Shown: positions 1 through 64,000 of the stretch, in pieces | Layout: each line of letters starts with the position of its first letter | How positions within the stretch are numbered: the first letter of the stretch is position 1 | Origin: Acidovorax sp. SRB_14 | Lineage (GTDB): Bacteria > Pseudomonadota > Gammaproteobacteria > Burkholderiales > Burkholderiaceae_C | Assembly (NCBI RefSeq): GCF_012932145.1 | Contig: NZ_MWOK01000016.1 | Coordinates: forward strand, 1-64,000 | Direction: 5' to 3' | DNA length: 64,000 bases | Translations under genes and position numbers: made by a program | Notes under the pieces: generated by a model | Seen by the model: the letters and a program-made list of their open reading frames with translations, nothing else | The model's database searches: none | Told to the model about the DNA's origin: nothing

Positions 1-171
1 GGCGGCCGGCGCGCGCTGCTGCGCCACGAGCGTGGCGCCAAGCGCCAGCACGCTCACGCCCAGCACGCCGATGGCCGCCCAGAGCCAGCGCAGCGGCGGG
101 CCGGAGGCGGCGGGCAGCGCCGCCGGCGTGGCGGCAGAGAGGGCGGGTGGCGTGGAAGGCGGTGCGTTCAT
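1..171 (-). CDS. N-terminal fragment of a membrane-anchored protein, possibly HemX
   Basis: The gene starts with ATG and runs off the left edge, so only 57 codons are visible. The product has a 25-residue Pro/Ala-rich cytoplasmic head, then one hydrophobic segment (about residues 28-50, LRWLWAAIGVLGVSVLALG). This short disordered head plus a single anchor resembles the N-terminus of betaproteobacterial HemX (uroporphyrinogen-III C-methyltransferase-like), but the diagnostic part lies outside the window. Any bitopic membrane protein would look similar. It lies 142 bases downstream of the YihY gene on the same strand. Confidence 0.45.
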   Translation of the reverse strand, partial: MNAPPSTPPALSAATPAALPAASGPPLRWLWAAIGVLGVSVLALGATLVAQQRAPAA

Positions 172-313
172 GCGGATTTCCTGTGCAGGTGGGGTGGCAG
201 GGCCACCGGGGCGCTCGGCGAGCGCGGTCCGCGACACGGTACACAGCACCCGCTGCCGGGATACGTCTGTTTGTAAACCCAGGTTATCGCACGGCGCTGC
301 CGCCGCGCGCCGT

Positions 314-1219
314 TCAGGCCGCGGTCGCCACTGCCTCGCTGCGCTCCTGCAGCGCGCGCGCGCAGCCGGCCGACAGCAGCAGCACGGCCGACGAAAAATA
401 GATCCACACCAGCAGCGCCACCAGCGAGCCCGCCGCACCGTAGGCCGACACCACGGCCGCACTGGCGAGGTAGGCCGACAGGGCATGGCGCCCCACGGTG
501 AACAGGCCCGCGCCGATCACCGCGCCCAGCGCCAGGTAGCGCAGGCGCGGCTTGGGATCGACGCTGATGCGCATGAGCCCGAAGAACAGCGCGGCGGCGA
601 ACACAAACGACACCCCCTCGCTGAGCGCCACCAGCAGCACATGGAACGGCAGGTGCTTGCCCAGCCAGGCCGAGGCCACGGCCAGCGCGGCCGACACCAG
701 CAGCGACACCAGCAGCAGGAACCCCATCGCCAGCACATAGGCCAGGCCGCGCACGCGCATCGTTGCCGTGATCCACCACGCGGGCCGCGACGATGGCGCG
801 GGGTTCTCTTCCTGCCACAGCCGCGCAAAAGCCGCCTGCAGCTCGGCGAACACACCGGTGGCGCCCCACAGCAGCAGCAGCAGGGCCACGGCCGAGGCCG
901 CCAGCCCCTGCGACGGCGCCTTGGCGCTGGCCAGCGCCTGCTGCACCACCTCGGCGGTGCGGTCGCCGCTGAGCGCGCGGATCTGCGCGAGAAGGTTGTT
1001 CTCGACCAGCGAGCGGTCCACCCACCAGCCGAGTGCGGCCACTACCACCACCAGCAGCGGCGCCAGGCTCAGCATGCCGTAGAACGACATCGCCGCGCTC
1101 ATGCGCAGGCCGTCGGCGCCCAGCCACAGCTCGACAGCGCGCACCGGCCACCAGGGGCGCGGCGGCGCCGAACTCACAAAGCGCGCAGGGTCATCGGGCA
1201 GCACGGGCATGCGGACCAC
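314..1219 (-). CDS. YihY/virulence factor BrkB family inner-membrane protein
   Basis: A polytopic inner-membrane protein of 301 residues, the usual size of the YihY/BrkB (UPF0761) family. About six hydrophobic stretches are visible near residues 43-67, 105-123, 157-181, 193-216, 229-250 and 260-285. The family hallmarks are present: the MSFYGMLSLAPLL motif in the first helix, a WGATGVFAELQ segment, and SAYGAAGSLVALLVWIYFSS near the end. The molecular role of the family is unsettled despite the old ribonuclease BN name. It stands alone, between the left-edge gene and metH. The family call is secure; the function is unknown. Confidence 0.9.
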   Translation of the reverse strand: MVRMPVLPDDPARFVSSAPPRPWWPVRAVELWLGADGLRMSAAMSFYGMLSLAPLLVVVVAALGWWVDRSLVENNLLAQIRALSGDRTAEVVQQALASAKAPSQGLAASAVALLLLLWGATGVFAELQAAFARLWQEENPAPSSRPAWWITATMRVRGLAYVLAMGFLLLVSLLVSAALAVASAWLGKHLPFHVLLVALSEGVSFVFAAALFFGLMRISVDPKPRLRYLALGAVIGAGLFTVGRHALSAYLASAAVVSAYGAAGSLVALLVWIYFSSAVLLLSAGCARALQERSEAVATAA

Positions 1220-1280
1220 TGTAGCCGCCGGGCGCGGGCTGCGGTGTCGGACCGGGCCGTCTTTTCATCACTATCAAAGT

Positions 1281-1332
1281 GATAGCTTTCAGCGCTTTCC
1301 CCATAAGCGCCAGAGGCTATTTTTACCTGAAA

Positions 1333-1334
<2 letters not shown>
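1281..1334 (+). repeat. Dispersed palindromic element, copy 1
   Basis: Pattern ATAGCT-nn-CAGCGCTT-spacer-AAGCGC-nnn-GGCTATTTTT. It abuts the end of metH: the metH stop codon lies at its right border. Confidence 0.8.
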
Positions 1335-4068
<2,734 letters not shown>

Positions 4069-4071
4069 ACA

Positions 4072-4106
4072 GCTCACCTGTAAAAAACGGCAATAAACAG
4101 GTGAGC
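4072..4106 (-). promoter_or_regulatory. Anti-Shine-Dalgarno hairpin of the metH riboswitch
   Basis: On the minus strand GCTCACCTG, the 3' strand of riboswitch helix P1, is a perfect complement of CAGGTGAGC 17 bases downstream. The latter contains the metH ribosome site AGGTGA. Pairing would hide the site; ligand-stabilised P1 would free it. This gives a translational on-switch in response to SAH. Seen directly in sequence; the switching is inferred. Confidence 0.8.
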
Positions 4107-4191
4107 GTCGTTGGGTGGGCCTGCTGCGGCACCCGAGCCTGACGGCTGCCGGCTCGGGGCCCGGGCTGCCGCTGCAACGCTCCTCGGAGGA
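4098..4191 (-). promoter_or_regulatory. SAH riboswitch upstream of metH
   Basis: Read on the minus strand the leader has the conserved blocks of the S-adenosylhomocysteine riboswitch in order: CCGAGGAGCGTTGCA, then CAGGCTCGG, then CAACGACGCTCACC. GAGCGTTG pairs with CAACG-A-CGCTC to form P1, and CCCCGAGCC pairs with GGCTCGGG as an internal helix. In the known class, SAH binding raises expression of recycling genes (ahcY, metH, metF). Its position 30 bases upstream of the metH start fits. Confidence 0.92.
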
Positions 4192-4255
4192 AAGCAACCA
4201 TTTTAAGGGATGGCCCGCTCCCGTGCGGCCGCAGGGCTGCGGCGCCGGGCGCGGC

Positions 4256-4705
4256 TCAGGCCGCCGAGGCCGGCAGGCCAAACACCCGGTCGAACGCCAG
4301 GTTGAAGGCAAAGGTGTAGCAGAGGAAGAAGAGCATCAGCCCGATGTCCATCACGAAGGCCTGCCACAGGCCCACGCCAAACCACCAGGCGAACAAGGGC
4401 ACCAGCATGAACACCAAGCCGCCCTCGAACCCGATCGCGTGCGCGACGCGGCGCGCGATGCTGCGCCCGCGCACGGCCTGGCGCGCCTCCCAGCGCTCGA
4501 AGGCGCTGTTGAAGACGATGTTCCAGACCACGGCAATGACCGAGGACGCAGCCGCCACCACGCCCGCGTGGCCCGCACCGGCGCCGGTGAGCTGGGCCAG
4601 CCCGGCGGTGGCCACGGCGATGGCGATCAGTTCGTAGAGCGTGACGTAGACGATGCGGCGCTTGGGGCCCTGCAGGCCGCGCTGGTGGGGGATGGCAGAA
4701 GACAT
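4256..4705 (-). CDS. PACE-family biocide/multidrug efflux transporter
   Basis: A 149-residue inner-membrane protein with four hydrophobic helices (about 22-38, 46-66, 89-108, 112-132), the layout of proteobacterial antimicrobial compound efflux (PACE, AceI-like) proteins built from two tandem bacterial transmembrane pair domains. Family motifs are clear: [10 protein letters not shown] at the start, [13 protein letters not shown] after helix 2, HAIGFEGGL in the second half, and a C-terminal [17 protein letters not shown]. The family exports biocides such as chlorhexidine and short diamines in Acinetobacter. It is transcribed divergently from a LysR regulator 70 bases away, the usual PACE arrangement, so substrate-induced control by that regulator is likely. 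Confidence 0.93.
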
Positions 4706-4775
4706 GGCCTCGACTTTATGTGTGATTGCCTGACACTAAAAGTTAGCTTGTTTCAATTTTTCTGATAATTGGCGC

Positions 4776-5747
4776 ATGGCATTTTCTTCCGACAGCGTCC
4801 AGGTCTTTCTCGCCGTGCTCGACCGCGGCTCGTTCTCGGCGGCCGCGCGCGCCCTGGGCCGCGTGCCCTCGGCCGTGAGCATGGCCGTGGGGCACCTGGA
4901 GGCCGAACTGGACGTGCTGCTGTTCGAGCGCGCCGGCCGCGAGCCGCGCCCGACGGCCGCGGCGCGCGCCCTGGAGCCGCAGGCGCGGCTGCTGGCGGCG
5001 CAGCTGCAGCAGCTCAATGCGCAGGCGCTGTCGCTGACGCAGGGGCTGGAAGAGCGCCTGACGCTGGCGATCGCCCCCGAGCTGCTGGCCGCACCCTGGA
5101 GCGCGCCGCTGGCCGCGCTGGCGCAGGACCACCCGCTCCTGCAGGTCGAGGTGCTCGCCGCGCCGCAGGCCGACGCGCTCGACCTGCTGCACACCGGGCG
5201 CGCGCAGCTGGCGCTGGTGTTCGAGCGCCCCAGCATGGACGGGCGCGAGGGCTTCCAGGAAGTCGGCACCGAGGCCCTGGTCGCCGTGATGGCGCCGCAG
5301 CACCCGGTGCTGGCGGCCGCGCGCGCTGCCGCGGTGGCGCGCGGCGAGACCGCCGCCAGCGCGCGCCTGCGCGAAGAGCACCTGACGACCACGCGCCAGA
5401 TCGTCGTGGCCGGCCGCGACCTGGCGCACAGCGACCCGCGCTTCGTGTTTGCGCGCCACAGCTGGCGCACCGACAACCACATCGCCGCGCTCGGCCTGAT
5501 CGAGGCCGGCCTGGGCTGGGGCTGGCAGCCGCGTGCCCTGGTGCAGCCGCGCATCGAGGCCGGCACGCTGGTCGAGATGCCGTTCGAGAACCTGAGCAAC
5601 GGGGTGGAGCTGTGGGTGGACCTGGTCTGGTCCAAGGAGCGCCCGCTGGGCCTGGGCGCGCGGCGCTTTGTGGCGCTGATGGGCGAAAGCGCCGCCGCCG
5701 GGGCGCCGGGCACCGCGGCACAAAAATCGGGCAAAAAAAGGCTATAG
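4776..5747 (+). CDS. LysR-family regulator divergent from the PACE transporter
   Basis: A 323-residue LysR-type regulator: an N-terminal winged helix-turn-helix (about residues 5-63, with SFSAAARALGRVPSAVS as the HTH) and an effector-binding domain from about 90 to 300. It probably controls the divergent PACE pump through the 70-bp intergenic region, which is locally AT-rich. The last codons (GKKRL and TAG) are supplied by a copy of the dispersed palindromic element, so the original C-terminus may have been altered or extended. Confidence 0.9.
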   Translation: MAFSSDSVQVFLAVLDRGSFSAAARALGRVPSAVSMAVGHLEAELDVLLFERAGREPRPTAAARALEPQARLLAAQLQQLNAQALSLTQGLEERLTLAIAPELLAAPWSAPLAALAQDHPLLQVEVLAAPQADALDLLHTGRAQLALVFERPSMDGREGFQEVGTEALVAVMAPQHPVLAAARAAAVARGETAASARLREEHLTTTRQIVVAGRDLAHSDPRFVFARHSWRTDNHIAALGLIEAGLGWGWQPRALVQPRIEAGTLVEMPFENLSNGVELWVDLVWSKERPLGLGARRFVALMGESAAAGAPGTAAQKSGKKRL

Positions 5748-5790
5748 CCCTTACCCTGCCAGCGCGCACAGCCATTGATTCAGTAGCATT
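5733..5790 (-). repeat. Dispersed palindromic element, copy 2
   Basis: A diverged copy in reverse orientation (AAAAAGGCTATAGCCCTTA...CAGCGCGCACAGCCATTGATTC). It overlaps the final five codons and stop of the LysR gene. Confidence 0.65.
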
Positions 5791-5875
5791 GAAGCCCTCG
5801 TGCGCGGGGCGGTGGCACGGGGCGCATGCCGGTCTCGCCTAAGCTGGGCGCTTCCCCCTTTTTCTGGAGAACCGC

Positions 5876-6742
5876 ATGGCCTCCCCTTTCGACAGCCAGC
5901 ACGCCGATGTGGCGCACCCCTGGTCCGCGTGGCAGCCCGCCGCCGGCGGCAAAGGCAGCAAGGCCGCCGCCGTGTCGCTGGCCGACTTCGACCCCGCGGC
6001 CAAGCCGTTCTCGCGGGGCAACAAGGCCCAGGACAAGGCCGCGGTGGAGGCGCTGGCGCTCGAACTCGACGAGCTGCAGAACCGCCTCTACGCCGACCGG
6101 CGCTACAAGCTGCTGGTGGTGCTGCAGGGCACCGACACCGCCGGCAAGGACGGCACCATCCGAAGCGTGTTCGGCCGCATGAGCGCGCTGGGCGTGCACG
6201 TGGTGGGCTGGAAGGCGCCCACTGAAGTCGAGCGCGCGCACGACTTCCTGTGGCGCATCCACCAGCAGGTGCCCGGCGCGGGCGAGGTCACGGTGTTCAA
6301 CCGCAGCCACTACGAGGATGTGCTGGTGCCCGTGGTCAACGGCACCCTCACGCGCGCGCAGCAGCGCGAGCGCTTTGGGCACATCAATGCCTTCGAGCGC
6401 CTGCTCAGCGACACCGGCACCGTGGTCGTGAAATTCATGCTGCATATCAGCGCCGACGAGCAGCGCGACCGCCTGCAGGAGCGCCTGGACGACCCCACCA
6501 AACACTGGAAATTCGACCTGGGCGACATCGCCGTGCGCCAGCAGTGGGCCGCGTACCAGTCGGCCTATGAAACGCTGCTGGCGGCCACGCACACGCGCTG
6601 GGCGCCCTGGACCATCGTGCCGGCCAACTCCAAGACCCACCGCAACCTGATGATCGCCACGGTGCTGCGCGAGGTGCTGCGCAACCTCGACCTGCGCTAC
6701 CCGCCGGGCGACCCGGCGCTGGAGCACTTCACGGTCGAGTGA
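5876..6742 (+). CDS. Polyphosphate kinase 2 family protein (polyphosphate:nucleotide phosphotransferase)
   Basis: A soluble 288-residue PPK2-type kinase that moves phosphate between polyphosphate and nucleotides. The P-loop GTDTAGKDG (residues 85-93) lies in the family-typical VVLQGTDTAGKDG context. The Walker B/lid region VFNRSHYEDV (140-149) and the later RQQWAAYQSAYETLL and WTIVPANSKTHRN segments are all conserved. Single-domain length suggests the class that phosphorylates AMP or ADP; the nucleotide preference cannot be read from sequence. It is monocistronic, with a leader whose sequence recurs upstream of the EamA gene at 7115. Confidence 0.93.
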   Translation: MASPFDSQHADVAHPWSAWQPAAGGKGSKAAAVSLADFDPAAKPFSRGNKAQDKAAVEALALELDELQNRLYADRRYKLLVVLQGTDTAGKDGTIRSVFGRMSALGVHVVGWKAPTEVERAHDFLWRIHQQVPGAGEVTVFNRSHYEDVLVPVVNGTLTRAQQRERFGHINAFERLLSDTGTVVVKFMLHISADEQRDRLQERLDDPTKHWKFDLGDIAVRQQWAAYQSAYETLLAATHTRWAPWTIVPANSKTHRNLMIATVLREVLRNLDLRYPPGDPALEHFTVE

Positions 6743-6773
6743 AGGGAAGGCTGCCAGGCCCGGCCTGCCGCGC

Positions 6774-6948
6774 CTACCAGGCGCGCGCCACCGCCTCGGC
6801 AATCAGGCTCTCGCCGTGCGCCTGCAGCAAAGAACGATCCGGCGCGAGGCCGGCGAAAGATAACCGTCGCGCCGGTAGCTCACCCCCAGCGGGCGCACCA
6901 GGGTGGTCTCCGTCAACAGGACTTCCTTGAGCCGGTGGTCGCTCTTGT
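6774..6948 (-). pseudogene. Remnant of a LysR-family regulator C-terminus
   Basis: Minus-strand translation shows the end of a LysR effector domain in two frames. First comes DHRLKEVLLTETTLVRPLGV followed by SYRRDGYLSPASRR, then after a frame shift near 6834 LLQAHGESLIAEAVARAW and a stop. No DNA-binding domain or start precedes it; similarity ends around 6950, just before the EamA leader. It is best read as debris of a regulator lost by deletion and frame decay. Confidence 0.7.
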
Positions 6949-7013
6949 GGGCCCAGGGCCTCTGGCACTGCGCCCTGAAAACCTCGGAACGGCCATCACG
7001 CCTTCACAGCGCC

Positions 7014-7068
7014 GCCGGCCTCGCCTAAGCTTGCCGCTTCGCCCCTTTTCCGGAGCAAGGCATGGCTT
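7014..7068 (+). repeat. Second copy of the PPK2 gene leader
   Basis: About 55 bases ending in an ATGGC start closely match the 55 bases before the PPK2 gene (5828-5882). Both share CTCGCCTAAGCT, CGCTTC, a CCCCTTTT run, GGAG and the start codon at the same spacing. Roughly four of five positions agree. It suggests duplication of a promoter/leader segment. Confidence 0.6.
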
Positions 7069-7118
7069 TCCCTTTTTGCAGACCCTGCAGCGCGCGGTCC
7101 CCGGGGGCGACGCCATGA
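7062..7118 (+). CDS. Possible 18-residue leader peptide overlapping the EamA start
   Basis: A short frame beginning MAFPF opens at the start codon matching that of the duplicated PPK2 leader (PPK2 itself begins MASPF). Its GGAG is nine bases upstream. Its TGA stop overlaps the ATG of the EamA gene (ATGA). If translated it would couple EamA translation to the duplicated leader; it may equally be a relic of a duplicated PPK2 start. No protein evidence exists. Confidence 0.35.
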   Translation: MAFPFCRPCSARSPGATP

Positions 7119-8032
7119 ACGCCTCCGTGCGAACCCCTGGCAGCGCCGCCGCCCTGGTGGCGCTGTCGGCCGCCGGCTTCGGCGCCCTGGCGATCTTCGT
7201 GCGCGCTGCCTACGACGAAGGCGCGGACATGCTGGGCGTGCTGCTGCCGCGCTTTGCGCTGGCGGCGCTGGCGCTGTGGCTGCTGCTGCGCTGGCGGCAC
7301 ACCGGCCTGCCGGCGCGCGCGCGCCTGCCCGCCCTGGTGCTGATGGGCGCGGCCTATGTGGCGCAGTCGTTCTGCTTTTTTGGCGCGCTCCTGTTCCTTC
7401 CGGCCGGCATGGTGGCGCTGCTCTTGTACCTGTACCCGCTGTTCGTGGTGCTGCTGTCGTGGCTGCTGGGCCTCGAATCGCTCACGCGGCGGCGCCTGGT
7501 GGCGTTGGCGGTGTGCAGCGCCGGCACGGTGCTGACGCTGGGCTGGAGCCCGGGCCAGGGCGGCGGCCCGGCGCTCGACCCGCGCGGCGTGGCGCTGGCG
7601 CTGGGGGCGGCCTGCATCTACGCCTGCTACATCATCGGCGGCAGCCGGGCGACGCGCGGCGTGGCGCCGCTGGCGTCGACCGCGGTGATCCTCACCAGCG
7701 CGGCCGCCGTGCTGGCCTGCGTGGCCAGCGTGCGCGCGCTGGGGGGCCTGCCGCCGCAGCTGGCGCAGACGCTGCCGGGCTGGGGCGCCGTGGCCGCCAT
7801 CGTGCTGGTGTCCACGGTGCTGGCCATTGGCCTGTTCGTCGCCGGGCTGGAGCGCCTGGGGGCGTCGCGCACCGCGCTGATCTCGATGCTCGAGCCCGTG
7901 GTCACGGTGCTGCTGGCCTGGGTCTTCCTGCAGGAGCACCTGGGCGCAGCGCAGCTGGCGGGCGGCGCGCTGGTGCTGGGCGGCGCCCTGCTGCTGGCCA
8001 CCGAACGCGGCGCGCCGGCCCCGGCCGCCTGA
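7115..8032 (+). CDS. EamA-family (DMT superfamily) transporter
   Basis: A 305-residue inner-membrane protein with ten predicted helices forming two EamA repeats of five. Hydrophobic segments begin around residues 10, 40, 75, 96 and 126 in the first half, and the second repeat ends in SMLEPVVTVLLAWVFLQEHL followed by a final GGALVLGGALLLA helix. The SMLEP/FLQE signature near the end of each repeat is typical. Family members export metabolites or amino acids; the substrate cannot be told. ATG at 7115 is preferred because it overlaps the stop of the small upstream frame and gives a normal-length family member. Confidence 0.88.
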   Translation: MNASVRTPGSAAALVALSAAGFGALAIFVRAAYDEGADMLGVLLPRFALAALALWLLLRWRHTGLPARARLPALVLMGAAYVAQSFCFFGALLFLPAGMVALLLYLYPLFVVLLSWLLGLESLTRRRLVALAVCSAGTVLTLGWSPGQGGGPALDPRGVALALGAACIYACYIIGGSRATRGVAPLASTAVILTSAAAVLACVASVRALGGLPPQLAQTLPGWGAVAAIVLVSTVLAIGLFVAGLERLGASRTALISMLEPVVTVLLAWVFLQEHLGAAQLAGGALVLGGALLLATERGAPAPAA

Positions 8033-8159
8033 AGCGTGGCAGCGCCGGAGGCAGGTTATGCGGGAAATGCATGACCACGAAACACCGCGGCGTTGGACAC
8101 CGGCAGGGCAGTGCTTCTAAGCTAGGCGACCTTCACATCCTCCGGTCAGGATTGCCGCC

Positions 8160-9467
8160 ATGTCACCCACCCCCAGCACCCCCGGCGTGCCCACGCACGC
8201 CCTGCCCTCGTACCTGCAGGCCGACCACCTCGGCCCCTGGGGCAACTACCTCAAGCAGGTCGACCGCGTCACGCCCTACCTGGGCCACCTCGCGCGCTGG
8301 GTCGAGACCCTCAAGCGCCCCAAGCGCATCCTGATCGTCGACGTGCCGATCGAACTCGACAACGGCACCATCGCCCACTTCGAGGGCTACCGCGTGCAGC
8401 ACAACCTCTCGCGCGGCCCGGGCAAGGGCGGCGTGCGCTTCCACCAGGACGTGACGCTGTCGGAGGTGATGGCGCTGTCGGCCTGGATGTCGGTGAAGAA
8501 CGCCGCCGTCAACGTGCCCTACGGCGGCGCCAAGGGCGGCATCCGTGTCGACCCGAAAAAGCTCTCGCGCAGCGAGCTCGAGCGCCTGACGCGCCGCTAC
8601 ACCAGCGAGATCGGCCTGATCATCGGCCCGAGCAAGGACATCCCGGCGCCCGACGTCAACACCAACGAGCAGATCATGGCGTGGATGATGGACACCTATT
8701 CGATGAACACCGGCGTGACGGCCACCGGTGTCGTCACCGGCAAGCCCATTGACCTGGGCGGCTCGCTCGGCCGGCGCGAGGCGACGGGCCGCGGCGTATT
8801 CACCGTCGGCATGGAAGCGGCGCACCACACGGGCCTCAAGGTCGAGGGCGCGCGCCTGGCCGTGCAGGGCTTTGGCAACGTCGGCGGCACGGCGGCCAAG
8901 CTGTTTGGCGAGGCCGGCACGCGCCTGGTGGCCGTGCAGGACCACACCGGCACCGTCTACCGCGACGCGGGGCTGGACGTGGCGGCGCTCACCGCCCACG
9001 TCGCTGACAGCGGCGGCGTGGCCGGCTTTGCCGGCGCCGAAGCCCTGGACAACAGCGCCTTCTGGGCCGTGCCCTGCGACATCCTGATCCCCGCCGCGCT
9101 CGAGAGCCAGATCACCGCCGACAACGCCGGCCAGATCCAGGCGCGCATGGTCATCGAGGGCGCCAACGGCCCCACCACGCCCGAGGCCGACGACATCCTG
9201 CACGACAAGGGCGTGCTGGTGCTGCCCGACGTGATCGCCAACGCCGGCGGCGTGACGGTGAGCTACTTCGAGTGGGTGCAGGACTTCTCGAGCTTCTTCT
9301 GGAGCGAAGACGAGATCAACGCCCGCCTGGTGCGCATCATGAAAGAGGCCTTTGCCGGCATCTGGCAGGTGGCGCAAGAGCACCAGGTGAGCCTGCGCAC
9401 CGCGACCTTCATCGTCGCCTGCACGCGCATGCTGCACGCACGCGAAATGCGCGGCCTGTACCCCTGA
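8160..9467 (+). CDS. gdhA: NAD(P)-dependent glutamate dehydrogenase (Glu/Leu/Phe/Val family)
   Basis: A cytosolic 435-residue enzyme interconverting glutamate and 2-oxoglutarate plus ammonia. The dimerisation/substrate domain carries YGGAKGGI (121-128) with the catalytic lysine, preceded by [11 protein letters not shown]. The dinucleotide fold carries [13 protein letters not shown] near residue 240. The ~430-residue length and [15 protein letters not shown] context are those of the short hexameric GudB/GdhA group, often NAD-dependent and catabolic. It is preceded by a leader sharing TCTAAGCT with other genes here. It converges on the small metH gene, with a hairpin repeat between them. Confidence 0.95.
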
Positions 9468-9502
9468 AGCGGGCACGGCCGCCCGGCCGCGCAGATTTCC
9501 AA

Positions 9503-9558
9503 GCCAAAAGAGCTGCCAACGCTTACCCAGCAAGCGTTAGCAGCTCTTTTTTTGATAG
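9503..9558. repeat. Dispersed palindromic element, copy 3, doubling as bidirectional terminator
   Basis: A near-perfect hairpin (AAAGAGCTGCCAACGCTT / AAGCGTTAGCAGCTCTTTT, loop ACCCAGC) followed by seven Ts on the plus strand and preceded by an A-run for the minus strand. It lies between converging gdhA and metH and looks able to end both transcripts. Confidence 0.8.
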
Positions 9559-9586
9559 TCACAGCGCCCGCCCGGGCGCTGCAGTA

Positions 9587-10663
9587 TCAGGCCTCTGCGG
9601 CGTAGAAACCCGCGCGCTGCAGCGGCCGCGTGGCGACCGGGCCCACGGCCCGCGCGATCGCGCCGATGTGGTCGGGCGTGGTGCCGCAGCAGCCGCCGAC
9701 GATGTTGACCAGCCCCTCGGCGGCGAACTCGTGAACCAGGCGGCTCGTGACCTCGGGCGTCTCGTCGAAGCCGGTGTCGCTCATCGGGTTGGGCAGGCCG
9801 GCGTTCGGGTAGCAGCTGATGAAAGTGTCGGGCGCGGCCTTGGCCAGTTCCTGGATGTAGGGGCGCATCAGCGCCGCGCCTAAAGCGCAGTTCAGGCCCA
9901 CGGCCAGCGGCCGCGCGTGGCGCACGCTGTGCCAGAACGCCGTGACGGTCTGGCCCGAGAGGATGCGGCCCGAGGCGTCGGTGACGGTGCCGCTGATGAT
10001 CAGCGGCAGGCGCTCGCCGGTCTTCTCGAACACTTCCTCGACCGCGAACAGCGCGGCCTTGGCGTTGAGCGTGTCGAAAATCGTCTCGACCAGGATCACG
10101 TCGGCGCCGCCCTCGATCAGCGCCTCGGTCTGCTCGAAGTAGGCCGCGCGCAGCTGCTCGAAGGTGATGTTGCGCGCGCCGGGGTCATTCACGTCGGGGC
10201 TGATGCTGGCGGTCTTGGGCGTCGGGCCCAGCGCGCCGGCGACAAAGCGCGGCTTGTCGGGCGTGGAATATTTGTCGCAGGCGGCGCGCGCCAGCCGGGC
10301 CGAGGCCAGGTTCATCTCGCGCGCCAGGTCGGCCATCTTGTAGTCCTCCTGCGCCACCGTGGTGGCGCCAAAGGTGTTGGTCTCGATCAGGTCGGCGCCG
10401 GCGGCGAGATAGCCCTCGTGGATGTCGCGGATCACGTCGGGCCGCGTGATGCTGAGCAGCTCGTTGTTGCCCTTGACGTCGCGCGGAAAGTCCTTGAAGC
10501 GCTCGCCCGCGCTGCCGGGTCCGCTGTAGCCCTCGCCCCGGTACTGCGCCTCGCCCAGCTTGAAGCGCTGGATCATGGTGCCCATGGCGCCGTCGAGGAT
10601 GGCGATGCGTTGGGCCAGGATGGCGGGAAGCTGTGCGGCGCGGGTGTAGTGAAGGGCTTGCAT
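9587..10663 (-). CDS. metH: Methionine synthase, homocysteine-binding zinc domain as a separate protein
   Basis: The small half of a split MetH (358 residues): the homocysteine S-methyltransferase barrel. Zinc ligands are visible as GLNC (Cys259) and GGCCGTTP (Cys325, Cys326). The DGAMGTMIQ start and [15 protein letters not shown] are MetH-type, not betaine- or S-methylmethionine-type. It must cooperate with the 911-residue protein from 1333-4068, which lacks this domain. The two genes are 5.5 kb apart on the same strand, with eight intervening features on both strands. No SAH riboswitch is visible here. The ATG beginning [11 protein letters not shown] is chosen; the upstream extension is arginine-rich low-complexity. 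Confidence 0.94.
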
Positions 10664-10733
10664 GGGGCGATTGTAGAAAGAGCGCCCCGCCCGGCGCCGC
10701 GCGCGGGCATTGCGCGCCGTCGCCGCAACGGGC

Positions 10734-11405
10734 CTACGGCCGGTCCGCCGCCGGATAGCGCGCACGCGCCATGCGGAACGTCAGGTTCCAGCGCGCGCTG
10801 CCCAGCAGGTCGTGGTGGCCGTCCTTGAGCGGGTTAACGCCGTGGTAGGCCATGCGCGCGGGGCCGCCCCACACCACCACATCGCCATGCTGCAGCGGCA
10901 CGCGCTGCACCGGGTCGCTGCGGCGCAGGCCGCCCCACAGGAAGGTGGCGCTCAATCCCAGCGACACCGAGACGATGGGCGCCGACAGGTCGGCCTCGTC
11001 CTCGTCGCGGTGCAGCGAGAGCTTGGCGCCGGGCACATAGCGGTTGATGAGGCAGGCATCGGGCACAAAGCCGGGGTGGCCGGCCGCGGCGGCGGCCGCC
11101 TGCGCCTGTGCGCGCAGCCACGCGGGCAGCGCGGGCCAGGGCTGGCCCGAGACGGGGTCGGTGGCGGTGTAGTGGTAGCGGCGTGCGTCCGACACCCACC
11201 CGAAGGCGCCGCAGTTGGTCATGGCCACCGACAGCGGTGCGCCGCCGGGCCGCACCATGGTGCGAAACGGCGCCTGCGCCGTGACCGCCACCACCTGCGC
11301 CACCCACTGCGCGGCCTGCGCGCGCGCCCAGCCGCGCAGCAGCATGGCGCCCGGCGAGAGCGTCTGCGGGCCGGGGTCGGGGGTGTCGAACAGGGGCAGT
11401 GTCAT
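10734..11405 (-). CDS. alkB: DNA oxidative demethylase AlkB
   Basis: An Fe(II)/2-oxoglutarate dioxygenase of 223 residues that removes 1-methyladenine and 3-methylcytosine lesions from DNA. Iron ligands are His132 and Asp134 (in [16 protein letters not shown]) and His188 (AYHGV). The 2-oxoglutarate-binding arginines sit in RWNLTFR (205-211). The substrate-lid motifs ([17 protein letters not shown]) match E. coli AlkB. It is upstream of the small metH gene on the same strand, 70 bases apart, and divergent from recQ, another DNA maintenance gene. No Ada-like operator was recognised. Confidence 0.95.
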
Positions 11406-11508
11406 GGCAGCAATGCCATTGTAGAAACCCCGCTCCGGCGCAGGCGGCGCACAATAAGCGCCTTCGGGCGCCGGGCCTCACCGCACGCGGGCGCCGCCTG
11501 AAATATTG

Positions 11509-11569
11509 GTCAAATTGGCCTTCAACGCTTACCCATACTGCGCTGAAAGCTATCAAACAAAGAGCATCC
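11509..11569 (-). repeat. Dispersed palindromic element, copy 4, at the recQ start
   Basis: AAATTGGCCTTCAACGCTTA-spacer-TGCGCTGAAAGCTATCAAA lies immediately before the likely recQ TTG start. It forms the leader of the recQ transcript. Confidence 0.75.
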
Positions 11570-11571
11570 AT

Positions 11572-13434
<1,863 letters not shown>

Positions 13435-14041
13435 CGGATCCGGAAAGCGCCATCTTCTGCCGCTTGCGCAGACCGAGCGCCAGCCCCGCCAAACCGAGCG
13501 CCAGCAGCGCCAGGCTGCCCGGTTCAGGCACCTGGAGGAAGCCGCGGATCTCGCCCGAAGGGAAGGTGCTGGAGTGGATATTGAGGTAGGCCTCTCCCGC
13601 CACCATGCCGGCGTACAGCGTCGCTTCGGCGCTGGCCGTGCTGCCGCCGTTGGCGGAGATGAACGCCGCGTTGTACGACGAGGCCAGGCCCATGTCGAAG
13701 GTGTGGTCGTAGGTGCCGGCGGTCACCCCGCTGGGAAATCCGGTAAAGGTGGGCGTGGTGGTGGCCACCAGGGCGTTGCCCGCGTTGGGCACCGCAGTGC
13801 AGCAGTGGATGTGGGACGCCGTCGTGCCCGCGACCAGCCCCGAAAAATCGACGCGGACCCGCATCGTGTGGGCGGCCAGGTCAAAATCGACGGTCGCAAA
13901 ACCGGTGCCCGGGGAGGCCGTCGCTGGGGACTCGCTTGCTCCGTTGAGGACGGCGCTGAAGGTCACCGGGCTCGCCTGCACCACCGGAGCGCCGACAAGC
14001 GCTGCGGCCAGGGCCAGGCCCCTGAAGAAGGTGGAAGTCAT

Positions 14042-14365
14042 GGCGGCTCTCCTTGAAGCTGCGTGTCGTGCCCCGCACGGACCGCAGGGCGCATGCATGC
14101 CGTCAAGCAAATTGCGCGCCAGCAGGCGGGCCGGCCACGCAAACCCTTGCGGGGCGCGGCTTCCGCAGGCTTCGGTGGACGCCCGCTGGCTTGGCCCGCG
14201 CAGCCGGTGGCAATTAATCCGACAGACGTTGCGTTGCATCCGGTGACGGATTTTTCGCCGGGCCGGCGCCCCGCCGGTCGTCTTTATCGGCGCTGGCGCG
14301 TTCTACACAGTGGGGTGAATCACTGCGGCCGCCCCTGGTGTCAACAGGCTGCGGGGGGCCACAAC
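14042..14365. other. Divergent intergenic region between the PEP-CTERM and FecR/DUF6600 genes
   Basis: 324 bases without a credible gene. It holds the ribosome site (AAGGAGA) and sigma-54-like promoter of the PEP-CTERM gene. On the other side it holds the leader of the FecR-type gene. No hairpin terminator was seen. Confidence 0.6.
14106..14121 (-). promoter_or_regulatory. Sigma-54 (-24/-12) type promoter for the PEP-CTERM gene
   Basis: On the minus strand TGGCGC-N5-TTGCT matches the RpoN consensus TGGCAC-N5-TTGCW with correct GG-to-GC spacing and one mismatch. The start codon lies about 65 bases downstream. PEP-CTERM systems often carry the PrsK/PrsR pair, which suggests RpoN-dependent control. 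Confidence 0.6.
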
Positions 14366-16582
14366 GTGCATGCCAACGCCTTTATTTCAGCCCGCGGGCG
14401 GCGCCTGGCGCTGGTGCTGTTCGTGCTGGTGGCCGCCGTGTGCGGCACCGCCGCCTTCGCACAGGCCGCCGGTGACCCGCCCGGGCGCGTGGCGCAGCTC
14501 AACTATTTCGACGGGCCCGTGAGCTTTGCGCCGGCCGGCTACGAACAGTGGGCCGGCGCGGTGCTGAACCGGCCGCTGACGCAGGGGGACCGGCTCTGGA
14601 GCGACGCCGGTGCGCGCTCCGAGCTGCACATCGGTTCGACCGCGCTGCGCATGGACGCGCAGACCAGCCTGGCCTTGTCCGCGCTCGACGACCAGACCGT
14701 GCAGCTCGCGCTGACCCAGGGCAGCCTGATCGCGCGCCTGCGCAGCCTGCCACCGGACCAGCGCTTCGAGGTCGACACGCCGAACCTGGCGTTCATGGCG
14801 TCGCAGCCCGGCAACTACCGGCTCGACGTGGACCCGGCCGCCGGCACCACGCGCGTGACGGTGCAGGCGGGCAGCGCCGTGGTCTATGGCAGCGACGGCG
14901 CATCGGTGGAGCTGGGCGCGCGCCAGCAGATCACGTTCGCGGGCGCGGACCTGGACCAGATCGCCGGGCAGACCGCGCCGGCGCTGGGCCCGTTGGACCG
15001 CTGGGCGGCGGCGCGCGACCTGGACGAAGACCGGTCGGTGGCGGCGCGCTATGTCTCGCGCGAGGTCATCGGCTACCAGCAGCTCGACCCGTACGGCGAC
15101 TGGGAGGATGACCCGGCCTATGGCACCGTCTGGGTGCCGCGCGTGGCGGTGGCGGGCTGGGCGCCTTACCGCGTCGGCCACTGGGCCTCGATCGCGCCCT
15201 GGGGCTGGACCTGGATCGACGACGAGCCCTGGGGCTTTGCCCCGTTCCACTATGGCCGCTGGGCCCAGCGCGGTGCGCGCTGGTGCTGGGTGCCGGGCGC
15301 CGCTGCCGTGCGCCCGGTCTATGCGCCCGCGCTGGTGGGCTTTGTCGGCGGCAATGCGGGCGCCGGGAACTTCGGCATCGCGGTGGGCGGCGCCGTGCAG
15401 CCCGGGGTGGCCTGGTTTCCGCTGGCCCCCGGCGAAGCCTGGCGCCCGAGCTACCGGGCCAGCCCGGCCTACGTGCGCAACGTGAACCGCAGCGGGATGC
15501 GCCCCCACGCCCCAAACTCCGCGAACGCCGCCAGTGGCTACCGCTACCAGCACCTGCCGGCCGCCGTGACGGCGGTCACCGTCGCCGCGTTCGCGCAGGG
15601 CCAGCATGTGCGCGGCAACGCGCGCCCGGTGGCCGCGGCCGACCTGCAGCGCACCCGCACCGTGGCGCCGCCTGCCCCCACACGCGACCCGCGCAGCGTG
15701 TTCGGCGCCTCGCGACTGGCGCAGCCGCACCCCGCGCCACCGGCCGCCGTGGTTGACCGGCGCGTGGTCTCCCCCTCGGCCTTCCAGCACGGCCGCGGCG
15801 GTGGCGCACCGCTGCGCGAAGCCCTGCCAAGCCCGCCGCGGCAGCCCGAACCGCCGCACAGCGCGGCCGCACCGGCGCGCGGCTTCTTGTCACCGGGCGC
15901 CGCCCCTGCGCAGCCCCCGGCCGTGCCACGCCCGCCCTTGGTGCAGCAGGAACCCAGACAACGCGAGCGGGCGCAGCCCAACCCGGCACTGCGTGAACCG
16001 AACGCGCCGGACACGCGGGCCGCACAGATGCAACAGGAACAACAGCGCGCACAGGCCGCCCGGCGCGCGCAAGCCCAGAACGAGCAGGCGGCGCGTGAAC
16101 AGAATGCCCAGCGTGCGCAGGCCGCCCAGGCCGCACAGGTGCAGCAAGAGCAGCAGCGCGCGCAAAACGCCCGGCGCGAACAGGCGCAGAGCGACCAGGC
16201 AGCCCGGGAACAGAACGCCCAGCGTGTGCAGGCCACCCGGGCCGCACAGCTGCAGCAGGAACAGCAGCGCGCGCAGGCCGCCCGGCGCGAGCAGGCGCAG
16301 AACGAACAGTCGGCCCGCGCTGCGCAGATGCAGGCGCAACGCGCACAGCAAGAACAGCAAATGCGCCAGGCCCAGGCCCAGCACATGCAGCAACAGCAGC
16401 AGCAGATGCAGATGCAGATGCAGCGTGCGGAGCAGCAAATGCGCCAGGCCCAGAGTGAAGCCCAGCGCCAGCGGCCCCCGCAAGAGCCGCGCGGCACGCA
16501 GGTGCCCGACGACCGGGGCCGGCCTGGGGGCGGGCCGCAGCGCCCGCACCGCGAAGACCCGCGGCCGGCGCCAAACAACTGA
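14366..16582 (+). CDS. FecR/DUF6600 domain secreted protein with glutamine-rich repeat tail
   Basis: A large exported protein (738 residues from the GTG at 14366; no ATG fits). A signal peptide (ARGRRLALVLFVLVAAVCGT) is followed by a FecR-like beta domain (about 35-190, with RVAQLNYFDGPVSF and LTQGDRLWSDAGARSELH). Next come tryptophan-rich DUF6600 repeats (about 235-320, LDPYGDWEDDPAYGTVWVP, WAPYRVGHWA, WGWTWIDDEPWGFAPFHYG). The last ~230 residues are Pro-rich, then a Gln/Ala/Arg coiled-coil-like tail with three 37-residue tandem repeats and polyglutamine. Function is unknown; an envelope or surface role is inferred. Confidence 0.82.
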   Translation: MHANAFISARGRRLALVLFVLVAAVCGTAAFAQAAGDPPGRVAQLNYFDGPVSFAPAGYEQWAGAVLNRPLTQGDRLWSDAGARSELHIGSTALRMDAQTSLALSALDDQTVQLALTQGSLIARLRSLPPDQRFEVDTPNLAFMASQPGNYRLDVDPAAGTTRVTVQAGSAVVYGSDGASVELGARQQITFAGADLDQIAGQTAPALGPLDRWAAARDLDEDRSVAARYVSREVIGYQQLDPYGDWEDDPAYGTVWVPRVAVAGWAPYRVGHWASIAPWGWTWIDDEPWGFAPFHYGRWAQRGARWCWVPGAAAVRPVYAPALVGFVGGNAGAGNFGIAVGGAVQPGVAWFPLAPGEAWRPSYRASPAYVRNVNRSGMRPHAPNSANAASGYRYQHLPAAVTAVTVAAFAQGQHVRGNARPVAAADLQRTRTVAPPAPTRDPRSVFGASRLAQPHPAPPAAVVDRRVVSPSAFQHGRGGGAPLREALPSPPRQPEPPHSAAAPARGFLSPGAAPAQPPAVPRPPLVQQEPRQRERAQPNPALREPNAPDTRAAQMQQEQQRAQAARRAQAQNEQAAREQNAQRAQAAQAAQVQQEQQRAQNARREQAQSDQAAREQNAQRVQATRAAQLQQEQQRAQAARREQAQNEQSARAAQMQAQRAQQEQQMRQAQAQHMQQQQQQMQMQMQRAEQQMRQAQSEAQRQRPPQEPRGTQVPDDRGRPGGGPQRPHREDPRPAPNN
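16021..16320 (+). repeat. In-gene tandem repeat, period 111 bp (37 codons)
   Basis: Units start at CGCACAG(A/G/C)TGCA at 16021, 16132 and 16243. Each unit encodes the core QMQQEQQRAQAARR(A/E)QAQ then a spacer ending REQNAQR. The third unit is shortened. The spacing is an exact codon multiple, so unit number could vary without breaking the frame. Confidence 0.85.
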
Positions 16583-16660
16583 GGGCGGGGCTTGCGCAGG
16601 CGCACCGGCCCGGTGCGGCCCAAGGCGGCTTGCCCACCAGGGCGCAGCGCAAAATGCTTC

Positions 16661-16717
16661 CAAAATAGTGAGCTAGAAGCGCTTATCCCATAAGCGTTAC
16701 AGCCCATTTTCTTAAAC
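16661..16717 (+). repeat. Dispersed palindromic element, copy 5
   Basis: AAAATAGTGAGCTAGAAGCGCTT-ATCCCAT-AAGCGTTACAGCCCATTTT, in the gap between the FecR-type and aidB-like genes; a strong hairpin that may end the upstream transcript. Confidence 0.8.
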
Positions 16718-16882
16718 TTCACGCACCCTGCCAGGCACGCCGTGAAGCGCCTGCAAAAGAGCCGGCGCGGGCGCTGGCCGGGGCCCCCCGGCGCGGCGGC
16801 TTGCGCCATCCCAACACCCGGCGCGGCCGTATTGCCTAGACTGCGGCAGAGACACCCATCCAGCCCGAGAACGGAGACCCCC

Positions 16883-18547
16883 ATGGCCGGCCCCACGCAC
16901 GAGGTTTTCAACCAGTTCGACGAGCTCAGCGGCTACGACCTGCTGGCGACCGATGCCGCCCTGCGCGAGGCGATGGCGCGCGCGGGCGCGCAGTGGGCGC
17001 TGCCGCAGCTCGGCGCCTATGGCGCGCAGCTGGGCCGCGCCGAAACCTACCAGCTCGCGCGCGACGCCAACCGCCATGGGCCCGAGATGCGCCCCTTCGA
17101 CAGCCGCGGGCGCCGTGTGGACCAGGTGGAATTCCACCCGAGCTGGCACACGCTGATGGCGCTGTACCGCGCGCAGGGACTGATCTCGCTGCCGTTTAGC
17201 AATGCGCAGCCGGGCCGCTGGAGCGCCTGGGCGGCGGGCTTTTACCTGCACGGCCAGGTCGAGCAGGGCACGCTGTGCCCCGCGACCATGACGACGGCGA
17301 GCATTCCGGTGCTGCAAAAAGAGCCGGCGCTGTGGGCGCAGCTGCAGGGCAAGCTCTACAGCGACGCCTACGACGCGCGCGACGTTCCGGTGGCCGACAA
17401 GGCCTCGGTCTGGCTGGGCATGGGCATGACCGAAAAGCAGGGCGGCTCGGACGTGCGCGCCAACACCACGCAGGCCACACCCTTGCGTTCGGGTCCGGGC
17501 GCCGGCGGGCGCGGCGGCGAATACCTGCTGCGCGGCCACAAGTGGTTCTTCTCGGCGCCGATGTGCGATGCACACCTGGTGGTGGCGCAAACGCCGCACG
17601 GCGGCCCGGCGTGCTTTTACGTGCCGCGCTGGCGCCCCGACGGCAGCAAGAACGCGGTGCACGTGCAGCGCCTCAAGGACAAGGTGGGCAACCGCAGCAA
17701 TTCAAGCAGCGAGGTCGAGTTCGACGGCGCCTGGGGCCTGCTGATGGGCGAAGAGGGGCGCGGCATTCCAACCATCATCGAGATGGCGACCATGACGCGG
17801 CTCAACTGCGTGATCGGCAGCGCCGCGATGCTGCGCCAGGCAACCGTGCAGGCCATCGCCTATGCGCGCCAGCGCCAGGCCTTTGGCAAGCGCCTGGCCG
17901 AGCAGCCGCTGATGCGCTCCGTGCTGGCCGACCTGGCGCTGGAGAGCGAGGCCGCGCTGGTGCTGGCGATGCGGCTGGCGCACGCTTTCGAGCACGCCGA
18001 CGACCCGGCGCAGCGCGCCTGGAAGCGCGTGGTGACGCCGGCGGCCAAGTTCTGGGTCTGCAAGCGCGCCGTGGAGCTCACGGGCGAGGCGATGGAGGTG
18101 TTTGGCGGCAACGGCTACGTCGAGGACGGCGTGATGGCGCGGCTGTTCCGCGAGGCGCCCGTCAACTCGATCTGGGAAGGCTCGGGCAACGTGATGTGCC
18201 TCGATGTGCTGCGGGCGCTCGCGCGCGAGCCCGAGGCCGCCGCCGCGCTGCTGGCCGAGCTGGCGCAGGACGCGGCCGGCGAGCCGCGCCTGGTGGCCGA
18301 GCTGGACACGCTGGCCCAGTGGCTGGGCCAGGGCGCGCCGGTGCCCGAGGCCGCCGCGCGCACCCTCACCCAGCGCCTGGCCCTGGTGGCCCAGGCCTGC
18401 CTGCTGCGCCGCCACGCGCCGGCCTGCGTGGCCGACGGCTTCATCGCCACGCGCCTGGCCGACCCACACTGGGGCCGCGTGGTGGGCGCGTTCGATGCGC
18501 GCGCGCTCGCCGTGGACGCCCTGCTGGAGCGCGCCTTTCCGGCCTAG
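16883..18547 (+). CDS. aidB: AidB-like acyl-CoA dehydrogenase
   Basis: A 554-residue flavoprotein of the AidB branch of acyl-CoA dehydrogenases. It has the extended N-terminal region of AidB (HEVFNQFDELSGYDLLATD), the GMGMTEKQGGSDVRANTT flavin motif, and the diagnostic C-terminal block GGNGYVEDG...REAPVNSIWEGSGNVMCLDV, nearly identical to that of E. coli AidB. AidB is induced by alkylation stress and binds DNA and FAD; its substrate is unsettled. The start (MAGPTHEVFN) follows a GGAGA ribosome site. It stands alone here, though alkB lies 5.5 kb upstream; no shared operator was seen. Confidence 0.92.
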   Translation: MAGPTHEVFNQFDELSGYDLLATDAALREAMARAGAQWALPQLGAYGAQLGRAETYQLARDANRHGPEMRPFDSRGRRVDQVEFHPSWHTLMALYRAQGLISLPFSNAQPGRWSAWAAGFYLHGQVEQGTLCPATMTTASIPVLQKEPALWAQLQGKLYSDAYDARDVPVADKASVWLGMGMTEKQGGSDVRANTTQATPLRSGPGAGGRGGEYLLRGHKWFFSAPMCDAHLVVAQTPHGGPACFYVPRWRPDGSKNAVHVQRLKDKVGNRSNSSSEVEFDGAWGLLMGEEGRGIPTIIEMATMTRLNCVIGSAAMLRQATVQAIAYARQRQAFGKRLAEQPLMRSVLADLALESEAALVLAMRLAHAFEHADDPAQRAWKRVVTPAAKFWVCKRAVELTGEAMEVFGGNGYVEDGVMARLFREAPVNSIWEGSGNVMCLDVLRALAREPEAAAALLAELAQDAAGEPRLVAELDTLAQWLGQGAPVPEAAARTLTQRLALVAQACLLRRHAPACVADGFIATRLADPHWGRVVGAFDARALAVDALLERAFPA

Positions 18548-18575
18548 GCGCTGCGGAGCCACGCCGCCGATATGG

Positions 18576-18628
18576 ATGAAAATCGCCTCTGGCGCTTATG
18601 GGACAAGCGCTGGAAGCTATCAAAAGAG
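18576..18628 (-). repeat. Dispersed palindromic element, copy 6
   Basis: AAAATCGCCTCTGGCGCTTA-spacer-CAAGCGCTGGAAGCTATCAAA, between aidB and ilvA. Confidence 0.8.
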
Positions 18629-18680
18629 AAGCGGAACCGGTGCGCCGCCCTCTTTCCAAAGAGGGACCTGCGGCCCCACA

Positions 18681-19889
18681 ATGGCGCGCATGCTATCCCT
18701 CCAAGACATCCGCGACGCCGCCGTGCGCGTGCAGGGCCACGTGCTGAACACGCCCTGCGTCGAATCGCAGACACTGTCGCAAATCGTCGGCGCGCAGATT
18801 TTCCTGAAGTTCGAGAACCTGCAGTTCACCGCCTCGTTCAAGGAGCGCGGCGCCTGCAACAAGCTCACGCTGCTCACGCCCGACGAGCGCGCGCACGGCG
18901 TGGTCGCGATGAGCGCCGGCAACCATGCCCAGGGCGTGGCCTACCACGCGCAGCGCCTGGGCCTGCGCGCCGTGATCGTCATGCCGCGCTTCACGCCCGG
19001 CGTGAAGGTGGAGCGCACGCGCGGCTTCGGCGCCGAGGTGGTGCTGCACGGTGACACGCTCGACGAGGCGCGCGCGCACGCCTATGCGCTGGCCCAGGCG
19101 CAGGGCCTGATCTTCGTCCACCCCTACGATGACGAAGCCGTGGCCGCCGGCCAGGGCACGCTGGCGCTGGAAATGCTGGCCGCGGTGCCCGACCTGGACA
19201 CGCTGGTCATCGCCGTGGGCGGCGGCGGCCTGATCGCCGGCGTGGCCACGGCGGCCAAGGCGCTGCAGCCCGGCATCGAGATCGTGGGCGTGCAGACCAC
19301 GCGCTTTCCGGCCATGGTGAACGCGGTGAAGGGCACGCACCACCCGCAGGGCACGTCGACCATTGCCGAGGGCATTGCCGTGGGCACGCCCGGCGTGATC
19401 ACGCAGGAGGTGGTCAAGCGCCTGGTGGACGACCTGGTGCTGGTCGACGAGGGCGACATCGAGCAGGCCGTGCTGATGCTGCTCGAGATCGAAAAGACCC
19501 TGGTCGAGGGCGCCGGCGCGGCCGGGCTGGCCGCGCTGCTGCGCTACCCCGAGCGCTTTGCCGGCAGGAAGGTCGGTCTGGTGCTGTGCGGCGGCAACAT
19601 CGACCCGCTGCTGCTGGCCGCGATCATCGAGCGCGGCATGGTGCGCTCGGGGCGCCTCGCGCGCATCAAGGTCAGCGCGCGCGACACCCCCGGGGCGCTC
19701 GCGCGCATCACGGCCACCGTGGCCGACGCCGGCGCCAACATCGAGGAGGTGCACCACCAGCGCGCCTTCACGCTGCTGTCGGCGCAGAACGTGGAGATCG
19801 AGCTGGTGCTGCAGATGCGCGGCCACGCCCATGTGGCCGAGGTGCTGGAGCAACTGCGCAGCGCCGGCATGGAGGCGGCTCTGGTGTGA
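18681..19889 (+). CDS. ilvA: Threonine ammonia-lyase with C-terminal ACT domain
   Basis: A PLP enzyme of 402 residues that deaminates threonine to 2-oxobutanoate, the first step towards isoleucine. The Schiff-base lysine is Lys54 in TASFKERGA, the phosphate cradle is in VGGGGLIAG, and SAGNHAQGVAYHA is the substrate loop. Residues from about 325 form a single ACT-type regulatory domain (IKVSARDTPGALARITATVADAGANIEEVHHQR). This single-ACT form differs from the longer two-ACT E. coli IlvA. ATG at 18681 gives a normal N-terminus (LSLQDIRDAAVRVQG). The gene starts about 50 bases after a dispersed repeat. Confidence 0.94.
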   Translation: MARMLSLQDIRDAAVRVQGHVLNTPCVESQTLSQIVGAQIFLKFENLQFTASFKERGACNKLTLLTPDERAHGVVAMSAGNHAQGVAYHAQRLGLRAVIVMPRFTPGVKVERTRGFGAEVVLHGDTLDEARAHAYALAQAQGLIFVHPYDDEAVAAGQGTLALEMLAAVPDLDTLVIAVGGGGLIAGVATAAKALQPGIEIVGVQTTRFPAMVNAVKGTHHPQGTSTIAEGIAVGTPGVITQEVVKRLVDDLVLVDEGDIEQAVLMLLEIEKTLVEGAGAAGLAALLRYPERFAGRKVGLVLCGGNIDPLLLAAIIERGMVRSGRLARIKVSARDTPGALARITATVADAGANIEEVHHQRAFTLLSAQNVEIELVLQMRGHAHVAEVLEQLRSAGMEAALV

Positions 19890-19926
19890 AGTTCCGAGGA
19901 CCTGCGGGCAATACCCGCCGATCGCG

Positions 19927-20688
19927 CTAGGGCGCCATTTTCTTGAGCAGCGGAGCGACCAGGTCCATCGGCAACGGAAACACGACGGTCGTGTTCTTGT
20001 CCGCGCCGATCACGGTCAGCGTCTCCAGGTAACGCAGCATGATGGCCTGCGGCTCCTGCGCCAGGACTTTGGCGGCTTGGAACAGTTTTTCGGACGCCTG
20101 CAGTTCGCCCTCGGCATGGATGACCTTGGCACGCCGCTCGCGCTCGGCCTCGGCCTGGCGCGCGATCGCCCGGATCATCGATTCGGTCAGATCGACCTGC
20201 TTGATCTCGACATTGGACACCTTGATGCCCCAGGTGTCGGTTTGCGCATCGAGCGCCTGCTGGATGTCCAGATTCAGCGACTCGCGCTCGGCCAGCATCT
20301 CGTCGAGCTGGTGCTTGCCGAGCACCGAGCGCAGCATGGTCTGCGCCAGCTGGCTGGTCGCCTCCAGGTAGTTGACCACCTGGATCACCGCCTTCTCGGC
20401 ATCGACCACGCGCAGATAAACCACGGCGTTGACCTTCACCGAGACGTTGTCGCGCGAGATCACGTCCTGGGGCGGCACCTCCAGCACCACGGTGCGCAGA
20501 TCCACCCGCACCACCTGCTGGACCACGGGAACGAGGAGGACGAGCCCCGGCCCCCGGACCTTCCAGAAACGCCCCAGGGTGAAGACGACGCCGCGCTCGT
20601 ACTCGCGAAAAACCCGGATCGAGGCGAACGCCAGGGCGATCAGCAGAAGCAGGCCTGGCAGCCAGGACCAGTGAAAAGCAGTTGCCAT
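19927..20688 (-). CDS. Slipin / stomatin-like SPFH-domain membrane protein
   Basis: A 253-residue band-7 protein. One N-terminal membrane segment (about 8-25, [15 protein letters not shown]) precedes the SPFH domain (about 27-190) with the stomatin signature [20 protein letters not shown] and [21 protein letters not shown]. An Ala/Glu coiled-coil follows ([16 protein letters not shown]). Such proteins form oligomeric rings in membrane microdomains. Bacterial slipins usually sit beside an NfeD protease; none is here. Of two in-frame ATGs, the second is chosen because AAAGGA sits nine bases before it, too close to the first. Divergent from a small membrane protein. Confidence 0.9.
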
Positions 20689-20852
20689 ATTGCCCATCCT
20701 TTCGGCGGTGAATACCGATCCATCGCTGGCGCCAGCCGAGGCCGATGGACCTGCCCACGGGGCCAGCACGGCAGCGGTCGTGCTGTGGCCCGGCGCGCTG
20801 CCCCTCCAACGGCTAAAATCGCGCCAACACTGCAATTTTGGAGATGAGCACA

Positions 20853-20999
20853 ATGTCCCAGCCCCACGCCCCGCAAGCGCACGATGCCCCGACACACGAC
20901 GCCGTTGAGGCGGTTGTGCCCCTGATCCCCGTGGTGATCCCGCTGGTCGGTGGCATCATGATCTTCCTGCTGGCCATGATCGCCGTGACCATGGCCTGA
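20853..20999 (+). CDS. Small single-span membrane protein (48 residues)
   Basis: A short gene with GGAG nine bases before ATG. A His/Ala/Pro-rich head (about 1-20) is followed by one long hydrophobic helix ([20 protein letters not shown] and on) reaching the C-terminus. A TATA-like TAAAAT lies 40 bases upstream and a strong terminator 20 bases downstream, so this is a complete transcription unit. Divergence from the slipin gene suggests a possible membrane partner, which is speculative. The ATG at 20844 is an alternative start. Confidence 0.7.
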
Positions 21000-21019
21000 A
21001 GGGTCCTGCGCTTCGCCCG

Positions 21020-21046
21020 AGCCCCGCTTTGCGGGGCTTTTTTTTC
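21020..21046 (+). terminator. Rho-independent terminator
   Basis: AGCCCCGC-TTT-GCGGGGCT followed by eight Ts, closing the small membrane-protein unit. Confidence 0.92.
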
Positions 21047-21256
21047 GACTCCGCACCAGAGTGCACGCTTGGCGCCCCGGCGATCTGGCTTACCGCACTA
21101 CCGACCGGCCATCGACGGATGCACCGAGCATACGCAGTCCTAGCGCCCCGTTTTGCTCGAAGGTGCGGCTGACGCTTGCCACAGGCAGCACCAAGTCGGC
21201 ACCGGGCGCGCACCATCCTGGAAGGGAACGCCATGGGGCGCGCCGCCGGTGTTCAC

Positions 21257-22375
21257 CTAGGCCACGGAGGGGCCCCGCGCCACCGCGATCGCCGCGGGTG
21301 CCGACGCAAGGTTGGCGGCTGAAATCACGGCCTGCGCGGCGGCGGTCCCGGTGGCGGACGGTTGCACGACGATTTTGCGCGGTGCAGTGCCGACCGCGAT
21401 TGCCTTCGTCTGGCCGGTGGCGAGGTCCACGGCGCTCACGTCGTTCGAGCCTTCGTTGGTGACATACACGGTTTTGCCGTCCACGGAAGCCTGCCAATGC
21501 GGCTGCTTGCCCACCGCAATCGAACGCACACTCTTGTTCGTCACGGGATCGAACAACTGCAATTCGCCCGGACCTTGGACGACCGCGGTGGCGAACGCCG
21601 CGCCACGGTAGAGTTTGGCCACGTGCGGCGACACGCCGGTCGGCACTTCGGCGACGGTCTTGTCCGTCTCCGGGTCCAGCACCTCGATCGCGTTGAGCCC
21701 GGCCACGGTGACATACAAGGCCTTGCCGTCGTACCCGAACTCGGGATCGCGCGGCGCCTTGTCCAGCGCCAGCGAACGCAAGACGGCGTGCGACGCCAGG
21801 TCGATCACCACCAGCGCGAATTTTCCGGGCGCCTGCGAGGCGACATAGGCGAGCTTGCCGTCCGGCCGAATCGCGATGGTGTGCGGATTCGCCACCGGGA
21901 CCGTCGCCACGACGGCGTTCGTCGCCACGTCGATGAAAGCGACGCGGTTGTCGCCGTAAACCCCGGCGAGCAGGGTCTTGCCATCCGGCGCCATGGCCAG
22001 GCCGTGCGGCGTGTGGCCCACTTCGATGGTCTGGACGACGCGGTCATTCGCCGTGTCGATCACGCTGATGCCGGTGCTGCTTTCGCCACCGACATAGACC
22101 CGGCGGCCGTCGGGCGTAATGCCCATGCCGTGCGGGCCCGCGGCGACGGGCACCGTCGCGACGACTGCGCCCGTCGCCGTGTCGATCACGCTGACCGTGC
22201 TGTCCTTGAAATTGCCGACATAGGCCTTGGGACCACCCGCAAAAGCCGCGATGGCCAGCGACGCCATCGCGGCGCCAGTGACCATGCGCACGAGTTGCAT
22301 CAACCACCGGCGGCATGTCGGCAATGCCGCGATCAAGGTGCCACCACGGTGGGGAAACAGCGAAGACAGCATCAT
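21257..22375 (-). CDS. YVTN-family beta-propeller protein, exported
   Basis: A 372-residue protein with an unusually long N-region before a signal-like segment (about 28-46, MVTGAAMASLAIAAFAG). Repeated YVTN blades follow: AYVGNFKDSTVSVIDTATG, VYVGGESSTGISVID, LYVTVAGLNAIEVLDPET, VYVTNEGSNDVSAVDLATG. These form a YncE-like seven-bladed propeller, probably periplasmic. Such proteins are often linked to metal or quinoprotein systems, but no partner is present. ATG at 22375 follows AGGGGGT; an internal ATG at residue 26 (MQLVRMVTG) would give a more normal signal peptide. Confidence 0.85.
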   Translation of the reverse strand: MMLSSLFPHRGGTLIAALPTCRRWLMQLVRMVTGAAMASLAIAAFAGGPKAYVGNFKDSTVSVIDTATGAVVATVPVAAGPHGMGITPDGRRVYVGGESSTGISVIDTANDRVVQTIEVGHTPHGLAMAPDGKTLLAGVYGDNRVAFIDVATNAVVATVPVANPHTIAIRPDGKLAYVASQAPGKFALVVIDLASHAVLRSLALDKAPRDPEFGYDGKALYVTVAGLNAIEVLDPETDKTVAEVPTGVSPHVAKLYRGAAFATAVVQGPGELQLFDPVTNKSVRSIAVGKQPHWQASVDGKTVYVTNEGSNDVSAVDLATGQTKAIAVGTAPRKIVVQPSATGTAAAQAVISAANLASAPAAIAVARGPSVA

Positions 22376-22603
22376 GCGAACACCCCCTGAATGCCGGAAC
22401 AAACGACCAAGAGATTCGACAGGCAGTACTTTTGGACCGACACGGCGCCACGTTGGTTCCGGCATGCGTGCGGGCCTGTCGGGCCGCCGCAATCGACCTG
22501 TGCGAACGGAGCGATGGGTGGGTTGACCGGGGCGGGCCATGCGCATCTTTCCGGCACTCGGCCGGTTTTATGGCTTTCTCGTCCACAAGCGGGCCGGAAA
22601 CCA

Positions 22604-22651
22604 CATAACGTTATGCTTTGTTTGCATGAATATGCCGCCTGTCTGACAGAC
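22604..22651. promoter_or_regulatory. Cluster of three palindromes, candidate operators
   Basis: CATAACGTTATG, GCATgaatATGC and GTCTGACAGAC lie within 48 bases, 20-60 bases upstream of a possible pckG -10. Each is self-complementary. The cognate regulator is not identifiable. Confidence 0.5.
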
Positions 22652-22734
22652 AAAAACCGGACGGCTTCATAAAATCGTCACCCCAGCCGCTGGTGCAGCA
22701 CCGGGCCATCACACCTGCCGGCTGAGCCCAAGCT

Positions 22735-22835
22735 GTTTTTTCAAAGGCAGCGCTTGGCGCTCGCGCCAACGCAGGCCTGTAACGCGCCCGCCGGTCCGCT
22801 TCCTTTGAAAAAACCGTTTTTCAACTTAAGGAAGC
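22735..22835 (+). promoter_or_regulatory. pckG leader RNA with mutually exclusive helices (candidate RNA switch)
   Basis: Arm A (22735-22752, GTTTTTTCAAAGGCAGCG) is complementary to arm B (22797-22814, CGCTTCCTTTGAAAAAAC) over 18 bases with one mismatch. Arm B (22798-22812) is also complementary to arm C (22817-22835): AAAAA/TTTTT, TTG/CAA, then after a 4-base bulge GCTTCCT/AGGAAGC, giving 15 pairs with loop ACCG. Arm C contains the pckG ribosome site AAGGAAG. A small hairpin (TTGGCG-CTCG-CGCCAA, 22754-22769) lies between A and B. A:B pairing frees the ribosome site; B:C hides it. I do not recognise a known riboswitch class. Confidence 0.75.
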
Positions 22836-22840
22836 TCCCG

Positions 22841-24703
22841 ATGAACTCCCCCCACATGCAGGGCCTGGCCCTCAATGCTCCCGACTATGTCAAACACCCG
22901 CGCCTGCTCGCCTGGGTGGCCGACATGGTGGCGCTGTGCAAGCCCGACGCCATCTACTGGTGCGACGGCAGCGAGGCCGAGTACGACCGCCTGTGCCAGC
23001 AGCTGGTGGATGCCGGCACGCTGCAAAAGCTCAACCCCGCCAAGCGCCCCAGCAGCTTCCTGGCCAAGTCCGATCCCAGCGACGTGGCCCGCGTCGAAGA
23101 CCGCACTTTCATCTGCTCAGAGAAGAAGGAAGACGCCGGCCCGACCAACAACTGGATGGCGCCGGCCGAAATGCGCGCCACGCTGGCGCCGCTGTTTGAC
23201 GGCTGCATGCAGGGCCGCACCATGTACGTGGTGCCGTTCTCCATGGGCCCGCTGGGCAGCCCGATTGCCCACATCGGCATCGAACTGTCCGACAGCGCCT
23301 ATGTGGCCGTGAACATGAAGATCATGACGCGCATGGGCCGCGCGGTGTTCGACGTGCTGGGCACCGACGGCGATTTCGTGCCCTGCGTGCACACCGTGGG
23401 CGCGCCGCTGGCCGCAGGCCAGACGGACGTGAAGTGGCCCTGCAACAAGACCAAGTACATCGTGCACTACCCCGAAACGCGCGAAATCTGGAGCTACGGC
23501 TCGGGCTACGGCGGCAACGCGCTGCTGGGCAAGAAGTGCTTTGCGCTGCGCATCGCCTCGACCATGGGGCGCGACCAGGGCTGGCTGGCCGAGCACATGC
23601 TGATCCTGGGCGTGACCAACCCCGAGGGCAAAAAGTACCACGTCGCGGCGGCCTTCCCTTCGGCGTGCGGCAAGACCAACTTTTCGATGCTCGTGCCGCC
23701 CACCGGCTTTGACGGCTGGAAGGTCACGACGATCGGCGACGACATCGCGTGGATCAAGCCTCAGGCCGACGGCTCGCTGCGCGCCATCAACCCCGAGGCC
23801 GGCTACTTCGGCGTGGCCCCGGGCACGAACTACCACACCAACCCCAACTGCATGGCCAGCCTCGACAAGAACGTGATCTTCACGAACGTCGCGCTGACCG
23901 ACGACGGCGACGTGTGGTGGGAAGGCATGGAAAAGGACACGGGCAGCCTGCCCGACCACCTGATCGACTGGCAAGGCCAGGACTGGACACCCCAGATCGC
24001 CAAGGAAACCGGCGCCAAGGCCGCCCACCCCAATGCGCGCTTCACCGTGGCCGCTACCAACAACCCGGCGCTGGACGAGGCCTGGGACGACCCCAAGGGC
24101 GTGAAGATCGACGCCTTCATCTTCGGCGGCCGCCGCTCGACCACGGTGCCACTGGTGACCGAGGCCCGCAACTGGACCGAAGGCGTCTACATGGCCGCCA
24201 CCATGGGCAGCGAGACCACCGCCGCCGCCGCCGGCCAGCAGGGCGTGGTGCGCCGCGACCCGTTCGCCATGCTGCCCTTCATGGGCTACCACATGAGCGA
24301 CTACTTCCAGCACTGGCTGGACCTGGGCACCAAGGTGCAGGCCAGCGGCGCCACGCTGCCGCGCATCTACACCACCAACTGGTTCCGCAAGGGCGAGGAC
24401 GGCAAGTTCGTCTGGCCCGGCTACGGCGAGAACATGCGCGTGCTCAAGTGGATGATCGACCGCATCGAAGGCCAGGCCGCAGGCCAGCAGACCATGTTCG
24501 GCGTGGCGCCGCAGTACGCGGAGATCAACTGGACCGGCCTGGACTTCAGCCCCGCACAGTTCGAGACCGTCACCGCGATCGACACGGCGGCCTGGCAGGA
24601 CGAACTCAAGTTGCACGACGCACACTTTGACCAGCTGGCCGAGCGCCTGCCCCGGGAACTGCTGGCGACGCGCGCCGCCATCGAGGCACGCCTCGGCGCC
24701 TGA
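22841..24703 (+). CDS. pckG: Phosphoenolpyruvate carboxykinase (GTP)
   Basis: A 620-residue GTP-type PEPCK converting oxaloacetate and GTP to PEP, the entry to gluconeogenesis. The P-loop FPSACGKTN (272-280) carries the hyper-reactive cysteine typical of GTP enzymes. The substrate loop ([17 protein letters not shown]), metal-site motif ([10 protein letters not shown]) and nucleotide-site segment ([14 protein letters not shown]) are all intact. ATG at 22841 follows AAGGAAG at good spacing, and that ribosome site lies inside the competing leader structures. The unit is closed by a terminator. Regulation probably occurs both at the upstream palindromes and through the leader RNA. Confidence 0.97.
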
Positions 24704-24752
24704 GGCGCCAGCGCGGTGCAAGGCGCAGCAGCGCCGCGCCGCCCACCGCGCA

Positions 24753-24780
24753 ACAGCCACCCGCCGGGTGGCTGTTTTTT
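24753..24780 (+). terminator. Rho-independent terminator of pckG
   Basis: ACAGCCACCCG-CC-GGGTGGCTGT followed by Ts, 50 bases after the pckG stop. Confidence 0.93.
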
Positions 24781-24914
24781 GGGCCAGAAATCCCCGCTCT
24801 GCGCGGGTCTCCGCGGCAAAGACTCAGATCCTCTGAACGTCTGCGGTCGCTGCGGGCACAAAAAAACCGCGCACGCGGCGCGGTGGGACAGTGGCGCGGC
24901 GCTGGGCCGGGCGT

Positions 24915-25196
24915 TCAGTCTTGGCGGTTCAGGGCGCAGATCAGGTCGGTCATGATGCGCGGGTCGGTCTGGGCCAGCGCCCACAGTTCACGCTCTTCGC
25001 GGGCCAGCTTGCGGGCAGCGCGCCAGGCATTCCAACGTGCGCGCAAGCGGCCCACCGCGGGGGAGATCGCGCCAGATTCCGCCGCGCCATAGGCCGAGAA
25101 CACGGTGCTGTGCACCACACGCTCGGCAGCAGGAGCCGGGGTCTTGGCCGGAGCGGAATACGAGGTGAAAACGGCGTTGTGGGCCAGGGAAGTCAT
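24915..25196 (-). CDS. Small uncharacterised protein with DUF1127-like tail
   Basis: A 93-residue cytosolic protein without signal or membrane segment. The N-terminal half is low-complexity. The C-terminal half is a basic helix (RLRARWNAWRAARKLAREER) followed by ELWALAQTDPRIMTDLICAL, loosely like the DUF1127/YjiS pattern of an arginine-rich helix and an L-x-x-DxRxxxD segment; this similarity is weak. AAGGA lies seven bases before the ATG. Divergent from a LysR gene across 122 bases. Function unknown. Confidence 0.7.
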   Translation of the reverse strand: MTSLAHNAVFTSYSAPAKTPAPAAERVVHSTVFSAYGAAESGAISPAVGRLRARWNAWRAARKLAREERELWALAQTDPRIMTDLICALNRQD

Positions 25197-25318
25197 GGTG
25201 GAGTCCTTCAAACAACAGCACTGTGTGGGTGCGATGGGTCAATCCTAGGGTTTACCCAGGCATCTGTCCACTTTAGGTTGGTGATGATGGCCATTCACAC
25301 CATGAATACCGTTATCGC

Positions 25319-26308
25319 ATGTCCACTGCTGCGTTTCGCCGGCTCGACCTGAACCTGCTGCGCGTCTTTGACGCTGTCATGGCCGAGCGCAACCTGACGC
25401 AGGCGGCGCACAAGCTGGCGCTCACGCAGCCGGCCGTGAGCAATGCACTGCGCCGCCTGCGCGAGGCGCTGGACGACGAGCTCGTGCGCCGCGGCGCCAC
25501 GGGCATGGAGCCCACGCCGCGCGCCCTGGCGCTGTGGCCGGTGGTGCAGGAGGCCTTGGCGCAGCTGGAAGCGGCGCTGGTGCCCGCAGAGTTCGTCCCC
25601 CGGCTCGCACACAACACCTTTGTGCTGGCGATGGCCGACGCCACCGCGGCGGCGCTGATGCCGCGCATGGTGGGCATCCTCGCCGCCGAGGCGCCCGGCG
25701 TGTCGGTGCGCGTGCTGCCCCTGGCCACGCGCGACCCGCGCCGCCTGCTCGACGACGAAGTGGCCGATCTGGCGATCGGCTACTTTCCTGCCGTGCTGAC
25801 CGACCTCACGGCGCAGCGGCAGGCGGGCGAACCGGTGGCCTATGCGCACCAGCGCGTGTACGACGGCGAGTACGTGTGCCTGATGCGCAAGGACCACCCG
25901 CTGGCCCATGCGCCGCTGACGCTCGATGCCTATTGCGCCGCGCGCCACCTGCTGGTGAGCTTTTCGGGCCGGCCGTATGGCTTCACCGACGAGGCGCTGG
26001 CCGCGCTAGGGCGCGAGCGGCGCATCGTGCTCACCGTGAACCAGTTCTTCACCGCCGGGCGCGTGGTCGCCCGCTCGGATCTGCTCACCGTGCTGCCGCT
26101 GCATTTCTTTGGCGTCACCGGGCTGGAAGGCGAACTGGTCTGGCGGCCGCTGCCGCTGTCCCTGCCCACGGTGCATGTGGACGCGCTGTGGCACCTGCGC
26201 CGGCGCCACGGCGCCGCGCACGAATGGCTGCGTGCCGTGGTGGAGCGCTCGGCCGGCGCCGACAATGGCGCCCATGAAGATCCAGCTGCTGTCCGACCTG
26301 CACCTTGA
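25319..26308 (+). CDS. LysR-family transcriptional regulator (NodD/NahR-like)
   Basis: A 329-residue LysR regulator. The DNA-binding start FRRLDLNLLRVFDAVMAERN and the HTH NLTQAAHKLALTQPAVSNAL (about 26-45) are of the NodD/NahR/LinR subgroup, as is the effector domain phrase LMRKDHPLA. Targets are unknown; the divergent small gene at 24915 is the natural candidate. Its 3' end overlaps the start of the phosphoesterase gene by about 35 bases, so the two are probably co-transcribed. Confidence 0.88.
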   Translation: MSTAAFRRLDLNLLRVFDAVMAERNLTQAAHKLALTQPAVSNALRRLREALDDELVRRGATGMEPTPRALALWPVVQEALAQLEAALVPAEFVPRLAHNTFVLAMADATAAALMPRMVGILAAEAPGVSVRVLPLATRDPRRLLDDEVADLAIGYFPAVLTDLTAQRQAGEPVAYAHQRVYDGEYVCLMRKDHPLAHAPLTLDAYCAARHLLVSFSGRPYGFTDEALAALGRERRIVLTVNQFFTAGRVVARSDLLTVLPLHFFGVTGLEGELVWRPLPLSLPTVHVDALWHLRRRHGAAHEWLRAVVERSAGADNGAHEDPAAVRPAP

Positions 26309-27119
26309 GGTACACCCCGGCTTCGTGCCCGAACCCGCGCCCGGCGCCGACCTGCTGGTGCTGGCCGGCGACATCGGCTCGTACCAGACCAGCTCGCTGC
26401 TGCAGGATGGCGATTTCGGTCTGGCGCGCTTTTCGCCGCTGCCGCAGTACGCGGGCTGGCCCACGCCGGTGCTGTTCGTGCCGGGCAACCACGAATACGA
26501 CGCCCAGGACTTCGACGCCGCCCATGCGCGCTTGCGCGCCACCTGCGAACGCCTCGGCCTGGTCTGGCTGGAGCGCGAGACCGCCGTGCTGGGCGGCGTG
26601 CGCTTTGTCGGCACCACGCTGTGGAGCGACTTCGATGCGCTCGCCGAACACGAGGGCTGCACCGACCTGGCGCGGCGCCTGCGCATGCGCGAGAAGGCGT
26701 TCCGCGCCGCCAACTTCTACCTCCGCAAGACCGGCGGCACGCGCGCGGGCCAGCCCTTCCTGGCAGACGCCGTGCGCGCGCAGGGGCTCCTCTGCCAGCA
26801 GTGGCTGCGCGCCGCATTGGCATCTTCTTTCGACGGGCCCACCGTGGCCATCACCCACTTTGCGCCCAGCCTGCGCAGCGCCGACCCGCGCTATGGCCTG
26901 GTGCCCGGCACCGCGGGCTTTTGCAACGCGCTCGACGGTCTGATGGAACACGCGCAGCTATGGCTGCATGGCCACCTGCACGCCCCCAGCGACTACAGCG
27001 TGGCGGGCCGCCGCCGCGACGGCACCCCCTGGCAGTGCCGCGTGGTCGCCAATCCGCTGGGCTATGCGCGCAAAAACGAGCAGGAGCGCTTCCTGGCGCA
27101 GTGCTGCGTCACCTTATGA
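26274..27119 (+). CDS. Calcineurin-like metallophosphoesterase
   Basis: A 281-residue cytosolic metallophosphoesterase with the five dimetal motifs in order: D-x-H (LLSDLHLE, about 5-12), GDIG (about 33), GNHEYD (about 69-74), THFAP (about 194) and GHLHAPSDY (about 231-239). Residues between are family-typical (FVGTTLWSDF). The start MKIQLLSDLH is preferred over ATG at 26265; both lie within the 3' end of the LysR gene. The substrate cannot be inferred. Confidence 0.88.
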   Translation: MKIQLLSDLHLEVHPGFVPEPAPGADLLVLAGDIGSYQTSSLLQDGDFGLARFSPLPQYAGWPTPVLFVPGNHEYDAQDFDAAHARLRATCERLGLVWLERETAVLGGVRFVGTTLWSDFDALAEHEGCTDLARRLRMREKAFRAANFYLRKTGGTRAGQPFLADAVRAQGLLCQQWLRAALASSFDGPTVAITHFAPSLRSADPRYGLVPGTAGFCNALDGLMEHAQLWLHGHLHAPSDYSVAGRRRDGTPWQCRVVANPLGYARKNEQERFLAQCCVTL

Positions 27120-27200
27120 TGCCCAGCGACCGCGGCGGTAGCGGGTCCCTGCAGCCCCACCGCCTTTTGTAAAACTGACTTATCGGATTGGGAGAACTGC

Positions 27201-27623
27201 ATGAACATCCTGCTTGCTGTCGACGGCAGCGCGTACACCAAGAAAATGCTCGCCTACCTGGCCGCGCACGACGAACTGCTGGGCGGCTCGCACAGCTACA
27301 GCGTGCTCACCGTGCAGCCCGCGCTGCCGGCGCGCGCGCGCGCCGCGCTGGGCAAGGCCGTGGTGGACAAGTACTACGCCGATGAGGCCGACAAGGTCAT
27401 CAGCCCGGTGTCCAAGTTCCTGAGCCGCAAGGGGGTGGAGCCGCAGCGCATCGTCAAGGTCGGCCCCGTGGGCGAGACCATCGCCAAGGTGGCCGACAAC
27501 GGCAAGTTCGACCTGCTGGTCATGGGCTCGCACGGCCACGGCGCGCTGGCCACGCTGGTGATGGGCTCGGTCACCACCCAGGTGCTGGCACACAGCGGCG
27601 TGCCGGTGCTGATCGTGCGCTGA
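27201..27623 (+). CDS. Universal stress protein, UspA family
   Basis: A 140-residue single-domain UspA protein. The start MNILLAVDGSAYTKKML and the ATP-binding loop MGSHGHG-(9)-GSVTT (about 109-127, matching G2xG9xGS/T) indicate a nucleotide-binding subtype. GGGAG lies eight bases before ATG. A terminator follows and faces a convergent TetR gene. Confidence 0.93.
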   Translation: MNILLAVDGSAYTKKMLAYLAAHDELLGGSHSYSVLTVQPALPARARAALGKAVVDKYYADEADKVISPVSKFLSRKGVEPQRIVKVGPVGETIAKVADNGKFDLLVMGSHGHGALATLVMGSVTTQVLAHSGVPVLIVR

Positions 27624-27694
27624 AGCTGGGACACCCGCTGCGGCGTCCGCCCTCGGCCTGCGTGCCGGCGGGTGGATCGCCGCACCGCACCGAT

Positions 27695-27716
27695 GCCCGC
27701 CTGCGCGGGCGTTTTT
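27695..27716. terminator. Terminator between uspA-like and TetR genes
   Basis: GCCCGC-CTGC-GCGGGC followed by GTTTTT, placed between convergent genes. Confidence 0.75.
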
Positions 27717-27740
27717 CATGGCGGGCCGCCGTGTGCCGCG

Positions 27741-28355
27741 TCAGCGCGCGCGCAGGCCGTCGAAACAGGAGCGCAGCACGAGGTCGACGATCTCGGCATC
27801 CTGGTATTGGCCGCTGTCCTTGAGAAAACCCACCACCGGGTCGCAGGCGCGCGCGTACAGGGTGTAGAGCACGGCCAGCGGCGGCAGCGTGGTGTCGACC
27901 GCGCCCTGGTCCTGGGCCTCGGTGATCCACTGCCCGAGCTGGTCGCTCACGGCGACCAGGCCGGCGAGGTAGTTCGGGTCGGCCATCAGCACCGCACGCA
28001 GCGCCGAGTTGCGGCTGGGCAGCAGCGGCATCTCCTGCGCCAGCAGGCGCTCAAGCGACCAGCGCACCACGGCGCGCAGCTTGTCGGTCGGCGCCAGGGC
28101 GCCATCGAGCGAGGCGAGGTAGGCGCGCACCCGGCCCAGTACCTGCACCATGGCGGCGCAGCACAGGTCCTCCTTGCTGCCGAAATGCTTGTACAGGCTG
28201 GCCTTGGCAATGCCCACGGCCTGGGCCACGTCGTCCATGGTCATGGCATCGAACGCCTTCTCGCCGAGCAGCTGGCAGGTCGCCTGCAGGATGGCTTCCT
28301 CGCGTGCGAGGTGCATGTGCTCCTTGAAGGAACGCCGGGGCGGTGCGGTGGTCAT
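27741..28355 (-). CDS. TetR/AcrR-family transcriptional regulator
   Basis: A 204-residue regulator. The N-terminal HTH (about 20-65) reads ILQATCQLLGEKAFDAMTMD then VAQAVGIAKASLYKHFGSKE, the classic TetR pattern. The C-terminal ligand domain is variable, with a TetR_C-like end. No obvious divergent partner: upstream lies the tail of argP on the same strand, 98 bases away. Target and ligand are unknown. Confidence 0.9.
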   Translation of the reverse strand: MTTAPPRRSFKEHMHLAREEAILQATCQLLGEKAFDAMTMDDVAQAVGIAKASLYKHFGSKEDLCCAAMVQVLGRVRAYLASLDGALAPTDKLRAVVRWSLERLLAQEMPLLPSRNSALRAVLMADPNYLAGLVAVSDQLGQWITEAQDQGAVDTTLPPLAVLYTLYARACDPVVGFLKDSGQYQDAEIVDLVLRSCFDGLRAR

Positions 28356-28453
28356 GGCGCTATCTTATTCAGCGCAGGCAAAAAACAGATCGCCATGGTT
28401 AATCGGCAACCCCGCAGTAGCCGTGCATCCACGCCGGTCTTGCGGCCAACCCG

Positions 28454-29362
28454 TCAGGCCAGCGCCCGCCCGGCGCCCGCCCGCAGCGCCTGGGTCAGCG
28501 CATCGAGCACCTGCGACTCCAGATTCCAGCAGTGCCAGTACAGCGCGATGGGCAGCGCGTGGCCCGGCGCCAGGTCAACGAACTCGCCGCTGGCCAGCCG
28601 CTGGCGCACCAGCAGCTCCGGCACCACGCCCGCGCCCCAGCCCGCGGCCACCGCGCGCACCTGGCCTTCCGAACTGGGCACGAACAGGTGGCTGAGCGCC
28701 ACGCGCTTGAGGCCGAAGGCGCGCGCAACGAACTCGGCCTGCATGTCGTCCTTGCGGTTGAACGACAGGAAGGAGACCTTGCGGAAGTTGTGCGCATTCA
28801 GGCCGTCGGGCAGGTGCTGCTGGGCGAAATCGCGCGAGGCCACGGCGACGTAGCGCATGGCCCCCAGCGGCACGACCTTGCAGCCGCGCAGGGCCTGCCC
28901 GAGCGTGGTGACGCAGCCGAGCACCTGCCCCGAGCGCAGCCACTCCTGGGTGAAGTCCTGGTCGTCGGCCACGATCTCCAGCGGCAGCCGCTGGTGCACC
29001 AGGGCCTGCAGCGCGTCCAGCGCCCAGGTGGCAATGCTGTCGGCGTTGATGGCGATGGCGATGCGCTCGTCCTCGCGGCCGCCGCCCGGCGCGCTGGGGG
29101 CCAGGTCCTGCAGATCGCGTTCGAGGTCGGCGCGCAGCAGGCGCAGCTGCTTGGTGTGCTTGAGCAGCAGCTGGCCCGCCGAGGTGGGCTTGAGCGGGCG
29201 GCTGCGCACGATCAGCACCGAGCCGACCTGCGTCTCCAGCGCGCGCAGGCGCTGCGACACGGCCGACTGGGTCACGTTCAGGCGCTGCGCGGCGCGCTCG
29301 AAGCCGCCCTCTTCAACGATGGCGGCGAGGCATTCGAGGGCGGTGGGATCGTAGGAACTCAT
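28454..29362 (-). CDS. argP: LysR-family regulator ArgP (LysG/IciA)
   Basis: A 302-residue ArgP-type regulator. The start YDPTALECLAAIVEEGGFERAAQRLNVTQSAVSQRLRALE is the ArgP HTH, and the effector domain has the family phrases AINADSIATWALDAL and DDQDFTQEWLRSGQVLGCVTT. ArgP senses lysine/arginine and usually controls an exporter (argO/lysE). Here the divergent neighbour is a DadA-type dehydrogenase, which suggests control of amino-acid catabolism instead; this is inference. The 124-bp intergenic region is AT-rich for this genome. Confidence 0.88.
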   Translation of the reverse strand: MSSYDPTALECLAAIVEEGGFERAAQRLNVTQSAVSQRLRALETQVGSVLIVRSRPLKPTSAGQLLLKHTKQLRLLRADLERDLQDLAPSAPGGGREDERIAIAINADSIATWALDALQALVHQRLPLEIVADDQDFTQEWLRSGQVLGCVTTLGQALRGCKVVPLGAMRYVAVASRDFAQQHLPDGLNAHNFRKVSFLSFNRKDDMQAEFVARAFGLKRVALSHLFVPSSEGQVRAVAAGWGAGVVPELLVRQRLASGEFVDLAPGHALPIALYWHCWNLESQVLDALTQALRAGAGRALA

Positions 29363-29486
29363 GGCAGGCCAGGTCAGGGAAGGAACAGGGAGAGCGGGCT
29401 CGGCTACTCTATTAGAGCAACTGATGCTTTTAGAACAAGTTTAATTTTGCTGTTGGCGCCCGGCAATGTGTCGCACACTGCGCCCC

Positions 29487-30839
29487 ATGAAAACCATTGT
29501 TCTGGGCGCCGGCATCATCGGCATCAGCACGGCCTGGCACCTGCTCGAGCGCGGGCACGAGGTCACCGTCGTCGACCGCCAGCCGGACGCCGCGCTCGAG
29601 ACCAGCTTCGCCAACGCCGGGCAGATCTCGGTGAGCTACTGCGAGCCCTGGGCCAACCGCGAGGCGCCGCTCAAGGCGCTCAAGTGGATGTTCGACCAGG
29701 AGGCGCCGCTGCTGTTTCGCCCGCAGCTCGACTGGCAGCAGTGGCGCTGGGGCCTGCAGTTCCTCGCGCAGTGCAACGACGCGGCCTTCGAGCGCAACGT
29801 GCAGCAGATCGTCGCGCTGGGCGCCTACAGCCACGCCGCGCTCAAGGACGTGGTGCGCACCACCGGCATCGAATACCACCGGCTAGAGCGCGGCATCGCG
29901 CATTTCTACACCGACCAGAAGTCCTTCGACGAGGCCGGGAGCGCCGTCGAGCTGATGCGCAAGTACGGCGTGCAGCGCCGCCTGGTCAGCCGCGAGGAGC
30001 TGCTCGCGATCGAGCCCGCTTTCCGCGCCTACGGCGCGCACATCACGGGCGGCACCTACACCAGCACCGACGAAAGCGGCGACGCGCGCGTGTTCACGCA
30101 GGCGCTGGCCCGGCGCTGTGCCGAGCGCGGCGTGCGGTTCCTCTACGGCCACGACGTGCTGCGCCTGAACAAAATCGGCAATGCTATTGAATCCGTAGCT
30201 ATCAGCGCACGCCAGGAAAGCGCTGGAGGCCAAAAACAGTCCAAATACCAGGCCCTGAAGGCCGACGCCGTGGTCGTGGCCTGCGGCTCCTACAGCGCGC
30301 CGCTGCTGCGCCGCGTCGGCGTGGACTTGCCGATCTACCCCGGCAAGGGCTACAGCGCCACCTTCCCGCTGCTGCGCCCCGAGGGCGCGCCGCTGGTCTC
30401 GACCATCGACGACGGCCGCAAGATCGCCATGAGCCGGTTGGGCAACGTGCTGCGCGTGGCCGGGACCATTGAGCTGGGCGGCTACGACCTTTCGCTCGAC
30501 ACGCCGGTGGCGCGCGCGCGCTGCCACATGCTCTCGCGCCGCATCGAGGAAATCCTGCCCGGCGTCTGCGACACGCGCACGCCCGAGCAGGGCGGCGATC
30601 CGCAGTACTGGGCCGGCCTGCGCCCGGCAACGCCGACCAACATCCCCTACATTGGCCGCACGCGCGTGGACCGGCTCTGGGTCAACGCCGGCCACGGCAC
30701 GCTGGGCTGGACGCACGGCGCGGGCTCGGGCAAGGCGCTGGCGGAGCTGATCAGCGGCGAGCGCCCTGCCATGCAGTTCGGCTTCCTGGGCATGGACCGG
30801 GCGCCGGTGCCGCCGCAGCGCACGCGCATGCCGGCGTAG
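29487..30839 (+). CDS. dadA: D-amino acid dehydrogenase, small subunit type
   Basis: A membrane-associated FAD enzyme (450 residues) that oxidises D-amino acids and passes electrons to quinones. FAD-binding GAGIIGISTAWHLLERGHEV lies at the start; GKGYSATFP and the end AGHGTLGWTHGAGSGKALAE are DadA hallmarks. Residues about 230-253 (GNAIESVAISARQESAGGQK) are translated from a copy of the dispersed palindromic element and make the protein longer than E. coli DadA (about 432). The frame is kept and conserved sequence resumes with KADAVVVACGSYS. Divergent from argP. Confidence 0.92.
   Translation: MKTIVLGAGIIGISTAWHLLERGHEVTVVDRQPDAALETSFANAGQISVSYCEPWANREAPLKALKWMFDQEAPLLFRPQLDWQQWRWGLQFLAQCNDAAFERNVQQIVALGAYSHAALKDVVRTTGIEYHRLERGIAHFYTDQKSFDEAGSAVELMRKYGVQRRLVSREELLAIEPAFRAYGAHITGGTYTSTDESGDARVFTQALARRCAERGVRFLYGHDVLRLNKIGNAIESVAISARQESAGGQKQSKYQALKADAVVVACGSYSAPLLRRVGVDLPIYPGKGYSATFPLLRPEGAPLVSTIDDGRKIAMSRLGNVLRVAGTIELGGYDLSLDTPVARARCHMLSRRIEEILPGVCDTRTPEQGGDPQYWAGLRPATPTNIPYIGRTRVDRLWVNAGHGTLGWTHGAGSGKALAELISGERPAMQFGFLGMDRAPVPPQRTRMPA
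30180..30246 (+). repeat. Dispersed palindromic element, copy 7, inside dadA
   Basis: GCTATTGAATCCGTAGC then TATCAGCGC-spacer-AAAGCGCTGGAGGCCAAAAA, in frame within the dadA coding sequence; no stop is introduced in the reading frame used. Confidence 0.75.
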
Positions 30840-30900
30840 GCGCCACAGGCGGTCTGCGGTCTCTTGCGGGCATCGGCACGCGGCGCGCCGCCGCCCTGCC

Positions 30901-31683
30901 TCAGTGCAGCGTGCGCCGGCGGGCCAGGAAGTCGAGCAGCGCGGCGTCAAAGCCGTCGGGATCTTCGAGCTGCGGCCAGTGGCCGACCTGGGGCAGGCTG
31001 GCATGGCGCGCATCGGGCAGCACATGGGCCAGCGCCTGCAGGGCCTCGGGGGGCGTGCAGCGGTCATGGGCGCCGCCCAGCAGCAGCACCGGCAGGTGCA
31101 GGCGCGAGAGCGCCGCCGCGCGGCGGTCGAACGCGACCAGCGCCTGTAGCGCGCGCCGGTAGGTGGCGCGGTGCACCTGCGCCATGGCGTGGCTGGCCAG
31201 CCGCACGCCCTCGGGCAGCGCGCCCGGGCCGATGCCCTGCGGCACCAGCGTCTGCGCGATCTGCTCCATGCCGTGGCCCGCGTCGAGCGCCTGCAGGCGC
31301 GGCGCCACCCAGTCGCGCACGGCCGCCGCGTCCAGCGGCGGGCCGCCGGCGCACAGTACCATCCGGCGCACGCGCGCCGGGTGGCGCAGCGCCACCTCCA
31401 GCGCCAGCATCGCCCCCAGGCCGTGGCCCACCAGGGTCAGCGCGGTGGTGGGCTGCAACAGATCCATCAGCGCCAGGCAGCGCTGCGCGAGGCCTTGGAA
31501 ACCGTAGGGCTCGATCGGGGCACTGTGGCCGTAGCCCGGCATGTCCCAGGCGACGGCGCGGTAGCCGGCGCTCGCCAGCGTCTCCACCTGGGGCGCAAAG
31601 CTCAGGTGCCCGCCGTCGGCGTCGTGCAGCATGAGCACCGCGGCGCCCGAGCCCAGGGAGGTGAAGGTGGGAAGCATGGACAT
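30901..31683 (-). CDS. Alpha/beta-fold hydrolase with glycine in place of the nucleophile
   Basis: A 260-residue alpha/beta-hydrolase fold protein of the MhpC/haloperoxidase type. Visible elements are DMPGYGHSAP (about 47-56), the nucleophile elbow LVGHGLGAM (84-92), the acid in GGAHDRCTP (about 214) and the base in VGHWPQLE (about 240). The elbow normally reads G-x-S-x-G; here the third position is glycine (codon GGC, one base from AGC). So the acid and histidine remain but the nucleophile is missing. It could be an inactive or re-purposed member. Divergent from the flavin reductase gene. Confidence 0.85.
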   Translation of the reverse strand: MSMLPTFTSLGSGAAVLMLHDADGGHLSFAPQVETLASAGYRAVAWDMPGYGHSAPIEPYGFQGLAQRCLALMDLLQPTTALTLVGHGLGAMLALEVALRHPARVRRMVLCAGGPPLDAAAVRDWVAPRLQALDAGHGMEQIAQTLVPQGIGPGALPEGVRLASHAMAQVHRATYRRALQALVAFDRRAAALSRLHLPVLLLGGAHDRCTPPEALQALAHVLPDARHASLPQVGHWPQLEDPDGFDAALLDFLARRRTLH

Positions 31684-31775
31684 GTGGTGGGGGGCGCGGT
31701 GCGCTGCAGCGTTTCGGTGCCCGGACCATAATAGCCGGCCCCGCCTGCGACTGCCCCACTTCCGCCCCCTCTCCC

Positions 31776-32285
31776 GTGCCCCGTTCTGCCCTGCTCCGCC
31801 CGCCCAGTTTTTCCTCCAGCGAATTTCGCGCGGCCCTGGGCATGTTCGCCACCGGCGTGACCATCGTCACGGCGCGCAGCGCCGAGGGCCAGCTGACGGG
31901 GCTCACGGCCAATTCCTTCAATTCGGTGTCGCTCACGCCGCCCCTGGTGCTGTGGAGCCTGGCGCGCAAGGCCGCGTCGCTGCCGGTGTTTGCCGCGGGT
32001 GCGCACTATGCGATCAACGTGCTGGCGGCGCACCAGAAGCCGTTGGCCGAGCGCTTTGCCATGCGCGGCGTGGACCGCTGGGCCGGCGTGGCGCACACGC
32101 CGGGCGAAAACGGCGCGCCGCTGCTCGAAGGCGCGCTGGCCACGTTCGAGTGCTTCAACCGCAGCCGCCACGAAGAGGGCGACCACGTGATCTTCGTCGG
32201 CGAGGTCGAGCGCTGCACGCACCAGGCCGGCGTGCCGCCGCTGCTGTACCACGGCGGGCGCTTCTACACCGAGCACCCGCTCTAG
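31776..32285 (+). CDS. Flavin reductase domain protein
   Basis: A 169-residue FMN-binding split-barrel protein of the flavin reductase family (HpaC/RutF/StyB-like), supplying reduced flavin to a monooxygenase. Family markers: FRAALGMFATGVTIVTA near the start, LTGLTANSFNSVSLTPPLVLWSL, the FAVNVL-like YAINVLAAHQ, and the C-terminal YHGGRFY. A GTG start at 31776 gives the normal length; no ATG exists in this region. No monooxygenase is adjacent. A dispersed repeat begins right after the stop. Confidence 0.9.
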   Translation: MPRSALLRPPSFSSSEFRAALGMFATGVTIVTARSAEGQLTGLTANSFNSVSLTPPLVLWSLARKAASLPVFAAGAHYAINVLAAHQKPLAERFAMRGVDRWAGVAHTPGENGAPLLEGALATFECFNRSRHEEGDHVIFVGEVERCTHQAGVPPLLYHGGRFYTEHPL

Positions 32286-32350
32286 ATTGCTATTGCTTCA
32301 ATAGCTGCAAGCGCTTTGCCAGAAAGCGTTTGAGGCCATTTTGGCCCCAA
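32286..32350 (+). repeat. Dispersed palindromic element, copy 8
   Basis: GCTATTGCTTCAATAGC followed by TGCAAGCGCTTT-spacer-AAAGCGTTTGAGGCCATTTTGGCC, between converging flavin reductase and minE genes; probably acts as a terminator. Confidence 0.85.
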
Positions 32351-32351
32351 G

Positions 32352-32618
32352 CTATCCGCGCGCGGTCTCGGGCAGCTCGATCTTGACTTCGAGCACTTCG
32401 AGGTTGTCCTGGCGCTCCAGGTGCACCTTGATGTCATCGGCGTTGATCGACACGTACTTGGAAATCACGGCCAGCAGCTCGCGCTGCAGCGCGGGTAGGT
32501 AGTCGGGCGCGGCAGCGTTGCGGCCGCTGCGCTCGTGCGCCAGGATGATCTGCAGGCGCTCGCGGGCGACGCTGGCGGTCTTTTTCTTTTCTCCGAGGAG
32601 CAGGGACAGCAGGGACAT
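32352..32618 (-). CDS. minE: Cell division topological specificity factor MinE
   Basis: An 88-residue MinE that stimulates MinD ATPase and drives pole-to-pole oscillation. The N-terminal membrane-targeting [18 protein letters not shown], the anti-MinCD helix ([14 protein letters not shown]) and the topological specificity domain ([19 protein letters not shown]) are intact. It is last in minCDE, six bases after minD. Confidence 0.97.
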
Positions 32619-32624
32619 GGCGGC

Positions 32625-33440
32625 TTACCTCCCACCGAAAATGCGCTTGAAGAAACCGGGCTTTTGCGCGTCGGTGAAGCGCAGCGGCTTGTCCTCGCCG
32701 AGGAAGCGGTCGATCACGTCCTTGTAGGCCTCGGCCACGTCGGTGCCATTGAGGTGGATCGCGGGCAGGCCCTGGTTGGACGCCTGCAGCACGGCCTCGG
32801 ACTCGGGGATCACGCCGATGAGCTTGATGCGCAGGATGTCCTGGATGTCGTCGAGCGAGAGCATGTGGCCGTCTTCGACGCGGCCCGGGTTGTAGCGCGT
32901 GATCAGCAGGTGCTCCTGGATCGGCTCGCCACCGTCGATGGCGCGCTGGGTCTTGGAGCCCAGCATGCCCAGGATGCGGTCGGAGTCGCGCACCGACGAC
33001 ACCTCGGGGTTGGTCACCACCAGGGCCTCGTCGGCGAAGTGCATCGCCAGCAGCGCGCCGCTCTCGATGCCGGCGGGCGAGTCGCAGACGATGAAGTCGA
33101 AGTCCATGGCCGCCAGGTCCTTGAGCACCTGGCCCACGCCGTCCTGGGTCAGCGCGTCCTTGTCGCGCGTCTGCGAGGCCGCGAGCACGAACAGGTTGTC
33201 GCTGTTCTTGTCCTTGATCAGCGCCTGGTGCAGGTTGGCGTCGCCCTGGATGACGTTGATGATGTCGTACACCACGCGCCGCTCGCAGCCCATGATGAGG
33301 TCGAGGTTGCGCAGGCCGACGTCAAAGTCGATCACGGCGGTCTTATGGCCGCGCAAGGCGAGGCCCGAGGCAAATGCGGCGCTGGTGGTGGTTTTGCCCA
33401 CGCCACCCTTGCCGGAGGTCACGACGACGATTTTGGCCAT
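32625..33440 (-). CDS. minD: Septum site-determining ATPase MinD
   Basis: A 271-residue deviant-Walker ATPase. GKGGVGKTTT (about 10-19) is the deviant P-loop, DFDVGLRNLD is switch I and DSPAGIE is switch II. The C-terminal amphipathic membrane-targeting helix PGFFKRIFGG is present. MinD recruits MinC to the membrane and is displaced by MinE. The ATG gives the invariant MAKIVVVTSGKGGVGK start; it lies 49 bases after minC. Confidence 0.98.
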   Translation of the reverse strand: MAKIVVVTSGKGGVGKTTTSAAFASGLALRGHKTAVIDFDVGLRNLDLIMGCERRVVYDIINVIQGDANLHQALIKDKNSDNLFVLAASQTRDKDALTQDGVGQVLKDLAAMDFDFIVCDSPAGIESGALLAMHFADEALVVTNPEVSSVRDSDRILGMLGSKTQRAIDGGEPIQEHLLITRYNPGRVEDGHMLSLDDIQDILRIKLIGVIPESEAVLQASNQGLPAIHLNGTDVAEAYKDVIDRFLGEDKPLRFTDAQKPGFFKRIFGGR

Positions 33441-33489
33441 GTGTTGCAAATCCCTTTGGGTTGGTTCAGAAAATCGGAATGCGGGGGGC

Positions 33490-34239
33490 TCACAGCGGCT
33501 CGATGAGCAGCTTCTCGCCCTCCAGGCGCACCTGGGCCGGTTTGCCCACGATGTCGGCAGGAATGGCGACCTCGGTGGTGCGGTAGATGCCGGCAATGGA
33601 GACCAGCTGCGGCTCCATGCAGGTGGTGAAGATGCGCGCGCCGGTGTTGCCGCGCGCGCCGGCGATGGCGCGGCCGCGCAGCGGTGCGTAAACGTGGATG
33701 TTGCCGTCGGCGATCACCTCGGCGCCAAAGCTGACCACGGCCAGCACCACCAGGTCGGCGCCGCGCGCATAGACCTGCTGGCCCGAGCGCAGCGGCTTGT
33801 CGACCACCACGGTGCCGGGGCCCGGCACGGGCACCTCGCGCACCACCTCGACCTCGTGCACTTCGTGGACCACCTCGGGCGGTTCGGTGGGCTCGGCCCG
33901 CGCGGGCGGCGCCTCGGGCGCGGCCGTGAGGCCGGCGGCCAGCGCTGCCGCCATCTGCGCGGGGCTGCCCCCTCGCACTGCCACCGGCACGGTGTGGAAG
34001 CGGCGCAGCAGCGCCACGATGGCCGGGAAGTCTATGGCCTCGTCCGCCTCGCGCACCGGCGCCAGGTCGATCAGCACGGGGTCGTTGTCGAAAAAATCGG
34101 GGGCGTCGGCCATGCGCTGGGCCAGGTCGGTGGCCAGCAGCGCAGCGTCGGCGGACTTGAGCACCACGGCCACCACCGGCAGCGAGGCGCTCTTGAGGTC
34201 AAAGCTGGTGTGCGCGGCGCGCACCGTGTCAACGGCCAT
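33490..34239 (-). CDS. minC: Septum site-determining protein MinC
   Basis: A 249-residue inhibitor of FtsZ polymerisation. The N-terminal domain (about 1-110) is followed by a Pro/Glu/Val-rich linker (about 110-145). The C-terminal beta-helix (about 150-249) has the MinD/septum-binding motif LRSGQQVYARGADLVVLAVVS and the RGNTGARIF turn. First gene of minCDE, transcribed away from the EamA gene at 34352. Confidence 0.95.
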   Translation of the reverse strand: MAVDTVRAAHTSFDLKSASLPVVAVVLKSADAALLATDLAQRMADAPDFFDNDPVLIDLAPVREADEAIDFPAIVALLRRFHTVPVAVRGGSPAQMAAALAAGLTAAPEAPPARAEPTEPPEVVHEVHEVEVVREVPVPGPGTVVVDKPLRSGQQVYARGADLVVLAVVSFGAEVIADGNIHVYAPLRGRAIAGARGNTGARIFTTCMEPQLVSIAGIYRTTEVAIPADIVGKPAQVRLEGEKLLIEPL

Positions 34240-34351
34240 GGATTTGTGGTATTCGAAAGCCGCAAAGTGTACCGTGCGCCCGCCCAGGTCCCGTGTCCGG
34301 GCGTGTCCGTGAGCGGCGCGGCAGCGGCCCGAGGCGCTTGGATAATGCCCC

Positions 34352-35269
34352 ATGCCTTCCCCGCGCAAAAGCCACCTCGACGCCCTCGCCATCGCCCTGC
34401 TGTTGGGCTGCTGCCTGTTCTGGGGCTTCCAGCAGGTGCTGGTCAAGGTCACGGTGGCCGAGGTGGCGCCGGTGTTCCAGGCCTTTGTGCGCTTTGCCAT
34501 CGCGACCGCGGCCGTGGCCGCGTGGTGCCTGTGGCGCGGCGTGCGCCTGGGCCACCGCGGCGACCCGGCCGGCTCGGCGGCCGCCGGGCTGCTCGCCGGG
34601 GCGCTGTTCGCCGCCGAATTCGCCTGCATCTACGTCGGGCTGCACTACACGACGGCCTCGCGGCTCACGGTGTTCCTGTACTGCGCGCCTTTCTGGGTCG
34701 CGCTGCTGCTGCCGCGCTTCGTGCCGGGCGAGCGGCTGCACGGCGGCCAGTGGCTGGGCCTGGCTGCCGCCTTTGCCGGCGTGGGCCTGGCGCTGGGCGA
34801 CGGACTGCTGGGCGGCCAGCGCCCGGCCCTGGCCTGGCTGGGCGACGCGCTGGGCCTGCTGGGCGGGCTGCTGTGGGCGTTGACCACGGCGGTGATCCGC
34901 GCCACGCCGCTGGGGCGCACGGCCCCCGAGAAGCAGTTGCTCTACCAGGTGGCGGTGAGCGCGGCCGCGTTGCCGCTGCTGTCGCTGGCGCTGGGCGAGC
35001 GCTGGAGCCTCGACCTCAGCGCCTTTGCGTGGGCATCGCTGCTGCTGCAGGCGCTGGTCGGCGCCTTTGTCAGCTACCTGGCGTGGATGTGGATGCTGGC
35101 GCACTACCCGGCCACCCGGATCTCGGTGTTCGTGTTTCTCACGCCCGTGTGTGCGCTGCTGTTCGGCGCAGGCTGGCTCGGCGAACCCGCCACGCCGGGG
35201 CTGCTGGTGGCCTTGGCACTGGTGGCGTCAGGCATTGTTCTGGTCAACCGCCGGCCGGCCGCCGCATGA
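34352..35269 (+). CDS. EamA-family (DMT superfamily) transporter
   Basis: A 305-residue inner-membrane protein with ten hydrophobic helices in two EamA repeats. The first opens ALLLGCCLFWGFQQVLVKV (about 14-32); the second ends ISVFVFLTPVCALLFGAGWLGE. It differs from the EamA protein at 7115 in sequence and lacks a shared neighbour. Substrate unknown. It is divergent from minC across 112 bases. Confidence 0.88.
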   Translation: MPSPRKSHLDALAIALLLGCCLFWGFQQVLVKVTVAEVAPVFQAFVRFAIATAAVAAWCLWRGVRLGHRGDPAGSAAAGLLAGALFAAEFACIYVGLHYTTASRLTVFLYCAPFWVALLLPRFVPGERLHGGQWLGLAAAFAGVGLALGDGLLGGQRPALAWLGDALGLLGGLLWALTTAVIRATPLGRTAPEKQLLYQVAVSAAALPLLSLALGERWSLDLSAFAWASLLLQALVGAFVSYLAWMWMLAHYPATRISVFVFLTPVCALLFGAGWLGEPATPGLLVALALVASGIVLVNRRPAAA

Positions 35270-35587
35270 TGGCGCCGGAATGGAGAGAAAACGCCTCCAG
35301 CCGTTGATGGGCAAGCCCAAGAAGCTCCTGGATTGATAGCAACCATTTCCCCGCCGCCGGCCGCAGCAGGCCCGATGCGGGGGTACAGCCGCCCACACGC
35401 CGGGTGGACCCCTCTGTGCCCCTCCAGCGGGGGCTGGCAAGGCAACTGGCGACAATAGGCGCTTTTGCCGGCATGCAGATCGTTTCTCGCCGCATCCCGT
35501 GCACGACTCTGCTTGCGCTTTTGCTGGAACCATGGACACGCCCACCGCCCACATGCTGACGCCTTGCCCCGCCGGTCTGCACCAGCC
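35270..35587. other. Intergenic region before the Crp/Fnr gene
   Basis: 318 bases holding dispersed repeat copy 9 near the left end and the leader of the Crp/Fnr gene. An in-frame ATG at 35465 exists, but the extra 41 residues would be Arg/His-rich and unlike the family. No operator was recognised. Confidence 0.6.
35288..35346 (-). repeat. Dispersed palindromic element, copy 9
   Basis: A diverged copy: AAAACGCCTCCAGCCGTT-spacer-CAAGCCCAAGAAGCTCC then GATTGATAGCAACCATTT, downstream of the EamA gene. Confidence 0.65.
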
Positions 35588-36319
35588 ATGAGCGCCCGTT
35601 CCTCGGACGCGGCTGGGGCCGCTGCTGTGGCGCCCCGAAACTGCGAGCACTGCTCTGCGCAGCCGTCTTGTCCGGCGACCCGCATCCCAGGCCATCCCGC
35701 GGCCGAACTGCAGATCCAGGAACACCCCTTCCGCGCGGGCGATGTGCTGCAGGCGCAAGGCTCGACCTCCACCGCGATCCGCATCGTCAAGTCGGGCGCC
35801 GCCATGCTGTGCCGCGAATCCCGCTACGGCGAGCGCCAGCCCATCGGCATGCTCGGGCGCGGCACGGTGATCGGCAGCTTTGGGCTGCTGGGCCGGCCAA
35901 ATCCGGTCACGCACGTCGGCATTCTGGAAGGCCGTTTTTGCGAGCTGTCCACCGCATCGCTGCGGCGCAGCGGACTGCTCGAAAACCCCGTGTTCCTCGG
36001 CCGCATGTCCGAGGCGATGGCGCAGGCGTTCGAGAGCCATTTCAATTGGTGCCAATTGAGCCACGGTGACGGCGTGGCGCGGCAATTGGCCGGGGCACTG
36101 CTGCACCTGAGCGACCTGCAGCGCAGCCTGCGGGTGCGCCTGCCGAACCAGACCACCCTGGCCGCGCTGCTGGGCACCACCCGCGAATCGATCACGCGCG
36201 CCTTTGCCCGGCTCGAAAAAGACGGCGACGTCAGCCGCAGCGGCCGCTATTACTGCGACCTCCACCTGCCCAGACTGCTGCGGCACAGCACAGCACCGGG
36301 TTCTCCCCCGCTGCACTAG
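35588..36319 (+). CDS. Crp/Fnr-family regulator with FNR-like cysteines and CRP-like recognition helix
   Basis: A 243-residue regulator. N-terminal Cys19, Cys22 and Cys28 have the exact C-x2-C-x5-C spacing of FNR, and Cys118 (GRFCELS) sits where FNR has its fourth ligand, so a [4Fe-4S] oxygen sensor is likely. The cNMP-binding fold covers about 45-125 and a helix-turn-helix about 188-215. The recognition helix reads TTRESITR: Arg199, Glu200 and Arg204 align with the CRP residues that read GTGA, whereas FNR has Val at the first position. A CRP-type GTGA-N6-TCAC site lies 80 bases downstream. The ATG at 35588 fits the family. Confidence 0.85.
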   Translation: MSARSSDAAGAAAVAPRNCEHCSAQPSCPATRIPGHPAAELQIQEHPFRAGDVLQAQGSTSTAIRIVKSGAAMLCRESRYGERQPIGMLGRGTVIGSFGLLGRPNPVTHVGILEGRFCELSTASLRRSGLLENPVFLGRMSEAMAQAFESHFNWCQLSHGDGVARQLAGALLHLSDLQRSLRVRLPNQTTLAALLGTTRESITRAFARLEKDGDVSRSGRYYCDLHLPRLLRHSTAPGSPPLH

Positions 36320-36398
36320 GCCACGGGGCGCGCCGGCACGCGGGGCGCATCGCGGGCCAGGTTGGCGTCGCTTTTTCCGCACAGCGCAGGCGGTCTGC

Positions 36399-36414
36399 GG
36401 TGACATCGATCACA
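36399..36414. promoter_or_regulatory. CRP-type operator between the Crp/Fnr gene and the Aer receptor
   Basis: GGTGACATCGATCACA is GTGA-N6-TCAC, one base from the symmetric TGTGA-N6-TCACA. It lies 145 bases before the receptor start. The adjacent regulator has the matching R-E-x3-R recognition residues. Confidence 0.6.
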
Positions 36415-36558
36415 TCAGCTGCCGTTACAGGGCTGCCGGGTGCAGGCGCGCTATCGCCTGACATGGTCACTTCCCACAATAAATTCCACGCCCCCGGCAC
36501 CGTGCCGGGGCGCGGCGGCTTCTTTGGATGCCCTGAACGTTGACCTGCCCTCTCTCCC

Positions 36559-38109
36559 ATGAAACACAACGGCCCCGTCACGCAGCGCGAGTACCCGGTC
36601 GGCGAGCACGAGACCTTGCTGTCTGCCACCGATCTGCAGGGACGCATCACCTATGCCAACGATGCCTTTATCGCCTGCAGCGGCTTTGAGCGCGACGAGC
36701 TGTATGGCAAAGCCCACAACCTGGTGCGGCACCCCGACATGCCGCCTGCGGCGTTCGACGACATGTGGGCCACCATCCAAAGCGGTCGCACCTGGACGGC
36801 CTTGGTCAAGAACCGCCGCAAGGATGGCGACCACTACTGGGTGCGCGCCAATGCCGCGCCCATCCGCCACCAGGGTGACGTGACAGGCTACCTCTCGGTG
36901 CGCACCCAGCCCGACCGCGACAGCGTAGCCGCGCACGAGGAGGCCTACCGCGAGATCCGCGCGGGAGGCCGAAAGCTCGGCCTGCGGCGCGGCCAGGTGG
37001 TGCGCATCAGCCTGATGGGCTGGTGCGCGCGCTGGCGCTTCGTGTCGCTGGCCATGCGCATGCGCCTGGGGCTGGGGGCCTTGTGGCTGGCGGGCTTGGC
37101 GGGCATGGCGTCGGTGGGGGGGCCTGCGGCATTGCCATGGCCCCCCATGGTGGGCTGGACGCTGGCCGTGCTGCTCAGCGGCTGGTGGCTGCGCACGGCG
37201 GTGCATGGGCCGCTGCAACAGCTCGTGGCGCAAGCGCAAGCCGTGGCCAGCGGCCAGCGCGCCGCACCCTTGTTCCTGCACCGCTGCGACGAGATCGGCG
37301 CGGTGATGCGCGGCATCGAGCAGGCATCGCTGAACCTCATCTCGCTGGTCAGCGACATCCAGGGCAAGGTGGTGCGCCTGCGCACCGCCGCGGACGACCT
37401 GCAGCACGGCAACGATGCACTGGCCCACCACACCCGTGAGGCCGCGGCCAGCCTCGAAGAAACCGCCGCCGCCAACGAACAGCTGGCTGCGACCATCGGC
37501 AGCAACAGCGAGACCGCCGCACAGGCGGCGCAGATGGCGGCGCAAGCGGTACAGGTGGCAGCGCAAAGCGCCGCCATGGTGGCGCAGGCGCAGGAAAACA
37601 TGCGCGGCGTTTCGGCATCGAGCCAGAAGGTGGCCAACATCACCGGCCTGATCGACTCCATTGCGTTCCAGACCAACATCCTCGCACTCAACGCCGCGGT
37701 CGAGGCCGCACGCGCAGGAGCGCAGGGCAAGGGCTTTGCCGTCGTGGCCGCGGAAGTGCGCGCGCTGTCGATCAAGAGCGCGGGCGCTGCCAAGGAGATC
37801 AAGCAGCTCATCGATGCGTCAACCGCGCAGGTCGAGGCGGGCCATCGCACCGTGGCAGCGGCCGGCCACACGCTGACCGAAGCCGTGCAGGTCGTCGAGC
37901 GCGTGGCCACCATGATGGAAGACATCCGCCTGGCCGGCCGGGAGCAGGCGCACGGCGTGGCGCAGATCAACCAGGCGCTCGGCCAACTGGAGCAAATGAC
38001 CCAGCTCAATGCGGTGCAGGTCGAGCACAACGCCCAGCTGAGCCAGGTGCTGGGCGAGCAGGCCCAGCGCCTCGACGAAGCCGCGTCGGTGTTCAGGCAC
38101 GGGCGGTGA
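36559..38109 (+). CDS. aer: PAS-containing methyl-accepting chemotaxis protein, Aer-type aerotaxis receptor
   Basis: A 516-residue receptor without periplasmic domain. An N-terminal PAS domain (about 10-120: LLSATDLQGRITYANDAFIACSGF, NLVRHPDMPPAAFDDMW, YWVRANAAPI) is followed by a paired membrane anchor (about 165-205). A HAMP-like region precedes the signalling hairpin, whose tip reads IDSIAFQTNILALNAAVEAARAG. This is the layout of Aer, which binds FAD and reports redox state. No C-terminal CheR pentapeptide is seen. Its position downstream of a putative oxygen-sensing regulator and operator suggests oxygen-linked expression. Confidence 0.92.
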   Translation: MKHNGPVTQREYPVGEHETLLSATDLQGRITYANDAFIACSGFERDELYGKAHNLVRHPDMPPAAFDDMWATIQSGRTWTALVKNRRKDGDHYWVRANAAPIRHQGDVTGYLSVRTQPDRDSVAAHEEAYREIRAGGRKLGLRRGQVVRISLMGWCARWRFVSLAMRMRLGLGALWLAGLAGMASVGGPAALPWPPMVGWTLAVLLSGWWLRTAVHGPLQQLVAQAQAVASGQRAAPLFLHRCDEIGAVMRGIEQASLNLISLVSDIQGKVVRLRTAADDLQHGNDALAHHTREAAASLEETAAANEQLAATIGSNSETAAQAAQMAAQAVQVAAQSAAMVAQAQENMRGVSASSQKVANITGLIDSIAFQTNILALNAAVEAARAGAQGKGFAVVAAEVRALSIKSAGAAKEIKQLIDASTAQVEAGHRTVAAAGHTLTEAVQVVERVATMMEDIRLAGREQAHGVAQINQALGQLEQMTQLNAVQVEHNAQLSQVLGEQAQRLDEAASVFRHGR

Positions 38110-38252
38110 GGTGCCGAAGGCCTCCCCCGAGGCAGCCTTCGCCCCAGGCGCCCGAGCGTGGGCCAGACCGTGTGTTCTGGCCATTTCCAGCTCCGGCGGC
38201 ACGCGAAGGCCCAGCGAAGCCGGCAGGGTGCAGGCTGGAGAAAGCGCGGGAA

Positions 38253-38882
38253 TCAGAACTTGGGGATGCGGATGCGGCTGATCATCAGCGAGCCCGACAG
38301 CGCAAACAGCAGCACCAGCGGATGCAGCGTGAAGCCACCCACGCGCAGCGCCCCGCCCCACAGCCGATCGCCCACCGCGCCCTGCCAGGCGGCCAGCGCC
38401 AGCAGCGCCACGAGCACGATGGAGGTCGGAATGGGCGTGCCCTCGAAGTATTTGACCTTGCCGGCGCTGTCCGACAGCGCCTCGGCCGTGACGTTGAAGC
38501 GCGCCAGGCGCGAGACGCCGCAGGCGACGAAATACGCCAGCACGATGCGGTCGTACAGCCCCTGCATGCCGCAGCCGTAGGCGATCACGGCGGGCGCAAC
38601 GCCAAACGAGATGACGTCGGCCAGCGAGTCGAGTTCGCGCCCGAGCGTCGAGCTCTGCTGGCGCCAGCGCGCCACGCGGCCGTCGAGCACGTCGAACACC
38701 AGCGCCGCAAGCACCAGCGCGCAGGCGTAGTAGACGTGCGCAACGCGCCCTTCCTGCAGGTACGAGAGCATGGAAAACAGCGCGCCCGTGCCGCACACGG
38801 CGTTGCCCAGCGTCACCCAGTCGGCCAGTTGGAACTCGCGGATCATGGCAAAGCGCTTGGACGCGGTGGACGGGGTCGTCAT
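38253..38882 (-). CDS. pssA: CDP-diacylglycerol-serine O-phosphatidyltransferase
   Basis: A 209-residue membrane enzyme making phosphatidylserine from CDP-diacylglycerol and serine. The CDP-alcohol phosphotransferase motif DG-x2-AR-x8-G-x3-D-x3-D is complete (DGRVARWRQQSSTLGRELDS then LAD, about 69-91). Several hydrophobic helices and the ISFGVAPAVIAYG and VSRLARFNV segments match the short PssA of betaproteobacteria. MTTPSTASKRFAMIREFQLADW is a normal N-terminus; AGGAG precedes it. Confidence 0.92.
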   Translation of the reverse strand: MTTPSTASKRFAMIREFQLADWVTLGNAVCGTGALFSMLSYLQEGRVAHVYYACALVLAALVFDVLDGRVARWRQQSSTLGRELDSLADVISFGVAPAVIAYGCGMQGLYDRIVLAYFVACGVSRLARFNVTAEALSDSAGKVKYFEGTPIPTSIVLVALLALAAWQGAVGDRLWGGALRVGGFTLHPLVLLFALSGSLMISRIRIPKF

Positions 38883-39069
38883 GGTGGAACTCCTGCTGAA
38901 AGGGGGCGCCACGGCGCCGCGGGCTGCGGGCCTGTCGCCTGCCACAGCCCCGGGACCGGGCAGGCGCCGCATGCCACCGATTATGGGGAGGGCCCCCGGC
39001 GCCCGGTGTAGGCCTGGGCCGGGCATTGCCGGGCCGGCGCCGTGCACCGGTCGGGTTCGTGTCTTTTAA

Positions 39070-39128
39070 GCAAAAATGGCCTCCAGCGCTGACGGAGTGT
39101 GCGCTGGCAGCTCTTTTTTCAATAGCAT
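39070..39128 (-). repeat. Dispersed palindromic element, copy 10, overlapping the AACS stop
   Basis: AAAAATGGCCTCCAGCGCTGA-spacer-TGTGCGCTGGCAGCTCTTTTTTC then AATAGC. The acetoacetyl-CoA synthetase stop (TGA) and preceding codons GCTAT lie in its distal arm. Confidence 0.8.
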
Positions 39129-41221
39129 CCCGGGGCGGGCGCGGTGGCAGCTGCGGGGACTGCCGCCGCGCGCTCGGCGGCAAAGGCCACGTACCAGGCC
39201 AGGCAGCCGGGGTTCGCCATGGCATCCTTGTTGACCACCTTGTCGATCGGCTGGCCCAACAGCAGCTTCTTGATCGGCAGCTCCTGCTTCTTGCCGCTGA
39301 GCGTGCGCGGCACCTCGGCGACGGCGAAGATGGCGTCGGGCACGAAGCGCGGGCTGAGCGCCGTGCGGATCGCGCCCTCGATGCGCGCGCGCAGCGCGGC
39401 GTCGAGCGCGGCGCCCGGGCGCAGCACCACGAACAGCGGCATGTAGCTCTCGCGGCCCAGGTATTCGAGGTCGACCACCAGGCTGTCGAGCACCTCGGGC
39501 AGGGCCTCGACCGCACTGTAGATCTCGCTCGTGCCCATGCGCAGGCCGTGGCGGTTGATGGTGGCATCCGAGCGGCCGTAGATCGTGCAGCCGCCGTGGG
39601 CGCCGATCTTGAGCCAGTCGCCGTGGCGCCAGACCGCGCCCATCTCGGGCGGGCCGTCGCCGCCGCCGGGCCGGCGGCCATGGCCGCTCGGGTACATGTC
39701 GAAGTAGCTCGACAGATAGCGCGAACCGTCCGTGTCGCCCCACAGGTACAAGGGCATCGACGGGATCGGCTGCGTGCAGACCAGTTCGCCGACCTCGCCG
39801 ATCACGGGCTGGCCTTGGTCGTTCCAGGCCTCGACGGCGGCGCCGAGCATGCGGCACTGCATCTCGCCCGGCACCTGGGGCAGCTCGCGGTGGCCGCCGA
39901 GGAAGGCGCCGCAGAAGTCGGTGCCGCCCGAGATGTTGTTCCACCAGATGTCCGGCGTGCCCAGCGCCTCGAACTGCGCCGTGCCCCACTGCTGCACCTC
40001 GGGCGACAGCGGCGATCCCGTGGTCCCGAGTGCGCGGATGCGCGAGAGGTCGCCGCAGTCGGACAGGTTCAACCCGGCCTTCATGCAGTGGGCATAGAAA
40101 GCCGCGCCAGCGCCGAAGCAGGTCACGCCGGTCTCGGCAGCAAAGCGCCACAGCAGGCCCCAGTCGGGCTGGTCCTTGCTGCCGCCGGGGTTGCCGTCAA
40201 AGATCACGCAGGTGGTGCCGCCGAGCAGGCCGCTGAGCTGGGCGTTCCACATCACCCAGCCGGTCGAGCTGTACCAGTGGTAGCGCTCGCCCAAACTGTT
40301 GGGCGCGTAGCTGCAGCCGACGTCGTTGTGCAGGCCCTTGAGCTGCAGCGCGACGAGCACCATGCCACCGTGGCCGTGCACGATGGGCTTCGGTAACCCC
40401 GTGGTGCCGCTCGAATAGACGACCCAGAGCGGGTGGTCGAACGACAGCCAGAGCGGTTCGAAGGCCGCGGTTTGGGCATCATTTCGGGCTGTAGCGCTGG
40501 CCCATTCTGCGCAGCCAGCTATCGAAACAGAAGCATCGAGCTGGCCCAGCAGCAGCGTGTGCTCGACGCTCGGCAGCTGCGCGCGCAGCTCGGCCAGCAC
40601 GCCCAGGCGGTCGTGGTCGCGCCCGCCGTAGGTCACGCCGTCCACCGCGATCAGCACCTTGGGCGCGATCTGGCGAAAGCGGTCGAGCACGGCGTGCGTG
40701 CCCATGTCGGGCGCGCAGATGCTCCAGACGGCGCCAATGCTCACCGTGGCCAGCAGCGCCACCATGGCCTCGGGCACGTTGGGTAGGTAGGCGGCCACGC
40801 GGTCGCCGGGCTGCACGCCCTGGGCCTGCAGGTGCAGCGCGAGCGACGCGACCTGGCGGCGCAGTTCGGGCCAGGAGAGTTCGCGGTGCACGCCCTTTTC
40901 GTTGCGGCTGATGACGGCGGGCTGGCCGGCGGCGTGGGCCGCGTCGACATGGCGCAGCACCTGGCGCGCGTAATTGAGCTGCGCACCGGGAAACCACTGC
41001 GCGCCCGGCATCACGTTGCGCGCCAGCGCAGCGCTGTGCGGCGTCGGCGACTGCAGCGCGTAATAGTCCCAGATGCTTTGCCAGAATGCGCCCAGCTCGG
41101 TGGTGGACCAGCGCCACAGCGCGCCGTAGTCGGCAAACTCCAGGCCGCGCGCGGTGCGCAGCCAGTCCTGGTACAGGCGGATCTGGGGGATGAACGGGGG
41201 GGTGGGGTGGCGTGTCTCCAT
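39119..41221 (-). CDS. Acetoacetyl-CoA synthetase
   Basis: An adenylate-forming ligase of 700 residues activating acetoacetate, typical of polyhydroxybutyrate or ketone-body use. The AMP-binding P-loop YSSGTTGLPKPIVHGHGG, the A5/A8 region (YGRSDATINRHGLRMGTSEIY) and the C-terminal catalytic lysine in LSGKKQELPIKKLLLG are present. The family-specific N-terminal cap (ALWRWSTTELGAFWQSIWDY) separates it from acetyl-CoA synthetase. About 18 residues before the P-loop (SIAGCAEWASATARNDAQ) are translated from one copy of the dispersed element, and the last codons and stop come from another. It is somewhat longer than typical members. Confidence 0.93.
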   Translation of the reverse strand: METRHPTPPFIPQIRLYQDWLRTARGLEFADYGALWRWSTTELGAFWQSIWDYYALQSPTPHSAALARNVMPGAQWFPGAQLNYARQVLRHVDAAHAAGQPAVISRNEKGVHRELSWPELRRQVASLALHLQAQGVQPGDRVAAYLPNVPEAMVALLATVSIGAVWSICAPDMGTHAVLDRFRQIAPKVLIAVDGVTYGGRDHDRLGVLAELRAQLPSVEHTLLLGQLDASVSIAGCAEWASATARNDAQTAAFEPLWLSFDHPLWVVYSSGTTGLPKPIVHGHGGMVLVALQLKGLHNDVGCSYAPNSLGERYHWYSSTGWVMWNAQLSGLLGGTTCVIFDGNPGGSKDQPDWGLLWRFAAETGVTCFGAGAAFYAHCMKAGLNLSDCGDLSRIRALGTTGSPLSPEVQQWGTAQFEALGTPDIWWNNISGGTDFCGAFLGGHRELPQVPGEMQCRMLGAAVEAWNDQGQPVIGEVGELVCTQPIPSMPLYLWGDTDGSRYLSSYFDMYPSGHGRRPGGGDGPPEMGAVWRHGDWLKIGAHGGCTIYGRSDATINRHGLRMGTSEIYSAVEALPEVLDSLVVDLEYLGRESYMPLFVVLRPGAALDAALRARIEGAIRTALSPRFVPDAIFAVAEVPRTLSGKKQELPIKKLLLGQPIDKVVNKDAMANPGCLAWYVAFAAERAAAVPAAATAPAPGCY
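40478..40533 (-). repeat. Dispersed palindromic element, copy 11, inside the AACS gene
   Basis: Read on the minus strand: GATAGCTGGCTGCGCAGAAT then GGGCCAGCGCTACAGCCCGAAAT. It closely matches copy 13 at 52927. It is in frame within the coding sequence. Confidence 0.7.
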
Positions 41222-41317
41222 AGCGGCGCAGCCTACCAGTGGCGCGCCCGCGCTGCCCAGCCCCGGCAGTCCCTCAAACGACAGCGGCCGGGCGCCCGCA
41301 GGGCGCGGCGCAAGGCT

Positions 41318-41554
41318 TCAACCGGTCTGTTCGTGCAGCCCGGTGATCGCATAGCCTTTGTTCTCGATCTGCTGGCCGGGCTGCGCGATGCCGTAGTCGC
41401 TCCAGTGCGGAGCGTTCTCGTCGAGTTCCAGGCCGCGCTGCTCGCTCTCCCAGTCCACATTGATGGCTTCCGAGGGAATCGGCTTGCCTTCGGGCACCGC
41501 CAGGTGGGAAAACTTGTCGTCGGCTTCGGCTCGGCGGTAAATGTCCACGCGCAT
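41318..41554 (-). CDS. Small conserved protein, DUF6139-like
   Basis: A 78-residue soluble acidic protein (MRVDIYRRAEADDKFSHLAV, then PEGKPIPSEAINVDWESEQR). It resembles the short DUF6139 family of Burkholderiales, recalled from memory. No catalytic motif, signal or membrane helix. It lies 96 bases upstream of AACS on the same strand, but a separate unit is possible. Function unknown. Confidence 0.75.
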   Translation of the reverse strand: MRVDIYRRAEADDKFSHLAVPEGKPIPSEAINVDWESEQRGLELDENAPHWSDYGIAQPGQQIENKGYAITGLHEQTG

Positions 41555-41733
41555 GGTTGCGTCCTCGCTGTTTCAGTGAATGAACACCCACTCTACGGGC
41601 GCCGCGCCGCGCGCCGCGTAGGAAGGGGGCGCCTTCGAGCGCGCGCGGCGCGCCGCATTTCTTCGCGCGGGCCGGGAACCCGGGGCGAACTCCCCTTACC
41701 ATCCGCGCCACCAACCACAACGGAGAAAGTTCC

Positions 41734-43020
41734 ATGGGCTTCATGACCTGGAGGGAGAAGAGTGCCGGCGCGCTGCAGCAGGGCGGCGTGATCGGGCCAG
41801 ACGAGCGGCTGCCCTGGCCGCAGACCGCAGCGATGGGCGTGCAGCACGTCATCGCGATGTTCGGCGCGACGGTGCTCGCGCCCATCCTGATGGGGTTCGA
41901 CCCCAACCTCGCCATCCTGATGAGCGGCATCGGCACGCTGATCTTCTTTGCCATCACCGGCGGCAAGGTGCCCAGCTACCTGGGCTCGAGCTTCGCCTTC
42001 ATCGGCGTGGTGATTGCCGCCACCGCGTACGCCGGCAAGGGGCCGAACGCGAACATCGGCCTGGCGCTGGGGGGCATCATTGCCTGCGGCGCGGTGTACA
42101 CGCTGGTCGGCTTCATCGTGCAGGCGGTCGGCACGCGCTGGATCGAGCGCTTCATGCCGCCCGTGGTGACCGGCGCGGTGGTCGCGGTGATCGGCCTCAA
42201 CCTGGCCGCCATTCCCATCAAGAACATGGCGGCGAGCAACTTCGACAGCTGGATGCAGGTGCTGACCTTCGTCAGCGTCGGCCTGGTGGCCGTGCTCACG
42301 CGCGGCATGGTGCAGCGGCTGCTGATCCTCGTCGGCCTGGTGGTCGCGACCATCGCCTATGCGGTGCTGACCAACGGCCTGGGGCTGGGCAAGCCGCTGG
42401 ACCTCTCGGGCGTGTGGAACGCGCCCTGGGTGGGCCTGCCCAATTTCTCGGCGCCGGTGTTCGACACCAACGCCATGCTGCTGATCGTGCCGGTGGTGAT
42501 CGTGCTGGTGGCGGAGAACCTGGGCCACATCAAGGCCGTCACGGCCATGACGGGTCGGGACCTCGACCAGTACATGGGCCGCGCGTTCATCGGCGACGGC
42601 ATTGCCACCATGGTCAGCGGCAGCGCCGGCGGCACCGGAGTGACCACCTACGCCGAGAACATCGGCGTGATGGCGGCCACCAAGATCTATTCGACCGCGG
42701 TGTTCCTGGTGGCAGCGCTGATCGCAGTGCTGCTGGGTTTTTCGCCCAAGTTCGGCGCCGTGATCCAGGCGATTCCGCTGCCCGTGATGGGCGGCGTCTC
42801 CATCGTCGTGTTCGGTCTGATCGCGGTCGCGGGCGCCAAGATCTGGGTCGACAACAAGGTGGACTTCTCGCTCAACAAGAACCTGATCGTCGCCGGCATC
42901 ACGCTGATCCTGGGCACGGGCGACTTCACGCTCAAGTTCGGCCAGTTCGCGCTCGGCGGCATCGGCACCGCCACGTTCGGCGCCATCGTGCTGTACGCGC
43001 TGCTCAACCGCAAAGGCTGA
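41734..43020 (+). CDS. NCS2 family uracil/xanthine permease
   Basis: A 428-residue proton-coupled nucleobase symporter. Twelve to fourteen hydrophobic segments are visible. NCS2 signatures include QHVIAMFGATVLAPILMGFD (about 33-52), the helix-10 motif GDGIATMVSGSAGGTGVTTYAENIGVMA and LPVMGGVSIVVFGLIAVAGAK. The sequence is closest to the uracil-type (UraA/RutG) branch. GGAGAAAG precedes the ATG. No pyrimidine gene is adjacent. Confidence 0.93.
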   Translation: MGFMTWREKSAGALQQGGVIGPDERLPWPQTAAMGVQHVIAMFGATVLAPILMGFDPNLAILMSGIGTLIFFAITGGKVPSYLGSSFAFIGVVIAATAYAGKGPNANIGLALGGIIACGAVYTLVGFIVQAVGTRWIERFMPPVVTGAVVAVIGLNLAAIPIKNMAASNFDSWMQVLTFVSVGLVAVLTRGMVQRLLILVGLVVATIAYAVLTNGLGLGKPLDLSGVWNAPWVGLPNFSAPVFDTNAMLLIVPVVIVLVAENLGHIKAVTAMTGRDLDQYMGRAFIGDGIATMVSGSAGGTGVTTYAENIGVMAATKIYSTAVFLVAALIAVLLGFSPKFGAVIQAIPLPVMGGVSIVVFGLIAVAGAKIWVDNKVDFSLNKNLIVAGITLILGTGDFTLKFGQFALGGIGTATFGAIVLYALLNRKG

Positions 43021-43137
43021 TGGCGCAGGCAAAACATCGGGTTAACCCTTAAACGCTCGGGCGCGCCAGATAAACTGGGGGTTTGCCTGGCGCGCGCCCC
43101 GCGCGCTGGCGCCCACCACCGTTGCGGAGTTTTGTCC

Positions 43138-44655
43138 ATGTCCCTGGCCGATCGGGTCCGTCACCCGGCCCTTCTTGAACGCGTCATGTCGGCCCACGAG
43201 GCCGCAGCGCTGATCCCCGCCGGCGCCAATGTCGGCATGAGCGGCTTCACCGGCGCCGGCTACCCCAAGGCCGTGCCCGGCGCGCTGGCGCAGCGCATCG
43301 AAGGCCTGCACGCGCAGGGCCACCCGTTCAAGATCGGCGTGTGGACCGGCGCCTCGACCGCGCCCGAGCTCGACGGCGCCCTGGCGCGCGCGCACGGCAT
43401 CGGGATGCGCCTGCCCTACCAGTCCGACCCGACCTGCCGGCGCCAGATCAATGCCGGCGAGATGCAGTACATCGACATGCACCTCTCGCACGTCGCGCAG
43501 TTCGTCTGGTTCGGCTTCCTCGGCAAGCTCGACGTGGCGGTCGTCGAGGTGGCCGGCGTGCTGCCCGACGGGCGCCTGATCCCGTCGTCGTCGGTCGGCA
43601 ACAACAAGACCTGGCTCGACCAGGCCGACAAGGTCATCCTCGAGGTCAACCAGGGCACCCCGGCGGGCCTGGAGGGCATGCACGACATCTACTACGGCAC
43701 CGACCTGCCGCCGCACCGCGTGCCGATCCCGCTGCTGCGCCCCCAGGACCGCATCGGCGAGCCCTACCTGCACTGCGACCCCGACAAGGTCATCGCCGTG
43801 GTGGTGACCGACCAGCCCGACCGCAACTCGGTCTTCGCCGCGCCCGACGAGAACTCGCAGCGCATCGCCGGCCACATCATCGAATTCCTGCAGGGCGAGG
43901 TGAAGCTCGGCCGCCTGCCGCGCGAGCTGCTGCCGCTGCAGTCGGGCGTGGGCAACATCGCCAACGCCGTGCTGGCGGGCTTGAACGAAGGGCCGTTCCA
44001 GCACCTCACCGCGTTCACCGAGGTGCTGCAGGACGGCATGCTCGACATGCTGCGCAGCGGCAAGCTGGCCTCGGCCTCGGCCACCGCACTGTCGCTGAGC
44101 CCCGCCGCGATGGACGACTTCGTGCGCCATCTCGATTTCTACCGCGAGCGCATCGTGCTGCGCCCGCAGGAGATCAGCAACCACCCCGAGCTGATCCGGC
44201 GCATGGGCCTGATCGCGATGAACGCGATGATCGAGGCCGACATCTACGGCAACGTCAACTCCACGCATGTGATGGGCTCGTCCATCATGAACGGCATCGG
44301 CGGCTCGGGCGACTTCGCGCGCAACGCCTACCTGTCGATCTTCATGACGCCCTCACTCGCCAAGGACGGAGCCATCTCGTGCATCGTGCCCATGGCCTCG
44401 CACGTCGACCACACCGAGCACGACGTGCAGATCCTCGTGACCGAGCAGGGCCTGGCCGACCTGCGCGGCCTCTCGCCGACGCAGCGCGCGCAGCGCATCA
44501 TCGAGCGCTGCGCCCACCCCGACTACCGCCCGCAGCTGCGCGACTACGTCGAGCGCGCGCGCCGGGGCGCCACCGGCCAGCACACGCCGCACCTGCTGAG
44601 CGAAGCGCTCGGCTGGCACCAGCGCTATGTGGAAACCGGCAGCATGCGCGCCTGA
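43138..44655 (+). CDS. Acetyl-CoA hydrolase/succinate CoA-transferase
   Basis: A 505-residue class I CoA-transferase that moves CoA between acetyl-CoA (or propionyl-CoA) and succinate. The oxyanion-hole motif MSGFTGAGYPKAVP, the catalytic glutamate in FTEVLQDGMLDML (about 295) and the GVGNIANAVLAGL loop match SucCoA transferases such as AarC/Cat1 and the ACH1 family. ATG at 43138 is preferred over the upstream TTG at 43132. A 114-bp gap separates it from the permease, and the following thioesterase is 134 bases away. Confidence 0.92.
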   Translation: MSLADRVRHPALLERVMSAHEAAALIPAGANVGMSGFTGAGYPKAVPGALAQRIEGLHAQGHPFKIGVWTGASTAPELDGALARAHGIGMRLPYQSDPTCRRQINAGEMQYIDMHLSHVAQFVWFGFLGKLDVAVVEVAGVLPDGRLIPSSSVGNNKTWLDQADKVILEVNQGTPAGLEGMHDIYYGTDLPPHRVPIPLLRPQDRIGEPYLHCDPDKVIAVVVTDQPDRNSVFAAPDENSQRIAGHIIEFLQGEVKLGRLPRELLPLQSGVGNIANAVLAGLNEGPFQHLTAFTEVLQDGMLDMLRSGKLASASATALSLSPAAMDDFVRHLDFYRERIVLRPQEISNHPELIRRMGLIAMNAMIEADIYGNVNSTHVMGSSIMNGIGGSGDFARNAYLSIFMTPSLAKDGAISCIVPMASHVDHTEHDVQILVTEQGLADLRGLSPTQRAQRIIERCAHPDYRPQLRDYVERARRGATGQHTPHLLSEALGWHQRYVETGSMRA

Positions 44656-44789
44656 ATGCGGCGCCTGGCCTGGCCGTGCGTGCGCGGCCGTCACGGCGGC
44701 GACGTACAGCGCGCGCGCACTTCCGATAATGGCGGTCTGCTTCGGGCCGGCCCCGGCCGCCCGTCACCGCACTTGAGGAACGCCCACCC

Positions 44790-45215
44790 ATGTCCGCCAT
44801 CTGGAAAAAACCCATCACCCTTGCGCTGTGCACGGAGACCAGCGCGAACACCGCCGTCAGCCACCTGGGCATTGAATTCACCGAGATCGGCGACGACTTC
44901 CTGCGCGGCCGCGTGCCCGTCGATGAACGCACGCGCCAGCCCTTTGGCCTGTTGCACGGCGGCGTGAGCGTGGTGCTGGCCGAGACGCTCGGCTCCATCG
45001 GCGCGTTCTACGCCAGCCCCGAGGGCCACCGCGGCGTGGGCCTGGACATCAACGCCAACCACCTGCGCGCCGCCACCAGCGGTTGGGTCACGGGCACGGC
45101 GCGCGCCGTGCACATCGGCCGCACCACGCAGGTCTGGCAGATCGACATGGCCAACGACGCGGGAGAGCTGACCTGTGTCTCGCGCATCACCATGGCGATC
45201 CTGGCGCCGCGCTGA
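44790..45215 (+). CDS. Hotdog-fold acyl-CoA thioesterase (PaaI/YdiI/EntH type)
   Basis: A 141-residue hotdog thioesterase. The central helix FGLLHGGVSVVLAETLGSIGA (about 52-72) carries the catalytic glutamate and His-Gly-Gly of the YdiI/EntH/MenI subgroup; VGLDINANHLRAA and the terminal RITMAIL strand complete the fold. In menaquinone makers YdiI acts on DHNA-CoA; the in vivo substrate here is unknown. It follows the CoA-transferase in the same direction. Confidence 0.9.
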   Translation: MSAIWKKPITLALCTETSANTAVSHLGIEFTEIGDDFLRGRVPVDERTRQPFGLLHGGVSVVLAETLGSIGAFYASPEGHRGVGLDINANHLRAATSGWVTGTARAVHIGRTTQVWQIDMANDAGELTCVSRITMAILAPR

Positions 45216-45216
45216 A

Positions 45217-45275
45217 TTTCAGGTGATTTTGACCTCCAGCGCTTGACTGGCAAGCGTTGGAAGCTATTATTTTCG
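45217..45275 (-). repeat. Dispersed palindromic element, copy 12
   Basis: ATTTTGACCTCCAGCGCTTG-spacer-CAAGCGTTGGAAGCTATTATTTT, between converging thioesterase and adenosyltransferase genes; hairpin plus flanking A/T runs suits a bidirectional terminator. Confidence 0.85.
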
Positions 45276-45298
45276 GAGCACTGATGCGCCCGCGCCAC

Positions 45299-45874
45299 TC
45301 ACTCGGCGTCGTCTGCCGCGCTGCGCGCCAAGCGCTCACTCTTCCAGTACACGTCGTCGCCGCCGTCCATGCGGTTGAGCACGCGCGCGAGCACGAACAG
45401 CAGGTCCGACAGCCGGTTGAGGTAGTGGCGCGGCGCTTCGCGCATGGCCTCCTGCGCGCCCAGCGCCACCACGGCGCGCTCGGCGCGGCGCGCCACGGTG
45501 CGGCACACGTGGGCCTGCGCGGCCGCGCGCGTGCCGGCCGGCAGGATGAATTCCTGCAGGCGCGGCAGCTGTGCGTTGTGCATCGCCAGCGCCTGGTCGA
45601 GCTGCAGCACGGCCTCTTCCTTGAGCAGCTCGAAGCCCGGAATCGACAGCTCGCCGCCCAGGTTGAACAGCTGGTGCTGCACCTCGACCAGCAGCGCGCG
45701 CACGTCGGCAGGCAGCGGCTCGCACAGCAGCAGGCCGATGTGCGAGTTGAGCTCGTCCACATCGCCCATGGCGTGGGGCCGCGGGCTGTGCTTGGAGACG
45801 CGCGTGTTGTCGCCCAGGCCCGTGGTGCCGTCGTCGCCGGTGCGCGTGGCGATCTGGGTGAGTCGCTTGCCCAT
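45299..45874 (-). CDS. Cob(I)yrinic acid a,c-diamide adenosyltransferase, PduO type
   Basis: A 191-residue PduO-type ATP:cob(I)alamin adenosyltransferase producing adenosylcobalamin. The N-terminal ATP loop TRTGDDGTTGLGDNTRVSK (about 11-29), GDVDELNSHIG, and the C-terminal RRAERAVVAL...PRHYLNRLSDLLFVLAR segment are diagnostic. It supports B12 enzymes; note that MetH in this window uses methylcobalamin, not the adenosyl form. Monocistronic; GGAGC precedes the ATG. Confidence 0.94.
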   Translation of the reverse strand: MGKRLTQIATRTGDDGTTGLGDNTRVSKHSPRPHAMGDVDELNSHIGLLLCEPLPADVRALLVEVQHQLFNLGGELSIPGFELLKEEAVLQLDQALAMHNAQLPRLQEFILPAGTRAAAQAHVCRTVARRAERAVVALGAQEAMREAPRHYLNRLSDLLFVLARVLNRMDGGDDVYWKSERLARSAADDAE

Positions 45875-46023
45875 GGGTGCTCCTTGAAAAATGGAATACG
45901 GGATTGTGGGTTACACCGGGCGCGCAAATGTTGGCCGGGGAAACAGCCGGCAAAAGTGCTGGCCCGGGCCCGCACGCTGCGGTGCAATGGGCGCCTGTTC
46001 AACTTTGATGGAGCATCTGGTCC

Positions 46024-46386
46024 ATGCATTTGACGAAACAACGCACCGCCCCTTTTGACGCCCGCAGCGTGCTGCTGTTCGCGGCCCTGGCCCTGGGCGG
46101 CGCCGCCGCCGTGAGGGCGCAGACGGCGCCGGGCGCCAGCTCCCCCAACGCGTCGGGCCCCGCCGCCACCGTGCAGACCGCCACGCACTCCCCCCGCAGC
46201 GGCAGCGGCAGCGCCCACTCCGCGACCGAGACCGCGTTTGTCCGTGCCGACACCAACCACGACGGCAAGCTCAGCGCCACGGAAGCGGCCGCCCTGCCCG
46301 CGATCGGCAACCGCTTTCAGCAGCTCGACGCCGACAAGGACGGTTTCCTCTCGCGCGCAGAATTCGAGAAAGGCGCGCAGCCCTGA
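46024..46386 (+). CDS. EF-hand domain secreted protein
   Basis: A 120-residue exported protein. The signal peptide spans about residues 1-33 (SVLLFAALALGGAAAVRAQ). A low-complexity linker is followed by two EF-hand loops: ADTNHDGKLSATE (about 76-88) and LDADKDGFLSRAEF (about 100-113), each with the D-x-[DN]-x-DG calcium pattern. Probably a periplasmic calcium-binding protein; partner unknown. A hairpin terminator follows. Confidence 0.88.
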   Translation: MHLTKQRTAPFDARSVLLFAALALGGAAAVRAQTAPGASSPNASGPAATVQTATHSPRSGSGSAHSATETAFVRADTNHDGKLSATEAAALPAIGNRFQQLDADKDGFLSRAEFEKGAQP

Positions 46387-46436
46387 CCGGCAGGCCGCGC
46401 GCACCGCTGCTCGCGTGAGCAGCGGGTTGTCCCTGG

Positions 46437-46472
46437 GCTCTGGCGGGCATCGCCGCCAGGGCCTTTTTGCTT
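46437..46472 (+). terminator. Terminator after the EF-hand gene
   Basis: CCCTGGGCTCTGGCGG-GCATC-GCCGCCAGGGC followed by CTTTTTGC; stem CTGGCGG/CCGCCAG. Confidence 0.75.
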
Positions 46473-46515
46473 TGGGGGCCGGTGGTATTCTTTTGCCCCC
46501 TGCCGGAGAACCCCC

Positions 46516-47937
46516 ATGAACGCCCCCACCCCCACCCAGTTGCTGTCCCCCACCCTACCGCGCGCCGTGCCGCAGGCGCTGCTCGATGCCCTCGCCGCGC
46601 GCTTTGGCGCCCAGTGCTCGACCGCGCTGGCGGTGCGCGAACAGCACGGGCGCGACGAAGGCTCGCTGGTGGCGCCGCCGCCCGAGGCCGTGGTGTTTGC
46701 GCAAAGCACGCAGGACGTGCAGGACGCCGTGCGCCTGGCCGGCGAGTACGCGGTGCCCGTCATTCCGTACGGCGCCGGCTCCTCGCTCGAAGGCCACCTG
46801 CTGGCCGTGCAGGGCGGCATCAGCCTCGATGTCTCGCGCATGGACCAGGTGCTGTCCATCGACGCCGACGACCTCACCGTCACGGTGCAGCCCGGCATCA
46901 CGCGCAAGGCCTTGAACGAGGCCATCAAGGACACGGGCCTGTTCTTTCCGATCGACCCCGGCGCCGACGCCAGCCTCGGCGGCATGGCCGCGACGCGCGC
47001 CAGCGGCACCAACGCCGTGCGCTACGGCACCATGCGCGAGAACGTGCTGGCGCTGGAAGTCGTCACCGCCAGCGGCGAGGTGATCCGCACCGGCACGCGC
47101 GCCAAGAAAAGCGCCGCCGGCTACGACCTCACGCGCCTGATCGTCGGCAGCGAGGGCACGCTCGGCGTGATCACCGAAGTGACGGTGCGGCTATACCCGC
47201 TGCCCGAGGCGGTGTCGGCCGCAGTGTGCTCGTTCCCCAGCATCGAGGCCGCGGTGCGCACGACCATCCAGACCATCCAGCTCGGCGTGCCGATCGCGCG
47301 CGTCGAACTGATCGACGCCAACTCGGTGCGCATGGTCAACCAGCACAGCAAACTGAACCTGCGCGAGGAACCGATGCTGCTGATGGAATTTCACGGCTCG
47401 CCGGCCAGCGTGCAGGAGCAGGCCGAAACCGTGCAGGAGATCGCCAGCGAATTCGGCGGCAACGCCTTCGAATGGGCCAGCACGCCCGAGGAGCGCACGC
47501 GCCTGTGGGCCGCGCGGCACAACGCCTACTTCGCCGCTGTGCAAAGCCGCCCCGGCTGCCGCGCGATCAGCACCGACACCTGCGTGCCCATCAGCCGCCT
47601 GGCCGACTGCCTGCTCGACTCGGTGGCCGAGGCCGACGCCAGCGGCATTCCCTACTTCCTCGTCGGCCATGTGGGCGACGGCAACTTCCACTTCGGCTAT
47701 CTGCTCGACCCGAACATCCCCGCAGAACGCGTGGCGGCCGAGGCCCTGAACGACAAGCTGGTGGCGCGCGCGCTGGCCCTGGGTGGCACCTGCACGGGCG
47801 AGCACGGCGTGGGCATCCACAAGATGGGCTTCCTGGTCGATGAGGCCGGTGCCGGCGCCGTGGCCATGATGCGCGCCATCAAGCAGGCACTGGACCCGCA
47901 GAACATCCTGAACCCCGGCAAGATCTTCGCGCTCTGA
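46516..47937 (+). CDS. FAD-linked oxidase, D-lactate dehydrogenase (cytochrome)/GlcD type
   Basis: A 473-residue FAD enzyme of the vanillyl-alcohol oxidase fold. The PP-loop VIPYGAGSSLEGHLLAVQGG (about 77-96), GGMAATRASGTNAVRYGT and the C-terminal HVGDGNFHFGYLLDP and TGEHGVGIHKMGFL motifs place it in the D-lactate/D-2-hydroxyacid dehydrogenase group (Dld1-like). No GlcE/GlcF subunits are adjacent, favouring a stand-alone D-lactate dehydrogenase. GGAG precedes the ATG. Confidence 0.92.
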   Translation: MNAPTPTQLLSPTLPRAVPQALLDALAARFGAQCSTALAVREQHGRDEGSLVAPPPEAVVFAQSTQDVQDAVRLAGEYAVPVIPYGAGSSLEGHLLAVQGGISLDVSRMDQVLSIDADDLTVTVQPGITRKALNEAIKDTGLFFPIDPGADASLGGMAATRASGTNAVRYGTMRENVLALEVVTASGEVIRTGTRAKKSAAGYDLTRLIVGSEGTLGVITEVTVRLYPLPEAVSAAVCSFPSIEAAVRTTIQTIQLGVPIARVELIDANSVRMVNQHSKLNLREEPMLLMEFHGSPASVQEQAETVQEIASEFGGNAFEWASTPEERTRLWAARHNAYFAAVQSRPGCRAISTDTCVPISRLADCLLDSVAEADASGIPYFLVGHVGDGNFHFGYLLDPNIPAERVAAEALNDKLVARALALGGTCTGEHGVGIHKMGFLVDEAGAGAVAMMRAIKQALDPQNILNPGKIFAL

Positions 47938-47967
47938 GCGCCGGCCCGGCGCAGCCGCAGGAGAGCT

Positions 47968-48870
47968 TCATGCCGCGTCCTGCTGCGCGGCCTTGTGCAG
48001 CAGAAAATCGATCAGCGTGGCGATGGCCTTGGTCTGGTAGCGCGTGGGCATGTACAGCAGGTACTTGCTCGTCGACAGGAAGGCCAAGCTGCCCGGCTCG
48101 AACGGCAGGCGCACCAGGTCGCCGCGCTGCAGCGGCTCGCGCACCATGTAGTCGGGCACGACGCCCACGCCCAGGCCCTGCAGGATCGCGTCGCGCAGAA
48201 AGTAGAAATTGGCCGACACCAGCCGCGGCTGGATGCGCAGTTCGGCGCCGCTGCCCCCGTGGTAGCCGGCGAGGCGCAGCTTCTGGCCCGTGAGGTTCGA
48301 GGTGATGAGCGGCACCTGGTGCAGGTCCGCCAGGCTGCGCGGCAGGCCATGCGCCTGCACCAGCGCCGGCGCCGCGCAGGCCACGTAGTGCACCGGCCCC
48401 ATATTGCGCGCGACCAGGTGGGCCGGCGGCTCGGCCATCACGCGCATCGCGAAATCGACCGCGCCGGCGAGCAGGTCATCGATGTCGTTGTCGAAGACCA
48501 CCTCCAGCGTGACGCCCGGGTGCAGCTGCATGAACTCGGTGAGCCACGATGACATCGCCAGCTGGCCATAGCCGCTGGGCACGGACAGGCGCACCGTGCC
48601 CTGCAGGCTTTGGCCCAGGCTGCCCACCGACTCGGTGGCGGCCAGCAGCTCGCGGCGGATCGTGCGGCCGTGTTCATAGAGCTTCCAGCCCAGCTCGGTG
48701 GGCTCGATCTGGCGCGTGGTGCGCCGCAGCAGCTGCTGGCCCAGTTCGCGCTCGAACTGGTTGAGCCGGTGGCTCACGTTGGCCCGGCTCATGCCCAGGC
48801 GCAGCGCGGCCTTGCTGAGGTTGCCGGCTTCGATGATGTCCACGAGCAGGGACAGCGCGGTCAAATTCAT
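47968..48870 (-). CDS. LysR-family regulator divergent from a CaiB/BaiF CoA-transferase
   Basis: A 300-residue LysR protein. The HTH (about 17-36, GNLSKAALRLGMSRANVSHR) is followed by an effector domain starting about residue 90 of the DsdC/PecT-type (TVRLSVPSGYGQLAMSSWL). Divergent from the CoA-transferase across a strikingly AT-rich 156-bp gap. CATTGT-N15-ACAATG (48868-48894) overlaps its own start codon and may be its autoregulatory site. It likely controls the CoA-transferase/binding-protein pair. Confidence 0.88.
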   Translation of the reverse strand: MNLTALSLLVDIIEAGNLSKAALRLGMSRANVSHRLNQFERELGQQLLRRTTRQIEPTELGWKLYEHGRTIRRELLAATESVGSLGQSLQGTVRLSVPSGYGQLAMSSWLTEFMQLHPGVTLEVVFDNDIDDLLAGAVDFAMRVMAEPPAHLVARNMGPVHYVACAAPALVQAHGLPRSLADLHQVPLITSNLTGQKLRLAGYHGGSGAELRIQPRLVSANFYFLRDAILQGLGVGVVPDYMVREPLQRGDLVRLPFEPGSLAFLSTSKYLLYMPTRYQTKAIATLIDFLLHKAAQQDAA

Positions 48871-48894
48871 TGTCAAATTTCCAGATACACAATG
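48868..48894. promoter_or_regulatory. Candidate LysR operator
   Basis: CATTGT-N15-ACAATG, an interrupted palindrome in an AT-rich divergent promoter, overlapping the LysR start codon. Confidence 0.45.
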
Positions 48895-49026
48895 TCCAAC
48901 TTTTATCACGATTGCAAAATTTATTAAACACATGAAAAATGCGCGCTGGTGAACTGCCCCTGCGCAATCCGCCGTTTCCAGGGGTCTGTGGGCCTCGTGT
49001 TGCTTTGTTGGACGAGGCCCTTTTGC

Positions 49027-50235
49027 ATGAGCGTTACTTCTCCCATCCAGCCGCTGGCTGGTCTGCGTGTTCTCGACCTGTCGCGCGTGCTGGCCGGTCC
49101 CATGTGCGCCATGTCGCTGGCCGACCTCGGCGCCGATGTGATCAAGGTCGAGCACCCGAGCCGCGGCGATGACACGCGCGACTGGGGCGTGCGCGTGGGC
49201 AGCCGCAACACCTCGTACTTCAACAGCGCCAACCGCAACAAGCGCTCGATCAGCCTGGACCTGCAGTCGCCCGAGGGGCAGGAAATCGCGCTGCAGCTGG
49301 CCGCGCAGAGCGACGTGGTGGTGCAGAACTTCAAGGTCGGCGGCGCCGAAAAGCTGGGCCTGGGCTACGAGCAGCTGAGCGCTTTGAACCCGCGCTTGGT
49401 CTACTGCTCGATCTCGGGCTATGCGCGCTCGGGGCCGGAGGCCACGCGCCCCGGCTACGACCTGGTGGTGCAGGGCGAATCGGGCCTGATGGCGATGAAC
49501 GGCGAAGAAGGCCAGGGCCCGCTCAAGTTTGGCGTGGCCGCCGTGGACATGTTCACCGGCATGTATGCCGCCCAGGCCATCCTGGCGGCGCTGTACGAGC
49601 GCCACCGCACCGGCCTAGGCCGCCATGTGCAGATGGCGCTGTACGACTGCGGGCTGATGATCACCAGCTACTACGGCATGGAAGCGCTGCTCCGTGCGGG
49701 CGACCCGCCGAAGTTCGGCAACGCCCACCCCTCCATCGTGCCCTACGGCGTGTTCGAGGCGGCCGACGGCCCGCTGGTGATCACCGTGGGCAACAACGGC
49801 CAGTTCCAGCGCTTTTGCACAAAGGTCATCGGGCGACCCGAATGGGCCAGCGACGAGCGCTTTGCCACCAACACCGCGCGCTCGGCCCACCGCCACATCC
49901 TCATGCCACTGATCCACGAGGCGCTGCGCGGGCTGCCGCGCGCCCAGCTGCTCGCGCAGCTGACGGCCGCGCAGATCCCCTGCGGCGAGGTGCTGGGGCT
50001 GCTCGATGCGCTGCAGTCCGAGCGCACCGAGTCCGCCGGACTGCTGCACCGCTTTGAAGACAGCGAAGCCGGCGCACAGGCCGTGCTCGCTCCGCCCTAC
50101 GCGATGGACGGCGAACGCCTGGCCGTGCGCATGCCGCCGCCCCACCTGGGCGAACACACCGACGCCGTGCTGAGCGAGCAACTGGGCCTCGCCCCCGACG
50201 CCATTGCCGCACTGCGCGCACAAAACATCATCTGA
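49027..50235 (+). CDS. CaiB/BaiF family (class III) CoA-transferase
   Basis: A 402-residue class III CoA-transferase. The start LAGLRVLDLSRVLAGPMCAMSLADLGADVIKVEHP is the family signature, the catalytic aspartate lies in VAAVDMFTGMYAA (about 174), and LVVQGESGLMAMNGE is conserved. It transfers CoA between small carboxylic acids; substrates are unknown. It is followed 25 bases on by a Bug-family binding protein, a common Burkholderiales pairing for uptake and activation of an organic acid. Confidence 0.93.
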   Translation: MSVTSPIQPLAGLRVLDLSRVLAGPMCAMSLADLGADVIKVEHPSRGDDTRDWGVRVGSRNTSYFNSANRNKRSISLDLQSPEGQEIALQLAAQSDVVVQNFKVGGAEKLGLGYEQLSALNPRLVYCSISGYARSGPEATRPGYDLVVQGESGLMAMNGEEGQGPLKFGVAAVDMFTGMYAAQAILAALYERHRTGLGRHVQMALYDCGLMITSYYGMEALLRAGDPPKFGNAHPSIVPYGVFEAADGPLVITVGNNGQFQRFCTKVIGRPEWASDERFATNTARSAHRHILMPLIHEALRGLPRAQLLAQLTAAQIPCGEVLGLLDALQSERTESAGLLHRFEDSEAGAQAVLAPPYAMDGERLAVRMPPPHLGEHTDAVLSEQLGLAPDAIAALRAQNII

Positions 50236-50260
50236 ACCCCTTTTTGACCCGGAGACAAAC

Positions 50261-51259
50261 ATGTCCAAGCCCCACGCTTCCCTCCACCGCCGCCACCTGC
50301 TGGCCGCTGCAGCCGCCGGCGCCCTGACCGCCTTCACGGGCACCGCCGTGGCCTCTGCCTGGCCCGACAAGCTGGTGAAGATCGTCGTTGCTTTCCCGCC
50401 CGGCGGCCCCACCGACACGGCCGCGCGCATCGTGGCGCAGAAGCTCGGCGAGCGCCTGGGCCAGTCGGTGATCGTGGAAAACCGCCCGGGCGCCTCGGGC
50501 TCGATCGGCACGGCGGCCTTCATCAAGTCCCCGGCCGATGGCTACACGCTGTCCATGTTCGGCATGCCGGCGCTACTGGCGCCGCTGCTGTTCAACAACA
50601 ACGCCTACGACGTGCGCAAGGACTTCCTGCCCGTGGCCACGGTCTACGACCTGCCGATGGCCGTCGTGATCAACCCGCGCGTGCTGCCGAACGTGACCAC
50701 CCTGCCGCAGCTGATCGCCCACGCCAAGGCATCGAAGACGCCGCTGAACTACACCAGCTCGGGCACCGGCAGCTTCGGCCACCTGTCGATGGAGCAGCTC
50801 AAGGACCTGGGCGGCTTCGACATGCAGCACATCCCCTACCGCGGCAGCGCCCCGGCCGTGACCGACCTGATCGGCGGCCAGATTCCGGTGATGTTTGCCG
50901 ACGTGGTCGCGGCGCTGCCGCACATCCAGGCGGGCAAGCTGCGCGCCATCGCGGTCAGCTCCAACCAGGCCAAACTGCTGCTGCCGGGCGTCAAGTCGGT
51001 CGCCGAACAGGGCTTTGCCGGCTTTGACGCCGACACCTGGGGCGGCCTGATCGCGCCGCTGGGCACGCCGCGCGCCGTGGTCGACCGCCTGAACAAGGAA
51101 CTGAAAGTGATCATGGCCGACCCCGAACTGCAGCAGAAGATGATCGGCGCCGGCGCCGTGGCCAACTACCAGACCGGCGAGACCATGCGCAAGCGCCTGC
51201 TGTCCGACTACGACCGCTGGAGCAAGATCGCCAAGGACAAGAACATCTCGGCCCTGTGA
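50261..51259 (+). CDS. Bug-family tripartite tricarboxylate transporter substrate-binding protein
   Basis: A 332-residue periplasmic binding protein of the TctC/Bug family. The N-terminus HRRHLLAAAAAGALTAF has a twin-arginine-like export signal. The binding motifs VAFPPGGPTDTAARI and VENRPGASGSIGTAAFIKS are diagnostic, and GQIPVMFADVVAALPHI is conserved. Such proteins bind carboxylates; no TctA/TctB subunits are nearby, so it may use a distant permease or act as a sensor. It is probably co-transcribed with the CoA-transferase. Confidence 0.93.
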   Translation: MSKPHASLHRRHLLAAAAAGALTAFTGTAVASAWPDKLVKIVVAFPPGGPTDTAARIVAQKLGERLGQSVIVENRPGASGSIGTAAFIKSPADGYTLSMFGMPALLAPLLFNNNAYDVRKDFLPVATVYDLPMAVVINPRVLPNVTTLPQLIAHAKASKTPLNYTSSGTGSFGHLSMEQLKDLGGFDMQHIPYRGSAPAVTDLIGGQIPVMFADVVAALPHIQAGKLRAIAVSSNQAKLLLPGVKSVAEQGFAGFDADTWGGLIAPLGTPRAVVDRLNKELKVIMADPELQQKMIGAGAVANYQTGETMRKRLLSDYDRWSKIAKDKNISAL

Positions 51260-51297
51260 GCCCGGCGCCCTGCGGCGGCAGGGCGCGCACATCACCA

Positions 51298-51333
51298 AGC
51301 CCTGGCGGGCGTGCCCGCCAGGGCTTTGTTTTT
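51298..51333 (+). terminator. Terminator of the CoA-transferase/Bug operon
   Basis: AGCCCTGGCGGG-CGTG-CCCGCCAGGGCT followed by TTGTTTTTT. Confidence 0.93.
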
Positions 51334-51449
51334 TGGTGGCCTGCCAGCGCTTGCGCAGGCATGTATGTACGCTGCCTCCGCAATAATCACCGCCGAGCCG
51401 CCTGCGGGCGGTGTCCCTTGTCCCTGAGCTTGTCCGTTAGGCGCCCAAC

Positions 51450-51884
51450 ATGCACCACCTGCACACGCAGATCCAGATTTCCGCCCCGATTGAGCGGGTC
51501 TGGTCGCTGCTCGTCGACCTGCCCGCGCACGCGCGGTGGAACCCGTTTGTCCGGTCCATCGAAGGCCCGCTTGCGGTGGGCCAGACGCTCCAAGTCGCCA
51601 TCCAACCGCCGGGCAGCCGGGGCATGCGTTTCCAGCCAACGGTGCTGGCCGTGCACGAGGGCCGGGAACTGCGCTGGAAGGGCAAGCTTCTCGTCGCCGG
51701 CCTGTTCGACGGCGAGCACTACTTCAAGCTCGAAGCCGGCCCTGCGGGCGGGACCGTGTTCCACCACGGCGAACTTTTCTCGGGCGTGCTCGTGCCGCTG
51801 TTTCGGCGCTCGCTGGACGGCGCCACCCAGCAAGGTTTCGTGGCCATGAACGAGGCGCTCAAGCGCGAAGCCGAGAAGCCGTGA
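51450..51884 (+). CDS. SRPBCC (START-like) domain protein
   Basis: A 144-residue soluble protein with the polyketide-cyclase/SRPBCC pattern: I-x-I-x-A-P-I-E-RVWSLLVDL at the start, ARWNPFVRSIEG, and a long C-terminal helix (QQGFVAMNEALKREAE). This fold binds hydrophobic ligands in a deep pocket; function unknown. It is alone between a terminator and the ABC transporter operon. Confidence 0.85.
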   Translation: MHHLHTQIQISAPIERVWSLLVDLPAHARWNPFVRSIEGPLAVGQTLQVAIQPPGSRGMRFQPTVLAVHEGRELRWKGKLLVAGLFDGEHYFKLEAGPAGGTVFHHGELFSGVLVPLFRRSLDGATQQGFVAMNEALKREAEKP

Positions 51885-52037
51885 CGCCGGTCTGAAGCCG
51901 ATTTGTGCCTGACCCCTGTCGGGGCATCCGCGGCAGTGGCGGCCGGCCGCGCGCCGGGCCGCGACAATCGCCCGTTCGGCACCTGCGCGCGCACGGACCT
52001 TCCGTCTCCGCCATCGCCCCACTTTCTGGAAACCCCC

Positions 52038-52907
52038 ATGACCCGTTCTTTCCCTTCGATCCGCACGCTGAAGGCGCTGCTGGCCAGCGCCGTTCTGGCC
52101 CTGGGCAGCCTCGCGCAAGCCCAGACGGTCTTCAAGATCACCGCGATCCCCGACGAATCGCCCACCGAGCTGGCGCGCAAGGCCGCGCCGCTGGTGAAGT
52201 ACCTGGAGCAGCGGCTGGGCATGAAGGTGGAGTTCACGCCGGTCTCGGACTATGCCGCCGCCGTGGAGGCGCTGGCCCACAAACAGGTGGACATGGCCTG
52301 GTACGGCGGCTTCACCTTCGTGCAGGCCAGCATCCGCTCGGGCGGCAAGGCCGTGCCACTGGTGCAGCGCGAGGAAGACGAGAAATTCCGCTCCGTCTTC
52401 ATCAGCGGCGACCCGGCCATCCGTTCGCTCGCCGACCTCAAGGGCAAGACTGTGAGCTTTGGCTCGCAGTCCAGCACCTCGGGCCACCTGATGCCGCGCA
52501 GCTACCTGCTGCAGGCGCAGATCGACCCCGACAAGGACTTCCGGCGCGTGGCCTATTCCGGCGCGCACGACGCCACCATCGCCGCCGTGGCCTCGGGCAA
52601 GGTGGACGCGGGGGCGCTCAACATTTCGGTGTGGGAGAAGTTCGTGGCCGACAAGAAGGTGGACACCGGCAAGGTCAAGGTCATCTTCACCACCCCGGCC
52701 TACTTCGACTACAACTGGACCGTGCACAGCGACATGCCGATGGCCCAGCGCGAACAACTCACCAAGGCGTTCCTCGACCTGAACCGCAACACCCCTGAAG
52801 GCAAGGAAATTCTGGACCTGCAGCGCGCCACGCGCTTCATTCCCACCCAGGCCAGCAACTACAAGGGCATCGAGACGGCAGCGCGCAGCGCGGGCCTGAT
52901 CAAGTAA
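52038..52907 (+). CDS. PhnD-like ABC transporter substrate-binding protein
   Basis: A 289-residue periplasmic protein with a signal peptide (about 1-28, ALLASAVLALGSLAQAQ). The PhnD/PtxB fold is shown by IPDESPTELARKAAPLVKYL, the ligand-site segment DMAWYGGFTF, and SFGSQSSTSGHLMPRSYLL. Relatives bind phosphonates, phosphite or phosphate; a subgroup very like this is annotated as putative selenate-binding, recalled from memory. It heads an operon with one ATPase and two permeases. Ligand uncertain. Confidence 0.9.
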   Translation: MTRSFPSIRTLKALLASAVLALGSLAQAQTVFKITAIPDESPTELARKAAPLVKYLEQRLGMKVEFTPVSDYAAAVEALAHKQVDMAWYGGFTFVQASIRSGGKAVPLVQREEDEKFRSVFISGDPAIRSLADLKGKTVSFGSQSSTSGHLMPRSYLLQAQIDPDKDFRRVAYSGAHDATIAAVASGKVDAGALNISVWEKFVADKKVDTGKVKVIFTTPAYFDYNWTVHSDMPMAQREQLTKAFLDLNRNTPEGKEILDLQRATRFIPTQASNYKGIETAARSAGLIK

Positions 52908-52926
52908 GGGCCGCCTGCGCGTGCGC

Positions 52927-52982
52927 TCTATTTTTAATAGCTGGCTGCGCTGCCCCCGCAAGGGCTGCAGCCTGATTTGGCC
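52927..52982 (+). repeat. Dispersed palindromic element, copy 13, before the ABC ATPase gene
   Basis: ATTTTTAATAGCTGGCTGCGCTG-spacer-CAAGGGCTGCAGCCTGATTTGG ends one base before the ATPase ATG, inside the operon. A hairpin here could hamper or tune translation of the ATPase. Confidence 0.75.
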
Positions 52983-53813
52983 ATGAACCTGCGGCTGCAC
53001 AACGCCACCGTGCGCCACCCCGCGGCGCGCGCCGGCGCACCGGCCGCGCTGCAGGGCCTGGACCTGGCGGTGGCCCAGGGCGAACAGATGGCCGTCATCG
53101 GGCCGTCGGGCGCGGGCAAGACCACGCTGCTGCACCTGCTGGCCTGCGCGCAGCGGCCGGCCGAGGGCAGCGTGCACTTCGATGGCAGCGACCCCTGGGC
53201 GCTGTCGCGCCGCGCGCTGCAGCGCTTGCGCGGCCGGCTATTTCTGGCCCCGCAGGTGCCGCCGCTGCCGCCCCGGCAGCGCGTGGTCACCGCGGTGCTG
53301 GCGGGGCGCCTGCCGCACGAGAGCCTATGGGCCAGTGTGCGCAGCCTGGTGCACCCGACGGGCACCGCGCTGGCCGAGCACGCGCTGGCCCATTTCGACG
53401 TGGCGGACAAACTGTTCGACCGCGTGGACCGGCTCTCGGGCGGTGAGCGCCAGCGCGTCGGCCTGGCCCGGGCGCTGGCCACGCAGGCCAGCCTGTTCCT
53501 GGTCGACGAACCCCTGTCCGCGCTGGACCCGGCACGCGCGCAGCAGGCCCTGGCCTCGCTCACGCAGGCGGCCCGCGAGCGCGGTGCCACGCTGGTGGCC
53601 ACGCTGCACCACGTGGACATGGCGCTGCACCATTTCCCGCGCGTCATCGGGCTGCGCGGCGGCACGCTGGCCTTCGACCTGCCTGCGGCGCAGGTCACGC
53701 CAGACCACCTGCACCAGCTGTACGCGCAGCACCTGGACGAGCTGGCGGACACCACGCCGCCCGCACCGGACGGGCCCATGGCCGCCGCGCCCGTGCCCAT
53801 GCAGTGCCGCTAG
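52983..53813 (+). CDS. PhnC-type ABC transporter ATP-binding protein
   Basis: A 276-residue ABC ATPase. Walker A is GPSGAGKTT (about 39-47), the signature is LSGGERQRVGLARAL (about 155-169) and Walker B is LFLVDEPLSALDPA. The PhnC-like insert GRLPHESLWASVRSLVHP supports phosphonate-type transport. The region before ATG is a dispersed repeat with no good ribosome site; TTG two codons upstream is an alternative. It overlaps or nearly overlaps the first permease. Confidence 0.9.
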   Translation: MNLRLHNATVRHPAARAGAPAALQGLDLAVAQGEQMAVIGPSGAGKTTLLHLLACAQRPAEGSVHFDGSDPWALSRRALQRLRGRLFLAPQVPPLPPRQRVVTAVLAGRLPHESLWASVRSLVHPTGTALAEHALAHFDVADKLFDRVDRLSGGERQRVGLARALATQASLFLVDEPLSALDPARAQQALASLTQAARERGATLVATLHHVDMALHHFPRVIGLRGGTLAFDLPAAQVTPDHLHQLYAQHLDELADTTPPAPDGPMAAAPVPMQCR

Positions 53814-53824
53814 CGCAACGGGCC

Positions 53825-54679
53825 ATGGTGTCGTTCCTGGGCGTGCCCCCCGGCGAAAGCCTGCCGTCCGCGCGGCGCGACCCGGCCTGGCGCGCCCGCC
53901 TGGCCGGTGCCGTGGTGGCGCTGGTGGTGCTGTGGCCGATGCTGGTGCTCACCGAATTCAAACCCTGGCAGCTGCTGGCCCCGGACGCACTGAAACCCTC
54001 GCTGCGATTTCTGGCGGACTTCGTGCCGCCCCGCTCGGACGCGGAGTTTCTCGCCCTGGTGGCGCGCGAGACCTGGCGCACCGTGGCCATCGCCACGGCA
54101 GGCCTGGCGCTGGCGCTGGCCCTGGCCGTGCCGCTGGCGCTGCTGTCGGTGCGGGCGCTGTCGGTCTCGGCGCTGAGCGGCCCGATGGCCGCCGTGCCGG
54201 CGCTGGTGCGGCTGCTGGTGCGCTGGCTGCTGGTGGTGCTGCGCAGCGTGCCCGAACTGGTCTGGGCGCTGGTGTTCGTGCGCGTGGTGGGGCTGGGCCC
54301 GACGGCTGGCGTGCTGGCCATTGCGCTGACCTATGCCGGGATGCTGGGCAAGGTCTATGCCGAGATTCTGGACAGCGCCGAGCCCCATGCCGCCGCCACC
54401 CTGCTGCGCAATGGGTCCGGCCGGCTGCAGGCCTTTTTCTATGCGCTGCTGCCGCAGAACGCCGCCGAACTCACCAGCTACACCGTCTACCGCTGGGAGT
54501 GCGCGATCCGCTCGTCGGCGGTGCTGGGCTTCGTCGGCGCGGGCGGCCTGGGCCAGCAGATGGACGCCTCGATGAAGATGTTCGAGGGGGCCGAGGTGGC
54601 CACCATGCTGCTGGTGTTCATGGCGCTGGTCTGGCTGGCGGACCGCACCAGTGCCTGGTTGCGGCACAGGCTGGCATGA
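53825..54679 (+). CDS. PhnE-type ABC transporter permease 1
   Basis: A 284-residue inner-membrane permease. Hydrophobic segments include LAGAVVALVVLWPMLVL, a helix pair around residues 90-115, and LLVFMALVWLADRTSAWL at the end. The EAA-type cytoplasmic loop reads LRNGSGRLQAFFYALLPQNAAEL, and the end VLGFVGAGGLGQQMDASM is the PhnE signature. GTG at 53804 would add seven residues and overlap the ATPase stop. Its TGA overlaps the next start. Confidence 0.9.
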   Translation: MVSFLGVPPGESLPSARRDPAWRARLAGAVVALVVLWPMLVLTEFKPWQLLAPDALKPSLRFLADFVPPRSDAEFLALVARETWRTVAIATAGLALALALAVPLALLSVRALSVSALSGPMAAVPALVRLLVRWLLVVLRSVPELVWALVFVRVVGLGPTAGVLAIALTYAGMLGKVYAEILDSAEPHAAATLLRNGSGRLQAFFYALLPQNAAELTSYTVYRWECAIRSSAVLGFVGAGGLGQQMDASMKMFEGAEVATMLLVFMALVWLADRTSAWLRHRLA

Positions 54680-55488
54680 CGACGCGCCACCCGCCGCCAC
54701 CCCGGCCACCCACCCAGCGCTGCCTGGCCTGCTGGTGCATGGCCGCCGGCGCACTGGCGCTGGTGGGCCTGAGCTTCTGGTCGCTGGACCTGCAGTGGGC
54801 GCAGTTCGCATCCGCACAGGCGCTCGCCAAGATGGCGCGGTTTCTGGCGGAGCTGCTGCGGCCCGACACCAGCCCGGTGTTCCTGCACAAGCTGCTGTGG
54901 GCGACGCTGGAGACGCTGGCCATGTCGGCGCTGGGCACGGTGCTCGCGGTGCTGCTCGGCCTGGCGCTGGCGCTGCCCGCCAGCAAGGCGTTCGAGGGCG
55001 ACCCGGCGCGCTGGCGTGGCCCGGCGCGGCTGGTGCTCAACGCCTTGCGCAGCATTCCCGAACTGGTGTGGGCCACCCTGCTGCTGATCGCGGCCGGGCT
55101 GGGGCCGTTTGCCGGCACGCTGGCATTGGCGCTGCACACCTCGGGCGTGCTCGGCCGCCTGTTCGCCGAAGCGATCGAGAACGCCCCGCCCGGCCCCGGC
55201 TTCGCCCTGCGCGTGCGCGGCGTGGGCAGCAGCCGCGTGTTCCTGTATGCCACGCTGCCCCAGGTGCTGCCGCAGCTGCTGAGCTACACGCTGTACCGCT
55301 GGGAGAACAACATCCGCGCCGCCGCCGTGCTCGGCGTGGTGGGGGCCGGCGGGCTGGGGCAGATGCTGGCGTTCCACCTGGGGCTGTTCCAGATGGGCGA
55401 GACCAGCAGCGTGCTGGTCGCCATGCTGCTGCTGGTGGCGCTGGTGGATGCGCTGAGCTTTGCCAGCCGGCGCTGGCTGGCCCTCTAG
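54676..55488 (+). CDS. PhnE-type ABC transporter permease 2
   Basis: A 270-residue permease paralogous to permease 1, sharing the LRSIPELVWATLL and YTLYRWENNIRAAAVLGVVG then AGGLGQ segments. It begins at an ATGA overlap with permease 1, indicating translational coupling. The two presumably form a heterodimer with the PhnC-type ATPase. Its N-terminal 20 residues are Pro/Arg-rich. Confidence 0.9.
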   Translation: MTTRHPPPPRPPTQRCLACWCMAAGALALVGLSFWSLDLQWAQFASAQALAKMARFLAELLRPDTSPVFLHKLLWATLETLAMSALGTVLAVLLGLALALPASKAFEGDPARWRGPARLVLNALRSIPELVWATLLLIAAGLGPFAGTLALALHTSGVLGRLFAEAIENAPPGPGFALRVRGVGSSRVFLYATLPQVLPQLLSYTLYRWENNIRAAAVLGVVGAGGLGQMLAFHLGLFQMGETSSVLVAMLLLVALVDALSFASRRWLAL

Positions 55489-55560
55489 TGCATCACCCCA
55501 GCGGGATCGAACCAGCGCGCGCCCGGCGCGGCCCTGCTCCCCTGCAGCGCAGGAAACGCC

Positions 55561-55576
55561 TGTCAACTGGTTGACA
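55561..55576. promoter_or_regulatory. Palindromic operator-like site overlapping a -35 box
   Basis: TGTCAAC-TG-GTTGACA, perfect 7-bp arms; the right arm contains a consensus -35 TTGACA. It lies 50 bases before the GGDEF-EAL gene. Regulator unknown. Confidence 0.55.
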
Positions 55577-55625
55577 TATTTCGGTAGCAAACTCCACCAC
55601 TTTGCATCCTTGGTGCGCGGCCGTT

Positions 55626-57968
55626 GTGCAACCCCCTCTCCCCCGAGCATGGCTCGCGTTCCTGAGCCGCCATTCCGGGCGCATTCTCGTCACTGGCAGC
55701 GCCGGTCTGTCACTGGCTCTGCTGGTCCTGGTCTGGACCTTCACATGGCAGAGGCTGGACGCAGAGAAAGTGCTGACCCGTGCCAACGCCAGCGTACAGC
55801 AGCAGAACCTGAGCCACATCATTTCCGAGAACCTGGGCCAGATCCTGGACCGCGGACGGGTGATGGCGATCGCCGCCGAGGGCTGGTTCAATGGCAACCC
55901 CGCGGAAACCCTCGGCCACCTGTCGTCGATGGCGGCCGCAGACCGCATCTTTCTGCGCATCGCGCTGTACGACCAAACGTCGCGGCGGGTCTACACCTCG
56001 TCCCCCGCGCAGGACAGCCCCGAATTCACCACTGCCGTCTGGGCGTTGCTGAGCACGTCCGCGCAGGAAGGCACCAACCATCTGCGCCTCGCGCCCCTGT
56101 CGCCATCGAGTGAACACGCGTGGCAGATCCCGCTCCTCATCCCGGTGAACGGCAACCACAACACCCCGCGCGGCGTGCTGCTGGTGGTACTCGACCTCGG
56201 CTACTTTCTGCAGTTGTACCGGCACATCGACATGGGCCGCTCCGGCGTGATCCAGGTGCTGACGGCCGACGCCATGGTCGTGGCGGAGGCGCGCCCCGAG
56301 GGTCTGGTGCTGCAGAACGGCGCCCGCCGTGCGGGTGTGTCACTCCCGCCCGGCGTCCATGCGGGTGCGCTGCAGGGCGATCTGTTCCAGGATGGGCGGA
56401 CGTACCTTTCCAGTTTTCGGCAACCCGAGAGCCGGCCGTTCACCGTCGTCGTCAGCCGCGACATGCAGGAGATTCTGACCGCGCACTCGGCCATCCGGTC
56501 CCGCTTGTTTGCCGGTCTGGCCGTGCTGACGGCCTTCTTCGCCGCGGTCACCTTCTGGGTGGCGCGCGGCATCCAGCGCCAGGGCGGTCTGGTGGAGGCC
56601 CTGGCCCGGTCCAATGAGAAGAACCAACTGCTGATCGACCAACTGGAAGAGGAGAAGCGCCGCGCGGTCATGCTGGCCGCCCACGACCATCTGACCGGGC
56701 TGCCCAATCGGCGCATGTTCAACGAGCTGCTGGCCAGCCACCTGCTGCAGGCCAAGCGCAACCGCAGGCACTATGCGCTGATGTATCTGGATCTCGACCG
56801 CTTCAAGAGCGTCAACGACACCCTGGGCCACCATGTCGGCGACCTGCTGCTGCAGGCCGTCTCGGCCCGGCTGCGCGCGGGCCTGCGGGAGTCTGACCTC
56901 GTGGCGCGCCTGGGCGGGGACGAGTTCGCCGTGCTGGTGACCGGCCTGGAGCGCATGGACGACATCGCCGCCGTCGCCGGCAAGCTGGTGGAACAGCTCA
57001 GCCTGCCCTACGAGGGCCTGGACGGCCACGCCATCCAGACCAGCCCCAGCATCGGCGTGGCCGTCTTCCCCCGGGATGGCCAGGACATCGGCGCCCTGAG
57101 CCGGCATGCCGACGCCGCCATGTACCAGTCCAAGCGCTCCGGTCGCGGCAGGTACACCTTCTACGACGCGGTGCGCAAACCGGCCGATGCGCGCTTCCTC
57201 GAACAGCGCCTGCCCAAAGCCATTGCCGAGCATGAACTGGTGCTGCATTTCCAGCCCAAGGTCCGCCTCTGCGACTACCAGTTGGTCGGGTTCGAGGCGC
57301 TGGTGCGCTGGCAGCACCCGGAGTTCGGCCTGATCTATCCGAACGATTTCATCCCCCTGGCCGAGAGCACGGGCGCCATCGTTGAGCTGGGCAACTGGGT
57401 CGCGCAGGCCTGCTGCCAGCAACTGGCAAGCTGGCAGGCCGAAGGGCTCAAGGTGGTGCCCATCGCCTTCAATGTGTCCGCCATGCAGCTGCTGGACGAG
57501 GAGCTGCCCCTGCGCGTTGCGGGCATGCTCGCCACCCACGGCGTGGCGGCCGGATCGCTGGAAGTGGAGATCACCGAGACCTGCCTCGTCGAATCGATGG
57601 ACGTCGCTGTCAAGGTGCTCGATGCGCTCGAGAAGCTGGGCGTGCACATCGCCCTGGACGACTTCGGCAGCGGATTTTCCAGCCTGGGCTACGTGCGCAC
57701 CCTTCCCATCCACTGCATCAAGATCGACCGCTCGTTCATCAACGACATCCGCAACAGCCCGGACGACGCGGTCATCGTCACCTCCATCATCACCCTGGCG
57801 CACAACCTCAAGATGCGCGTGGTGGCCGAAGGCGTCGAGCGGCTCGACCAGCTGATCCACCTCAAGACCGCCGGTTGCGACGAGGTCCAGGGATACTTTT
57901 TCAGCCGCCCCGTTCCCGCCGATGCGGCCCGGGAATTCCTCCTGCAACCCGCGATGTCCCCGGCATGA
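55626..57968 (+). CDS. Membrane GGDEF-EAL protein (diguanylate cyclase/phosphodiesterase)
   Basis: A 780-residue cyclic-di-GMP enzyme from a GTG start (TTG at 55602 is an alternative; no ATG). TM1 is at about 20-40, a periplasmic sensor domain at about 45-280, and TM2 at about 285-310. The GGDEF domain has intact GGDEF (about 430) and the inhibitory I-site RESD five residues upstream. The EAL domain has EALVRW (about 556), the Asn in FNVSAMQL, EITET, ALDDFGSGFSSL and IKIDRSF, so both activities may be real. Its stop overlaps the start of a PhnD-like periplasmic protein (ATGA), pointing to a ligand-sensing partner. Confidence 0.92.
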   Translation: MQPPLPRAWLAFLSRHSGRILVTGSAGLSLALLVLVWTFTWQRLDAEKVLTRANASVQQQNLSHIISENLGQILDRGRVMAIAAEGWFNGNPAETLGHLSSMAAADRIFLRIALYDQTSRRVYTSSPAQDSPEFTTAVWALLSTSAQEGTNHLRLAPLSPSSEHAWQIPLLIPVNGNHNTPRGVLLVVLDLGYFLQLYRHIDMGRSGVIQVLTADAMVVAEARPEGLVLQNGARRAGVSLPPGVHAGALQGDLFQDGRTYLSSFRQPESRPFTVVVSRDMQEILTAHSAIRSRLFAGLAVLTAFFAAVTFWVARGIQRQGGLVEALARSNEKNQLLIDQLEEEKRRAVMLAAHDHLTGLPNRRMFNELLASHLLQAKRNRRHYALMYLDLDRFKSVNDTLGHHVGDLLLQAVSARLRAGLRESDLVARLGGDEFAVLVTGLERMDDIAAVAGKLVEQLSLPYEGLDGHAIQTSPSIGVAVFPRDGQDIGALSRHADAAMYQSKRSGRGRYTFYDAVRKPADARFLEQRLPKAIAEHELVLHFQPKVRLCDYQLVGFEALVRWQHPEFGLIYPNDFIPLAESTGAIVELGNWVAQACCQQLASWQAEGLKVVPIAFNVSAMQLLDEELPLRVAGMLATHGVAAGSLEVEITETCLVESMDVAVKVLDALEKLGVHIALDDFGSGFSSLGYVRTLPIHCIKIDRSFINDIRNSPDDAVIVTSIITLAHNLKMRVVAEGVERLDQLIHLKTAGCDEVQGYFFSRPVPADAAREFLLQPAMSPA

Positions 57969-58843
57969 AAAACCCCTTTCGCAGCCTGTGCGCCGGCTTG
58001 GCGCTCACGGTGGTCGCGCTGCACGCCCCGGCGGCCACCTGTGAAGATCCGCGCCCCCTGCGGCTGGCGCTGGTTCCCCTGAAAGACCCGACGACCCAGC
58101 TGGCCCAGTACCGTCCCCTGATCCGACAGCTGGAAATCGCCCTGGACCGGCGCATCGAGACGGTTCCGGCCACCTCGTACGGCGCGGTCATCGAAGGCCT
58201 GCTGGCCGGCGGCATCGACCTGGCCGAACTCGGCCCGGCCTCTTATGCCATCGCGATGCACCGCGGCGCCCATATCGCCCCCATCGCCTCGTTTCGCCTG
58301 CGCGCGGGGCCGGCGACCGACTCCACCAAGTCCTACTACTCGCTGCTGATCACGCGCCGCGCAGCGGGCCTGACAAGCCTGGAGGGGCTGCGCGGGACCA
58401 CGCTCAGCCTGACCGACCCGGCCAGCACCTCGGGCGCGTTGTTGCCGCGCAAGGCCATCCAGCAGTTGACCGGAACACCCCTGGACAGCTATTTCCAGCG
58501 CGTCACCTTCGCCGGCTCGCACGACCGCGCCATCGACACCGTGCAAAAAGGCCTGGTGGATGCCGCCTTTGTTTCGAGCACCTCGGTGGACGAAGCCGTC
58601 CGCCGTGGCAGGCTGCGCATGGAAGACCTTCACACCCTGTGGAAGTCAAACCCCATTCCCTACGACCCCTTCGTGCACCGCACTCAACTGTGCCCGGCGC
58701 TGGCCGCCAAAATCCGGCAGGTCTTTCTGGGCGACGTGAGCGCGTTGCAAGGCATGTTCAAGGACCTGGGAATGACCGGCTTCGTTCCGGTGTCCGATGC
58801 GCAGTACCGCGAGATCCGGGCGCTGTTCCCGCCCAGACCCTGA
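57965..58843 (+). CDS. PhnD-like periplasmic binding protein coupled to the GGDEF-EAL gene
   Basis: A 292-residue PhnD-superfamily protein with a signal peptide (about 1-24, LCAGLALTVVALHAPAAT). Key segments are LRLALVPLKDPTTQLAQYRP, GGIDLAELGPASYA, and the ligand-loop LSLTDPASTSGALLPRKAI. It starts at an ATGA overlap with the GGDEF-EAL stop and has no transport genes of its own downstream. That arrangement suggests a sensor subunit that docks on the periplasmic domain of the GGDEF-EAL protein. It is clearly distinct from the PhnD-like protein at 52038. Confidence 0.88.
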   Translation: MKNPFRSLCAGLALTVVALHAPAATCEDPRPLRLALVPLKDPTTQLAQYRPLIRQLEIALDRRIETVPATSYGAVIEGLLAGGIDLAELGPASYAIAMHRGAHIAPIASFRLRAGPATDSTKSYYSLLITRRAAGLTSLEGLRGTTLSLTDPASTSGALLPRKAIQQLTGTPLDSYFQRVTFAGSHDRAIDTVQKGLVDAAFVSSTSVDEAVRRGRLRMEDLHTLWKSNPIPYDPFVHRTQLCPALAAKIRQVFLGDVSALQGMFKDLGMTGFVPVSDAQYREIRALFPPRP

Positions 58844-58855
58844 CCTGCGGCCGGC

Positions 58856-60124
58856 TCACGCCGCCACCGCAGCGGGCCTCGGCGACCGCGCGGCCACGCC
58901 CACGCCCACCAGGGCCGCGGACACCACGCTCAGGGCCAGCGTGAGCGCAGAGCCGTAGAAGATGCCCGAGGTCATGCCCCGGTCGAGCATGGCGCCAAAC
59001 ACGGGGGCGGCGAGGCAAAAGCCCAGGTCCAGGCCAGAATACACCGTGCCGTACACGCGGCCCGTCGCACCGGGCGGGCTGGCGCGCTTGATGAGCATGT
59101 CGCGCGACGGCCCCGCCAGGCCGGTGCCCAGGCCTGCCACCGAAGCCACCGCCACCGCCGCCATGCCGGACAGCCAGCCGGTTCCGACCAGCACCAGCAA
59201 GGCCGCCGAGGCCAGCAGGCACACTGAGATCACCTTTTCCAGGCGCACCACGCGGCCCACCAGGAAGCCGCCCACCACCATGCCCGCCGCACCGCACAGC
59301 ATGTAGCCGGTGACCACCATGGCCGTCACGCTCAGGGGCAGTCCGTGCATGGTCTGTAGCGCGGGGCTGGCGAAGCTCTGGATCGCGCTCAGGGCGCAGG
59401 TGCTCCAGAAAAAGAACGAAAAGCACAGCCACACCGAGGGCAGCTTGAGAAAGGCCATCGGGTGCTCATCCGCCACGGCGCTGCCGCCGCCCTTGGCCTG
59501 GTGCGCCCAGGCGCCCTGGCGGTCGTCGAGCGCGTCGCGGTTGGCCACCATGACGGCCAGCATCCCCAGCGCCAGCGCAGCACCGCACAGGCAGGCGGTG
59601 CGCCACGAGCCGGTGGCCGTGGTGATGCCGGCCATGAACACCGGCGCCATCGCCCAGCCCAGGTTGCCCGAGATGCCGTGCACCGAGAAGCCGTGCCCCA
59701 GGCGCTGCGGCGACACGCGCTTGTTCAGGATGGTGAAGTCCACCGGATGGAAGGGCGCGTTGCCCAGACCGGCCAGCGCCGCCGCCAGCACCAGGCCGGT
59801 GTAGCCCTGCGCCGTGCCCGCCACCAGGCCCGCGGCGGAAAAGCTCGACAGCGCAAAGAACAGAACCGGGCGCGCGCCCACGCGGTCGACCAGAAAGCCC
59901 GACATCGCCTGGCCCACGCCCGAGATGACGAAAAATACTGACACCAGCAGCCCGAGCTGCGAGTAGTTGAAACCGAATTCGGCGATCAGCCACGGAAACA
60001 GCGGGGGCAGCAGCATGTGGAAGAAATGCGAGGAGCCGTGCGCCAGGCCGATGAGGCCGATGGTGCGGGCGTCCTGACGCAGAGGCACGGCGGCCGGCGC
60101 GGGAGGGTGAGAGGGCGTAGTCAT
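58856..60124 (-). CDS. Major facilitator superfamily transporter
   Basis: A 422-residue MFS protein with twelve hydrophobic helices. It opens GLIGLAHGSSHFFHMLLPPL (about 23-42), and the helix 2-3 motif SGFLVDRVGARPVLFFAL is the MFS motif A equivalent. HGISGNLGWAMAPVFMAGI and GPSRDMLIKRASPPGATGRVYG resemble the fosmidomycin-resistance/oxalate-type exporters, but the substrate is not deducible. It converges on the PhnD-like gene (13-base gap) and diverges from the ECF sigma operon. Confidence 0.9.
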   Translation of the reverse strand: MTTPSHPPAPAAVPLRQDARTIGLIGLAHGSSHFFHMLLPPLFPWLIAEFGFNYSQLGLLVSVFFVISGVGQAMSGFLVDRVGARPVLFFALSSFSAAGLVAGTAQGYTGLVLAAALAGLGNAPFHPVDFTILNKRVSPQRLGHGFSVHGISGNLGWAMAPVFMAGITTATGSWRTACLCGAALALGMLAVMVANRDALDDRQGAWAHQAKGGGSAVADEHPMAFLKLPSVWLCFSFFFWSTCALSAIQSFASPALQTMHGLPLSVTAMVVTGYMLCGAAGMVVGGFLVGRVVRLEKVISVCLLASAALLVLVGTGWLSGMAAVAVASVAGLGTGLAGPSRDMLIKRASPPGATGRVYGTVYSGLDLGFCLAAPVFGAMLDRGMTSGIFYGSALTLALSVVSAALVGVGVAARSPRPAAVAA

Positions 60125-60379
60125 GGGCGCCATCTTAGGGAGATGGGAAAACCCTGGCTCGCCCGCACTGGGCGGCCTGCACGCGGCCGCTGCGGCAGGT
60201 CTACGTGCCGGGCCTGCAGGCACACCACCCGTCCAAAACACCTGCCGCAGAGCACGCCTGCGCAGGTTGCGTGGCATCACAGAAGCGCTGGATAAACACC
60301 GGCACACCACAAAAACAAGGGTAAATACCTAGACGCCTTCCAAGGGCCGAAGGAATAAAGCCCGGCATCCTGCGCTCTT

Positions 60380-60916
60380 ATGCACATGATCCAAACGGCG
60401 GAGTCCCGCTACAACCAATGGGTGCGCGAGCACTACCGCTTTTTGCTGCGCAGCGCCTGGGCGCTGATGGGCTCGCGCGCGGTCGCTGAAGACGTGGTGC
60501 AGGACTGTTTCACCAGCGCCTGGAAGCACCGCAAGCAGCTGCGCGACCCGGCGCTGGCGCGCGCCTGGCTGTTCCAGATCATGCGCCGCCACGCCCTGCG
60601 CCACATGGCGCCACCCCACCTGGCGCTCGACGATGACCTGCCGCACGCCAGCGACGTGGTGGCCGATGGCGCGCTCGACGACCAGCTCGACGTGGTCAAG
60701 GCCCTGGCGCGCATCGCGCCCATCCACCGCGAGGTGCTGGTGCTGTTTTATTTCGACGACATGCCCACGGCGCAGATGGCGCAGGCGCTGGAAGTGGCGC
60801 CGGGCACGGTGCTCTCGCGCCTCTCGCGCGCCCGCGAGGCGCTGCGTGCGGCGCTGCACCCCACGGGCGCGGCCGCCGCCCCCTCCCCCGCAGCCCCGCG
60901 GCTGCGCAAGGTCTGA
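60380..60916 (+). CDS. ECF-type RNA polymerase sigma factor
   Basis: A 178-residue sigma factor with region 2 (about 10-75, YRFLLRSAWALMGSRAVAED then VVQDCFTSAWKHR) and region 4 (about 105-160, LARIAPIHREVLVLFYFDDM and VAPGTVLSRLSRAREALR). ATG at 60386 is an alternative start. It heads an operon with a membrane protein and sorAB, which suggests it responds to sulfite; an analogous sigma/anti-sigma/sulfite dehydrogenase arrangement is known in Sinorhizobium. No clear ribosome site was seen. Confidence 0.92.
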   Translation: MHMIQTAESRYNQWVREHYRFLLRSAWALMGSRAVAEDVVQDCFTSAWKHRKQLRDPALARAWLFQIMRRHALRHMAPPHLALDDDLPHASDVVADGALDDQLDVVKALARIAPIHREVLVLFYFDDMPTAQMAQALEVAPGTVLSRLSRAREALRAALHPTGAAAAPSPAAPRLRKV

Positions 60917-60917
60917 C

Positions 60918-61493
60918 ATGCCCGACCAACGCCCTCCCGACACCGCCTTCGACCTGCGCGCGCGCGCCGAACTTGCGCTGGCCTTTGACCCGGGCCAGCC
61001 GCCCCAACATCTGTTCCGCCACACGCCGCTGCTGGCGCGCCGGGGCCTGCAGCGCACTTTGGCCGCGCTGCTGCTCACGGCCACCGGCGCCACGGCGGTG
61101 CTGGCCATGCGCCCGCCGGCGCTGGTGCGCGGCGCCATCGAGCACGAGTACTACGAACGCACGCTGCGCGGCGCCTTCATGGAGGCCGCGCCGCTGCTGC
61201 AGCACCTCGGGCTGGGCGACCGGCAGGCCCTGCCCGGCTACCCGCAGCTGCTGCGGCCCTGCGACATCGACGGGCACCTGACCTACCACCTCACCACCTT
61301 CTTTGAAAAAGGCGGCATGGTGACGGTGTTCGCCTTTGACGACGCGGTGTCGCTGCCGGACGGCAGCGGCTGGTGGGGCAATGTGTACTGGCAGGTCGTG
61401 ACCTCGCAGGGCGGCAAGCCGCTGGTGCTCGTCGCGCAGAAGAAAAAGGCCCTGGCCGTGGCGCAAGGCGCCTTGGCCGCGCCGCCGCCCTAG
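60918..61493 (+). CDS. Putative anti-sigma factor, single-pass membrane protein
   Basis: A 191-residue protein beginning one base after the sigma stop. About 40 soluble N-terminal residues (PDTAFDLRARAELALAFDPG), one membrane helix (about 45-63, LQRTLAALLLTATGATAVLA) and a periplasmic domain of about 125 residues. No zinc-binding HxxxCxxC motif is present, so it is not a ZAS-type anti-sigma. The role is inferred from coupling and topology only. Confidence 0.65.
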   Translation: MPDQRPPDTAFDLRARAELALAFDPGQPPQHLFRHTPLLARRGLQRTLAALLLTATGATAVLAMRPPALVRGAIEHEYYERTLRGAFMEAAPLLQHLGLGDRQALPGYPQLLRPCDIDGHLTYHLTTFFEKGGMVTVFAFDDAVSLPDGSGWWGNVYWQVVTSQGGKPLVLVAQKKKALAVAQGALAAPPP

Positions 61494-61546
61494 CTTGGCG
61501 CTCCCCGTTTTCCCTTTCTCACCCCCCGAAGAACCCAGGAGACTTC

Positions 61547-62758
61547 ATGCACTCTGAACCCACTTCCCTGCCCCGCCGCCGCCTGCTCACCGGCACGGCC
61601 AGCGCCCTCGCCGCCGCCGGCCTGGCCACCTGGGCGAATGGCGCCGCGGCGCAAGCCGCCGCCGCCAAGCCCCTGCCGGCCTACCTGGGCTGGAAGGACG
61701 CCGGCAGCGTCATCGTGCACAGCAGCACCACGCTGGAGACCCGGCGCGGCGCGTTCGGCACCAGCGTGATCACGCCCACCGACCAGCTCTACATCCGCAA
61801 CAACCTGCCCGCGCCCGACGCGGCCATCGTGGCCAACCGCGATGCCTGGGAGATCAGCGTCAGCGGCGTCAAGAGCCCGCGCAAGCTCACCGTGGGCGAA
61901 CTCAAGGCCCTGGGCCTGGAGACCGTCGCGATGGTGCTGCAGTGCTCGGGCAATGGCCGCGGCTTCTTCCCGAGCAAGCCCAGCGGCACGCCCTGGACCG
62001 TGGGCGCGGCCGGCTGCGTGGTCTGGAGCGGCGTGCCGGTGCGCGCCGTGGCCGAGGCCCTGGGCGGCGTGGCCGATGGCATGCGCTTCATGACCGGCAC
62101 GGGCGGCGAGAAGCTGCCCGAGGGCATCGACCCCAAGAGCATCGTCGTCGAGCGCTCGGTGCCCGCGGCCGCCATGCAGGACGCGCTGCTGGCCTGGGAG
62201 ATGAACGGCGCCCCGATCCCGCTGGCCCATGGCGGCCCGCTGCGCCTGATCGTGCCGGGCTACACCGGCGTGAACAACATCAAGTACATCCGGCAGCTGG
62301 CCTTCACGGCGCAGGAGAGCGACGCCAAGATCATGTCGCACGGCTACCGCATGACGCCCCCGGGCGGCAAGGGCGACCCGAGCCAGCCTTCGGTGCAGGA
62401 GATGTCCATCAAGTCGTGGATCAACGGACCGCTGCCCGACGATGGCCAGATCGCGGCCGGCGCCCCCGTGCAGATCCACGGTGTGGCCTTCGGCGGCCTG
62501 CACGCGGTCAAGGGCGTGGAGGTGTCGATCGATGGCGGCAAGACCTGGCAGGCGGCGCGCTTTGTCGGCCCCGACCTGGGCAAGTACGCCTGGCGCCAGT
62601 TCGTGCTGCAGGCCAAGCTGCCGGCCGGCACGCACACGCTGGCCAGCCGCGCCGCCGACACGGCCGGCAACGTCCAGCCCGAGACGCGCGGTGAGAACCA
62701 GAGCGGCTACAACAACAGCAGCTGGGCCGACCACGCGGTCAAGGTCACCGCCGCCTGA
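61547..62758 (+). CDS. sorA: Sulfite dehydrogenase molybdopterin subunit (SorA)
   Basis: A 403-residue periplasmic enzyme oxidising sulfite to sulfate. The leader SLPRRRLLTGTASALAAAGL is a twin-arginine signal. The molybdenum-ligating cysteine lies in VLQCSGNGRGFF (about 132). The Mo-binding HGGPLRLIVPGYTGVNNIKY loop and the C-terminal dimerisation beta domain (VEVSIDGGKTWQAARF, WADHAV) complete a sulfite-oxidase fold. It pairs with the downstream cytochrome c as in SorAB. Start codon has AGGAG. Confidence 0.93.
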   Translation: MHSEPTSLPRRRLLTGTASALAAAGLATWANGAAAQAAAAKPLPAYLGWKDAGSVIVHSSTTLETRRGAFGTSVITPTDQLYIRNNLPAPDAAIVANRDAWEISVSGVKSPRKLTVGELKALGLETVAMVLQCSGNGRGFFPSKPSGTPWTVGAAGCVVWSGVPVRAVAEALGGVADGMRFMTGTGGEKLPEGIDPKSIVVERSVPAAAMQDALLAWEMNGAPIPLAHGGPLRLIVPGYTGVNNIKYIRQLAFTAQESDAKIMSHGYRMTPPGGKGDPSQPSVQEMSIKSWINGPLPDDGQIAAGAPVQIHGVAFGGLHAVKGVEVSIDGGKTWQAARFVGPDLGKYAWRQFVLQAKLPAGTHTLASRAADTAGNVQPETRGENQSGYNNSSWADHAVKVTAA

Positions 62759-62773
62759 CGCTGCCCCGCCCCG

Positions 62774-62805
62774 CCCCCAGGCCGCAGGGCCTGGGGGTTT
62801 TCTTT
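62774..62805 (+). terminator. Hairpin between sorA and sorB
   Basis: CCCCCAGGC-CGCAGG-GCCTGGGGG followed by TTTTCTTTT. It looks like an intrinsic terminator inside the operon and may reduce sorB transcription. Confidence 0.75.
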
Positions 62806-62846
62806 TGCGCCCTCGGCGCTGCCCCCCTATGGATCGGAACCACACC

Positions 62847-63209
62847 ATGCCACTGCTCTTCAACACCCCCGCCCGCTTCCTGCGCGCCCTGGCCGCGCCC
62901 GCGCTGCTGCTGGCCGCCGGCCTCTGCGGCACGGCCACGAGCGCCGCCGACGAAGCCGCCCAGATGGCCCTGGGAAAGAAGCTCTTCACCACCTCCACGC
63001 CCGCCTGCGCCGTCTGCCACACGCTCAAGGACGCGGGGGCCGAAGGCGCCGTGGGCCCGGTGCTCGACGAACTGCGGCCCGACGCCGCGCGCGTGACGAA
63101 AGCGCTGCGCGACGGCCTGGGCAGCATGCCCTCGTTCAAGGCCAGCCTGACCGACGCGCAGATCGCCGCGCTGGCGCTCTACGTCGCCAAGGCCAGCCGT
63201 CAGCCCTGA
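62847..63209 (+). CDS. sorB: Cytochrome c subunit of sulfite dehydrogenase (SorB-like)
   Basis: A 120-residue periplasmic monohaem cytochrome c. Signal peptide about 1-33 (LRALAAPALLLAAGLCGTATSA), haem motif CAVCH (about 53-57) and a distal methionine in LGSMPSF. It accepts electrons from SorA and passes them to the respiratory chain. ATG at 62829 would add six residues. Its position right after sorA gives the role. Confidence 0.9.
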   Translation: MPLLFNTPARFLRALAAPALLLAAGLCGTATSAADEAAQMALGKKLFTTSTPACAVCHTLKDAGAEGAVGPVLDELRPDAARVTKALRDGLGSMPSFKASLTDAQIAALALYVAKASRQP

Positions 63210-63462
63210 GGCGCGCGCCCCGCCGGCGCGTTCAGGCAGATGGGCAGGGCAGGCCCCTGCCCGACAGGCGGCGGCGGTCGTTTCAGGTCTGCGATTCGGC
63301 GCAGCGGTTTCTCGAAAAACACGCCAGAAAGGACCTGGGCCCCGGCCCGGGCCCATGCCGCCCGCCCCGGGAAAAACCCGCGGTCGGCACCGCCGCGCTC
63401 CAGGCTGCCGCGCAGCCCTGCCCAGGCCCCCTCCGCGCAGCAGCCCGGGGAGTGCACCCCAG

Positions 63463-63517
63463 CCAAATTGGCCTCCAGCCCTTTACCAGAAAGCGCTGAC
63501 AGCTATCAATTTCATAT
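63463..63517 (-). repeat. Dispersed palindromic element, copy 14
   Basis: AAATTGGCCTCCAGCCCTTTA-spacer-AAAGCGCTGACAGCTATCAATTT in a gene-free region. Confidence 0.8.
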
Positions 63518-63598
63518 TCCCGCCCCAGCCTCGTGCGCCCCACAGACCGCAGGACGCGCCATGCCGTGCGGCGGGCGCCCGTGCGCGGGGACCGCCCC

Positions 63599-63614
63599 GT
63601 TGACTTGCGTCAAC
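63599..63614. promoter_or_regulatory. FNR/ANR-type box
   Basis: GTTGAC-TTGC-GTCAAC, a perfect palindrome matching TTGAY-N4-RTCAA. A CAAAAT at 63635-63640 as -10 would put its centre near -41, the class II activating position, for the DUF3149 gene. Confidence 0.65.
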
Positions 63615-63683
63615 GCCCGGCTTGAGGCACGCTCCAAAATCCACACCCTGACTATGGTTTTAAAAAGAACGGAGGGACCCCCC

Positions 63684-63833
63684 ATGAAGCTGCTGACCGA
63701 CCTCTTCACCACCGACTATGGACTGATGAGCATCACCGGCATTGCCATCATGCTGTTGGGCGGCATCGCATCGGCCGTCGTCGTGCGGCGCAAGATGGGC
63801 GAAGCTCCGACGGTGGCGGACACCCCCAAGTAA
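63684..63833 (+). CDS. DUF3149 small membrane protein
   Basis: A 49-residue protein: short amphipathic start MKLLTDLFTTDYGLMS, one membrane helix (about 17-35, ITGIAIMLLGGIASAVVVRR) and a polar tail. The TDYGLMS phrase and size fit DUF3149. GGAGGG sits nine bases before ATG. Function unknown; an FNR-type box upstream suggests expression under low oxygen. Confidence 0.85.
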   Translation: MKLLTDLFTTDYGLMSITGIAIMLLGGIASAVVVRRKMGEAPTVADTPK

Positions 63834-63862
63834 CGTAAAGCGGCGCCCCCTGCCGCGCGGGA

Positions 63863-64000
63863 CTACGGCGGCACGGCGGCGCACCACCCCGCCAGGGGTG
63901 CACGGGCCCATTGCTCGAGCCACGCCCAGACCTGCTGCACGCCGTCCTGGTCCGGGCCCTGCAGACCGTGGTCGGCCCCCGCCAGGCTGCGAGCGCAGTA
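63863..64000 (-). CDS. C-terminal fragment of an alpha/beta hydrolase
   Basis: Forty-five codons to the stop are visible; the gene continues past the right edge. The sequence SLAGADHGLQG carries the GADHxL motif that holds the catalytic histidine in small alpha/beta-hydrolases (dienelactone hydrolase/Tex30-like), followed by a terminal helix (VQQVWAWLEQWAR). It converges on the DUF3149 gene. Confidence 0.65.
   Translation of the reverse strand, partial: YCARSLAGADHGLQGPDQDGVQQVWAWLEQWARAPLAGWCAAVPP

Follow-up and report, generated by a model that had tools for sequence, protein, structure and literature searches.

The leader of pckG in Acidovorax sp. SRB_14 can be read, with a probability of about one half, as a cis-acting translational switch of the Comamonadaceae, in which an anti-Shine-Dalgarno segment (arm B) would pair either with an upstream anti-anti-Shine-Dalgarno segment (arm A) or with the ribosome site. 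Folding suggests that in a transcript ending at B the A:B helix would form and leave the ribosome site free, while in the complete leader arm A would be taken by upstream pairing (between segments D and E in the window), so that B would pair with segment C and the ribosome site AAGGAAG would be hidden. Translation would then proceed in the A:B state and be silenced in the B:C state, with a balance that could be set by transcription speed, by a protein or sRNA, or by a ligand acting on a GCCGAC-repeat element. PEP carboxykinase commits carbon to gluconeogenesis, and the enzyme would thereby be made only when gluconeogenesis is needed. Comparison of sequences points to a leader RNA that is new, restricted to the family and strongly matched only at pckG; its hairpin is solid, and the switch is plausible and apparently lineage-dependent. 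With its covarying hairpin, its strong matches at pckG only and its conserved 5' element, this family-restricted leader represents a concrete, testable candidate.

Layout of the pckG leader

Coordinates are positions in the window, that is, the whole stretch of 64,000 nt of contig NZ_MWOK01000016.1 that was analysed. The features of the leader are the following:

22647..22675, + strand: predicted promoter (-35 CAGACA at 22647-22652, -10 TAAAAT at 22670-22675)
22684..22691, + strand: 5' strand of P1, first GCCGAC-type copy, near the predicted transcript start (CAGCCGCT; commonest in relatives CAGCCGAC)
22717..22724, + strand: 3' strand of P1, second copy, just 5' of arm A (GCCGGCTG; commonest in relatives GCCGACTG)
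22724..22733, + strand: segment D, which can pair with E and enclose arm A (MFE fold)
22735..22752, + strand: arm A, putative anti-anti-Shine-Dalgarno (GTTTTTTCAAAGGCAGCG)
22752..22762, + strand: segment E, partner of D (MFE fold)
22753..22796, + strand: variable A-B loop (mean major-base fraction 0.51)
22797..22814, + strand: arm B, putative anti-Shine-Dalgarno, partner of A or of the ribosome site (CGCTTCCTTTGAAAAAAC)
22817..22835, + strand: segment C with the ribosome site AAGGAAG (22828-22834) and the bulge 22825-22828 (TTTTTCAA-CTTA-AGGAAGC)
22841..24703, + strand: pckG, phosphoenolpyruvate carboxykinase (GTP) (NF003253, 1021.7 bits)

Only one sigma-70-like promoter match is present in 22540-22860, compared with a mean of 0.1 in shuffles, and its -10 hexamer lies upstream of arm A, so that the predicted transcript contains A, B and C. 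Judging from this promoter, the transcript would start near 22681 and carry a leader of about 160 nt; the predicted start is thus upstream of arm A and not downstream of 22752, a position that the sequence-only reading had regarded as incompatible with its model. With regard to the relatives, 160 of 233 leaders have a -10-like hexamer at a distance of 75-260 nt from the start codon, compared with 18-32 in five shuffled sets. In 43 leaders of the window's clade, the mean major-base fraction was 0.95 in A, 0.94 in B and 0.87 in C, as opposed to the low value of the A-B loop, and the three segments stand out in these sequences as conserved islands amid variable sequence.

The region further upstream holds other features. 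A near-palindrome, CATAACGTTATG, followed by TTTGCAT, forms an operator-like site at 22604-22627, and a similar sequence was seen by eye upstream of pckG in many of the relatives listed. An inverted repeat, TGTCTGACAGACA, at 22640-22652 overlaps the predicted -35 element and is present, by eye, in close relatives. The divergent neighbour (21257-22402, - strand) encodes a beta-propeller repeat protein (TIGR02276).

A conserved hairpin ahead of the ribosome site

The two arms are complementary over 18 bases with one mismatch, and in this the sequence-only reading was exact: 17 of the 18 positions of 22735-22752 pair with 22797-22814, the remaining one being a C.U mismatch. The energy of this helix is -21.4 (mean -9.1 in dinucleotide shuffles of the upstream part, none of 2000 of which reached the native value), and A:B in the window is a hairpin far beyond chance.

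Relatives were taken from the best 80 of at least 593 stretches as pckG loci and from further loci found by DNA searches; two loci without a start were dropped and duplicates were counted once, which gave 120 distinct parsed leaders. A:B was kept in 106 of them, by the criterion that at most 1 of 60 mononucleotide shuffles reached the native value, with the arms spaced 4 to 79 nt apart. Among the 14 leaders that missed this criterion, L046 and L078 do show the hairpin by eye, its loop being shorter than the search window allowed, and the remaining misses include several Variovorax and Hydrogenophaga leaders.

An alignment of 77 leaders (A1) was made with MAFFT, structure not being used in aligning; it excludes the 14 misses, five divergent layouts, leaders longer than 125 nt and near-duplicates. 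In A1, whose sequences were cut at an A arm located by pairing and therefore lean slightly towards structure, A:B presented 95 double-changed cells compared with 35.0 in shuffles (0 of 500 reaching the native count) and a covariation score of 0.219, as against at most 0.101 when slid. An alignment-free test placed 50 of 130 leaders in the best 5% (6.5 expected) and 27 of 120 in another set, and a strict rule, which required a hairpin to surpass all 20 of its dinucleotide shuffles, was satisfied by 47 of 130, where about 6 would be expected. A tree-based covariation test gave no pair at E<0.1; its best pair (E 0.147) belongs to A:B, as do 7 of its top 10. The consensus fold of the 43 clade leaders retains 9 pairs only, all of them A:B and one with a double change, since these leaders are too alike for covariation. 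Across the aligned leaders, A:B is a hairpin that has been conserved immediately ahead of the ribosome site and has undergone compensatory changes. The proposed check for covariation in both helices therefore had a divided outcome: it bore out A:B, and for B:C it gave a moderate signal in one test and none in four.

Pairing over the ribosome site and predicted exchange

Arm B can alternatively pair with the segment that carries the ribosome site, 22798-22812 with 22817-22835, in 15 pairs around the 4-base bulge, which buries AAGGAAG. This pairing, too, had been described correctly from the sequence, as had its exclusion of A:B, the two helices sharing arm B. The energy of B:C, -16.2 compared with a mean of -7.6, was reached by 16 of 2000 shuffles of C. 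Of 200 shuffled leaders, 11 attained a looser joint statistic for both helices, open to any segment of the whole leader; the helix pair thus seems unusual, though not extreme, for so GC-rich a leader.

Evidence that B:C has been selected varied with the test. At fixed columns of A1 it gave 42 double-changed cells, compared with 21.1 in shuffles (reached by 1 of 500), and slid controls gave 45 (+1) and 46 (+2), with a score of 0.167 compared with 0.153; at these columns B:C is therefore inseparable from its controls. Compared with dinucleotide-shuffled C, p<0.05 was obtained in 4 of 47 leaders, and the best B:C pair of the tree-based test had E 2.6. The idea of B as a compromise between A and C was rejected, as B positions mismatched to A pair with C in 194 of 569 cases, with 197 expected. 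A permutation gave -7.40 for own pairs as opposed to -6.59 (sd 0.31).

The alignment-free test, which used fixed windows, compared the own C of each leader with the C of leaders whose B was less than 60% alike. In the family set, 34 of 130 own pairs fell in the best 10% (mean rank 0.373), compared with 24 for reversed C (0.422), 24 for reversed B (0.439), 15-17 for shuffled C (0.465-0.490) and 16 for coding sequence (0.481); in the best 5% there were 20 of 130, as against 18 for reversed C, 8-11 for shuffles and 7 for coding sequence. In the other set, 30 of 120 reached the best 10% (mean rank 0.338), compared with 11 for reversed C, 16 for reversed B, 11-18 for shuffled C and 9 for coding sequence. 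The two sets overlap, and the leaders of the family draw (150 genomes from 141 genera, most genera once; 139 of 142 leaders collected and 130 parsed) are still related, and for these reasons the coupling is graded moderate. It appears to be real but moderate, present in one alignment-free test and not seen in four tests of other kinds.

The strength of B:C differs between genera, which are named here after the record titles. The window's clade has a strong B:C (GCTTCC/GGAAGC), and own-pair energy and rank show the same for two of three Curvibacter leaders and for some from Ramlibacter (for instance L068, -21.0, rank 0.02). B:C is mostly weak in 13 Variovorax leaders (-4.6 to -11.3, ranks 0.31-0.96), in two from Limnohabitans (ranks 0.73 and 0.89) and in five from Polaromonas (-4.7 to -9.5). 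The hairpin is kept from genus to genus, whereas the expression platform seems to have been gained in some genera or lost in others.

Folding considered thermodynamics only, started from the -10-like hexamer or else at a fixed length, and covered the 183 of 233 leaders with a clear ungapped A:B. P(A:B) exceeded 0.5 in 128 of these and P(B:C) in 46, so that many relatives are predicted to stay open. In the full leader of the window P(B:C) was 1.00, with a best energy of -58.0 when A:B was enforced compared with -65.2 when folding was free, because D:E encloses arm A. For clades with a strong B:C, 49 chosen leaders were tried, three of which had no clear ungapped A:B; P(A:B) was above 0.5 in 42 of the other 46 with the RNA ending at B, and P(B:C) was above 0.5 in 36 of 46 full leaders. 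When A, B and C were kept and the rest was shuffled, the native P(B:C), with a mean of 0.86 vs 0.65, exceeded the shuffled value in 25 out of the 27 leaders compared, which were chosen and are related. Folding thus favours A:B in the transcript that stops at B and B:C once the leader is complete, and in the window the two helices exclude each other. P(B:C) in the window was 1.0 at both 20 and 37 °C, the two temperatures folded, which does not aid the idea of a thermosensor; of the riboswitch- or thermosensor-like architecture suggested earlier, the exclusive helices and their predicted exchange stand, and the thermosensor seems unlikely. An intrinsic transcription attenuator was also considered and seems unlikely, neither A:B nor B:C being a GC-rich stem followed by a U run. 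Two terminator-like sites occur in the region (0.6 in shuffles), and a weak match of five pairs at 22719-22735, which precedes the U run of arm A, is by eye not kept in the leaders of relatives.

The main rival to the switch, a possible if rather doubtful one, is a constitutive leader hairpin. A:B would insulate an AU-rich ribosome site, aid ribosome loading or protect the mRNA end, and B:C would be a by-product of a chance resemblance, in some clades, between A and the ribosome region. Such a role agrees with the wider retention of A:B than of B:C, with the 128 leaders predicted to stay in A:B, with the conservation of C in sequence even where B mismatches it, and with the different hairpins that other genera carry, by eye, at the same place. 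However, the B:C coupling lies above most controls, and a full leader predicted to hide its site, as in the window's clade, would be odd for a translation helper.

These other hairpins come from the parsed leaders of 39 genomes that have pckG and no match there to R1, a model built on A:B. By eye, many present a strong hairpin of different sequence at the same place, such as ATTGGGTCAGG...CCTGACCCAAT with the ribosome region GATTGGGA (L200, L201, L205 and L208). In this ATTGG.../...CCAAT group, to which L222 also belongs, the ribosome region (GATTGGGA or GATTGGA) is complementary to arm B. A third type, roughly GGGATATGGAAAG...CTTTCCACATCC with variants, precedes pckG in L193, L194, L213, L220, L264, L270 and L289, and its ribosome region pairs weakly with arm B in most of them.

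The 5' element, distribution and known systems

Upstream of arm A, the GCCGAC copies are conserved beside an otherwise variable 5' region and A-B loop. Of 160 leaders, 58 carry two or more copies in the stretch from the -10 hexamer to 60 nt ahead of the start codon, compared with 0-1 in shuffles, and the first GCCGA begins most often 10 nt (45 leaders) or 11 nt (14 leaders) downstream of that hexamer. In the window, the P1 strands CAGCCGCT and GCCGGCTG could form six contiguous pairs (22684-22689 with 22719-22724), the commonest strands of the relatives, CAGCCGAC and GCCGACTG, can also pair, and L031 and L160 have a plain hairpin with 5 nt between the copies. Out of eight pairs tested in 75 rows, which include the window's genome twice and some strands that are probably mispicked, only pair 2-7 beat every shuffle (58 Watson-Crick and 3 G-U, hence 61 of 75 standard; shuffled mean 50.4, maximum 55), the others not rising above shuffles; the strands were picked by motif and not by pairing, and a small number of events could account for the two main variants. 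Mismatches prevail at pairs 4-5 and 7-2, as C.A in 60 and A.C in 57 of the 75 rows. Matches to a P1-type pattern outside pckG in relatives look, by eye, like chance or coding sequence.

D:E is strong in the window (cognate rank 0.02). As a conserved element it was rejected, the own duplex averaging -12.3 compared with -13.1 for those of others in 97 leaders, in a test that is blunt where D and E are conserved in sequence. A bolder form of the switch would make the leader a new class of gluconeogenesis riboswitch, in which P1, with its two conserved C.A mismatches, would sense a metabolite or pH and decide via D:E whether B is captured by A, which would free the ribosome site of pckG; this seems improbable, and the ligand on which the sequence-only reading had speculated (PEP, oxaloacetate or a nucleotide), or an aptamer for one, was not supported.

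With regard to distribution, R1 matched only its own leader and the mirror of that leader in the window's genome up to E=10, and the possibility of a regulon sharing the leader there was consequently rejected at that threshold. Among 150 family genomes, 142 of which have pckG, 67 matched at E<=0.1 under the stricter filters of Infernal, with which weak matches are lost. The 99 matches in these genomes comprise 57, one per genome, placed on the pckG strand within 0-60 nt upstream of the gene, 19 mirrors of these and 23 others. Of the latter, G065:C315 (E 1.2e-6) precedes, by eye, an apparent pckG start at which the contig ends, the G052 match lies about 120 nt before pckG, and the remaining 21, away from pckG, are weak (E 0.0065-0.092). 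At E<=0.0063, 55 of 56 non-mirror matches are beside an annotated pckG match, or 56 of 56 if G065 is accepted. Ten of 250 order-level genomes matched; in the six that belong to the family the best match was at pckG in every case, and the matches of the four outside it were weak (E 0.016-0.09), their fetched flanks containing no pckG.

An sRNA or RNA-binding protein acting in trans could instead recognise C, arm A or the GCCGAC copies, with the hairpin presenting the site. Such recognition would suit the sequence conservation of C and of the GCCGAC copies, repeated in the 58 of 160 leaders mentioned above; nevertheless, the genome holds no R1 match at E<=10 beyond the leader and its mirror, and besides A there is one near match to the B core elsewhere, which is about the rate estimated for chance, and this explanation is considered unlikely. 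A DNA-level operator with A and B as inverted half-sites of a transcription factor has very little to recommend it: the near-perfect inverted repeats and the other palindromes of the promoter region are what it would predict, but the arms of the 106 leaders are variably spaced and change together to other sequences, which RNA pairing fits better. Equally improbable is chance, by which a GC-rich leader would offer many pairings with the B:C of the window as one of them, in keeping with the 11 shuffled leaders of 200 and with three B:C tests (fixed columns, shuffled C and A-mismatched positions) that bear no sign of selection, but chance is excluded for A:B, and B:C lies above most controls in two overlapping sets.

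The switch remains the favoured reading, and databases offer no ready family for it. The sequence-only reading knew of no cis-regulatory RNA class for pckG, in line with an Rfam search of 22735-22841 in which no family reached its gathering score; at eight loci (E<=0.1) Rfam gave two sub-threshold matches, neither overlapping A-B-C. In the portions of the openly licensed literature covered, no pck leader RNA or cis-acting RNA control of pckG was found, and a term search of the main texts of PMC2864571, PMC11109978 and PMC8632094 returned no mention of pck; PMC2864571 lists a 'Burkholderiales-1' motif, known here by name alone.

The architecture of the pckG leader resembles that of translational riboswitch platforms, with three segments of which the middle one pairs upstream or with the ribosome site. 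Anti-Shine-Dalgarno and anti-anti-Shine-Dalgarno segments of this kind occur in the thiM TPP and add adenine riboswitches. Unlike these, the pckG leader has no recognised aptamer or ligand, and B:C is not kept in all relatives. As in RNA thermometers, of which ROSE and fourU are examples, the ribosome site is predicted to be buried in an AU-containing hairpin; in contrast to them, B:C is predicted alike at the two temperatures and a second, exclusive hairpin is present. The same window contains an ordinary known leader, the SAH riboswitch RF01057 (4096-4191, - strand, 49.3 bits), with which the pckG leader shares a putative role as a cis-regulatory leader in the same genome, and from which it differs in reaching no Rfam gathering score. 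Finally, like the orphan leader motifs described in the parts of PMC2864571 consulted, it is a structured RNA found by comparison and associated with one gene family in one bacterial group.
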